DNA of 48,956 bases, taken from contig SKWO01000044.1 of NCBI GenBank assembly GCA_007128895.1, forward strand, positions 1 to 48,956, written 5' to 3'. This document shows positions 1 through 48,956 of the stretch, in pieces. The stretch comes from Gammaproteobacteria bacterium (GTDB taxonomy: Bacteria > Pseudomonadota > Gammaproteobacteria > SKWO01). A program made the translations under genes and the position numbers. How positions within the stretch are numbered: position 1 is the first letter of the stretch; every line of letters starts with the position of its first letter. Under the pieces are notes generated by a model that did not search any database, was not told where the DNA came from, and saw nothing but the letters and a program-made list of their open reading frames with translations.

Positions 1-175
1 TCGGCACTTGATGATTACTCCGTAATTTCTGTGGCTTCTAACTACTATTCGACGGATCCGCCTATAACCCCAAAGGCGGCGATTTTGTCCGTATATGCAA
101 CTTCCCTCCCGCCCCTCGAGGGCAAGAATTTTCCTTTACCAGCAACATACTACAATTTTAGTCGGCATGCACCCC
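1..175. other. Left-edge non-coding stretch with a partial palindrome copy
   Basis: No convincing gene is seen here. The only open frame, plus strand 31-267, has no family resemblance and no ribosome-binding site. Positions 53-66 (CGGATCCGCCTATA) repeat one side of the palindrome at 176-205. Positions 58-63 (CCGCCT) can pair with 74-79 (AGGCGG), followed by GATTTT, so a weak plus-strand terminator for a gene left of the window is possible. The stretch is more AT-rich than its surroundings. Confidence 0.5.
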
Positions 176-205
176 GGCAGTATAGGCGGATCCGCCTATA
201 CTGCC
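176..205. repeat. 30-bp perfect palindrome next to the integrase stop codon
   Basis: The left arm 176-190 reads GGCAGTATAGGCGGA and the right arm 191-205 is its exact reverse complement, with no loop bases. It begins one base beyond the integrase stop codon (207-209). There is no T-run, so a classical terminator is unlikely. A partial copy lies at 53-66. The position at the 3' side of a site-specific recombinase gene suggests a recombination site or a mobile-element end, but this is inference. Confidence 0.8.
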
Positions 206-206
206 A

Positions 207-1178
207 TCAGAGGTGGTCTGCTGGGCTTTTGACGGCTGCCGGACCCCGGTTCAATACGTGTGTGTAGATCATGGTTGTCTTGACGTCGCTGTGGCCCAGC
301 AATTCTTGCACGGTGCGGATGTCGTAGCCGGCTTCGAGCAGGTGGGTAGCAAAGGAGTGACGGAAGGTGTGGCACGTAGCGCGCTTGGTCAGTCCGGCGC
401 TTTGTACGGCTTTGCGTACTGCCTTTTGTATGATCGTGGCATCGATATGGTGTCTACCTTGCTGCCTAGTTTTTTGATTGACCCAGCGTCTGTCTTGTGG
501 AAAGACCCATTGCCAACTCAGCTCGGCTGGGGCATTGGGGTATTTGCGTGCCAAGGCGCCAGGCAGTTCGACGCGGCCCCAGCCCTCTGCGAGGTCTTGC
601 GCGTGTTGCGCTCTTACCTTCCCCAAGTGTTCACGCAAGGGTTGTTTGAGACGTTCGGGCAGCATGGTGATGCGGTCTTTACCGCCCTTGCCGTCGCGTA
701 CCAGTATCTCGTTACGAGCAAAGTCGATCTGCTGGATGCGCAGGCGCAGGCACTCCATCAGGCGCAGGCCGCTACCATAGAGCAGGGAGGCGATCAGCCA
801 TTTTTCTCCATTCAGATTTTCGAGGACGGCCTTGACTTCGTCACGGGTCAACACGACCGGGATGCGTTGCTGGCGCTGGGCGCGAACGACCTCTCCGAGT
901 TCGCCGATTTCACGTCCGATGACATGGCGGTAGAGGAAGAGCAGGGCAGATAGTGCCTGGTTCTGGGTGGATGGACTCACCTTGCCCTTTACGGCCAGTG
1001 CAGTCAGGAAGGCATTGATCTCGTTCTCGCCCATCTCGGCTGGGTGACGAATGCCGTGGAAGTGGATAAATTTGCGAATCCATTGGCAGTAGCTCACTTC
1101 TGTGCGTGGGCTGTAGTGGCGAACGCGCAGAGCGTGGCGGACCTGCTCCATAAGACGTGGTGATCGCTTGTCGTGCAT
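207..1178 (-). CDS. intI: Integron-type tyrosine recombinase (IntI family), solitary
   Basis: Site-specific recombinase of about 323 residues. The N-terminal SAM-like core-binding domain covers roughly residues 8-95. The catalytic domain has the full tyrosine recombinase set, numbered from the ATG: Arg139, Lys164, His270, Arg273, His296 and Tyr305. An insertion around residues 200-232 (including [14 protein letters not shown]) is typical of integron integrases and absent from XerC/D. A TTG codon lies just upstream at 1181; the ATG at 1178 is preferred, though neither has a clear Shine-Dalgarno. The gene looks intact. No attC-bearing cassettes are visible on either side: nifB starts 290 bp upstream and a palindrome follows the stop. 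It may act on distant sites or be a cassette-free remnant. Confidence 0.88.
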
Positions 1179-1260
1179 CAAGCTCAGCCGTGCGGGTCGA
1201 TGTGTTTTTGAGGTTGCGTGGGCGACAGTTGCTGCCTTTACCTAGCTCCAATACCATTTT

Positions 1261-1289
1261 TATATACAGGACAAAAGATAAATAAGCAA
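1261..1289 (-). promoter_or_regulatory. Candidate integrase promoter with LexA-like box
   Basis: On the minus strand a -35 TTGCTT (plus 1284-1289) and a -10 TATATA (plus 1261-1266) are separated by 17 bp. A LexA-like sequence overlaps the -10 at 1252-1271: one half-site CTGT is perfect and the other reads ATGG instead of ACAG, about 15 of 20 matches to the E. coli consensus. SOS control of integron integrases is established in other bacteria; here it is only suggested by sequence. Confidence 0.45.
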
Positions 1290-1345
1290 CAAGGCTGTTG
1301 CAAGCGGTGGCTGGCACAAAGCCGACAATCTGCCGTGGCTGGGGC

Positions 1346-1361
1346 TGTAGCAGACGTGACA
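1346..1361 (+). promoter_or_regulatory. NifA upstream activator sequence for nifB
   Basis: The sequence TGT-N10-ACA (TGT at 1346-1348, ACA at 1359-1361) is an exact match to the NifA binding consensus. It lies about 68 bp upstream of the -24 element of the sigma-54 promoter, the usual range for enhancer binding. Confidence 0.8.
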
Positions 1362-1394
1362 GCATGGCCACGGAACTGCGCTTTTGACATTCAA

Positions 1395-1407
1395 TAACAA
1401 CAGGTTG
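1395..1407 (+). promoter_or_regulatory. Candidate IHF site between NifA site and promoter
   Basis: TAACAACAGGTTG matches the IHF consensus WATCAANNNNTTR with one mismatch. It sits between the NifA site and the -24/-12 promoter, where DNA bending by IHF helps NifA contact sigma-54 polymerase in known nif systems. Confidence 0.5.
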
Positions 1408-1413
1408 CAATAC

Positions 1414-1429
1414 GGGCACGCTCCTTGCT
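1414..1429 (+). promoter_or_regulatory. Sigma-54 (-24/-12) promoter of nifB
   Basis: GGGCACGCTCCTTGCT matches TGGCACGNNNNTTGCW at all but the first position, with GG at 1415-1416 and GC at 1427-1428. Transcription would start near 1440, about 29 bp before the nifB ATG. A Shine-Dalgarno CAGGAG follows at 1457-1462. Confidence 0.88.
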
Positions 1430-1468
1430 GAGTGACCAGCAACAGGTCATTGAGTTCAGGAGCCGACG

Positions 1469-2971
1469 ATGGAACTGAAAGTGGTCGAGACGCCCAAGGA
1501 GCAGGGCGGTTGCAGCGCGAGTTCGTGTGGCGGCAGTGCCGATCAGTTGGCGCATCTGCCGGAGGCGATTCGCGAGAAGGTGAAGAACCATCCGTGCTAT
1601 TCGGAGCAGGCGCACCACCACTATGCGCGCATGCATGTGGCAGTGGCGCCGGCGTGCAATATCCAGTGCCACTACTGTAACCGCAAGTACGACTGCGCCA
1701 ATGAGTCGCGCCCCGGTGTGGTCTCCGAGCTGTTGACGCCGGAGCAGGCGGTGAAGAAGACCCTGGCCGTGGCGGCCAACATCCCGCAGATGACGGTATT
1801 GGGCATCGCCGGCCCCGGCGACCCGCTGGCCAACCCGGAGCGCACGCTGGCGACCTTCCGCGCCCTCAGCGAGCAGGCGCCGGACATCAAGCTCTGTGTC
1901 TCGACCAACGGCCTCGCGCTACCGGAGCTGGTCGATGAGCTGTGCCAGCACAACATCGATCACGTCACCATCACGATCAACTGTGTCGACCCGGATGTCG
2001 GCGCCAAGATCTATCCGTGGATCTTCTGGCAGGGTCGGCGCATCCGTGGGCGCAAGGCGGCGGAGATATTGATCGCGCAGCAGCAGAAGGGGCTGGAGAT
2101 GCTGACCGCGCGCGGGGTGCTGGTAAAGGTCAATTCGGTGATGATCCCCGGCGTCAATGACGAGCACCTGAAGGAGGTCTCCAAGGTGGTCAAGGCCAAG
2201 GGTGCCTTCCTGCACAACGTGATGCCGCTGATCGCCGAGGCCGAGCACGGCACCTTCTACGGGGTGATGGGTCAGCGCAGCCCGGATGCCGCCGAGCTGC
2301 AGGCGCTGCAGGATGCCTGTGCCGGTGACATGAACATGATGCGTCACTGCCGCCAGTGCCGCGCCGATGCGGTCGGCATGCTGGGTGAGGATCGCGGGGA
2401 TGAGTTCACCCTGGAGAAGATCGAGGCGATGGAGATCGACTACGCTGCAGCGATGGAGCGGCGCGCCGAGGTCCACGCCCGCATCGAGGCCGAACGGGCC
2501 GAGCAGGAGCGGGCCAAGGCCAGTGGCGGCAATGTCGCCTTCGTCTCGCTCGACAGCCTGCGTGCCAGGCCGCAGACGCCGAAGGCGCTGATCGCCGTCT
2601 CCACCCAGGGCGGCGGTGTGGTCAACCAGCACTTCGGCCACGCCCGCGAGTTTCTGGTCTATGAGGCGAGCGCGAACGGCGTGCGCTTCATCGGCCCGCG
2701 CCGGGTCGATGCCTACTGCAGTGGCGACGACACTTGCGGTGAGGCGGAGACGACCCTGCAGCGCACGATCAAGGTGCTGGAAGGCTGTGCTGGCGTACTC
2801 AGCGCCAAGATCGGCCTGCCGCCGTGGGAGGCGCTGGAGGCGGTCGGCATCCAGCCGAGCGGCGAGTACGCCTGGGAGCCGATCGAGGAGGCGGTGGCCG
2901 CCTTTTATCAGGAGCTGCTCAAGGGCGGTCACCTTGACCAGCGCGACGAGCGCACGCGGGAGGTGGCGTAA
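1469..2971 (+). CDS. nifB: Nitrogenase cofactor biosynthesis protein NifB
   Basis: Radical SAM enzyme of 500 residues that fuses two [4Fe-4S] clusters and inserts carbide to form NifB-co, the precursor of the FeMo cofactor. The radical SAM motif is Cys63-x3-Cys67-x2-Cys70, followed by Cys75 in NRKYDC. The N-terminal region CSASSCGGS is typical of NifB. From about residue 370 a NifX/NafY-like domain (VSTQGGGVVNQHFGHA) is fused, as in proteobacterial NifB. It heads the operon nifB, fdxN, two [2Fe-2S] ferredoxins and nifQ, and its TAA overlaps the next ATG by one base. The region upstream carries NifA, IHF and sigma-54 elements, so expression should be restricted to nitrogen-fixing conditions. 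Confidence 0.97.
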   Translation: MELKVVETPKEQGGCSASSCGGSADQLAHLPEAIREKVKNHPCYSEQAHHHYARMHVAVAPACNIQCHYCNRKYDCANESRPGVVSELLTPEQAVKKTLAVAANIPQMTVLGIAGPGDPLANPERTLATFRALSEQAPDIKLCVSTNGLALPELVDELCQHNIDHVTITINCVDPDVGAKIYPWIFWQGRRIRGRKAAEILIAQQQKGLEMLTARGVLVKVNSVMIPGVNDEHLKEVSKVVKAKGAFLHNVMPLIAEAEHGTFYGVMGQRSPDAAELQALQDACAGDMNMMRHCRQCRADAVGMLGEDRGDEFTLEKIEAMEIDYAAAMERRAEVHARIEAERAEQERAKASGGNVAFVSLDSLRARPQTPKALIAVSTQGGGVVNQHFGHAREFLVYEASANGVRFIGPRRVDAYCSGDDTCGEAETTLQRTIKVLEGCAGVLSAKIGLPPWEALEAVGIQPSGEYAWEPIEEAVAAFYQELLKGGHLDQRDERTREVA

Positions 2972-3249
2972 TGGCCCTGAAGATCATCGAGAGCTGTGTC
3001 AACTGCTGGGCGTGCGAGCCGCTTTGCCCGAGCGGCGCCATCTTTGAGGCGCGCCCCCACTTCATCATCGACCCGAAGCGGTGCACCGAGTGCGAGGGCG
3101 ACCACGCCCAGCCGCAGTGCGCCGAGATCTGCCCCATCGAAGGGGCGATACTGAACAGTTTCGGCGAGCCGGTCAATCCGCCCGGTTCGCTGACAGGAAT
3201 CCCGCCCCACCGCCTCGCCGAGGCGATGGCCGAGATACGTGCCCGATAA
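2971..3249 (+). CDS. fdxN: 2[4Fe-4S] ferredoxin, FdxN type, nifB-associated
   Basis: Small ferredoxin of 92 residues with two cluster motifs: Cys9-x2-Cys12-x2-Cys15-x3-Cys19-Pro and Cys38-x2-Cys41-x8-Cys50-x3-Cys54-Pro. The eight-residue gap in the second motif is characteristic of the FdxN group found next to nifB. In Azotobacter, FdxN supports NifB-co formation, presumably by delivering electrons to NifB. Its ATG overlaps the nifB stop by one base, indicating translational coupling. A proline-rich tail follows the second motif. Confidence 0.93.
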   Translation: MALKIIESCVNCWACEPLCPSGAIFEARPHFIIDPKRCTECEGDHAQPQCAEICPIEGAILNSFGEPVNPPGSLTGIPPHRLAEAMAEIRAR

Positions 3250-3270
3250 CCCACAACGAGGAAGACCACC

Positions 3271-3555
3271 ATGGCCAAAGCCAATCTCACCTTCGCCGAT
3301 CTTGACCTTACCGTCTCTGTGCCGGTCGGCGTTCGCGTCATCGAAATCTCTGAAAAGGTCGGCTCCGGGCTGATCTACGGCTGCCGCGAAGGCGACTGCG
3401 GCACCTGCCTGATGAAGGTCATCAGCGGCGCCGACAACCTCTCCACCCCCTCTGTGGTGGAAGAGAAGGTGCTGCGCGACAACCATGCCGGGCGTGACAC
3501 CCGTCTGGCCTGCCAGGCGCAGGTGCTCGGCGACGTCACCGTCAAGCCGGCCTGA
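3271..3555 (+). CDS. Plant-type [2Fe-2S] ferredoxin in the nif operon (first)
   Basis: Ferredoxin of 94 residues with the plant/vertebrate-type pattern Cys38-x4-Cys43-x2-Cys46 and a distant Cys81. The beta-grasp fold is expected. It lies 21 bp after fdxN with a GAGGAAG Shine-Dalgarno. The likely role is electron transfer to nitrogenase or to cofactor assembly; the specific partner cannot be read from sequence. It is related to but clearly distinct from the next gene, which is longer between the cysteine motif and the last cysteine. Confidence 0.88.
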   Translation: MAKANLTFADLDLTVSVPVGVRVIEISEKVGSGLIYGCREGDCGTCLMKVISGADNLSTPSVVEEKVLRDNHAGRDTRLACQAQVLGDVTVKPA

Positions 3556-3572
3556 ACGGTAGGAGCAGAACC

Positions 3573-3920
3573 ATGCCGAACATTACCTTCAGCAGCCCCA
3601 GCTACAAGGACAAGACGGTCTACGCGGTGGCCGGCAGCCACACCGAGTCGGTGCTCAAGATTGCCAAGGAGCACAAGATTCCGATCGACTTCAGTTGTGA
3701 GGATGGCCAGTGCGGCACCTGTCTGGTCAAGGTGACCAGCCTGGACAAGAAGGGCCGCATGGCCGGCCCGCTGACCGACAAGGAACGCGAAGTGCTGGTT
3801 TCACTGGGCAAGGTCAGCCGCGAAGAGATGGAGCAGATGTCGGTCGACGACCTGCCGCCACCGTGGCGCCTGGCCTGCCAGCTCATTGTGCGCGACGAAG
3901 ACCTGCTGGTCGAGTACTGA
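3573..3920 (+). CDS. [2Fe-2S] ferredoxin in the nif operon (second)
   Basis: Ferredoxin of 115 residues with Cys42-x4-Cys47-x2-Cys50 and Cys102. Compared with the preceding 94-residue ferredoxin it carries about 17 extra residues, including an acidic helix-like stretch (TDKEREVLVSLGK, residues 68-80) before the last cysteine. Ferredoxins of this kind occur in nif clusters of proteobacteria and cyanobacteria. It starts 17 bp after the previous gene, preceded by TAGGAG. Two paralogues side by side suggest separate electron-transfer duties within nitrogen fixation. Confidence 0.88.
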   Translation: MPNITFSSPSYKDKTVYAVAGSHTESVLKIAKEHKIPIDFSCEDGQCGTCLVKVTSLDKKGRMAGPLTDKEREVLVSLGKVSREEMEQMSVDDLPPPWRLACQLIVRDEDLLVEY

Positions 3921-3947
3921 GCGACAACCCCGTTCGGAGGGCAGCCC

Positions 3948-4544
3948 ATGTTGGCGATGCAACAGCAGTTCAGGCAGCAGGAGCGCAGGCAGGCGGTCGA
4001 CCCGCGCCACTTGCTGGCCTCACTGCGCGCGCACGCCACCGGGCTGCCCAACGACGACGTCTTCGCCTCGATGCTGGCGACCTGGTACAGCGGCGGCGGC
4101 GCGCTGCCGCGCTGCCTGGGGCTGAGTGACCCGCAATTCGGGGCACTTTTACAGCGCCACTTTCCCGGTTTTGTGCCGCCGACACGCGACGACGGTGACG
4201 ATCTGGAGCTGGAGCGCGCCCCGGAGCGGGACGACCTGTTGGCGCTGATGGTCGACAACCGGGCCGGGAACGACCCGTCCGAGGAGTGGATGGCCGCGAT
4301 TGTCGTCGCCGGCTGCATGGGCAACGACCACCTGTGGCAGGATCTGGGGCTCTGGTCACGCGCTGAACTGACGGCGCTGATGGAGCGCAACTTCCCCGCC
4401 CTGGCCGCGCGTAACGACCGCAACATGAAGTGGAAGAAGTTTCTCTACAAGCAGCTGTGCAATGGCGAAGGGGTTTATGTCTGCCGCGCCCCGTCGTGCG
4501 AGGTCTGCGCCGACTTCGACCACTGCTTTGGTGAAGAGCGCTAG
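3948..4544 (+). CDS. nifQ: NifQ, molybdenum donor for FeMo-cofactor synthesis
   Basis: Protein of 198 residues that carries a Mo-Fe-S cluster and supplies molybdenum to the NifEN/NifH maturation complex. The signature Cys179-x4-Cys184-x2-Cys187-x5-Cys193 near the C-terminus is complete, preceded by the conserved RNMKWKKFLYKQLC stretch. It is the last gene of the nifB operon and is followed after 12 bp by a convergent gene. An internal Met at residue 4 is a possible alternative start; a GGAGGG Shine-Dalgarno at 3936-3941 fits the first ATG. Confidence 0.95.
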   Translation: MLAMQQQFRQQERRQAVDPRHLLASLRAHATGLPNDDVFASMLATWYSGGGALPRCLGLSDPQFGALLQRHFPGFVPPTRDDGDDLELERAPERDDLLALMVDNRAGNDPSEEWMAAIVVAGCMGNDHLWQDLGLWSRAELTALMERNFPALAARNDRNMKWKKFLYKQLCNGEGVYVCRAPSCEVCADFDHCFGEER

Positions 4545-4556
4545 GAAAACGCCTGC

Positions 4557-5306
4557 TCAGTCCGGCGTGGTACGCCGCAGCTCGACCTGCTGCTGGTTGA
4601 TGTAGCGCTGCACCAGCGCCGCATGGGCGTGGCTCAGGTTGTGAAAGGCGCAGCCGGCGCGCTTGACCGGGTCACCGCGCTGCATGGTCACTTCGAAGAC
4701 CGAGCGCACCTCAAGATCGAAGATCACCTCACCCATCCCCGGCAGTGCCATCCGGCACTGTGGATAGATGACGCCGGAGCGCAGCGGGGCGTCACCGGCA
4801 TAGTCGACCACGCCCAGGCCACCCACGCTGATGTCGACCACACGCAGGTCGATCCAACACCCCTCCTCGACCAGCACCTTGCAGTGCAACGGTGCGGTGC
4901 GCGGCAAGGAGAGACGGAAGTATTCGCGCTGCTGCGGGTAGAAGATGGTCGGCGGCAGATGGGTGCGGAAGACCGGCTCGCCCTGCAGGCGGGCATCGCT
5001 GATGCCGCTCAGGGTGAACTTGACCTCCACCGTCTCCAGCTTGCTGACACAGAAGAGCTTGCTGGCGGCCATCACACGCTGGTTGATCAACGGATCGTGG
5101 CTCTGGTCCAGCGCCACCAGATCGCGCTGCGCATCGACCAGCACCACCGCGGTGGTCAGCAGGGTGCGTCCACCGTCGATGTGCGCACTGATCAAGGCGC
5201 GTTGCTGCATCAGGCGACGCAGCACCCGCGCAATCTCGGCCGGCGAGTGGATCAGGAAGCGCTCATTGCCGGCTGGGGCAGGGCGGCGGGTTTCAGAGGC
5301 GGGCAT
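4557..5306 (-). CDS. YcgR-like PilZ-domain protein (c-di-GMP receptor)
   Basis: About 249 residues from the chosen ATG. The N-terminal half resembles the YcgR regulator domain. The C-terminal half is a PilZ domain with the c-di-GMP binding motifs Arg127-x3-Arg131 (QREYFR) and Asp158-x-Ser-x2-Gly163 (DISVGG). YcgR-type proteins slow or steer flagella when c-di-GMP is high. The open frame extends upstream to 5390 but would then overlap the diguanylate cyclase gene, so the ATG at 5306 is preferred, although it lacks a clear Shine-Dalgarno. It lies 17 bp downstream of that gene, forming a synthase-receptor pair. No flagellar genes are in the window. Confidence 0.8.
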   Translation of the reverse strand: MPASETRRPAPAGNERFLIHSPAEIARVLRRLMQQRALISAHIDGGRTLLTTAVVLVDAQRDLVALDQSHDPLINQRVMAASKLFCVSKLETVEVKFTLSGISDARLQGEPVFRTHLPPTIFYPQQREYFRLSLPRTAPLHCKVLVEEGCWIDLRVVDISVGGLGVVDYAGDAPLRSGVIYPQCRMALPGMGEVIFDLEVRSVFEVTMQRGDPVKRAGCAFHNLSHAHAALVQRYINQQQVELRRTTPD

Positions 5307-5323
5307 CGGTTCTGGTCGCAGGA

Positions 5324-6532
5324 TCAGGAAGCAGCCATTGTAGCAGAGTGGATTTTGCCGCCGATACCTGGCAGCAGTGCGTCGCCACAACTGCAGACCT
5401 GGTTGCGCCCACCCTCCTTGGCCTGGTACATGCGGCTGTCGGCCAGTGACACCAAGCTGTGCCAGTCGTCGCAGCCGTCAGCGTGCAACTCGGCGATCCC
5501 GATGCTGGCGGTCAGCGGCGCGCCGTCCGGGCGGTCACCGAAACCGCGCTCGAGAATCCGGTTGACGGCTCGCAGGGCGCCTTCGCAATCGGTCTGCGGC
5601 AGCACCATGACGAACTCCTCGCCCCCCCAGCGGATCACCATGTCGCTGCCGCGCAGCTCTTCGACCAGCACGCGGCCGGCGCCGGTCAGGGCCTCATCGC
5701 CCGCCTCGTGGCCCCAGGTGTCGTTGAGTGACTTGAAGTGGTCGAGATCGAAGAAGATGATCGCCAGCGGGCCGCCATCACGACGCGCCTTTTCCACCTG
5801 GATGCCGAGTAGTTCCTCGCCGACGCTGCGCACGAAGGCACGCGTCAATACATCCTGACAGGATTGCCGCACCAGTTGGGTCATGAACTGGATCTGACTC
5901 ATCCCGGCCAGGGTACCGACCGTCGCCAGCAGCAGCAGCAGCCAGGCGGCGCCGATGTAGGTTCCCATCGGGAAGACGTTATGGCCGATCACGGCGCCAA
6001 TGACATGGGCCATGAGCAGCGGGATGGAGAAGGCGAGCCCTTCAAGGGCGGTGATCGGGAAGACCGCCAGCCCGGCGACCATGACAAAGGGCAGGAAGGC
6101 GTAGCCGGTCGCCACCACGGCCGCCACCCCGGTGACCTGCTGGTGGCCGAGCACCAGATGGGAGGCGACAAAGAAGAAGGCCGGTATCAGTAGCAGCAAC
6201 CCCAATGCGAGGCGCGCGCGCCCGATCTGGTCATTGCCTCGGAAGGAGAGGGCCAGCGTGGCAAAGGCGGCCGTGGCGGCCAGGCGTGCCGCGGCCAGCC
6301 AGCCCCACAGCGGCCAGTCGAAGAGCACCCAGTCGATGAGGATCCACAGCGGGGTGAAGATGGCAAAGACCGTGGCCACCATCCGCACACGGGAGGTGAT
6401 GAGCATGGCACGGCGACGGGCCAGCAACGGCGTGTGGTTGCGCGTCAGTACCAACTCATTGATGTGTTTCGGGTCGAATTCGCCCAGAATCTGGGTCAGT
6501 GCATCTGCGCACTTTTGTCGAAACCGCTCCAT
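5324..6532 (-). CDS. Membrane diguanylate cyclase (GGDEF)
   Basis: About 402 residues. Around six hydrophobic segments (residues about 45-215) form an N-terminal membrane sensor region of unknown ligand. The C-terminal GGDEF domain has FDLDHFKSLND and the active-site GGEEF at residues 303-307. An inhibitory I-site, RGSD at 294-297, sits exactly five residues before GGEEF, so product inhibition is expected. No EAL domain is present. The ATG at 6532 is preferred over the one at 6562 because a G-rich sequence lies just upstream. It is probably co-transcribed with the downstream PilZ gene. Confidence 0.9.
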   Translation of the reverse strand: MERFRQKCADALTQILGEFDPKHINELVLTRNHTPLLARRRAMLITSRVRMVATVFAIFTPLWILIDWVLFDWPLWGWLAAARLAATAAFATLALSFRGNDQIGRARLALGLLLLIPAFFFVASHLVLGHQQVTGVAAVVATGYAFLPFVMVAGLAVFPITALEGLAFSIPLLMAHVIGAVIGHNVFPMGTYIGAAWLLLLLATVGTLAGMSQIQFMTQLVRQSCQDVLTRAFVRSVGEELLGIQVEKARRDGGPLAIIFFDLDHFKSLNDTWGHEAGDEALTGAGRVLVEELRGSDMVIRWGGEEFVMVLPQTDCEGALRAVNRILERGFGDRPDGAPLTASIGIAELHADGCDDWHSLVSLADSRMYQAKEGGRNQVCSCGDALLPGIGGKIHSATMAAS

Positions 6533-6625
6533 CAAACCGCCCCCCGGTTCTGGATGATCCACTGCTCACGCTCCACTGTCGACTTGTTATTCTTCCTGCG
6601 CCCCCGCGTTGGCCCAGCAATCCAT

Positions 6626-6645
6626 GCTGTCAACATGGTGACAGC
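6626..6645. repeat. Inverted repeat between GGDEF gene and glmS
   Basis: GCTGTCA (6626-6632) and TGACAGC (6639-6645) form a 7-bp inverted repeat around six bases. On the minus strand it contains TTGACA, and a second TTGACA is read from 6657-6662. No good -10 follows either, so this may be an operator for the cyclase gene or an mRNA hairpin after glmS. Confidence 0.35.
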
Positions 6646-6667
6646 TCTACACGGGATGTCAAGTCGG

Positions 6668-8503
6668 TTACTCCACCGTTACCGACTTGGCCAGGTTGCG
6701 CGGCTGGTCGACATCGGTCCCCTTGAGCACGGCGACATGGTAAGCGAGCAATTGCAGTGGAATGGTAAAGGCGATGGGCGCGACGTGGCTGCCGACCGGC
6801 GGGACCACGGTCAGGTGGAATCGGTCGCTGCCGTTCATTCCGCTGCTGTGGTCTGCGAAGACGTAGAGCTCCCCCCCGCGGGCGCGGACCTCTTCCAGAT
6901 TGGATTTGAGCTTCTCCAGCAAGGCGTCGGTGGGCGCGACCGCGATGACCGGCATCTCTTCATCCACCAGGGCCAGTGGCCCGTGCTTCAGCTCGCCGGC
7001 CGGGTAGGCCTCGGCGTGGATGTAGGAGATCTCCTTCAACTTGAGCGCCCCTTCCAGGGCCACCGGATACTGAACGCCGCGCCCGAGGAAGAGGGCATGC
7101 TGCTTGTCGCTGAAACGCTCGGCCAACTGGTGGATCTCGCCATCGAGCTGGAGCACCTCCTCGATCTGGCGCGGGAGCGCGACCAGCTCAGCGACAATCT
7201 CTGCCTCCAGCGCCTCGTTGATCCGGAAGCGCCGCCCGAGCGCGGTCACCAGCAGCAGCAGCGCCACCAGCTGGGTGGTGAACGCCTTGGTCGAGGCCAC
7301 ACCGATCTCCGGACCGGCGCGGGTCATCAACGCCAGGTCAGCCTCGCGCACCAGGGCGCTCTCGGCCACGTTGCAGATCGCCACACTCGGCCCAAACCCC
7401 CATTCACGGGCCGCCTTCAGAGCGGCCAGTGTGTCGGCCGTTTCGCCCGACTGGGAGATGGCGTCCACCAGCGCATCCGGCTCCGGGACCGAGCGGCGGT
7501 AACGAAACTCGCTCGCCACCTCGACCCGGCACGGCACGCCGGCCAACCCCTCGAACCAGTTTCTGGCCACCATGCCGGCGTGATAGCTGGTGCCGCATGC
7601 GATGATCTGGACGCGCCTGACCTGGCCAAAGAGAGCAGCGGCCTCCGGCCCAAAGGCGGCCTCCAGCACGCGCCCGGCGGCCGTCCTGCCCTCCAGCGTC
7701 TCGGCGATGGCACGCGGCTGCTCATGGATCTCCTTGAGCATGTAGTGCCGATACGGCCCCTTTTCCGCCGCATCGGCGCTCAATTGCGACTCGCGCACCG
7801 GGCGTTCGACCGGCTCGCCCTGGGCATTGAAGATGGTCACGGCATCGCGTCGAATCTCGGCGATGTCGCCCTCTTCCAGAAAGATGAAACGGCGTGTCAC
7901 CGGGAGCAGCGCGGCCACGTCCGAGGCGATGAAGTGCTCCCCGATCCCCACCCCGATCACCAGCGGGCTGCCGCTGCGCGCAGCCACCAGCGTGTCGGGC
8001 TCGTGCCGGCTGATCACCCCCAGCGCGTAGGCACCCACCAGTTCGCGGCTCGCTTTGAGCACAGCTTCGACCAGGCGGCAGCCGGCTTCGATATGGTGGT
8101 TGTAGACCGCGTGTGCAATCACCTCGGTATCGGTTTGAGAGGTAAACCGATGCCCGGCAGCGAGCTGCTGCGCACGCAACACCTCGTGGTTTTCGATGAT
8201 CCCGTTGTGAACCACGGCAACGTCATTGCGACACTGGTGCGGGTGGGCATTGGCCTCGGTCGGCGCACCGTGGGTGGCCCAGCGGGTGTGCGCGATACCG
8301 ACCCGTCCTTGCAGCCCACTCTGGCTGGCTGCCGTGGCCAGACTCGCGACCTTACCCGGCACCCGTACGCGCGCGAGCGCCGCCGCGCTGTCCAGCACGG
8401 TCAGCCCGGCCGAGTCGTAGCCACGGTACTCCAGCCGACGCAATCCTTCGATCAGAATCGGTGTAACGTCCCGCTCAGCCACTGCTCCGACGATGCCGCA
8501 CAT
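6668..8503 (-). CDS. glmS: Glucosamine-6-phosphate synthase (glutamine-hydrolysing)
   Basis: Makes glucosamine-6-phosphate from fructose-6-phosphate and glutamine, the first step toward UDP-GlcNAc. It has 611 residues, close to the E. coli enzyme. The N-terminal class II glutamine amidotransferase domain starts MCGIVG, so Cys2 becomes the nucleophile after Met removal. Two SIS domains follow and the C-terminus ends in the family-typical [11 protein letters not shown]. It starts 2 bp after the glmU stop and is co-transcribed with it. No glmS ribozyme or obvious sRNA site was recognised. Confidence 0.98.
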
Positions 8504-8505
8504 GC

Positions 8506-9882
8506 TCAGCGGGTCTCCTTCTTTTCCGGCCGCAGCCAGCCAGCCACCGTGCGCTGTTTCGTACGGCTCAGCGTCAGCACCTCGGCCGGCGCATCACGGG
8601 TGATGGTCGAGCCGGCGCCGATGGTCGCACCCGGGCCAATCGTGACCGGCGCCACCAGTTGACTGTCGGAGCCGATAAAGGCGTCGTCGCCGATCACGGT
8701 ACGGTGCTTGTTGGCACCATCGTAGTTGCAGGTGATGGTACCCGCGCCGATATTCACGTGCGCACCCATCTCGGCATCACCGATATAGCTGAGGTGGTTG
8801 ATCTTCGATCCGGCACCGACATTCGCTGCCTTGGTCTCGACAAAGTTGCCGATCCGCACGCCATCGGCCAGCCGTGTTCCCGGTCGCAACCGTGCGAAGG
8901 GACCGACCGCGCACTGACAGCCGAGCTCTGCGCCGTCGATCACGCTGTGGCTGGCCACCGTGGTACCACTGCCCAGGCGGCAATTGCGCAGGATCGTGTA
9001 GGGGCCAATGGTGACATCATCGCCCAGTTCGACACGCCCTTCGATGATGACGTCGATATCGAGGACCGCGTCGCGCCCATGCAGCAGCTCGCCGCGCACA
9101 TCCAGTCGGGCCGGGTCGCGCAAGGTGACCCCGGCCCGCATCAACCGATGCGCCTGTCGTAGCTGCCAGCGACGCTCGGCCTCGGCGAGTTGGACGCGGT
9201 CGTTGATGCCGCAGACTTCATCGGCGGTGCAATGGGCGGTTGTCACGGGCACGTCATCTGCGACAGCCATGGCGATGATATCGGTCAGGTAGTACTCGCC
9301 TTGGGCGTTGTCGTTGCGCAGAGCCGCCAACCACGGGTGCAGACGGTGTGCCGGCAGTGCGAGGATGCCCGTATTGATCTCGTCGATTGCGCGCTGTTCG
9401 ATGTTGGCGTCACGCTCTTCGACGATGGAGACCACGGCACCGCACGCATCACGCACGATACGGCCATAGCCGGTGGGATCATCCAGCCGCGTGGTCAGCA
9501 GTGCCAGCCGTTCGTCGCCCGCCGCATCGAGCAGCGCGGACAGCGTGGCAGCTTCGATCAGCGGGACATCGCCATACAGCACCAGCACGCGGGAGCCCTC
9601 CTGGATGCCGGGCAGGGCAGATCGCACCGCATCACCGGTACCGAGCTGTGCACGTTGCTCATGCCATACGAGGTCTGGCTGGTCGTCGAACGCGGCCCGT
9701 ACCTGCTCCCCGGCGTGGCCGTAAACGATGTGGATGCGCTGCGGCCCCAGCGCCCGGCTGGCATGGATTACATGGGCCAGCAACGGGCGACCGGCGATCT
9801 CGTGCAGGACCTTGGGTCGCGCACTGTACATGCGCTTACCCTGACCGGCCGCGAGGACTACGATTTCAAGCGGTGAGTTCAT
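8506..9882 (-). CDS. glmU: Bifunctional GlmU (acetyltransferase / uridyltransferase)
   Basis: Converts glucosamine-1-phosphate to UDP-GlcNAc for peptidoglycan and lipopolysaccharide. It has 458 residues from the ATG at 9882. The N-terminal pyrophosphorylase domain has LAAGQGKRM (residues 10-18), with Lys where E. coli has Thr. The C-terminal left-handed beta-helix hexapeptide repeats (for example [17 protein letters not shown]) carry the acetyltransferase. The frame stays open to 10062, but that extension runs into atpC and lacks family similarity. The gene lies downstream of the atp operon terminator, the common gammaproteobacterial order atp-glmU-glmS. Confidence 0.97.
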
Positions 9883-9887
9883 TGCTG

Positions 9888-9920
9888 CCAAAAGAAAATG
9901 GGCAGAACGAGTCTGCCCAT
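9888..9920 (-). terminator. Rho-independent terminator of the atp operon
   Basis: A 9-bp perfect stem (9898-9906 with 9912-9920) and a 5-base loop are followed, on the minus strand, by TTTCTTTT (plus 9888-9897). It lies about 50 bp past the atpC stop and ends just before the glmU start, so glmU needs read-through or its own promoter. Confidence 0.85.
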
Positions 9921-9967
9921 CTTCATGCCGGTCACGGTCGGGTTGTGAACGGATGCGACTGCTGTCA

Positions 9968-10393
9968 TCAGCGGCCGTATTTCTTGCGCATGCGCTGAAT
10001 CGTCTGCAGCTGCCCGACGGCTTCAGCCAGCTCGGCCTGTGCGCGGGCATAGTCAACGGCACTGCTGTAGTCCTTCAGCGCCTGCTGGGCCTCGTTCTTG
10101 GCCCGGATCGCTGCAGCCTCGTCGACACTGTCGGCACGCATGGCCGTGTCGGCCAGTACGGTCACCGTGTGCGGAAGGACTTCGAGCATGCCACCCGAGA
10201 CATAGTAGTACTCGGGTTCGCCGCCGATCTTGACCACACGCACCTCACCCGGCTTGAGCATCGTCAGCAGGGGTGAGTGGTGCGGCAGGATGCCGATGTC
10301 ACCGTTCTCGGCCGAAGCGACGAGCATCTCGGCAGGACCCGAGTAGATCGCCTCTTCGGCACTGACGATGTCGACGTGCATGGTGATGGCCAT
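9968..10393 (-). CDS. atpC: ATP synthase epsilon subunit
   Basis: Subunit of the F1 central stalk, 141 residues. The N-terminal beta-sandwich (MHVDIVSAEEAIYSG) and C-terminal helical hairpin are both present, so the inhibitory C-terminal domain is complete. The first ATG has an AGGAGG Shine-Dalgarno nine bases upstream and is preferred over the Met at residue 5. It is the last gene of the atp operon and is followed by a hairpin terminator. Confidence 0.97.
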   Translation of the reverse strand: MAITMHVDIVSAEEAIYSGPAEMLVASAENGDIGILPHHSPLLTMLKPGEVRVVKIGGEPEYYYVSGGMLEVLPHTVTVLADTAMRADSVDEAAAIRAKNEAQQALKDYSSAVDYARAQAELAEAVGQLQTIQRMRKKYGR

Positions 10394-10420
10394 AAGCGTT
10401 TACCTCCTGGCGGGTTTCGC

Positions 10421-11809
<1,389 letters not shown>

Positions 11810-11846
11810 TTAAGATACTTGAAATAATCCTGTTCAACCGGTGCGA

Positions 11847-12713
11847 TCAGACGGCTGCAGCGCCGGCCACGATCTCCGACAGTTCCTGTGTGATCGCCGC
11901 CTGGCGGGCCTTGTTGTAGGCCAGCTGCAGATCTTCGATGATGTTGCCCGCGTTATCCGAGGCGCTCTTCATCGCGACCATGCGTGCTGCCTGCTCACAG
12001 GCGATATTCTCGACGACGCCCTGGTAGACCTGGGACTCGATGTAGCGGGCCAGGATCTGCGACAGCAGCTCCTTGGCATCCTGCTCATAGATGTAGTCCC
12101 ACGGGTGGCGCGAGAGTTCGGCATCCGGCTCTTCGGCCACCACCGGCAAGAGCTGGGAGACGGTCGGCTTCTGCGTCATGGTGTTGACGAACTCGTTGTG
12201 CACCACGTAGAGCCGATCGATCTCACCGTTGTCGTAGGCGTCCAGCATCACCTTGACCACGCCGATCACGTCGTCGATGCCCGGCGCGTCACCCAGCTGG
12301 GTTGCCTGAGCCAACACCTTGCCGCCAAACCGGCGGAAGAACATGCTGGCCTTCTGACCGATCGGGCAGAAGTCGATCTCGACCCCCTGGTCGTGCCACC
12401 GCTTAAGCTCGCCCAGCAGCAGCTTGAACAGGTTATTGTTCAGACCGCCACACAGGCCGCGATCCGAGGTAACGACGACGAAACCGACGCGCTTGACCTC
12501 ACGCTCTTCCAAGTAGGCGTGGTGGTACTCAGGACTCGCCTGAGAGATGTGCTGAGCCACTGCGCGCAGTCGTTGCGCATAGGGGCGCGAGGCCGACATG
12601 CGGTCCTGCGCCTTGCGCATCTTGCTCGCGGCGACCATCTCCATCGCGCGTGTGATCTTCTGCGTATTCTTGACGCTTCGGATCTGTCCGCGTATCTCTT
12701 TTCCGCTTGCCAT
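11847..12713 (-). CDS. atpG: ATP synthase gamma subunit
   Basis: Central rotor stalk of F1, 288 residues from the ATG that gives [19 protein letters not shown], the conserved N-terminus. The C-terminal rotor helix carries the conserved [16 protein letters not shown] longer frame to 12809 overlaps the atpA 3' end and is not used. Located between atpA and atpD as usual. Confidence 0.97.
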
Positions 12714-12735
12714 CCGGATCGCTCCCTGTGGCCGC

Positions 12736-14277
12736 TTACCAGCTCTGGCTGGACTTGAACTTTTCCAGCGCCTGACGCAGCGCCGACGCAATATCGTCGT
12801 TGTAGTCACCGCTCTCGTTGATCTGAGCCATCAGATCCGAGTGCTCCGACTTCATGTACGACTGCATGGAGGCCTCGAAGGCGACGACCTTCTTGACCTC
12901 GACGTCGTCGAGGAAGCCTTCGTTAGCGGCAAACAGCGAGACCGCCATCTGCGCCACGCTCATCGGAGCGTACTGGCCCTGCTTCATCAGCTCGGTGACG
13001 CGCTGGCCACGTTCGATCTGCTTGCGGGTGCTGTCGTCCAGATCCGAGGCAAACTGGGCAAAGGCTGCCAGTTCACGGAACTGCGCCAGGTCGAGACGGA
13101 CACCGCCGCCGAGCTTCTTGACCACCTTGGTCTGGGCTGCGCCACCGACACGCGACACCGACAGACCGGCGTTGATCGCCGGGCGGATACCGGAGTTGAA
13201 CAGATCGGTTTCCAGGAAGATCTGACCGTCGGTGATCGAGATCACGTTGGTCGGAACGAAGGCAGAGACGTCGCCCGCCTGGGTCTCGATGATCGGCAGC
13301 GCGGTCAGTGAACCGGTCTGGCCCTTGACCTCGCCGTTGGTCAGTTTCTCGACCTCTTCGGCATTGATACGGGCAGCACGCTCGAGCAGACGCGAGTGCA
13401 GATAGAAGACGTCACCCGGATACGCTTCACGACCCGGCGGACGACGCAGCAGCAGGGAGACCTGGCGGTAGGCCCAGGCCTGCTTGGTCAGGTCGTCATA
13501 GACGATCAGCGCATCTTCACCACGGTCACGGAAGTACTCGCCCATCGCGCAGCCGGCGTAGGGGGCGATGAACTGCAGCGCAGCCGAGTCAGAAGCCGAA
13601 GCCGCCACCACGATGGTGTGATCCATGGCGCCGTGCTCTTCCAGCTTGCGCACCACGTTGGCGATCGAAGAGGCCTTCTGCCCCACCGCCACATAGATGC
13701 ACTTAACGCCGGTGCCCTTCTGGTTGATGATCGCATCAACGGCTACCGCGGTCTTGCCGGTCTGGCGGTCGCCGATGATCAGCTCACGCTGACCGCGACC
13801 CACCGGAACCATGGCGTCGATCGCCTTGATACCGGTCTGCAGCGGCTGGCTGACCGACTGGCGAGCGATAACGCCCGGTGCGATCTTCTCGATCGGCGAG
13901 CTGGCGCTGGCCTCGATCGGGCCACGACCGTCGATCGGGTTGCCGAGCGCATCGACGACGCGACCGAGCAGTTCCGGGCCGACCGGGACTTCGAGGATGC
14001 GACCGGTGCAGCGCACCACATCACCCTCGGTGATGTGCTCATACGAGCCGAGCACCACAGCACCGACCGAGTCCTGCTCCAGGTTCAGCGCCATGCCGTA
14101 GGTGTTGCCGGGAAACTCGATCATTTCACCGTACATCACGTCGGCCAGACCGTGGATGCGGACAATACCGTCGGTCAGACTGACGACGGTGCCTTCATTG
14201 CGAGCCTCGGTAGAGACATCGAAGCCTTCGATCCTCTTACGGATAAGATCGCTGATTTCGGATGGATTCAATTGCAT
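12736..14277 (-). CDS. atpA: ATP synthase alpha subunit
   Basis: Non-catalytic nucleotide-binding F1 subunit, 513 residues, the same length as E. coli AtpA. The N-terminus [20 protein letters not shown] is typical and the P-loop GDRQTGKT is at residues 169-176. The conserved [21 protein letters not shown] segment is intact. Confidence 0.99.
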
Positions 14278-14341
14278 GATCAGATCCTTTCGCCTTGGCT
14301 CGTGTCGCGCTTGCGATCCTGCGAGCCGTCAAATATGTTCG

Positions 14342-14875
14342 TCAGTGCATCAGCCGTCGAGCCAGTGCGTTCAATTGCCCATTCACCGAGCCGTCGATAA
14401 CCAGATCACCGGCACGGATGATGACGCCTCCGACCAGCTCCTTGTCGACTTCGCAGCTCAGGCTGACCTGGCGACCCAGCTTTTTCGAGAGCGCTGTCGT
14501 CAGCGCCTTCTGCTGCGCCTCCTTCAGCGCATAGGCCGAAACCACCACGACATCCTGACTGCCCTCGGCCTGTGCGCGCATATCGTTATACAGCGCCAGA
14601 ATTTCGGGCATGCAGGCCAGCCTGCCGCTCTCTACCAGCAGTTCAGCAAAGCGCACCACTGCCTCAGGCAGTTCCGCGGCCACTTCCCGAATCAACGCAA
14701 CCAGTTGATCGCGTGTAACCCGCGGGTGGTCCAGCAGCTGCTGCAGCTCGTCGGTGGCGATGATGGCGGCCAGCCCTGCGAGCGACTCACTCCACTCGGA
14801 CAGCTTGTCCGCCTTCTGCGCCATCTCGAAGACGGCACGGGCATAAGGGCGTGCGATGGTATTTTTTTCGGCCAT
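14342..14875 (-). CDS. atpH: ATP synthase delta subunit
   Basis: Peripheral stalk subunit of 177 residues that links F1 alpha to the b dimer. The conserved start (ARPYARAVFEMA) and C-terminal pattern (GGVIIRAGDLVIDGSVNGQLNAL) are clear. It follows atpF after 12 bp and precedes atpA by 64 bp. Confidence 0.97.
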   Translation of the reverse strand: MAEKNTIARPYARAVFEMAQKADKLSEWSESLAGLAAIIATDELQQLLDHPRVTRDQLVALIREVAAELPEAVVRFAELLVESGRLACMPEILALYNDMRAQAEGSQDVVVVSAYALKEAQQKALTTALSKKLGRQVSLSCEVDKELVGGVIIRAGDLVIDGSVNGQLNALARRLMH

Positions 14876-14887
14876 TGCGTTTGCCCC

Positions 14888-15358
14888 TTACAGCTGCTTG
14901 ATGACGTCTTTGAGCAGGTCGTCGTGCGCCTTGGCATCGATTTCGCGCTTGAGGATGCGTCCGGCGCCGGCCACGGCCAGGGTTACAACCTGGGCACGCA
15001 GCTGTTCGCGGGCGCGATTCGCCTCCTGCTCGATCTCGGCCTTGGCCGCAGTCAGGATGCGATCACCCTCGGCACGGGCCGCTTCCTTGGCCTCCTCAAT
15101 GATCTCATTGGAACGCTTCTGGGCCTGGGCGATGATCTCCGCCGCATCTCCCTTGGCCTCCTTGAGGAGCTCCTTGGAGCGACGCTCGGCCAGCTCCTGC
15201 TCGTGCTTGCCGCGTTCCGCTGCGGCGAGACCGTCGGCGATCTTTGCCTGACGCTCTTCCATGGCCTTGGTGATGGGCGGCCACACGTACTTCATGGTCA
15301 CCCACACCAGCATGGCGAAGGTGATCATCTGGCCTAGCAGCGTGAGGTTCATGTTCAC
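14888..15358 (-). CDS. atpF: ATP synthase b subunit
   Basis: Peripheral stalk subunit of 156 residues, one N-terminal membrane helix (about residues 6-25) and a long charged helix rich in Ala, Glu, Lys and Arg. Translation most likely begins at the GTG at 15358, because GGAGG lies eight bases before it and 14 bases before the ATG two codons in. There is one b-type gene only, so the stalk is a homodimer as in E. coli. Confidence 0.95.
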
Positions 15359-15425
15359 GGTGCTTTCCTCCCGGTGGTTGGTATCAGACTGGATACGGTT
15401 CTGTTTATGCGGTTACCGTACCCGG

Positions 15426-15767
<342 letters not shown>

Positions 15768-15788
15768 CTAACGGGATTCCTCGCCCAA

Positions 15789-16968
<1,180 letters not shown>

Positions 16969-17002
16969 GGCTGCACGCTCTCCCTTGCAACAGCAGCTGG
17001 CA

Positions 17003-17031
17003 ATTATACGCACGGACCTGCAGCCGGTCAA
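17003..17031 (-). promoter_or_regulatory. Sigma-70 promoter of the atp operon
   Basis: On the minus strand TTGACC (plus 17026-17031) and TATAAT (plus 17003-17008) are spaced by 17 bp, a near-consensus housekeeping promoter. The -35 is inside a 13-bp palindrome GGTCAAATTGACC (17026-17038), which might be an operator. The start of transcription would be about 30 bp before atpI. Confidence 0.85.
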
Positions 17032-17059
17032 ATTGACCCCACTCCCTGTGTTTTTATAG

Positions 17060-17100
17060 TGATAAATATTCGAAAACGCTTATTTATCAAGTCGTGATAA
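17060..17100. repeat. AT-rich inverted repeats between parB and the atp promoter
   Basis: TGATAAATA (17060-17068) is inverted at 17081-17089 (TATTTATCA), and TTATCA (17084-17089) is inverted again at 17095-17100. The stretch is strikingly AT-rich in a GC-rich region. It could be an UP-like element, a regulator site for the atp promoter or a mark of the nearby origin. No 9-mer DnaA box cluster is seen. Confidence 0.5.
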
Positions 17101-17151
17101 GCCAGTCGCACTGCCCGCACAGCACCCAGCCCCACGCATCGGGCAAAAAAA

Positions 17152-18036
17152 TCACTGGATGCGGGCGATGATGCCGTCCAGTTCATCGAGGCTGTTGTAG
17201 TCGATGACCAGCCGCCCCTTGCCTTTGCTGTTGTAGCGGATCGAGACCCGCGAGCCGAGCCGCTCGGAGAGCTCCCCCTCCAACCGCCGCACATCACCGG
17301 CACCCACTGGCTCGGCCGGCGCGGGAGCGCCCTTGTCGCCCTGCCGCTTCAACTGCGCGCGCACCAGCGCCTCGGTCTCGCGCACCGAGAGCCCCTTATC
17401 GGCCACCTTCGCCGCCGTCTCCGCCAACACCCCTTCGTCGAGCGCCAGCAGCGCTCGCGCATGCCCCATCTCAAGCCGCCCCTGCTCGACCATCTCGCGT
17501 ACCGCGCCTGGCAATGCGAGCAGCCGCAACAGGTTGGAGACGGCCGTGCGTGAGCGACCGACCGCCTCGGCAACCTGCTGGTGGGTCAGGGAGAACTCGT
17601 CGAGTAGCCGCTTGAGTGAATTGGCCTCCTCGATCGGATTGAGGTCTTCGCGCTGGATGTTCTCGATCAACGCCATCGCCAGTGCGGTCTGGTCGTTGAC
17701 ATCGCGGATCACCACCGGGATCTCGTGCAGTCCAGCGAGCTGGCAGGCGCGCCAGCGGCGCTCACCGGCAATGATCTCGTAGGCGCCACCTTCGGTCAGT
17801 GGTCGCACCACGATCGGCTGCACGACGCCTTGCGCGCGGATCGAATCGGCCAGCTCCTGCAGGCTTTCCTGGCTGATCGCCCCGCGTGGCTGATACTGGC
17901 CGCGCCGCAGCTGATCGACCGGCAATTGCCGCACCGACTCGGTCGGGGCCTCCGCCTCTGCGCCGGGAGTCCGCGCCGCACCCAGCAGCGCGTCGAGACC
18001 GCGACCCAGGCCCGGCTTGCGCCGCCCGCCGCTCAT
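17152..18036 (-). CDS. parB: Chromosome partitioning protein ParB
   Basis: CTP-dependent DNA clamp of 294 residues that loads at parS sites and spreads. The N-terminus KPGLGRGLDALLG is typical of chromosomal ParB. The nuclease-like domain contains YEIIAGERRWRACQLAG (ParB box II), a helix-turn-helix follows (SLTHQQVAEAVGRSRTAVSNLLRLL) and the C-terminal dimerisation domain is present. The start overlaps the parA stop by 4 bp. No parS palindrome was noticed in the window. Confidence 0.96.
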   Translation of the reverse strand: MSGGRRKPGLGRGLDALLGAARTPGAEAEAPTESVRQLPVDQLRRGQYQPRGAISQESLQELADSIRAQGVVQPIVVRPLTEGGAYEIIAGERRWRACQLAGLHEIPVVIRDVNDQTALAMALIENIQREDLNPIEEANSLKRLLDEFSLTHQQVAEAVGRSRTAVSNLLRLLALPGAVREMVEQGRLEMGHARALLALDEGVLAETAAKVADKGLSVRETEALVRAQLKRQGDKGAPAPAEPVGAGDVRRLEGELSERLGSRVSIRYNSKGKGRLVIDYNSLDELDGIIARIQ

Positions 18037-18809
18037 GCGGCCACCTGCGCGGTGCGGCGCAGCATCTCACCGGCCAGCGAGAGGTAGGCGAGCGCGCCGC
18101 GCGAGGTCTTGTCGTAGCCGATCACCGGCAGGCCATGGCTCGGCGCCTCGGCCAAGCGGATGTTGCGCGGGATGATGGTACGGTAGACCTTGTCGCCGAA
18201 GTGGGCGAGCAACTGGCCGGAGACGTCGTTGGCCAAGTTGTTGCGCGGATCGTGCATGGTGCGCAGCAGCCCTTCGATCTCCAGCCCCGGGTTGACTGAG
18301 GCACGCACGTCCTCGATCGTCTCGAGCAGCGAGGAGAGCCCCTCCAGGGCGTAGTATTCGCACTGGATCGGGATCATCACCGAGTCGGCGGCGACCAGTG
18401 CGTTGAGCGTCAGCATATTGAGTGACGGCGGGCAGTCGATCAGGATGTAGTCGTAGCGCTCACGTAGCGGCTCGACCACTCGACGCAGCTTCTGTTCGCG
18501 CGCCAGTGCACTGATCAGCTCGACCTCGGCGGCGGTCAGGTCCCCGTTGGCCGGGATGACGTGGTAGCCGGCCCCCTCTGGGGTCTGGATCGCCTCGGCG
18601 ATCGGCGTCTGGCCGAGCAGCACTTCGTAGCCGAGGTGGCCGAACTCGGCCTTGTCCACGCCGCTGCCCATGGTGGCATTGCCCTGCGGGTCCATGTCGA
18701 CCAGCAGGACGCTGTGACGGGTCGCCGCCAGCGAGGCCGCAAGATTGGTACAGGTGGTGGTCTTGCCGACCCCCCCCTTCTGATTGGCGATTGCGATGAC
18801 CTTGCCCAT
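18033..18809 (-). CDS. parA: Chromosome partitioning ATPase ParA (Soj)
   Basis: ParA/MinD-type ATPase of 258 residues with deviant Walker A KGGVGKTT at residues 11-18, signature lysine included, and DMDPQGNAT downstream. It binds DNA nonspecifically in the ATP form and drives ParB-parS segregation. The N-terminus is short and lacks the extra HTH of plasmid type Ia ParA, supporting a chromosomal function. It lies between rsmG and parB, the usual origin-proximal order. Confidence 0.97.
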   Translation of the reverse strand: MGKVIAIANQKGGVGKTTTCTNLAASLAATRHSVLLVDMDPQGNATMGSGVDKAEFGHLGYEVLLGQTPIAEAIQTPEGAGYHVIPANGDLTAAEVELISALAREQKLRRVVEPLRERYDYILIDCPPSLNMLTLNALVAADSVMIPIQCEYYALEGLSSLLETIEDVRASVNPGLEIEGLLRTMHDPRNNLANDVSGQLLAHFGDKVYRTIIPRNIRLAEAPSHGLPVIGYDKTSRGALAYLSLAGEMLRRTAQVAA

Positions 18810-18834
18810 GCTTCTCCCCTGTTTTAGGGTCGTA

Positions 18835-19479
18835 TTAATGAGGACGCAGCCGCAGGAGACAGCGTCGACCTTCGGTTCCGGGCACCGTCAACGGCACCCG
18901 CTCGACCTGGCAGCCGGCTGCGCGGAGCGGCTCGAGGTCGTCCTCGCCCACCCCCTTGAGCAGCAACATCGTACCGCCCGGAGCGCAGAGGTGGCGCGCC
19001 AGCGCCAGCGTCGTCGCCCCATCGGCAAAGGCACGCGTGAGCACGGTATCGAAACCGCACTCCGGCCGGAACGCCTCGACCCGGCTCTGCACTGCCTCAA
19101 CATTGGACAGGCCCAGTTCGAGCACCGCCTGGCGTACGAAACGGACCTTCTTGCCGTTGCTGTCGAGCAGCACGAAGTGGCGTTCCGGGCTGGCCAGTGC
19201 CAACGGAATGCCGGGCAACCCCGGCCCGGTACCCACATCAATGATGCGCTCACCTTCCAGCCACGGCAAGACCGCCAGACTGTCGAGCAGGTGGCGCGTA
19301 ACCATCGCCTGCGGCTCGCGCACCGCGGTCAGATTGTAGGCCCGGTTCCAGCGCTGGAGCAGGGCAACGAAGGCGAGCAGCCGATCGCTTAGCTCGGCCG
19401 ACAGGGCGAGTCCGAGCGCCTCAGCGCCCCGCTCCAGGGTTGTCCGCAGCGCGTCACTCACGCGCCGCTCCACCGCCAT
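18835..19479 (-). CDS. rsmG: 16S rRNA (guanine527-N7)-methyltransferase RsmG
   Basis: Rossmann methyltransferase of about 214 residues that methylates G527 of 16S rRNA. SAM-binding motif [17 protein letters not shown] and the conserved [13 protein letters not shown] are seen. Start choice is uncertain: ATG at 19479 or at 19500, neither with a strong Shine-Dalgarno. Both overlap the 3' end of mnmG. Loss of this enzyme gives low-level streptomycin resistance in other bacteria. Confidence 0.94.
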
Positions 19480-21388
19480 GGGCGGCCGATTGTACCGCAT
19501 CTTGCGGCACCGGTGTGAGACCCCGTTTTTTCAGATGGATCAGCAACAACGAAATGGCTGCCGGAGTTATCCCCGGGAGCCGCCCAGCCTGCCCGAGGGT
19601 CGCCGGACGCTGCCGCGTCAACCGTTCGCGCACCTCATGGGTCAGACCGGCGACGCCGGCGTAGTCGAGATCAGCGGGCAGCGCCAGCGACTCGTGGCGG
19701 CGCACCCGTTCGATCTCGGCCTGCTGCCGTTCGATATAGCCGGCGTAGCGCAGCTCGGTCTCGACCTGAGCGGCGATCTCGGCTGCCACCTCGGTCGGTG
19801 GCAGCCCCGGCAGCGCTGCCAGATCGGCGTGGCTGAGTTGCGGCCGGCGCAGCAGCGCCCCCAGGGTCGTCTCTGCGCCCAGCGGGGCGCCCAACCTGGC
19901 CTCCAGTGCCTCCGCGGCCGCACTGCCCGGCGCCACCCGCACCGTGCGCAGCCGCTGGCGCTCGCGCTCGATCGCCTCGTGCCGCTGTTCGAAGCGCGCC
20001 CAGCGCCGATCATCGACCAGCCCCAGGTCACGCCCGAGCGGCGTCAGGCGCAGATCGGCGTTGTCCTCGCGCAGCCGCAGCCGATACTCGGCACGGCTGG
20101 TAAACATCCGGTACGGTTCGGTCACGCCCCGCGTGACCAGGTCGTCGATCAGCACACCGATATAGCTCTGGTCACGGGTTGGCCGCCAGGCCGGCAGTCC
20201 GCGTGCGGCACGTGCGGCATTGAGCCCGGCCACCAGCCCCTGCGCGGCCGCCTCCTCGTAGCCGGTGGTGCCATTGACCTGACCGGCCAGAAAGAGCCCC
20301 TCGACCGCACGGCTGGCCAGCCCGCCATCCAGCTCGCGAGGGTCGAAGAAGTCGTACTCGATGGCATAGCCCGGGCGCACGATACGTGCCTGCTCAAACC
20401 CTTCGATCGAACGCACCAGCGCGAGCTGGGCGTCGAACGGCAGGCTGGTGGAGATCCCGTTGGGGTAGATTTCACCGCTCTCCAGCCCTTCCGGTTCGAC
20501 GAAGATCTGGTGGCGCTCACGCTCGGCAAAGCGCACCACCTTGTCTTCGATCGAGGGGCAGTAGCGCGGACCGATGCCCTCGATGACACCGGCATAGAGC
20601 GGTGAGCGGTCGAGGGCCGCACGGATGATCTCGTGGCTACGCGGGTTGGTCCAGGTGATATGGCAATCGACCTGGCGCGGCGAATCGCTCGCCTCGCTCA
20701 AGGCCGAGAAGCGCGGCAGAGGGCTGTCGCCGGGCTGGGGCTCAAGACGGGCAAAGTCGATGGTGCGCCGGTCAAGCCGTGGCGGGGTGCCGGTCTTGAG
20801 TCGCCCGCGACCGGGCAGCCGTTCGCGCAGCTGCTGGGCCAGCGCCAAGGCCGGCGGATCACCGATGCGCCCCCCGTCGCGACTCTCCAGCCCGATATGG
20901 ATACGCCCGGCCAGGAAGGTGCCGGTGGTCAAGACCACTTGCCGGGCGCGAAAGCGCAGCCCTGACGCCGTCACCACGCCGGCCAGCCGGTCCGCCTCGA
21001 ACCAGAGGTCGTCGACCGCCTCGGCGAAGAGGTCGAGGCCCGTCTGTGCCTCCAGCGCCAAGCGCACCTCGCGCCGATAGAGGGCGCGATCGGCCTGGGC
21101 GCGGGTCGCCCGCACCGCCGCCCCCTTGCTGGCATTGAGGGTACGAAAATGGATCCCGGCCCGGTCCGCGGCCAGCCCCATCAGCCCGCCGAGGGCATCG
21201 ATCTCGCGCACCAGATGGCCCTTGCCGATGCCACCGATCGCCGGGTTGCAGCTCATCTGACCGAGGCGATCGAGGTCATGGGTCAGCAGCAAGGTACGCG
21301 CGCCACAGCGCGCCGCCGCCAGCGCCGCCTCGGTCCCGGCGTGGCCGCCGCCAACGACGATGACCTCATAGTGATCGGGATAATCCAT
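19454..21388 (-). CDS. mnmG: tRNA uridine-34 modification enzyme MnmG (GidA)
   Basis: FAD-dependent enzyme of 644 residues that, with MnmE, adds carboxymethylaminomethyl to wobble U34. The N-terminal dinucleotide motif [21 protein letters not shown] and the signatures [23 protein letters not shown] and [12 protein letters not shown] are intact. The C-terminal MnmE-interacting part ends [18 protein letters not shown]. The ATG at 21388 fits the family start; the frame continuing to 21955 lies over the divergent moxR gene. mnmG is commonly near the replication origin. Confidence 0.97.
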
Positions 21389-21412
21389 GCCTGTTTTCCG
21401 GAACCAATTCGT

Positions 21413-21418
21413 TACAAT
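21413..21418 (+). promoter_or_regulatory. Candidate -10 element for the moxR operon
   Basis: TACAAT lies in the 55-bp gap between the divergent mnmG and moxR-like genes, 13 bp before the GAGGAG Shine-Dalgarno. The -35 at 17-18 bp spacing is poor (CCTGTT), so the assignment is weak. Confidence 0.35.
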
Positions 21419-21443
21419 GGACCCAAACCTGAGGAGCAACCGG

Positions 21444-22379
21444 ATGGGACGCCTGGACGTGAACAACCCGCAACTGCACACCGCCCTGAGCCGTATGGGC
21501 GAGATCATCGTCGGCAAGGAGCACGCGCTGAAACTGGCCCTGACCTGCCTGCTGGCCCGTGGCCACCTGCTGATCGAGGATGTACCCGGGGTCGGCAAGA
21601 CGACCCTCTCCCATGTCCTGGCCCGCACCCTTGGCCTGGATTTCAGCCGGGTCCAGTTCACCAGCGACCTGCTGCCGGCCGATATCCTCGGCGTCTCGAT
21701 CTTCGACCGCGCGAGCAACCGTTTCGAGTTCCGACCCGGGCCGATCTTTGCCCAGGTGGTGCTGGCCGATGAGGTCAATCGCGCCACACCGAAGACCCAG
21801 AGCGCCCTGCTCGAAGCGATGGAGGAGCAGCAGGTCTCGCTGGAGGGGGCCACCCACCGGCTGCCCGAGCCCTTCTTTGTCATCGCCACGCAGAATCCAT
21901 TGTACCAGATCGGTACCTTTGCACTGCCTGAATCCCAGCTCGACCGCTTCCTCATGCGCCTCTCGCTCGGCTACCCGTCGGCCGCCGCCGAGCGCGCCCT
22001 GCTACAAGGGGTCGAGCGGCGCCAGCTGATCGAGCAGTTGCAGCCGGCGCTCGACCCGGCAGCGCTGGTCACCCTGCAACACCAGGTCGAACAGATCCAT
22101 GTCGCCGAGCCACTTCTGGACTACCTGCAGGCACTGCTGCACCACTCGCGTCACAGTGCCCATTTTGCCGCCGGCCTCTCTCCGCGGGCCGGTCTTGCCC
22201 TGCTGCGCGCGGCCCGCGCCTGGGCCCTGCTGCACGACCGTGACCATGTCGCACCAGAGGATATCCAGGCGGTCCTGCCCGGCGTGGCCGGCCATCGCCT
22301 GCGCGCCGGTGGCGATCAGGTCGACGCCGGCCCGGAGCAACTCGCCCGCACCCTGCTCGACGAGGTCGCCATCCCCTGA
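21444..22379 (+). CDS. MoxR-family AAA+ ATPase
   Basis: AAA+ chaperone-like ATPase of 311 residues. Walker A is [14 protein letters not shown] and Walker [25 protein letters not shown], with sensor 1 in FFVIATQNP. MoxR proteins act with DUF58/VWA partners to mature or insert enzymes. The start is set by GAGGAG seven bases before the ATG at 21444; earlier ATGs at 21387 and 21417 lack this. Its TGA shares one base with the ATG of the DUF58 gene. Substrate unknown. Confidence 0.93.
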
Positions 22380-23230
22380 TGTTTCGCTGCTGTCGCCCAA
22401 CCGGTAGCGCACTGCTCTTTGCCCTGCTGCTCTTTGCCCTGCTGTCCGGTTCGATCAACTACCAGAACAACCTCGGCTTTCTGCTCACCTTCCTGCTCGC
22501 TGGCGCCCTGTTCACCGGACTGGCCCACACCGTGCGCAACCGCCACGCCCTGCAGCCCCATATCGGTGACGCACGCCCGGTCTTCGCCGGCCAGACAGCG
22601 CGCTTTCCCATCCGCTTTGACAACCCGGCGCGGCGCGCACGCCACGCCATCGAGGTGGTCGCCGGCGAACACCTGCTGCTCACCGACCTGCCGGCCGACG
22701 CCCAGGCCGAGATCGAGCTCGGTCTACCGATGCCGCGACGCGGCCTGCACGGCAGCGGCCCGGTCGAGATCGCCAGCAGCTATCCGCTCGGCCTGCTGCG
22801 CTGCCGACTCCCCCTTGAGGCACAAGCCCGCGTGGTGGTCTACCCACACCCGGTCGCCCCCCCCGAACGGGACGAGGTCGACCCGGCCCGCCCCCGCAGC
22901 GACGGCGAGGGCGACGAATTTCGCGGCTTTCGCCGCTACCGAAGCGGCGACTCCCTGCGCCGGGTCCACTGGAAGGGGCTGGCACGCGGCCTGCCCCTGA
23001 TGAGCCGGGAGCACGAGCAGCCCCGCGAGGCCCAGGCGGTCGAGTGGATCGACTGGGAGAGCCTCCCGGAGGCCGATACCGAGCTGCGCCTCTCCTGGCT
23101 CTGCCAGCGCGTCCTCGACGCCCACGGCGCCAACCGGCGCTACGGGCTGCGCCTGCCGGGCCGCCGCGTCGAACCGGCCAGCGGCGACGACCACCGCCAC
23201 CGCTGCCTGACCGAGCTGGCCACCTTCTGA
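22379..23230 (+). CDS. DUF58 domain protein
   Basis: Protein of 283 residues with two N-terminal membrane helices (about residues 10-47) and a soluble DUF58 domain bearing the conserved YRSGDSLRRVHWKGLARG around residues 186-203. DUF58 proteins are standard partners of MoxR ATPases and are distantly related to von Willebrand A domains. It overlaps by one base with the genes on both sides, implying stoichiometric co-translation of a three-protein membrane complex. Confidence 0.88.
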   Translation: MFRCCRPTGSALLFALLLFALLSGSINYQNNLGFLLTFLLAGALFTGLAHTVRNRHALQPHIGDARPVFAGQTARFPIRFDNPARRARHAIEVVAGEHLLLTDLPADAQAEIELGLPMPRRGLHGSGPVEIASSYPLGLLRCRLPLEAQARVVVYPHPVAPPERDEVDPARPRSDGEGDEFRGFRRYRSGDSLRRVHWKGLARGLPLMSREHEQPREAQAVEWIDWESLPEADTELRLSWLCQRVLDAHGANRRYGLRLPGRRVEPASGDDHRHRCLTELATF

Positions 23231-25248
23231 TGCGCCTGCGCCTGCCCCTGGAACGCTCCCCGCTGCTGCCGCTGGCGCCGCATCCGTCCGCCCTCTATCT
23301 CACCCTGCTGGCGCTGGCGATGACCCTGCTGCCCCATACCGGCTTCCAACCACTCTGGATCAGCGCTCTGGCCTACGCCCTGATCGGCTGGCGCGCCCTG
23401 GTCGAGTGGCGCGGCTGGCGGCTGCCGCCCCTGTCACTGCGTCTGGCCCTCTACGCCGCCACCCTGGCCGGCATCCTGCTCTCCTTCCATGCCCTGCACG
23501 GACGCGAGGCCGGCACCGCCTTTCTGCTGGGCATGCTGGCCCTCAAGCTGCTGGAGACGCGCACCCGGCGCGACCTGGTGGTGGTGATCTTCATCGGCTA
23601 CTTCGGCGTGATCACCACCTTTCTCTTTTCCGAGACCCTGCCGGTGGCGCTGTGGATGGTCGCTGCCACCGTCACCTTGACCGCCGCCCTGATCGCCACC
23701 CACCAGCTACCCACTCAGGGCCGACAACGCGCTGGTCGGCCACAGCTGGCCACGGCCGGGGCACTGCTGCTGCAAGCGCTGCCGCTGATGCTGATCCTCT
23801 TCCTGCTCTTCCCGCGTCACACCGGCCCGCTGTGGGGACTCCCCGAGGTGCGCACGGCGGCGGTGACCGGCCTCTCCGACACCATGCAACCCGGCTCGAT
23901 CAACCAGCTGGTCTTCTCCGATGCCGTCGCCTTCCGGGCCGACTTCGCCGATGCGCCGCCGCCGGCCGGCCAGCTCTACTGGCGCGGCCCGGTGCTGACC
24001 CATACCGACGGGCGCAGCTGGCGTGCCACGCCGCTGCCACCGGGCCAGCCGCCCCGGGCCACGCCGGCCACGGCGATCGGTTCCTACTACGACTACACCG
24101 TGATCCTGGAGGCGCACGGCGAACGCTGGGTGCTGGCGCTTGATGTCCCGCTCGAAGCCCCGAGTGGGGCCACCCTGATCGAAGGCTATCAGCTGATCAG
24201 TCGCGAAACGATCGACAGCCGCAGCCGCTTCCAGCTGCGCTCGGCGCCCCAGTGGCGTAGCGAACCGCTCACCCCGGAGGCGTGGCTGGATGCACTGCAA
24301 TTGCCGGACGGCTACCACCCACGGGCACGGGCGCTGGCCAACCAACTGACCGCCGGGAGCGACAACGACCAGGAGCGGGTGGCCCGGGTGCTGGCCCACT
24401 TTCGCGACCAGCCGTTCTACTACACCGAGCGGCCACCGCTGCTGCTCGACGACCCGGTCGACCAGTTCCTGTTCGAAGCGCAGCGCGGCTTCTGTGAACA
24501 CTACGCCGCCGCCTTCACCGTCCTGATGCGTGCGGCCGGCGTGCCGGCGCGGGTGGTCACCGGCTACCACGGCGGGCAAGTCAACCCGCTGGGCAACCAC
24601 CTCACCGTGCGTCAGTCCGACGCCCACGCCTGGAGCGAGGTCTGGCTGGAAGGGCGCGGCTGGACACGGGTCGACCCGACCAGCGTGATCCCGCCCAGCC
24701 GGGTCGAGCTGTCACAGCAGACCCAGCGCATCCGTGAGCCGGCCTTCGATGGCCGCACGCTCGATGAGCGGCCCGCTCCCCACTGGCAGCCGAGCGGTCT
24801 GGACCATCTGCGCATGGGCTGGGACAGCGTCAACCACCGCTGGAATCGCTGGGTGCTTGGCTACAGCCGGGAGGAGCAGGAGCGGCTCTTTGGCCGACTC
24901 GGCTGGCCACAGCTCTCGCTGCGCGGACTGCTGTTGACACTGCTGCTCGCCGTCGGCATCGCCGCTGTCGCCACCTTCGCCCTTCTGCAGCTGCTCGGGC
25001 GCGAGCGGGTAGACAAGGTCAGCCGCCCCTGGCGCCGTCTGTTGCAGCGACTGGCACGTCACGGCCACCGCCCCGAGCGCGGCGAGCCACCGACCCGGTT
25101 CGCCCAGCGCATCGAGGCCCTTCAGCCCTCACTGGCCCCGCAGCTGAGCGAGATCGCCGCCCTCTACACCCGCCTGCGCTATGGCCGTGACACCGATCCG
25201 GCCGACCTGTCCTGCTTGCGCAGAATGGTGCGCCGGCTGCGTGTATAA
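23230..25248 (+). CDS. tgpA: Transglutaminase-like membrane protein (TgpA family)
   Basis: Protein of 672 residues. About five to six membrane helices lie at the N-terminus, the periplasmic transglutaminase-core domain follows, and another helix lies near residue 565, then a short C-terminal DUF4129-like region. The papain-like triad is visible: Cys421 (GFCEHYAA), His466 (DAHAWSEVW) and Asp482 (RVDPTS). The Pseudomonas aeruginosa homologue TgpA is essential and linked to the cell envelope. The ATG at 23230 overlaps the DUF58 stop by one base. Likely regulated or assembled by the MoxR-DUF58 pair. Confidence 0.9.
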   Translation: MRLRLPLERSPLLPLAPHPSALYLTLLALAMTLLPHTGFQPLWISALAYALIGWRALVEWRGWRLPPLSLRLALYAATLAGILLSFHALHGREAGTAFLLGMLALKLLETRTRRDLVVVIFIGYFGVITTFLFSETLPVALWMVAATVTLTAALIATHQLPTQGRQRAGRPQLATAGALLLQALPLMLILFLLFPRHTGPLWGLPEVRTAAVTGLSDTMQPGSINQLVFSDAVAFRADFADAPPPAGQLYWRGPVLTHTDGRSWRATPLPPGQPPRATPATAIGSYYDYTVILEAHGERWVLALDVPLEAPSGATLIEGYQLISRETIDSRSRFQLRSAPQWRSEPLTPEAWLDALQLPDGYHPRARALANQLTAGSDNDQERVARVLAHFRDQPFYYTERPPLLLDDPVDQFLFEAQRGFCEHYAAAFTVLMRAAGVPARVVTGYHGGQVNPLGNHLTVRQSDAHAWSEVWLEGRGWTRVDPTSVIPPSRVELSQQTQRIREPAFDGRTLDERPAPHWQPSGLDHLRMGWDSVNHRWNRWVLGYSREEQERLFGRLGWPQLSLRGLLLTLLLAVGIAAVATFALLQLLGRERVDKVSRPWRRLLQRLARHGHRPERGEPPTRFAQRIEALQPSLAPQLSEIAALYTRLRYGRDTDPADLSCLRRMVRRLRV

Positions 25249-25255
25249 TGGCGCG

Positions 25256-27640
25256 ATGAAACTCCTTACCCGGCTGCTCAAGCTGCTCCTTATCACCCTC
25301 TTCACCGGCGTCTTCGTCGGTGTCGCTGCGGTGGCGGCCGTCTATCTCTATCTGGCGCCCGGCCTGCCTTCGATCGAGACGCTGCGTGATGTCAAGCTGC
25401 AGGTGCCGATGCGCGTCTACAGCGCCGACGGCGAATTCATCGCCGAATTCGGTGAGCAGCGTCGTACCCCGCTGCGCTACGACCAGCTGCCGGAGCGGAT
25501 GATCCAGGCGATCCTCGCCGCCGAGGACGACCGCTTCTTCGACCACCCCGGGGTCGACTGGCAGGGACTGACCCGCGCCGCCGTCAACCTGATGCAGACC
25601 GGTGAGCGCACCCAAGGCGGCAGTACCATCACCATGCAGCTGGCGCGCAACTTCTTCCTCACCCGCGACCGCACCTACACACGCAAACTGAACGAGATCC
25701 TGCTCGCCTTCGAGATCGAACGTTCGCTGGACAAGGAAGAGATCCTGACCCTCTACCTGAACAAGATCTTTCTCGGCAACCGCGCCTATGGTGTCGGTGC
25801 CGCCGCCGAGGTCTACTACGGTCGACCGCTGGCCGAGCTGAGTACCGCCCAGATCGCCATGATTGCCGGCCTGCCCAAGGCGCCGTCGACCGCCAACCCG
25901 ATCGCCGCGCCGCGCCGCGCCACCATCCGCCGCAACTGGATACTGGGACGGATGTACCAACTCGGCTACATCGACGAGGCCGAGTACGAGGCAGCACTGG
26001 GCGAGATCGACAACGCCCGTTACCACACCCAGTCCATCGAACTGGCGGCCCCCTGGGTGGCCGAGATGGTCCGCCAGGAGGTGGTCGAACGCTTTGGTGA
26101 GGAGCGCGCCTACACCGAGGGCTTCCGCGTCCACACCACCCTGCATGCGGAGCAGCAACGTGCCGCCACGGCGGCCCTGCGCACCGGACTGCTCGACTAC
26201 GACCGGCGGCGCGGCTATCTCGGCCCGGAGCAGCGCATCCCCGCGCCGGCCAACCCGGATGACTTCACCGCATGGGCCGAGCTGATCGCCCCGGTCCGTA
26301 TGGTCGGCGGGCTGCAACCGGCGGTGGTGGTGCGGGTTGGCGAGCGCCAGGCCGATGTGGTGATCCGTCATCACGATACGGTCACCACGCTTGACTGGGC
26401 CGCTATGGAGTGGGCCCGGCCCCGCCTCCCCAACAACCGCCTCGGCGCCCCACCGCAGCGCGCCGCCGACATTCTGGCTGTGGGCGACCTGATCCGGGTG
26501 CAGCCGACCGGGGAGGCCGGCTGGCGTCTGGCCCAGATCCCGGAGGCGAGCGGCGCACTGGTGGCACTCGACCCGGAAAACGGGGCCATCACCGCCCTGG
26601 TCGGCGGCTTCGACTTCACCGAGAGCCCCTTCAACCGGGCCGTTCAGGCACAGCGGCAGCCTGGTTCGAGCTTCAAACCATTCATCTTCTCGGCCGCACT
26701 GGAGCAGGGCTACACCGCTGCCTCGATCGTCAACGATGCACCGATTGTCTATGACGACCCGAGCCTGGGCAACGCCTGGCGCCCCGGCAACTACACCGGC
26801 CGCTTCTACGGGCCGACCCGGCTGCGCGAAGCAATGGCCCAGTCGCGCAATCTGGCCACCATACGCCTGATGCGCGACATCGGTGTCCCGACCACGGTCG
26901 ACTGGCTACGCCGCTTCGATTTCTCCCGCGAGGCGATCCCGCCCAATCTGTCACTGGCGCTTGGCACCGGGGTCATCACCCCACTGGAATTGACCCGCGG
27001 CTATGCCGTCTTCGCCAACGGGGGCCTGCTGATCGATCCACACGTCATCAGCCGCATCGAGGACGCCTACGGAGAGCGGCTCTACCAGCATGAGCCGGTC
27101 ATTGCCTGCCCACCCTGTCTGGCTGACCGGCTCGGCATCGAATCCAGGCTGCTGCCGCAGGCACCGCGGGCGATCTCACCACAGAACGCCTACCAGATCA
27201 CCGCCATTCTGGAAGAGGTGATCCGCAGCGGCACCGGGCGCTCCGCCCGGCGACTCGGCCGCAACGATCTGGCCGGCAAGACCGGCACTTCGAACAACTT
27301 CCACGACGCCTGGTTCTCCGGCTACAACGGCGACCTGGTCGCCACCGCCTGGATCGGCCACGATCAGCCGCGCTCACTCGGGCAGGGCGAGGCGGGCGGG
27401 CGGGCCGCGCTGCCGATCTGGATCGACTTCATGCAGACCGCCCTGGAAGGACGACCGGAGAACCGCCCAACGATGCCGCCTGGGTTGGTCTCGGTGCGCA
27501 TCGATGCTCGCACCGGGCTGCTGGCCGGCCCCGGCTCAGCGCAGACCCTGTTCGAGGTCTTTCCGGAAGAACGGGTACCACGCCAGACCGCCCCCGCCTG
27601 GGAAGGGGACGGCCCCAGCGTCACCGAGCAGCTGTTTTAA
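25256..27640 (+). CDS. mrcA: Class A penicillin-binding protein 1A
   Basis: Bifunctional peptidoglycan synthase of 794 residues. One N-terminal membrane anchor is followed by a GT51 glycosyltransferase with Glu90 in [12 protein letters not shown] and [15 protein letters not shown], an OB-like insert, then a transpeptidase with SxxK (SSFK, near residue 471), SRN (near 530) and KTGT (near 674). The ATG at 25256 begins [12 protein letters not shown]. It starts 7 bp after the tgpA stop. A TATAAT lies at 25244-25249 just before the ATG. The 3' end overlaps the convergent malic enzyme gene. Confidence 0.96.
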
Positions 27641-28884
27641 GGAAGCGTTGGGCGGGCGACACCGCTGTCGATCGCCGCCTGCGCCACGGCACCGGAGACC
27701 CGCTCACGCAGCCGCGGGTCGAGCGGCTTGGGAATAATATAGTCCGGACCGAAGCCGAGCTGCTCCAATCGATACGCCTCCAGCACCTCCGCCGGTACCG
27801 GTTCGCGCGCCAGCTCGGCGATCGCGTGCACCGCAGCCACCTGCATCGGTGTATTGATCTCGACCGCTCGCACATCCAGCGCACCGCGAAAGATATAGGG
27901 AAAGCCGAGCACGTTGTTGACCTGATTCGGATAGTCGCTGCGCCCGGTGGCCATGATCAGGTCGTCACGCAAGGTCAGCGCCACCTCAGGGCGAATCTCC
28001 GGGTCTGGGTTGGAGAGGGCGAAGAGGATCGGCCGCTGCGCCATCGAACGCACCATCGCCTCGCTGACCAGATCGGGACCGGAGACGCCGATGAAGACGT
28101 CGGCCCCGGCCATCGCGTCAGCCAGGCTGCGCTCCTCGGTGGCCACAGCAAAGGCCTGCTTGAACGGATTGAGCCCGTCGCGTCCGGCATGGATCACGCC
28201 GCTGCGGTCGACCAGCCTGAGCCGCTCACGCTGCGCACCCAGAGCCACCAGCAGCTCCATCGAGGCAATCCCGGCGGCGCCGGCACCCAGACAGACAATC
28301 TTCGCCTCCGCCAGCCGTTTGCCCTGCAGCTCGAGCGCATTGAGCAGGCCAGCGGCGATAATGATGGCCGTGCCGTGCTGGTCGTCATGAAAGACCGGGA
28401 TTTCGAGCCGCTCCTTCAGCGCCCGCTCGATGGCAAAGCAGTGCGGCGCAGCAATATCCTCGAGGTTGATCCCGCCGAAGCTGGGGGCGATCGCCGCCAC
28501 CACGTCGATGAAGTGGTCGGGATCGCGCGCATCGACCTCGATATCGACCACGTCGATATCGGCAAAGCGCTTGAACAGCACCCCCTTGCCCTCCATCACC
28601 GGCTTGCCGGCCAGCGGCCCGACATTGCCCAGGCCAAGCACCGCGGTGCCGTCGGTGATCACCGCCACCAGATTGCCGATCGCGGTATAGCGCCAGGCGG
28701 CCGCCGGATCGCGCGCAATCTCGCGTACCGGTTCAGCCACGCCCGGAGTATAGGCCAGACTCAGATCGCGCTGGCTGGCGCACGGCTTGGTGATCGCCGT
28801 GGCGATCTTTCCCGGGCGGGGCTCAGCGTGGTAGCGCAGCGCGTCCTGACGCAGCGTCTCGCGGGGGTCGTTGGGGCTTTCCAT
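27637..28884 (-). CDS. Malic enzyme (short form, no phosphotransacetylase domain)
   Basis: Oxidative decarboxylase of about 415 residues converting malate to pyruvate and CO2. N-terminal malic domain with [13 protein letters not shown] and the metal-binding [11 protein letters not shown](P)-binding domain with [16 protein letters not shown]. The C-terminal phosphotransacetylase-like domain of E. coli MaeB (759 residues) is absent, so this is the minimal bacterial type. Cofactor preference cannot be assigned. The ATG at 28884 has AAGGAG seven bases upstream. Its TAA and the mrcA TAA overlap in the shared TTAA at 27637-27640. Confidence 0.93.
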
Positions 28885-28910
28885 CAGGCTCTCCTTGTCG
28901 TGCAGGCATG

Positions 28911-28945
28911 AAAAAGGGCACACCATGCAGCCACGGGGTGCCCTT
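28911..28945 (-). terminator. Rho-independent terminator downstream of rpmE
   Basis: AAGGGCAC-type arms at 28914-28924 and 28935-28945 pair over 11 positions with one mismatch and a 10-base loop. On the minus strand the stem is followed by TTTTT (plus 28911-28915). It ends the rpmE transcript before the malic enzyme gene. Confidence 0.85.
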
Positions 28946-28987
28946 GATCGCGCTCGCCACCGCGCGCTGCGGCGGATCGCGCCGGTG

Positions 28988-29197
28988 TTACTTCTTCAGG
29001 CCGTACTTCTGGCGGAACTTATCCACGCGACCGGCCGTATCGACGATCTTCTGCTTGCCGGTGTAGAACGGGTGGCAGGCGGAGCAGACTTCGATATTGA
29101 GCTCGTCACGACCGAGGGTCGAACGGGTCTCGAAGGTGTTGCCGCAACTGCAGGTCACCGTGACCTTCTCATACTTCGGGTGGATATCGGCCTTCAT
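28988..29197 (-). CDS. rpmE: Ribosomal protein bL31
   Basis: Large-subunit protein of 69 residues. The start [20 protein letters not shown] is typical. Four cysteines (CSCGN and CSACHPF) make it the zinc-binding C+ form, so a zinc-free paralogue may exist elsewhere. The frame opens at 29254 but the family start is the ATG at 29197. It has its own promoter at 29279-29308 and a terminator. Confidence 0.96.
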
Positions 29198-29278
29198 CTC
29201 AAACCTCGTCTCATGCTGGCGCGCCGCTACCCGAGCCTTTGTCGGGCACCGCACGCATGTGGATACGGTAAACGGTTA

Positions 29279-29308
29279 ATTATAGCGGGCCTTGCCGCCT
29301 TCATGCAA
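29279..29308 (-). promoter_or_regulatory. Sigma-70 promoter of rpmE
   Basis: On the minus strand TTGCAT (plus 29303-29308) and a perfect TATAAT (plus 29279-29284) are separated by 18 bp. The transcript leader would be about 75 nt, with a small hairpin CCCGA/TCGGG at 29230-29246. Confidence 0.82.
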
Positions 29309-29317
29309 TCACTGCGA

Positions 29318-30574
29318 TCAGCGACGCATCGAGTCGAAGAACTCGCCGTTGGTCTTGGTGGCCTTCAACTTGTCGTGCAGGAACTCACTGGCGGCCAGCT
29401 CGTCCATCGGGTGCAGCAGCTTGCGCAGGATCCACATCTTCTGCAATTCATCCGGGTGGGTGAGCAGCTCTTCGCGGCGGGTACCCGACTTGTTGATGTT
29501 GATCGCCGGGTAGATGCGTTTCTCGGCGATGCGTCGATCGAGGTGCAGCTCGCTGTTGCCGGTACCCTTGAACTCCTCGAAGATGACGTCGTCCATGCGC
29601 GAACCGGTATCGACCAACGCGGTGGCGATGATGGTCAGCGAGCCGCCCTCCTCGATATTGCGGGCCGCGCCGAAGAAGCGTTTCGGCCGATGCAGGGCGT
29701 TGGCATCGACACCGCCGGTCAGGACCTTGCCGGAGGAGGGGATCACGGTGTTGTAGGCACGCGCCAGACGGGTAATCGAGTCGAGCAGAATGACCACATC
29801 CTTCTTGTGCTCAACCAGCCGCTTGGCCTTCTCGATCACCATCTCGGCGACCTGAACGTGGCGCGTGGCCGGCTCATCAAAGGTGGAGGAGACGACCTCG
29901 CCGCGCACCGAACGCGCCATCTCGGTGACCTCTTCCGGCCGCTCGTCGATCAGCAACACGATCAGGTAACATTCGGGATGGTTGGCCGTGATCGACTGGG
30001 CGATGTGCTGCAGCATCATTGTCTTGCCCGCCTTCGGAGGCGAGACGATCAGCGAGCGCTGCCCCTTGCCGATCGGCGCCACCAGATCGATGGTGCGCGC
30101 GGTCAGGTCTTCCGAACTGCCGTTGCCGACCTCCATGGTCAGCCGCTTGTTGGCAAAGAGCGGGGTCAGGTTCTCGAACAGTACCTTGTTCTTGGCGTTC
30201 TCCGGCGGCTCGTAGTTGATCTCGTCGACCTTGAGCAGGGCAAAGTAGCGCTCCCCCTCCTTCGGCGGGCGAATCTTGCCGGAGACGGTATCGCCGGTAC
30301 GCAGGCTGAAGCGGCGGATCTGGCTCGGCGAAACGTAGATGTCGTCGGGGCCGGCCAGGTAGGAGCTGTCGGCGGAGCGCAGAAAACCGAAGCCATCCTG
30401 CAGAATCTCGACCACCCCGTCGCCGTAGATCGCCTCGCCGTTGCGCGCGTGCGCCTTGAGCATGGCAAAGATGATGTCCTGCTTGCGGGAGCGCGCTACC
30501 CCCTCGAGATTCATTTCATTGGCCAGCTCGAGCAGTTCGGTAGCCGTCTTTCTTTTCAGTTCTGTGAGGTTCAT
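29318..30574 (-). CDS. rho: Transcription termination factor Rho
   Basis: Hexameric RNA helicase of 418 residues, one shorter than E. coli Rho. The N-terminus [18 protein letters not shown] is followed by the RNA-binding cold-shock-like fold with GFGFLRS at 61-67 and the P-loop SPPKAGKT at 178-185. The Q-loop/R-loop region is intact. The ATG at 30574 is the family start. It lies about 240 bp downstream of trxA, the usual trxA-rho order. Confidence 0.98.
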
Positions 30575-30813
30575 TGCTTCTGTTGATCTGCGTGACGTGC
30601 GCGGCAAACGGCGCAGGGGCCGAGGGCCGTTGGAATGGATTGGACGGGGGTGTGTGGTGCCGGAGTGCTGCGTGCGGACAACGCCTGGGCTAGTGATGAA
30701 TGGGCCCGAACCGGTGGCGCTGAATCAGTGCGAGGACTCTACAGGCGGTTGAACTCTACCACCTGCGTCGAGCCGTGTCCACACCGGCATGGCGCAGACA
30801 CGGCCCACAGGAG
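30575..30813. other. trxA-rho intergenic leader region
   Basis: No gene is seen. A hairpin GCCGTGTC (30772-30779) / GACACGGC (30797-30804) lies just past the trxA stop on the minus strand but has no U-tract. The remainder is C-rich on the minus strand, the sort of sequence Rho binds, compatible with the known autoregulation of rho by attenuation in its leader. No clear promoter was found. Confidence 0.4.
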
Positions 30814-31140
30814 TCACAGATTGCTGTCGATGAAGGCGCTGAGCTGCGACTTGGAGACGGCACCGACCTTGGTCGCCTCGACATTGCCGCCCTTGAAGAT
30901 CATCAGGGTCGGGATGCCACGGATGCCGTACTTGGGCGGCGTGCCGGGGTTTTCGTCAATGTTCAGCTTGGCCACCTTGAGCTTGCCGTCATACTCTTCG
31001 GCGATCTCATCCAGTATCGGCGCAATCATCTTGCACGGCCCACACCAGTCTGCCCAGTAGTCGACCAGCACCGGCCCTTCAGCCTGAAGCACCTCGGCCT
31101 CGAAGGTATCATCGGTGACGTACGCAATCTTGTCGCTCAT
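30814..31140 (-). CDS. trxA: Thioredoxin 1
   Basis: Disulfide reductase of 108 residues with the active site WCGPC (Cys33, Cys36) and the cis-proline region [11 protein letters not shown]. Cytoplasmic, without a signal peptide. A GGAGG Shine-Dalgarno precedes the ATG by five bases. It is divergent from rhlB and upstream of rho, as in Escherichia and relatives. Confidence 0.98.
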
Positions 31141-31286
31141 CTTGCCTCCGCAAATTCAGTATGACGGTTTGGATGTATCGTTCATTTGATCCCAAAGCGG
31201 CACCAATTTCAAGTCCCGCTTGCAACCCCTCTCCCGCCGCGGGCGAATGCACCGCCTGAACAGCGTTTCTGGTATGCTGTTGCGCC

Positions 31287-32570
31287 ATGGAAACGCATCA
31301 CCTCTCTGAGACCCGATTCGACAGCTTCGACCTGCCGCCTGGCCTGGCCCAGGGCATCCGCGAAGCCGGCTTTGAATACTGTACACCGATCCAGTCACTC
31401 GCACTGCCCATCGCTCTCAACGGCATCGACATCGCCGGGCAGGCTCAGACCGGCACCGGCAAGTCGGCCGCCTTTCTGGTGGCCACGTTCAACCACCTGA
31501 TGCGCAATCCAACCGACGAGCGCCGCCACCCGACCCAGCCGCGCGCCCTGATTGTCGCTCCCACTCGCGAGCTGGCCATCCAGATTCACAAGGACGCCAC
31601 CGCCTTGGGCGCCCACACCGGTCTGCGCCTGGCACTGGTCTTCGGCGGCGCCGATTACGACGGTCAGCGCAAACAGCTCGAAGCGGGTAGCGACGTGCTG
31701 ATCGGCACCCCGGGCCGCATCATCGACTATTTCAAGCAGCACATCTTCGACCTCAAGGCGATCCAGGTGGTGGTACTGGATGAGGCCGATCGCATGTTCG
31801 ACCTGGGCTTCATCAAGGACATCCGCTTCTTGATGCGGCGCATGCCCAGCCCGGCGGCACGCCTCAACATGCTCTTTTCCGCCACCCTCTCCTGGCGTGT
31901 ACTGGAGCTGGCCTACGAGCACATGAACAACCCGCAGAAGGTGACGGTCGAGGTCGAACGCAAGACCGCCGAACGCATCACCGAATCGGTCTACATGCCG
32001 TCCGACGATGAGAAGCTGCCCCTGCTGGTCGGCCTCTTTCGCCAGCAGCAACCCTATCGCAGCCTGGTCTTCGTCAACACCAAGCATGTTGCCGAGCGGG
32101 TTGCCGCCACCCTGCGCGCCAATGAGGTTCGCGCTGACGTCCTCTCCGGCGACGTGCCACAGAACAAGCGCATGCGCCTGCTGGAACGGTTCAGCGAGGG
32201 TGAACTCCCGGTGCTGGTGGCGACCGATGTCGCCGCGCGCGGCCTGCATATCCCAGAGGTCAGCCACGTCTACAACTTCGATCTACCACAGGACCCGGAG
32301 GACTACGTCCATCGCATCGGGCGTACCGGTCGTGCCGGCGCGTCGGGTGCCGCGATCAGCCTGGCCTGCGAACGCTACGCCTTCTCCTTGATGGAGATTG
32401 AGGCCTATACCGGGCACAAGCTGGAGCGCGCCGCCATCACGGCCGATCTGCTTCCCGCCATCACCCGCCCGCCACGCCCACCGCGCCGCGAAGGAGAGCG
32501 CGCCGCGCCGCGCCGTGGTGGTGGTGCACCGCGGCGCTCGGGAGCGCGGCGGCCACGCCGCCCCGGCTAA
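31287..32570 (+). CDS. rhlB: DEAD-box RNA helicase RhlB
   Basis: ATP-dependent RNA helicase of 427 residues, a degradosome component in enterics. Q motif F..YCTPIQ, motif I AQTGTGKS (53-60), Ia PTRELA, DEAD (165-168), SAT (198-200) and the C-terminal [10 protein letters not shown] are all present. The tail from about residue 388 is rich in Arg, Pro and Gly, likely an RNA-binding extension. The position divergent to trxA-rho supports the RhlB assignment over other DEAD-box paralogues. A possible extended -10, TGGTATGCT, lies at 31270-31278. Confidence 0.93.
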
Positions 32571-32584
32571 ACACGGCCATCGCC

Positions 32585-33136
32585 ATGCCCAAGCCCGACA
32601 TCCTGCACCAGGAGATCATCGCCCAAAGCCGACTCTTTCGGATCGAACGGCTGGAACTACGCTTCTCCAACGGCGTCGAGGTCGAGTATGAGCGCCTGAT
32701 CGGCTCAGGCAACAGCCACGGCGCGGTACTGGTCGTACCGCTGCTGGACGACGAGACCGTGCTGCTGATCCGTGAGTACGCCGCAGGCGTCCACCGTTAT
32801 GAACTGGCCCTGCCCAAGGGACGCATCGAGGCCGGCGAGAGCCCATTGGAGGCGGCCAACCGCGAGCTGATGGAAGAGACCGGTTACGGCGCGCGCGCTC
32901 TCTCCGAGATGGGTCAGTTGACCCTGGCCCCGGCCTACATCCGCGGGGCCAGCCACATCATCCTGGCCCGCGATCTCTACCCCAGCCACCGCACCGGCGA
33001 CGAACCGGAGCCGATCGAAGTGATCCCTTGGCGACTCGACAACCTCTCTGCCCTGCTGCAGCATGAGGAGTGCAGCGAGGCGCGCAGCATCGCCGCCCTC
33101 TTCATGACCCGGGAGCACCTGCTTCGTGAGCACTGA
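32585..33136 (+). CDS. nudE: Nudix hydrolase NudE (ADP-sugar/ADP compounds)
   Basis: Pyrophosphohydrolase of 183 residues. The Nudix box is complete: Gly79-x5-Glu85-x7-Arg93-Glu-Leu-x-Glu-Glu-x-Gly100. The N-terminal segment and LPKGRIEAGE context resemble NudE, which hydrolyses NADH, ADP-ribose and Ap3A. It lies 14 bp after rhlB, and its end overlaps cysQ by 11 bp, so the two are probably co-translated; nudE-cysQ adjacency is common in gammaproteobacteria. Confidence 0.9.
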   Translation: MPKPDILHQEIIAQSRLFRIERLELRFSNGVEVEYERLIGSGNSHGAVLVVPLLDDETVLLIREYAAGVHRYELALPKGRIEAGESPLEAANRELMEETGYGARALSEMGQLTLAPAYIRGASHIILARDLYPSHRTGDEPEPIEVIPWRLDNLSALLQHEECSEARSIAALFMTREHLLREH

Positions 33137-33941
33137 ACCGACCTATCGCGACCGCCTGCTTGACGGCATCATCGCCCTGGCACGCGAAGCCGGGCGCGAA
33201 ATCATGCAAATTTACGACCAGCCGGAGATCGGCGTGCGCACCAAGGGGGACGACACCCCGGTCACCATCGCCGACATGGCCGCGCACCGGGTCATCAGCG
33301 ACGGCCTGAGCGAACTGACTCCTGATATCCCGATTCTCTCCGAGGAGTCCGCCTCGATCCCGTTCGACGAGCGCAGCCGCTGGCAGCGCTATTGGCTGGT
33401 TGACCCGCTCGACGGTACCCGCGAGTTCATCTCGCGTAACGGCGAGTTTACCGTCAACATCGCCCTGATCGACCAAGGCGAGCCAGTCCTCGGCGTGATC
33501 CTGGTGCCAGTTGGGGGGGTCTGCTACTTCGCCCGCCGCGGCATGGGGGCGTTCAAGGAGGTACCGGGGCGCCCAGCGCAGCCGATCCGCTGCCGTGAGC
33601 TGCCCCAGGGGCGACCGCTGATCGTCGCCGGCAGCCGCTCACACGCTGGTGTCTCACTGCAGGGCTTTCTTGATCGGGTCGGCGACCACACCCTGGTCAG
33701 TGTCGGCAGCTCACTGAAGTCGTGCATGGTGGCGGAGGGCAAGGCCGATGTCTATCCGCGTTTCGGCCCGACCTCGGAGTGGGATACCGCCGCCGCCCAG
33801 TGCATCGTCGAAGAGGCCGGCGGCCAGATCACCGACACCCAACTGGTGCCGCTGCGCTACAACACCAAGGATTCGCTGCTCAATCCCCACTTCCTGGTTT
33901 TCGGCGACGCCGCCATCGACTGGACGACGCTGCTCGATTAG
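33126..33941 (+). CDS. cysQ: 3'(2'),5'-bisphosphate nucleotidase CysQ
   Basis: Mg-dependent phosphatase of 271 residues that removes the 3' phosphate of PAP from sulfate assimilation. Metal-binding motifs of the inositol monophosphatase family are seen: Glu73/Glu74 in LSEES, DPLDGT at 93-98, and WDTAAAQCIVEEAGG near the C-terminus. The start is a GTG inside the nudE 3' end. The stop is 4 bp from the convergent minE stop. Confidence 0.95.
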   Translation: MSTEPTYRDRLLDGIIALAREAGREIMQIYDQPEIGVRTKGDDTPVTIADMAAHRVISDGLSELTPDIPILSEESASIPFDERSRWQRYWLVDPLDGTREFISRNGEFTVNIALIDQGEPVLGVILVPVGGVCYFARRGMGAFKEVPGRPAQPIRCRELPQGRPLIVAGSRSHAGVSLQGFLDRVGDHTLVSVGSSLKSCMVAEGKADVYPRFGPTSEWDTAAAQCIVEEAGGQITDTQLVPLRYNTKDSLLNPHFLVFGDAAIDWTTLLD

Positions 33942-33945
33942 CTTC

Positions 33946-34221
33946 CTAAGCCTGGGGGCGATCCGGCAGGTCGGGCAGGACAATATTGAGCTCGAGCACG
34001 CCGTAGTCCCCCTCACGCTCCAGGTTGACGCTGACCTGATCCTGGTCGATATCGACATACTTGCGAATGACCTCGACCAGCTCGCGTTGCAGCATCGGCA
34101 GGTAGTCCGGCGCGTTGCGCCGGATACGTTCGTGAGTCACCACGATCTGCAGCCGCTCCTTGGCGGCTGAGGCGCTGTTCTGGCTGCGTGAGGCACGCAG
34201 AAAATCGAGAATGCCCATCAT
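33946..34221 (-). CDS. minE: Cell division topological specificity factor MinE
   Basis: Protein of 90-91 residues that stimulates MinD ATPase and drives Min oscillation. The anti-MinCD segment [12 protein letters not shown] is conserved, and the N-terminal MGILDFL is the membrane-binding helix. Start at either of two adjacent ATGs; the second gives the canonical MGILDF. It follows minD by 2 bp. Confidence 0.96.
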
Positions 34222-34223
34222 CC

Positions 34224-35033
34224 CTACCTCCCCAACAGACGGCCGAGCAGCCCCTTGCGCTCCACCTCGATGAAGCGGTGCGCTCGCTCCTCGCCAAGAA
34301 AACGCCCGACCAGATCGCGATAGGCATGGCCGGCATCGCTACCCTCGTCCAGCACCACGGGCACGCCTTCGTTGGAGGCCTGCAGCACGGCCGGCGACTC
34401 CGGAATCACGCCCAGTAGCGGGATACCGAGAATCTCGCCGACATCGCCCACGCTCAGCATCTCGCCACGCTGGACCCGCTGCGGCGAGTAGCGGGTCAAG
34501 ACCAGGTGCTCACGCACCGGCTCCCCGCCCTCGATGGCGCGACGCGACTTGGCGGCGAGAATACCGAGGATGCGATCGGAGTCACGCACCGACGAGACCT
34601 CGGGGTTGGTCACCACCAGCGCGCGATCGGCGTAGTAGAGCGCCGTCACGGCACCGTGCTCGATGCCGGCCGGTGAGTCGCAGATAATATAGTCGAAGTC
34701 GGATGCCAGTGCCTCCAGCACCTGGCCGACGCCCTCCACGGTCAGCGCCTCCTTGTCCCGCGTCTGTGAGGCCGGCAACACATGCAGGTGATCGTTACGC
34801 TTGTCACGGATCAGCGCCTGCTTCAGCGTCGCCTCCCCGTGGATGACGTTGACGAAGTCGTAAACCACCCGGCGCTCGCACCCGAGCACCAGGTCGAGGT
34901 TGCGCAGGCCGACGTCGAAGTCGATCACGACCGTCCGGTGGCCGCGCTGGGCCAGCCCCATGGCAAAGTTGGCGCTGGTGGTGGTCTTACCCACACCGCC
35001 CTTGCCCGATGTCACTACGATGATCTCAGCCAC
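34224..35033 (-). CDS. minD: Septum site-determining ATPase MinD
   Basis: Membrane-associated ATPase of 269 residues. Deviant Walker A KGGVGKTT at 11-18 and the C-terminal amphipathic membrane helix [17 protein letters not shown] are present. Recruits MinC to the membrane. Between minC and minE in a three-gene minus-strand operon. Confidence 0.98.
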
Positions 35034-35061
35034 TGCCTCTCTCCCTTGCCTTTGTTGCGGG

Positions 35062-35790
35062 CTATTCTATCACCAGCGCCCCGTCGCGCAGAGTGACCTG
35101 CACCACCTTGTCGCGCGGCACCGCAGCCATCTCGTCCGCCGACAGGTAGGTACCGGCAATGGCTATCAGCTCGGCACCAAAGCTGTTGCAGAAGATGGCG
35201 CAGCCCGCATCCCCCTTGACGCCGGCCAGCGCCTTGCCATGCAAGGCGCCATAGATATGGATCGAACCGTCCGCCAGCACCTCAGCGCCGGGATTGACCG
35301 TACCGACCACCACCAGATCGGCGTCGGCCGCGTAGACCTGCTGCCCCGAGCGGATCGGCTGACGCACGACGCGCAGGCGGCGCGGCGCAGCCGCCTGCGG
35401 CTCACTCGGCGGACGCACCGACCGTTCGCGGCGCGCACCCCCGCCACCGCCGGTCTCGGCGAGGCCACACGCCAGCGCCTCATCAAGCAGCTCTGGAGGG
35501 CAGTGTTGCACGGCGACCGGAATTAGGCCGCGCTCGCGCAACGCGGCGATCAACGACGTCAGGCTCGGCGGCGCCTCGGCCACAGCCTGCAGGTCGAGCA
35601 CCACCGGAGCGCGGTGGAAAAAGTTCGGATGCTGCGCCAGATGGTGCTCGAGATCGGCGACGATCCGCTCCGGGTCGGCGTCGAGGATACGCAACACGCT
35701 GAAGGTAAAGCCTCGCCCAGTGACCGCAATGGCCGGCGCACCGACGTGGCGTGGGGGCAGATTATCGATCTCGATGCGCGTCTGTTCCAT
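35062..35790 (-). CDS. minC: Septum inhibitor MinC
   Basis: FtsZ assembly inhibitor of 242 residues. The N-terminal FtsZ-inhibitory domain is followed by a variable linker with a poly-Gly/Arg patch (residues about 114-140) and the C-terminal beta-helix with AADADLVVVGTVNPGAEVLADGSIHIYGALHG and KGDAGCAIFCNSFGAELIAIAG. First gene of the min operon. Confidence 0.96.
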   Translation of the reverse strand: MEQTRIEIDNLPPRHVGAPAIAVTGRGFTFSVLRILDADPERIVADLEHHLAQHPNFFHRAPVVLDLQAVAEAPPSLTSLIAALRERGLIPVAVQHCPPELLDEALACGLAETGGGGGARRERSVRPPSEPQAAAPRRLRVVRQPIRSGQQVYAADADLVVVGTVNPGAEVLADGSIHIYGALHGKALAGVKGDAGCAIFCNSFGAELIAIAGTYLSADEMAAVPRDKVVQVTLRDGALVIE

Positions 35791-35820
35791 CGTCTCGGCG
35801 AAGTGTAGGGCCTGGAAATG

Positions 35821-35852
35821 AAAGAGGGCTTACCTGGCGGCAAGCCCTCTTT
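35821..35852 (-). terminator. Terminator after rplM-rpsI-tRNA-Gln
   Basis: An 11-bp perfect stem (35821-35831 with 35842-35852) and 10-base loop lie 4 bp beyond the tRNA 3' end. On the minus strand the stem ends CTCTTT and continues CATTTCC. It separates the tRNA from minC. Confidence 0.8.
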
Positions 35853-35856
35853 GCTA

Positions 35857-35930
35857 TGGCTGGGGGACCAGGATTCGAACCTGGGTTGACGGAGTCAGAG
35901 TCCGTAGTCCTACCGCTAGACGATCCCCCA
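35857..35930 (-). tRNA. tRNA-Gln (anticodon CUG)
   Basis: A 74-nt cloverleaf. The acceptor stem pairs TGGGGGA with TCCCCCA, with a U1-A72 pair typical of glutamine tRNA, discriminator G and encoded CCA (35857-35859). The anticodon stem ACGGA/TCCGT encloses the loop CTCTGAC, giving CUG for CAG codons. The T loop is GGTTCGAATCC. It lies 18 bp downstream of rpsI and is probably processed from the ribosomal protein transcript. Confidence 0.95.
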
Positions 35931-35948
35931 ATAAACGGCGGCTTCCGC

Positions 35949-36341
35949 TTAGCGCTTGGAGAACTGCGGACGGCGCCGCGCCTTGCGCAGGCCGACCTTC
36001 TTGCGCTCGACCTCACGCGCATCGCGGGTCACGAAGCCGGCCTTGCGCAGATTCGGGCGCAGGGTCTCGTCGTACTCCATCAGGGCGCGAGTAATGCCGA
36101 GCCGGATAGCGCCGGCCTGGCCGGTGCCGCCACCGCCCTGGACATTGACCTTGATGTCGAAGCGATCGGTCATCTCGACCAGCTCAAGCGGCTGGCGCAC
36201 CACCATGCGGGCGGTTTCACGACCGAAGTACTCGTCGACCGGGCGGTCATTGACGGTGATGCTGCCACTGCCGGGGCGCAGGAAAACGCGGGCGGTGGAA
36301 CTCTTGCGACGGCCGGTGCCGTAGTATTGCGTCTGTGCCAT
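35949..36341 (-). CDS. rpsI: Ribosomal protein uS9
   Basis: Small-subunit protein of 130 residues. [19 protein letters not shown] near the start and the C-terminal QFSKR tail that reaches the P site are conserved. Follows rplM by 17 bp in the standard two-gene operon. Confidence 0.98.
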
Positions 36342-36358
36342 CTGGTCAAACTCCGAAA

Positions 36359-36787
36359 TCAGATCTCGAGCGGCTGCGGCTGCTGCGCGGCGTGCTCATG
36401 GTTCGCGCCCGGGTAGACGCGCAGCTTGCGGAACATCGCCCGACCCAGCGGGTTCTTCGGCATCATGCCGCGCACAGCGTGCTCGAGGATGCGCTCCGGC
36501 TTCTCGGCGCGCATCTTGTCCAGACGCACGCTCTTGAGCCCACCAATGTAGCCGGTGTGGCGATGGTAGTATTTCTGCGTCTCCTTGTTGCCGGTCACGC
36601 GCACCTTTTCGGCATTGATGACGATGATGTAGTCACCGGTGTCGACGTGCGGGGTGTACTCGGCCTTGTGCTTGCCACGCAGGCGGCGGGCAATCTCGCT
36701 GGCGAGCCGGCCGAGCGTCTTGCCATCGGCATCGACGACGTACCAGTCACGCTGCACGGTTTCGGCCTTGGCGCTGAAGGTCTTCAT
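36359..36787 (-). CDS. rplM: Ribosomal protein uL13
   Basis: Large-subunit protein of 142 residues, same length as in E. coli. The sequence [33 protein letters not shown] is diagnostic, with [10 protein letters not shown] and the C-terminal [17 protein letters not shown]. It is preceded by a good sigma-70 promoter at 36835-36864. Confidence 0.98.
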
Positions 36788-36834
36788 GGTATCCTGTACT
36801 CCGAAAACGAATCGGGTCGTGTGAAAGGGGCGAG

Positions 36835-36864
36835 ATAGTAAACCAGAACCGCCCGATCATGCAA
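36835..36864 (-). promoter_or_regulatory. Sigma-70 promoter of rplM-rpsI-tRNA-Gln
   Basis: On the minus strand TTGCAT (plus 36859-36864) and TACTAT (plus 36835-36840) are 18 bp apart. The leader before rplM would be about 40 nt. Confidence 0.75.
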
Positions 36865-36893
36865 GCACTGTGTGCATTGCCGCCTGCATGGAG

Positions 36894-36928
36894 AAAAAAA
36901 CGCGGCCGGGGTCGATGACGTGGCCGCG
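36894..36928 (-). terminator. Terminator of the thioredoxin-like ferredoxin gene
   Basis: CGCGGCC (36901-36907) pairs with GGCCGCG (36922-36928), and on the minus strand the stem runs into seven U residues (plus 36894-36900). It lies about 80 bp after the ferredoxin stop and just before the rplM promoter. Confidence 0.85.
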
Positions 36929-37009
36929 CTAAGGTACACCAAGGAGGATATCGGGGTCGATCACGGACCAACACCGATAAGGTAATCCTATGCACACATA
37001 AGGGAGATG

Positions 37010-37333
37010 TCAACCCCGCAGACGCAACCGCTCCACCACCTTGCCATTACGCAGATGCGAATCGATGATCTCGTCGATATCCTCACGATCGACGAAGGTG
37101 TACCAGACCCCCTCGGGATAGACCACCATCACCGGTCCTTCGTCGCAGCGGCCCAGACAACCGGCACTGTTGATGCGCACCATGCCCGGCCCGAAGATGT
37201 TCAGCGCCTTGCAGCGGTCCTTGGCGTAGCTGCGCAGCGACTCCGCCTCGATGCGCCGCGCGCAGCAGTCCTTGCCGTCCGCACGGTGGTTGGTGCAAAA
37301 GAAAAGATGATGAACGTAGTACGGCTCCGGCAT
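37010..37333 (-). CDS. Thioredoxin-like [2Fe-2S] ferredoxin
   Basis: Protein of 107 residues with a thioredoxin-like fold. Cluster ligands are probably Cys13, Cys23 or Cys24, Cys59 and Cys63 (FFCTNH, KDCC, AGCLGRC). Similar to the Aquifex/Azotobacter [2Fe-2S] thioredoxin-like ferredoxins, whose partners are largely unknown. The ATG at 37333 has AAAGGA upstream; the frame continuing to 37396 would cross the divergent gene's start. It has its own terminator and is divergent from a GlcF-like gene. Confidence 0.9.
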   Translation of the reverse strand: MPEPYYVHHLFFCTNHRADGKDCCARRIEAESLRSYAKDRCKALNIFGPGMVRINSAGCLGRCDEGPVMVVYPEGVWYTFVDREDIDEIIDSHLRNGKVVERLRLRG

Positions 37334-37356
37334 GGCACATCCTTTCGCGGCTGGGT

Positions 37357-37370
37357 TAGAATCCATTCTA
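37357..37370. promoter_or_regulatory. Palindrome giving divergent -10-like elements
   Basis: TAGAAT-CC-ATTCTA (37357-37370) lies between the ferredoxin and glcF-like genes and reads TAGAAT on both strands, so it can be the -10 of both. Neither direction has a clear -35, which would fit activator control or an operator. Confidence 0.4.
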
Positions 37371-37394
37371 CCACCCCCGGCACGGACGACCAGC

Positions 37395-38741
37395 ATGGAC
37401 TTCCCGGACTTCTCCGACTACGGCCCCGGCATGGCGCCCGCGCCACCCAAGATCGACGACCCGCGCCTGGCCCGGCTCTACCAAGGGGCGTCGCTCTGCG
37501 TCATGTGCGGCTTCTGCGTCCCCCATTGTCCGACCTACGCCCAAAGCCTGGACGAGGCCGAGTCGCCGCGCGGGCGCATCACCCTGATGAAGGGGCTGGC
37601 AACCGGCGATCTGCCCCTCGACGACGCCGGCTTGGCCCACCTCGACCACTGCCTCGGCTGTCGCGCCTGCGAATTCGTCTGCCCGTCGCGGGTCCCCTAC
37701 GGCCAATTGATCGACACCGTGCGTGAGGTAACCGAGCCGCAGCGCCCGACCACCCTGGCCCAGCGCAAGGCGCGCCAACTCGCCTTCGCCACTGTCGCCA
37801 GCCGCCGTCGGTTGCGCAGCGCCATGGCTCTATTGCGCCTCTATCAGCGCAGCGGTGTGCAACGGGCGGTACGCGGCAGCGGCGTGTTGCGCCTGCTCGA
37901 TCTGGAACGGCTCGAAAGCCAACTGCCGAAGCTGCCGCCCGCCCCTCGCTGGCAGCCGGTCTACCCGGCACGCGGCACCCAGCGCGGTGCCGTCGCGCTC
38001 TTTACCGGGTGCCTCTCAGAGACGTTCGATCGTACCGCCCTCGAGGCGGTGATTCAGGTGCTCACCACCACCGGCTTTGCCGTCCACGTCAGCGATCAGC
38101 AACAGTGCTGCGGCGCCCTGCACCAGCACAACGGTGAACCGCATGAGGCGCTGCGGCTGGCGCGCGCCAACCTCGACGCCTTCGCTGCGCTGCCCGAGCC
38201 GGTCGACGCGATCATCGACATCGTCAGCGGCTGCGGCGCCCAACTGCACGACTACGCCGGGCTCGACTGGCCCGATGAGGCCGACCGCGCCCGCGCCGCC
38301 GCCTTCTCCGCCCAGGTTCGCGACATCAGCCGCTTTCTGGTCGAGAGCGAGGCACTCAAGGGACACACCCTGCGGCCGCTCGACGGCGCGGTCGCGATCC
38401 ACGACCCCTGCAGCCTGACCTGGGTCCTGCGCGAGCCGCACTTCCCCCACCAACTGCTGCGCGCGATCCCCGGCATCGAGCTGGCGCCGCTGCCGAACAA
38501 CGCCCACTGCTGCGGCGCCGGCGGCGCCCACCTGCTGACCCATCCGGAGCAGGCCGCCCGTCTGCGCGCGTCCAAACTGGAGCCGCTCATGGCGCAGCCA
38601 CCGGCCTGGCTGGCCACCTCCAACACCGGCTGCGCCCTGCATCTGGCCGCAGGTCTGCGTGAGGCCGGTCTGCCGACCGAGGTAGTCCACCCGATCACCC
38701 TGATCGCCCGTCAACTCGAAAGCCGAACGGAGAGCCCATGA
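37395..38741 (+). CDS. GlcF-like Fe-S oxidoreductase subunit
   Basis: Protein of 448 residues. Two [4Fe-4S] motifs: Cys35, Cys38, Cys41, Cys45 and Cys86, Cys89, Cys92, Cys96. Two cysteine-rich CCG domains follow (QQCCGALHQHNG near residue 238 and HCCGAGGAH near 373). This is the architecture of the glycolate oxidase iron-sulfur subunit. No glcD or glcE flavoprotein gene is adjacent, so the partner and substrate are open. The stop overlaps the coq7 start by 4 bp (ATGA), hinting at coupling to the quinone pool. Confidence 0.85.
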   Translation: MDFPDFSDYGPGMAPAPPKIDDPRLARLYQGASLCVMCGFCVPHCPTYAQSLDEAESPRGRITLMKGLATGDLPLDDAGLAHLDHCLGCRACEFVCPSRVPYGQLIDTVREVTEPQRPTTLAQRKARQLAFATVASRRRLRSAMALLRLYQRSGVQRAVRGSGVLRLLDLERLESQLPKLPPAPRWQPVYPARGTQRGAVALFTGCLSETFDRTALEAVIQVLTTTGFAVHVSDQQQCCGALHQHNGEPHEALRLARANLDAFAALPEPVDAIIDIVSGCGAQLHDYAGLDWPDEADRARAAAFSAQVRDISRFLVESEALKGHTLRPLDGAVAIHDPCSLTWVLREPHFPHQLLRAIPGIELAPLPNNAHCCGAGGAHLLTHPEQAARLRASKLEPLMAQPPAWLATSNTGCALHLAAGLREAGLPTEVVHPITLIARQLESRTESP

Positions 38742-39385
38742 CCCGCCGCCGCTTTACCTTTGCCGACCATGTGGTGATGAATCTCGACATCGGCCTGCGC
38801 ACCTTGCTGGGCAAGCCGCTGCTGACCGAACGCCCCAACCCGGCTGAAACCCACCCTGAAGCGCCGATGAACGACGCCGAGCGACGCCATGCCGGGGCCT
38901 TGATGCGCATCAACCATGCCGGCGAAGTCTCGGCACAGGGCCTCTACCAGGGTCAGGCGTTGACCGCCCGCCTGCCCGAGGTCCGCGAAAAGATGGAGCG
39001 GGCCGCACTGGAAGAGAACGACCACCTGGACTGGTGTGAACGGCGCGCCCGTGAACTCGGCACCCACGTCAGCTACCTCAATCCGGTCTGGTACTTCGGC
39101 TCGCTGGCGATGGGCGCCGTGGCCGGCGCCGTAGGCGACCGCTGGAGCCTCGGTTTCGTCGCCGAGACCGAGCACCAGGTCATCCGCCACCTCGACGAAC
39201 ACCTGGCGCAACTGCCCGAGCAAGATCGGCGCAGCCGCGCGATCCTGGAGCAGATGCGCGAGGACGAGGCCCATCACGCCACCGTCGCCCTCCACGCCGG
39301 CGGCGCCGAACTCCCCGCGCCGGTTCGCAACGTACTGATGCCCTTAATGTCGAAGGTCATGACGCGCAGCGCCTATTGGGTATAG
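38738..39385 (+). CDS. coq7: Demethoxyubiquinone hydroxylase Coq7
   Basis: Di-iron monooxygenase of 215 residues for the penultimate step of ubiquinone synthesis. Iron ligands are visible as Glu63 (NHAGEVSAQ), Glu93-x2-His96, a Glu at 143-145 and Glu177-x2-His180. Its presence shows aerobic ubiquinone production. Translationally coupled to the GlcF-like gene and followed by a gene-free repeat region. Confidence 0.95.
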   Translation: MTRRRFTFADHVVMNLDIGLRTLLGKPLLTERPNPAETHPEAPMNDAERRHAGALMRINHAGEVSAQGLYQGQALTARLPEVREKMERAALEENDHLDWCERRARELGTHVSYLNPVWYFGSLAMGAVAGAVGDRWSLGFVAETEHQVIRHLDEHLAQLPEQDRRSRAILEQMREDEAHHATVALHAGGAELPAPVRNVLMPLMSKVMTRSAYWV

Positions 39386-39728
39386 CCTTGGGCCGATTCG
39401 GGCCGAAAGCGGGTGCTGTCCGGTCTGGGGTAGGGCCTGTCGACGGACGCCGTAAACCCATCCATGGCGGGCTACGACGAACGGCTGGCACCCAACGTTC
39501 GACCCGGATCGGGGGAAGCCGTTGCGAGGGCGTGCATGGACAGGACGTCCATGCTCGAGCCTACATGGATGTATTCACGGCGTCCCTCGCAACGGCTTAC
39601 GCCGAGCCGGGCACGGCACCCAAACGGATGCGAGCCAGACAACCGATCAGAGCCCTGATCGCGGAAAAAACCAGCGAATTGGCACCCCCACAAGTTCGGC
39701 CCTGATCACGGAAGCCGTTGCGTGCAAT
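39386..39728. repeat. Gene-free region with structured intergenic repeats
   Basis: No credible gene. The core is 39516-39598: 15-bp perfect arms (39516-39530 and 39584-39598) flank two smaller hairpins, GCATGGAC/GTCCATGC (39534-39541, 39547-39554) and TACAT/ATGTA (39562-39566, 39569-39573). The segment 39564-39585 recurs in inverted orientation at 39445-39466 with 19 of 22 identities. GGAAGCCGTTGCG recurs directly at 39514-39526 and 39710-39722, and CCCTGATC(G/A)CGGAA recurs at 39653-39666 and 39700-39713. I recall similar CATGGATGTATTCACGGCG-type repeats from other gammaproteobacteria, so a dispersed non-coding family is likely. Confidence 0.7.
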
Positions 39729-40547
39729 CTACCGCGGCAGCCGCGACATGTTGCGGCCGTAGAAGATCTCCATCATCTCGCGATGCAGACGCTGGTGGAT
39801 CGTCTTGCGCTCGCGCTCGGGCAGGTCGGCGGCGTTGATGCCGAAGAGGTAGTTGTCGAGATCGAACTCTTTCAGGAGCATCTTGGTGTGGAAGATGTTC
39901 TCCTGATAGACGTTCACATCGATCATCTGATACCGCTCCTTGGTATCCTTGGCGATGAAGTTCTGGATCGAGCTGATCTTGTGATCGATGAAGTGCTTGC
40001 GCCCCCGTACATCACGGGTGAAGCCGCGCACGCGGTAGTCCATGATGACGATGTCCGACTCGAAGCTGTGGATCAGGTAATTGAGCGCACGCAGCGGCGA
40101 GATACGGCCACAGGTGGAGACGTCGATATCGGCGCGGAAGGTGCTGATGCCGTTGTGCGGGTGGCTCTCCGGATAGGTGTGCACGGTGATGTGGCTCTTG
40201 TCCAGATGGGCCACTACCGAGTCGGGCAACGGCCCCGGCGCCTCGCTGTTCTCCTCCAGGATCTCCTCCGTGGTGACCGGCTCCTCGGAGATCAGGATCG
40301 TCACACTCGCCCCCTGCGGATCGTAATCCTGGCGGGCGATATTGAGGATATTGGCGCCGATGATATCGGAGACATCCGAGAGGATATTGGTCAGCCGTTC
40401 GGCGTTGTACTCCTCGTCGATATAGTCGATATACGCCTGCCGCTGCTCCTCGGTCTGGGTAAAGCAGATGTCGTGGATATTGAAACTGAGCGTCTTGGTC
40501 AAATTATTGAAGCCATAGAGCTTCAGCTTTTTCATCGGCTGTACCAA
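39729..40547 (-). CDS. speD: S-adenosylmethionine decarboxylase proenzyme, E. coli type
   Basis: Makes decarboxylated SAM for spermidine synthesis. It is 272 residues and strongly E. coli-like. Self-cleavage yielding the pyruvoyl group is expected at Lys-Ser in [16 protein letters not shown] (Ser118). The start is probably the TTG at 40547, since GGAGGG lies six bases upstream; the ATG four codons later has a spacing of 18. No speE is adjacent. It ends a minus-strand run after trpC, OsmC and VOC genes. Confidence 0.96.
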
Positions 40548-40584
40548 GGCAGACCCTCCTTGTTCGGGTAAGTAAGAAAAGCGG

Positions 40585-40983
40585 TCACGCCTTGCCGATC
40601 AGCGGCGGGTGACAGATCATCTGCACCGTGACGCCGTCAGGGTCGAGGCAGTAGAAGCTGGTGGCACCATCACGGTGGCGGCGAGGCTCGGTCTTCATGC
40701 GTATCCCGTGGCTACGCAGGAAGTCGAACCACGCCTGTACATCCTCATGGCGCTCGATGATGAAGCCAATGTGGTCGAGCCGCTGCGGCTCGCCGCGCTC
40801 AACCCGGGGCGCCCGGTGCAGCGCCAGGTTGTCGTTGCCCGAGGTCAGGTAGACGTTGTCGGGATCGGGGCGCCATTCGACCTGCATGCCGAGCAGATCG
40901 ACATAAAAGTGTTCGCACGCCTCGAACTGCTCGACGAAGAGGGCCACGTGGCGCATGCCGGAGGTCGCTGCCGGTCGTTCCAT
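40585..40983 (-). CDS. VOC (glyoxalase/bleomycin resistance) family protein
   Basis: Single vicinal-oxygen-chelate protein of 132 residues. Beta-alpha-beta modules begin at [18 protein letters not shown] and [17 protein letters not shown], with His12 and His71 in ligand-like positions. The end [18 protein letters not shown] matches the VOC fold. Substrate cannot be assigned; a glyoxalase or lyase role is plausible. Its start overlaps the OsmC stop by one base, suggesting joint function in detoxification. Confidence 0.82.
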
Positions 40984-41405
40984 CAGCGGGCCTCCTGACG
41001 CACTTCGTACTGGTGGGTGATGCGTGCCACCTGCCCCAGCATGATCGAGGCCGAGCAGTACTTCTCGGCCGAGAGCTCGACCGCGCGCGCCACCTTCTTT
41101 TCGTCCAGATCGAAGCCGGTGACGATGAAGCGGAGGGTAATCTCGGTAAAGACCTTGGGGTCACTCTCGGCGCGCTGCGCCTCGATTTCGGCCACGCAAT
41201 CGGTAATCCGCTGGCGCTGCTTGGAGAGGATGCTGACCACATCGAACGAGGCGCAGCCGCCCATGCCGAGCAGCAGCATCTCCATCGGGCGCGGCCCGAG
41301 GTTGCGACCACCGACCTCAGGCGGACCGTCCATCACCACCGCATGGCCACTGCCGCTCTCACCGACAAAGGCCCTCGCCTCCAACCACTTGACGCGTGCT
41401 TTCAT
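40983..41405 (-). CDS. OsmC family protein (YhfA-like)
   Basis: About 140 residues from the ATG at 41405. The redox pair of the OsmC fold is Cys51 (MGGCASFDVV) and Cys117 (EKYCSASIMLG). OsmC/Ohr proteins reduce organic hydroperoxides, but the YhfA branch is less well characterised. A TTG at 41420 overlapping the trpC stop is an alternative start. One-base overlap with the downstream VOC gene. Confidence 0.85.
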   Translation of the reverse strand: MKARVKWLEARAFVGESGSGHAVVMDGPPEVGGRNLGPRPMEMLLLGMGGCASFDVVSILSKQRQRITDCVAEIEAQRAESDPKVFTEITLRFIVTGFDLDEKKVARAVELSAEKYCSASIMLGQVARITHQYEVRQEAR

Positions 41406-41416
41406 GCTCAACCCAC

Positions 41417-42220
41417 TCAAAAGAACAATTGTGCCAGTTTTTCACCCGGCTCGGGAACCTTCATGAAGGCCTCGCCGACCAGGAAGGTATCGACGCCGGC
41501 GGCGCGCAGGCGCGCGACATCGTCTCGGGTGTGGATACCGCTCTCCGTCACAACCAGCGTCGACTGGGGAATCTGACTCAGCAGGTCGAGGGTCGTCTCC
41601 AGTCGGGTCTCGAAGGTGTGCAGGTTGCGGTTGTTGATACCGACCATATCGAGGCCCAACGACAGCGCCTGATCGAGCTCGTCACGGTCGTGCACCTCGA
41701 CCAGCACATCCATGCCCAGCTCGCGCGCCACGCTGTGGAGCTCGCCCAGCCGGGCCTGATCGAGCGCCGCCACAATCAGCAGCACACAGTCGGCACCCAT
41801 CGCCCGCGCCTCAAAGAGCTGCCACGGGTCGACGATGAACTCCTTGCGCAGTATAGGCAGGGCACAAGCGGCGCGGGCCTGGCGCAGGTAGTCGTCACTG
41901 CCCTGAAAGAAATCGATATCGGTCAGCACGGAGAGGCAGGCCGCGCCGTGGTCGGCATAGGAACGAGCGATCGCGACCGGATCGAAGTCGGGGCGGATGA
42001 TGCCACGGCTCGGTGACGCCTTCTTGACCTCGGCAATGACCGCCGCCTCACCCTTGGCCGCGCGTGCGCGCAACGCCGCCAGAAAGCCGCGCACCGGCGC
42101 TGCAGCGGCCGCCTGTTCACGCATCAGTCGCAGAGGAGTGATGGCGGAGCGGTCCGCTACCTCCTCGGCCTTGCGGCGCAGGATGGTACGCAGGATATCG
42201 GGATCAGAAGAAGCGGTCAT
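41417..42220 (-). CDS. trpC: Indole-3-glycerol phosphate synthase
   Basis: Tryptophan pathway TIM barrel of 267 residues, monofunctional without a TrpF domain. [34 protein letters not shown], and [13 protein letters not shown] are conserved. The ATG at 42220 gives [14 protein letters not shown] and overlaps the dgkA 3' end by 17 bp. The rest of the trp operon is not in the window. Confidence 0.96.
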
Positions 42221-42593
42221 ACAGGATGAATCCCCATACAGTGGCCACAAAGAGCAGCGAGAGAAAGACAGCGGCCGAGCCGATATCCTTGGCGCGACCC
42301 GAAAGCTCGTGGTGCTCGACGCCAATCCGATCGACCACCGCCTCGATCGCCGAGTTGACCAGCTCGACGATCAGCACCAGCAGCAGCGAGCCGAGCAGCA
42401 GCGCCCGCTCGACCCCGCTCTGCCCCAGCCACAGCGCAAGTGGCGCCAGAAAGAGTACAGCGATCAATTCGAGGCGAAAGGCCTCCTCGTAGCGCACCGC
42501 CGCACGCAACCCCTGCCATGAGTAGAGGGCCGCCATCACGACATGATACAGGCCGCGGTGGGCGGGCTTGTTGATCTCGGCGCCGTCTGCCAT
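42204..42593 (-). CDS. dgkA: Diacylglycerol kinase DgkA
   Basis: Small membrane kinase of 129 residues with three membrane helices that recycles diacylglycerol to phosphatidic acid. The signature [15 protein letters not shown] and the cytoplasmic [12 protein letters not shown] are conserved. The ATG at 42593 is chosen by family length. A possible extended -10 (TGGTATCAT, minus strand) lies at 42629-42637 region, so it may have its own promoter apart from the gcv operon. Confidence 0.94.
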
Positions 42594-42679
42594 CGCTCGA
42601 CTCCCTCGCCTTGCTACAAAAGGCGGCCATGATACCATCGGCGCCGCGACGGTTTCATGAAAAGCGATCTGCGCGCCCC

Positions 42680-44128
42680 TCAGGCCCTCGGTCGCCACGC
42701 CAGGTCGGGCTCGCGGGCCGCACGTACCTCATCAAAGCGCCGTACCGGCAAAGTGTACGGCGCCCCCTTGAGCTGCTCCGGCTGCGCCTGTGCCTCCTGC
42801 TCGATCGCCACCATCGCTTCGACGAAGGCATCCAGCGTCTCCAGGCTCTCGGTCTCGGTCGGCTCGATCAGCAGACACTCCGGCACCAGCAGCGGGAAGT
42901 AGGTGGTCGGAGCGTGCATACCGAAGTCGAGCAGCCGCTTGGCGTAGTCCATCGCCGTCACGCCGTGCGTCTTGGCCTGGCGCTTGAGGGTCACGATGAA
43001 CTCGTGGGTGGCGCGGCGGTGCGGGTAGGCCAGGTCGAAGCCGGCGGCACGCAGGCGCGCCATCAGGTAGTTGGCGTTGAGGGTGGCGTAATCGGCTACC
43101 CGCTGCATGCCGTCGCGGCCGAGTAGCCGCATGTAGACCCAGGCGCGCAGCAGCACGCCGACGTTGCCGGCAAAGGCGCCCATCCGCCCGATGGTCTGCG
43201 GCCGTTCACCGGCCTCGACCCAGCGCAATCCCGCCTCCCCCTGCGCCACCAGCGGTATCGGCAGAAAGGGCGCCAACCGCTCGCTGACTCCGATCGGTCC
43301 GGCACCCGGACCGCCGCCACCGTGCGGGGTGGAGAAGGTCTTGTGCAGGTTGATGTGGATGACATCGAAGCCCATGTCGCCCGGCCGCACCCGACCGAGA
43401 ATTGCGTTCAGGTTGGCACCGTCATAATAGAGCAGCCCACCGGCCTCGTGCACGATGCGCGACATCTCGGCGACCTTGCGTTCAAAGACGCCAAGGGTCG
43501 ACGGATTGGTCAGCATGATCCCGGCTGTCTGCGGGCCAACCGCCGCACGCAACGCCTCCAGATCGACATCGCCGTCACGGTCGGTCGGGATCTCGCGGAC
43601 AGTGTAGCCGCACATCGCCGCCGTGGCCGGGTTGGTGCCGTGAGCGGCATCGGGCACCAGGATCTCGCGGCGCACCGTGTCGCCGCGCGCCTCGTGGTAG
43701 GCGCGGATCATCGCCACCCCGGCAAACTCCCCTTGAGCGCCGGCCATCGGCGCCAACGAGAAGGCGCGCATACCGGTGACATCGCACAACATCTCCTGCA
43801 GCTCGAAGAGGCAAGCCAGCAGCCCCTGTCCCGCCTCGGCCGGTGCATGCGGGTGGTGGCCGAGGAAGGCCGGCTGCATCGCCAGTGTGTTGCAGACCCG
43901 CGGGTTGTACTTCATCGTGCACGAGCCGAGCGGGTAGAAGTGGGTGTCGATGGAGAAGTTCTTCTGCGACAGACGGGTATAGTGGCGCACCGCGTCGAGC
44001 TCACTCACCTCGGGCAGCGGCGGCGGCGAGGCGCGCAGCATCGCCGCCGGCAGCTCGCCGGTCGCATCGGTGGTGATGGCGTGGGCGCCGGCGCGACGGC
44101 CGGCGCGACTGCGTTCAAAGATCAGCAT
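42680..44128 (-). CDS. gcvPB: Glycine dehydrogenase (decarboxylating) subunit 2
   Basis: PLP-bearing half of the P-protein, 482 residues. The PLP lysine is Lys263 in [18 protein letters not shown]. With GcvPA it decarboxylates glycine and passes aminomethyl to GcvH. The P-protein is split here, unlike the single 957-residue GcvP of E. coli. It is the last gene of the gcv operon, separated from gcvPA by the metallo-hydrolase gene. Confidence 0.96.
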
Positions 44129-44143
44129 GCAGACTCCGCCGCT

Positions 44144-45085
44144 TTAGAAGAGGGTGGCCTCGACCTGCAGATAGGCGCGCGAGACGATCGCCCCCACGCC
44201 CTCCTGCAGATCGGGATAGTAGGTCTCGAAGTGGGCCATCTCGGTACGCGCCGTCTCGGCCACCTCGAAGTCGAGCTGACCGGCCTCGAAGCCGGCCTCG
44301 GCCAGCGCCCAGACGGTCTCGAAGAAGTCGCGCTGGCGGACCAAGGTGGCACCGTCACCCACGTTGCCGTGGCCGGGCACAACGACCTCGGCACCGAGTG
44401 CCTCGAGTCGATGCAGAAAGTCGATCCAACCCGGGATGTCGGCGTCGAAGGTGCCGGGCAGACGCCCTTCATAGACCGCATCGGCGGCCAGCAGCACCTG
44501 ATGGTCGGGCAGCCACAACGCCATGTCGCCCGGCGAATGGGCGTGCTCAGCCACCAGCATCACGGTGCGCACGCCGCCAAAGCTGCGCTCCGTGTCCTGG
44601 TCGATGGTGGTCTCGGGCACCACCACCCGCACCGAGCCGATCGCGCCGCCGGTCATGCGGTTGAAGTCGTCGATCCAGCCCTGACCGCCTTCGGCAATCA
44701 GATCGCGGGTCGTCGTGGTGGCGATGACCTCCGTGCCGGCCTCCTCCATCAGGGCAGCGGTGCCCATCCAGTGGTCACCGTGGGCATGCGAGTTGATGAT
44801 CCAGCGGATCGGGGCATCGGTGACCTGGCGGATCTGCTGTCGCAGCGCCTCGCCAATTGCCTCGGAAGAGCCGGTGTCGAAGACCAGCACGCCGTCATCG
44901 GTCACGATAAAGGCGAGGTTGGAGTTCCAGCCCTGGTTGGCCTCGCTGGGAAAGTCGAGCGAACCGCTCAGCACGGCATAGACATTGGGCGCCACCTCTT
45001 GCGCCTGCATCTCGAAGCGGTCGGCGGCATACGCCGCCAGCGGCAGCCACAACGCCAGCAGCACGGTCAGTCGAAATCCTCTCAT
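44144..45085 (-). CDS. Exported metallo-beta-lactamase-fold hydrolase in the gcv operon
   Basis: 313 residues. A signal peptide is visible (MRGFRLTVLLALWLPLAAYA, cleavage after AYA). The metal motif His100-x-His102-x-Asp104-His105 (SHAHGDHWMG) is followed by EHAHSPGD and VPGHGNVGD, so a binuclear zinc site is expected in the periplasm. It resembles SoxH-like or quinoprotein-associated hydrolases rather than true beta-lactamases. AAGGAG lies eight bases before the ATG at 45085. It sits between gcvPA (26 bp upstream) and gcvPB (15 bp downstream), so it should respond to glycine with them. Substrate unknown. Confidence 0.88.
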   Translation of the reverse strand: MRGFRLTVLLALWLPLAAYAADRFEMQAQEVAPNVYAVLSGSLDFPSEANQGWNSNLAFIVTDDGVLVFDTGSSEAIGEALRQQIRQVTDAPIRWIINSHAHGDHWMGTAALMEEAGTEVIATTTTRDLIAEGGQGWIDDFNRMTGGAIGSVRVVVPETTIDQDTERSFGGVRTVMLVAEHAHSPGDMALWLPDHQVLLAADAVYEGRLPGTFDADIPGWIDFLHRLEALGAEVVVPGHGNVGDGATLVRQRDFFETVWALAEAGFEAGQLDFEVAETARTEMAHFETYYPDLQEGVGAIVSRAYLQVEATLF

Positions 45086-45111
45086 GGCGGTCACTCCTTG
45101 GTTTTTGTTGT

Positions 45112-46470
45112 TCAAAGAATAGCGGCCAGCGCTGTGGCATAGGCCGCGATCTCGTCCTCGCTGCGCAGCTCCGTGGCGCAGACCAGCAGGGCACCCTCGC
45201 CCAGTTCGGGGTAGTCGTGGCCCAGCGCCACGCCACCGAGGATGCCACGGTCGGCCAGCGCGGCCAGCACGGTCGGGGCGGGGCGCGGCAAACGCACCGC
45301 ACACTCATGGAAGACCGCACTGCCGAAGATCGGTTCCACCCCGTCGATCGCGGTCAGCGCATCACGCAGGCGCAGCAGGTTGGCGTGGCTGGCTCGGGCG
45401 ACATCGGCCAGCCCCTGCGGCCCCATGATCGCCATATAGAGGGTCGCCGCGGTCGCCATCAGCCCCTGATTGGTGCAGATATTGGAGGTCGCCCGTGAAC
45501 GGCGGATGTGCTGCTCCCGCGCCTGCAGGGTCAGGACAAAGCCGGGGCGACCGTCGGCGTCGGTCGCCCGTCCGACGATGCGCCCCGGCATCTGGCGCAC
45601 GTGGTCGTGGCGACAGGCGAGGAAGCCGACGTAGGGGCCGCCCCCGGCCAGCGGTATTCCCAGCGGCTGCCCCTCGCCGCAGGCGATATCGGCTCCCTGC
45701 GCGCCCCACTGACCCGGCGGGCGCAACAGGGCCAGTGCGGTCGGGTTGACCGCGGCGATGGCCAACGCACCGTCAGCGTGGGCGCGATCGACCAGCGCAT
45801 CCACCGCCTCGATGGCACCGAAATAGTTCGGCACCACCACCACCAAGGCTGCATAGGGTGTCGCGGCCGCCTGCTCCAGCGCCGCCATATCGACAGTGCC
45901 GGTGGCCGCTTCGAAGGGCAGCAGCTCCAGCTCGATGCCCTGGGCGGAGACCAGGGTACGGACGCAGTCGCGCCACGCCGGCGACAGCGCCGCCGGCAGC
46001 AGCACCCGCTTGGCGGACGACTTGCGGTTGGCACGTACCGCCATCAATATCGCCTCGGCCAGAGCCGTCGCCCCGTCGTAGAGCGAGGCGTTGGCGACAT
46101 CAAGGCCGGTCAGACCGGCGATCATGCTCTGGAACTCGTAGACCGTCTGAAGGGTACCTTGGCTCGCCTCCGGCTGATACGGGGTATAGGCGCTGTAGAA
46201 CTCGCCCCGGGTGGTGATCTCCCAGACCGCTGCAGGGATATGGTGGTCGTAAGCGCCGCCACCGGCAAAGCAGACCAGCGGGCGCTGCTGCTGTGCCCGC
46301 TGACGTGCCAGCTGGCTGACCCCCATTTCACTCAGCGCCGGTGGCACGCGCTCCCCCACGGAGGAGCGCAACGCCGGCGGGATCTCGTCGAACAGGGTCT
46401 CGATGCGGTCGACGCCGATGGCGTCGAGCATGGTACGCACCTCTTCGGCGGTGTGCGGAATGAACGGCAT
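45112..46470 (-). CDS. gcvPA: Glycine dehydrogenase (decarboxylating) subunit 1
   Basis: N-terminal half of the split P-protein, 452 residues. [20 protein letters not shown] and [41 protein letters not shown] are family signatures (given here in part). It lacks the PLP lysine, which is in GcvPB. The start overlaps the gcvH stop by one base. Confidence 0.96.
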
Positions 46471-46862
46471 CAGCTCTCCTCGGCGACCAGCGCGGCGTAG
46501 CCGTCGGCATCGAGCAGACCGTCGAGCTCGGACGGATCGTCCGGGCGCATGACGAAGAGCCAGCCGTCGCCAAACGGATCGCTGTTGAGCAGCTCCGGGG
46601 CATCGACCACGGCATCGTTGCTCTCAACCACCTCACCGGCGATCGGGGCGTAGACGTCGGAGGCGGCCTTGACCGACTCGACCACGGCGCACTCCTCGCC
46701 GGTGGCGAGCTGGCGCCCGCTCTCGGGCAGCTCGACAAAGACCATGTCCCCCAGCAGCCCCTGGGCATGCTCGGTGATGCCGATACGCACGGTGCCATCC
46801 GCCTGCGGCTGGATCCACTCGTGCTCCTTGCTGTACTTCAGTTCTGCCGGAATCGTGCTCAT
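46470..46862 (-). CDS. gcvH: Glycine cleavage system H protein
   Basis: Lipoyl carrier of 130 residues. The lipoylated residue is Lys65 in [13 protein letters not shown]. The family start is [16 protein letters not shown] at 46862; the frame continuing to 47045 lies over gcvT. It is lipoylated by the pathway whose last enzyme, LipA, is the first gene of this operon. Confidence 0.97.
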
Positions 46863-46866
46863 CTTG

Positions 46867-47976
46867 CTACTCCTTGCTGCTGGGTTTGACCTGCTCTGAC
46901 GCCGACCCTTGAGTGGGCCGGACAAACGGTATCTCCACCACATCGACGGCCTGACGTCGACCGCGAATCTCGACCTCCAAGCCCTGCGTCGCGACACCCC
47001 GCTCAACCCGGGCCAGACCGATGGCGCAACCGAGGGTTGGGGCAAAGCCGCCGCTGGTCAGTTGCCCAACGGCCTGTTCGCCGACGAAGAGCGGCTGCCC
47101 CTCACGCAGTACACCGCGCCCCTGCAGCCGTACCCCGATGCGCTGACGGGCCACGCCGGCCTCGCGCTGGGCGACCAGTGCCGCCCGACCGATAAAGTCG
47201 CGCGTTTCAGGCTGCCAGGCCACGGTCCAGCCCAAGCCGCTCTCCAGCGGGGTGGTGCTGCGATCCATGTCGTGGCCGTGCAGGTTGAGGCCGGCCTCCA
47301 GGCGCAGGGTATCGCGGGCACCCAGGCCGCACGGCTGCACCCCCAGGGCCAGCAACGCCCGCCACAGCTCGGCCGCCTGCGCCGCCGGCACGGCGATCTC
47401 GCTGCCGTCCTCGCCAGTGTAGCCGGTACGGGCGATGAACCGCTCGCCGTGGCTGACGCCGCGAAAGCGGCCGGGCAGCGCCAGCTCCGGCCACAGGGTG
47501 GTCAGCCGCGCCAACGCCTGCGGCCCCTGCAGCGCGAGCAGCGCGAGGTCGTCGCGCACCTGCCATGTCACATCATGGCCGGCCTGCTGCTGCGCCATCC
47601 AGGCCAGATCGGCCTCACGGTTGCCGGCGTTGAGCACCAGACGGTAGTGGTCCTGGCCTAGATGGTAGACGATCAGATCGTCGATCACCCCCCCATCCTC
47701 ATCCAGCATGCAGCTGTAGAGGGCGCGACCGGGGTCGTCGATCCGGGCCACGTCGTTGGCCAGCAGGGACTGCAGCCAGCGACGGGCGTCGGCACCGCGA
47801 AGGTCGACCAGGGCCATGTGGGAGACGTCAAACAGCCCACTGTCACGCCGCACCGCGTGGTGCTCATCGATCTGCGAGCCGTAGTGGAGCGGCATGACCC
47901 AGCCGGAGAACGGCACCATGCGCGCACCCAGGGCCTGATGCTCGGCCAGCAGGGGGGTCTGTCTCAAATCACTCAT
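46867..47976 (-). CDS. gcvT: Aminomethyltransferase (T protein)
   Basis: Folate-dependent enzyme of 369 residues that transfers the methylene from GcvH to tetrahydrofolate and releases ammonia. [24 protein letters not shown] and [22 protein letters not shown] are typical (partial motifs). The start overlaps the lipA stop by 4 bp. Confidence 0.97.
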
Positions 47977-48896
47977 TCGGCGCTCTCGGCATGGTAGGAG
48001 GAGCGCACCAGCGGACCACTGCGTACCCAGCTGAAGCCGAGTGTCAGCGCCTCGTCACGCCAGCGGTCGAAACGCTCCGGAGCCAGGTACTCAAGCACCG
48101 GCAGGTGGCGCGGCGTCGGCCGCAGATACTGGCCGATCGCCAGCCGGGTCACCCCATGGTCGCGCAGATCACACAGTACCGCGCGCACCTCGTCGTCGCG
48201 CTCGCCCAGCCCCAGCATCACCGCCGACTTGGCCTCGACACCGGGCAGTGCGGCGACCTGCCGCAACAGGTCGAGGCTGCGCTGATAACGGGCGCCACGG
48301 CGCGCCTCGCGGTAGAGCGACGGCACCGTCTCGACATTGTGGCCCCAGACCAGCCGCGTGGTGCCATCGGCTCGAAGCGGCAGGGCCGCATCGATGGTCG
48401 CCACGGCCGCCGCTTCGCACTGGCGAAAGTCGGGCGTCAGGATCTCCAGCCCCGCCTCGGGCAGGGCCGCGCGCAGCGCGCGCAGCGTCGCGGCGAACTG
48501 GGCCGCGCCGCCGTCGGCCAGATCGTCCCGGTTGACCGAGGTGAGCACGATGAAGTCCAGCCCGAGGCTGCGCGCCGCCTCGGCGACCCGGCGCGGCTCG
48601 TCCGGATCGGCCGGCAGCGGCTGCCCGGTGGCCACGGCGCAGAAGGCACAGGCGCGGGTACAGGTCTCGCCGAGGATCATGAAGGTCGCCGTGCCACGTC
48701 CCCAGCACTCGCTGCGGTTGGGGCAACGCGCCTCCTCGCAGACGGTGTGCAGCTGACGCTGGTGGACGGCGCTCGCCGTGGCGCCATACCCCTCGGCCGG
48801 CAGACGGATACGAAACCACGGCGGCAGGCGCCCGCTGTTGGGGCTTCCGCTGTGGTCGAAATAGGGGGTAGCGTGGTGGGGGGTGGCGACTGACAT
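47973..48896 (-). CDS. lipA: Lipoyl synthase LipA, first gene of the gcv operon
   Basis: Radical SAM sulfur insertase of 307 residues. The auxiliary cluster ligands are Cys53, Cys58, Cys64 and the radical SAM ligands Cys79, Cys83, Cys86. The C-terminal Arg-Ser-Ser motif (VRSSYHAE) supplies the serine ligand of the auxiliary cluster. It completes octanoyl-GcvH to lipoyl-GcvH. No lipB is adjacent. Its start lies two bases after a GGAGAG that may be exposed or hidden by the upstream riboswitch. Confidence 0.96.
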   Translation of the reverse strand: MSVATPHHATPYFDHSGSPNSGRLPPWFRIRLPAEGYGATASAVHQRQLHTVCEEARCPNRSECWGRGTATFMILGETCTRACAFCAVATGQPLPADPDEPRRVAEAARSLGLDFIVLTSVNRDDLADGGAAQFAATLRALRAALPEAGLEILTPDFRQCEAAAVATIDAALPLRADGTTRLVWGHNVETVPSLYREARRGARYQRSLDLLRQVAALPGVEAKSAVMLGLGERDDEVRAVLCDLRDHGVTRLAIGQYLRPTPRHLPVLEYLAPERFDRWRDEALTLGFSWVRSGPLVRSSYHAESAE

Positions 48897-48898
48897 GG

Positions 48899-48956
48899 CT
48901 CTCCGGCACGATCCGTGGCGATGGGTTGCCGCCCCTCTGTCTTGACACCTGAGAGA
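48899..48956 (-). promoter_or_regulatory. 3' end of a glycine riboswitch (continues beyond the window)
   Basis: Read on the minus strand from the window edge, the sequence is CUCUCAGGUGUCAAGACAGA then GGGG. This matches the conserved 3' part of the glycine aptamer (CUCUCAGG...GGACAGAGGG). The distance to lipA is short, and the Shine-Dalgarno GGAGAG (plus 48899-48904) is complementary to the aptamer CUCUCC-type strand, so control of translation initiation is plausible. The 5' half and any second aptamer lie outside. Confidence 0.88.

Follow-up and report, generated by a model that had tools for sequence, protein, structure and literature searches.

An important question at this locus is why a gene for an apparently exported hydrolase should lie within an operon for glycine cleavage, and whether the two are functionally connected. 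The window, i.e. the whole stretch of 48,956 nucleotides analysed here, is an entire contig (C72) of a gammaproteobacterial genome that is 81% complete, and includes just 60 bp of the sequence upstream of lipA. On its minus strand it carries the genes lipA–gcvT–gcvH–gcvPA–MBL–gcvPB, in this order, where MBL stands for a 313-codon reading frame with an ATG start (44144–45085) encoding a predicted exported MBL-fold hydrolase.

The first gene, lipA (lipoyl synthase, 47973–48896; TIGR00510, 349.8 bits, cut-off 310), overlaps by 4 bp with gcvT (aminomethyltransferase, 46867–47976; TIGR00528, 401 bits, cut-off 236), which is followed by gcvH for the lipoyl carrier (46470–46862; Pfam GCV_H, 150.9 bits), gcvPA for the N-terminal half of glycine decarboxylase (45112–46470; NF001696, 579.8 bits, cut-off 364) and, beyond MBL, gcvPB for the C-terminal half (42680–44128; NF003346, 724 bits, cut-off 441). 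The four gcv genes, co-directional and adjacent, thus constitute a glycine-cleavage operon with a split P-protein. MBL separates the two halves with the tight spacing that the preliminary description had reported, starting 26 bp from the gcvPA stop and ending 15 bp before the gcvPB ATG, and it does have a ribosome-binding site of its own (AAGGAG, 45094–45099, minus strand, 8 nt 5' of the ATG). Its GC3 of 0.85 equals that of its operon neighbours (0.84–0.87), so that MBL shows no sign of having been acquired recently from a foreign source. A simple scan detected neither a terminator between lipA and gcvPB nor an internal promoter in the operon, and its sole promoter-like match (42629–42658) lies downstream of gcvPB; a separate promoter, which the preliminary description had named as an argument against its own view, was therefore not seen. 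By its placement, MBL is probably co-transcribed with the gcv operon. A gene for a diacylglycerol-kinase-like membrane protein, named by sequence reading, lies 3' of gcvPB (42204–42593, minus strand), as it does in several relatives.

Elsewhere in the window, an integron integrase gene lies at the contig start (207–1181, minus strand; TIGR02249, 482 bits, cut-off 265) beside a perfect 15-bp inverted repeat (176–205), and its cassettes, if there are any, would be located off the contig. It is followed by nifB (1469–2971, plus strand; TIGR01290, 662 bits), which suggests that the organism fixes nitrogen and adjoins a reading frame that reads as ferredoxin-like (3271–3555). A 28-nt inverted repeat with 89% complementarity (39503–39611) is situated between a coq7-like reading frame and the gene for S-adenosylmethionine decarboxylase.

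Is this operon controlled by glycine? A riboswitch upstream of the operon had been proposed, and what the window itself holds of it is its 3' tail: the final 30 nt of the contig (TCTCTCAGGTGTCAAGACAGAGGGGCGGCA; 48927–48956, minus strand) correspond to positions 65–94 of the 94 positions of the glycine riboswitch model RF00504, i.e. an aptamer severed by the contig end, which in this 5'-truncated form scores 13.8 bits against a gathering score of 32 (cmscan, Infernal). The pattern CTCAGGTNNNAAGACAGAGGGG, which was derived from the riboswitch site itself, would be expected to match by chance 0.01 times in the window. The same 30 nt closely match the second of the aptamers that precede lipA in two related operons (L024, L042), and complete tandem glycine riboswitches were found just upstream of lipA or gcvT in five related operons that contain MBL (L024, L038, L039, L041, L042). 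Searching the window's own genome for a glycine riboswitch gave a negative result, with the aptamer there cut by the contig end. The proposed riboswitch is thus well supported by its tail and its intact counterparts in relatives, with just the final 30 nt lying inside the window, and MBL expression is likely to be controlled by glycine.

The MBL protein itself passes the gathering cut-off of Pfam Lactamase_B (PF00753) with 81.9 bits against 22.7, and its N-terminus (MRGFRLTVLLALWLPLAAYA|AD) has the layout of a Sec signal by hydropathy and n-region charge, with a signal peptide predicted for residues 1–20 (45026–45085, minus strand) and cleavage at AYA|AD. This bears out the exported MBL-fold enzyme of the preliminary description at the level of prediction, and the full HxHxDH motif claimed there is indeed present as HAHGDH (residues 100–105; 44771–44788, minus strand). 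In the alignment all residues of the metal site are in place (H100, H102, D104, H105, H183, D202 and H239), and six of these, i.e. H102, D104, H105, H183, D202 and H239, are invariant across 13 MBL homologues; the protein thus probably binds metal and acts as a hydrolase. In the MBL of one relative (G088; L042 8992–9957, minus strand; L035), Ser replaces the first His of the motif, so that the metal site may have changed in this lineage. An AlphaFold2 model, built on a thin alignment of four sequences (the window protein and L020–L022), reached a pLDDT of 86.7, with residues 1–22 below 50, and the Foldseek matches listed for it are MBL-fold throughout.

Within this fold, the closest solved structure is a distant one, the MBL superfamily protein 8d2z of Burkholderia cenocepacia (1.2e-23 by sequence; TM 0.75 and 26% identity by fold), the title of which gives no function and in which the aligned motif reads HYHAVR rather than the canonical HxHxDH. 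Chlorothalonil hydrolytic dehalogenase (6uxu) is similar in fold and length (TM 0.73), but shares 21% identity and is a specialised xenobiotic dehalogenase. The carbapenemase CphA is also among the closest solved structures and, together with fold matches to Sfh-I and VIM and a weak subclass B1 score, raises the question whether MBL might be a resistance enzyme, i.e. a B1/B2-type metallo-beta-lactamase. This is extremely unlikely, since the B1 score is 74.8 bits where 200 would be required (54.5 against 240 for B2) and, in the alignment with CphA, the position of the metal-ligand Cys of B1/B2 enzymes (Cys221) is occupied by D202, an Asp that is invariant in the family, and we have rejected this identity. 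The glyoxalase II model (gloB, TIGR03413) likewise gave just 34 against a cut-off of 200.8.

The nearest curated models are those of the SoxH and quinoprotein relay zinc metallohydrolases, which are likewise exported MBL-fold proteins. TIGR04558 (183.1 bits) and TIGR04559 (155 bits) are the top NCBIfam models for MBL and match all 13 homologues, and the SoxH-like PP_2678 of P. putida lies within the ped cluster (PMC12997753), which would fit a role for MBL in supporting periplasmic quinoprotein dehydrogenases. The scores, however, fall well short of the curated thresholds of 300 and 280, respectively, the context is glycine cleavage here and alcohol oxidation there, and no PQQ alcohol dehydrogenase (TIGR03075) exceeded its cut-off in the six genomes with MBL in the gcv operon (the window's, 81% complete, among them), which yielded weak partial matches only; the model for a fused SoxYZ carrier reached its cut-off in G088 only. 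With the partner dehydrogenase missing and the scores insufficient, membership in the relay was rejected as an identity, and we regard it as very improbable. SoxY was found in 8 of 9 genomes bearing MBL as compared to 190 of 369 in the class (Fisher p ~0.02, uncorrected for kinship), and was not found in the window's genome, as far as that is complete (81%); this enrichment is a weak hint toward sulfur-oxidising lineages.

Is MBL then an accident of one strain? Among 369 genomes of the same class, homologues at E <= 1e-60 are sporadic, being present in nine, and in six of these (G000, G019, G131, G109, G226 and G088), which represent five families, MBL occupies precisely the junction of gcvPA and gcvPB and has the same direction as these genes. 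The preliminary description had proposed looking for the same insertion in related genomes, and its recurrence in one slot across five families shows that it is not confined to a single strain. Identity with the window's MBL is 60% over 311 residues in G019 and 43–49% in the other four slot orthologues. A search across the phylum at the same threshold added one homologue (G667), again from the same class, and none beyond it among the genomes sampled. All six slot-resident proteins have a predicted export signal, which in four (G131, G109, G226 and G088) includes a lipobox (LVAC or LSAC), so that export seems to have been kept by means of two types of signal; we infer a soluble periplasmic product in the window's organism and a lipoprotein in these four.

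Homologues also occur elsewhere. A scan of named genomes yielded three clear ones outside of gcv operons (in Cocleimonas and two MAGs) and one weak partial match, and control by glycine is thus not essential to the function of the protein. Next to one stand-alone homologue, a reading frame (L021 6990–7472, plus strand) resembles, by sequence reading, an exported four-helix copper-storage (Csp) protein.

The slot between gcvPA and gcvPB has a more common occupant. Mapping gcvPA and gcvPB in the class sample gave 115 listed genomes in which they share a contig and a strand; the two genes are adjacent (<150 bp) in 37 of these, and separated by 450–1000 bp in 64. A gene for thiol peroxidase was present in 68 of 70 gap regions fetched, with three examples scoring 225–238 bits for NF001808 (cut-off 123). 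Altogether, tpx occupies the slot in about 72 of the 115 surveyed split-P operons (L104–L173; L024, L038, L039 and L041), including four with both tpx and MBL, a fraction that is approximate because the count was built on the best-scoring matches listed. The split itself is therefore not unusual. Most surveyed gammaproteobacterial split-P operons thus have tpx as the usual occupant of the slot, and MBL, which belongs to an unrelated protein family, is a rarer second one; in four of the six slot-resident cases, tpx directly precedes MBL. In the window's genome, in its 81% complete state, tpx was not found. Glycine-riboswitch gcvT–gcvH–gcvPA–gcvPB operons of Pseudomonadota share the core genes and tandem riboswitch control with the operon described here, but the available part of their description (PMC12452182) mentions no further gene separating gcvPA from gcvPB, where we find MBL here and tpx in many relatives. 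The literature that we searched gave no description of either gene in this position, and it appears that tpx, and sometimes an exported MBL, are part of the glycine-cleavage transcript of many Gammaproteobacteria, possibly a previously unreported arrangement.

Such a frequently occupied junction could, however, simply tolerate genes, in which case MBL would have no functional tie to glycine and be glycine-regulated incidentally. Unrelated genes do occur in the slot once each, i.e. a BglII-like endonuclease with an MT-A70 methylase (L166), a histidine kinase with a response regulator (L167) and a Uma2 nuclease (L104), and this reading would also accommodate the MBL homologues located elsewhere in other genomes. 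The trees bear on both sides of the argument. A single clade for the MBL hosts is rejected by the combined GcvPA and GcvPB tree (p = 1e-7), which fits a permissive junction, whereas the MBL tree allows the copies in the slot to have one origin, a single clade not being rejected for them (AU p = 0.46). Moreover, the other inserts are single cases, whereas MBL occurs in five families, always in operon orientation and mostly with short spacing, and 6 of 10 close copies are found in this one slot, although chance would place a gene in a given ~1-kb stretch of a 3-Mb genome with a frequency of ~1/3000. We consider a merely tolerant junction quite possible, its likelihood being close to that of a functional link.

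With a single clade rejected for the hosts and one origin allowed for MBL, the gene must have moved between lineages or been lost often. Trees of GcvPA, GcvPB and Tpx all group G131 firmly with G340, a genome of the same genus with tpx but not MBL in the slot. (The slot of G244 is a run of 100 N, and the absence of MBL there was left out of the evidence.) Either the slot contained MBL ancestrally and many lineages then lost it, or MBL was passed from one operon to another, for which recombination in the flanks that they share is a possible route.

If a functional link exists, what could MBL do? We favour, at about even balance between being right and wrong, a real and recurrent accessory gene of the riboswitch operon that provides an exported, glycine-coupled hydrolase with a protective role beside tpx. 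In this scheme, the operon lipA–gcvT–gcvH–gcvPA–[tpx]–MBL–gcvPB would be under riboswitch control, and read-through at the riboswitch would couple MBL expression to glycine excess. The product would operate outside the cytoplasm with a metal site of the glyoxalase-II/SoxH type (HxHxDH, H, D, H), clearing a thioester, lactone or sulfur conjugate and thereby complementing the peroxidase that shares its slot. It is this likeness in metal site and fold that suggests, by analogy, a hydrolase of thioesters, lactones or sulfur compounds; in the protein sequence, no features were found that point to a particular substrate. Any assignment of substrate and physiological role is thus a guess, and so is the earlier suggestion of a substrate that yields or derives from glycine or C1 units.

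A different protective function could be directed at glycine toxicity, with MBL acting on cell-wall material that contains glycine in place of D-alanine. Predicted export and predicted glycine control would suit such a task, and MBL is presumably related to enzymes that cleave D-Ala-like amides, but its sequence showed none of the features of a peptidoglycan enzyme, and we find this idea very doubtful. In a more far-reaching version of the accessory hydrolase proposed above, which we regard as unlikely but worth stating, the slot would be a conserved 'protective module' of the gammaproteobacterial glycine regulon, with tpx and, in some lineages, exported MBL made in step with glycine cleavage under riboswitch control, and MBL acting outside the cytoplasm on a thioester or sulfur compound that arises at high glycine, C1 or lipoyl flux.

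If true, the glycine response would have a branch that has not been described so far. Surveys of glycine-riboswitch regulons list genes for the metabolism and transport of glycine and for serine metabolism (PMC3766115, PMC12452182), and the presence in the same transcript of an exported hydrolase and, across many lineages, of a thiol peroxidase would extend glycine sensing to redox defence and to the periplasm. Excess glycine, as the predicted inducing condition, could thus become a concrete starting point for finding a phenotype of this uncharacterised SoxH-like MBL clade.
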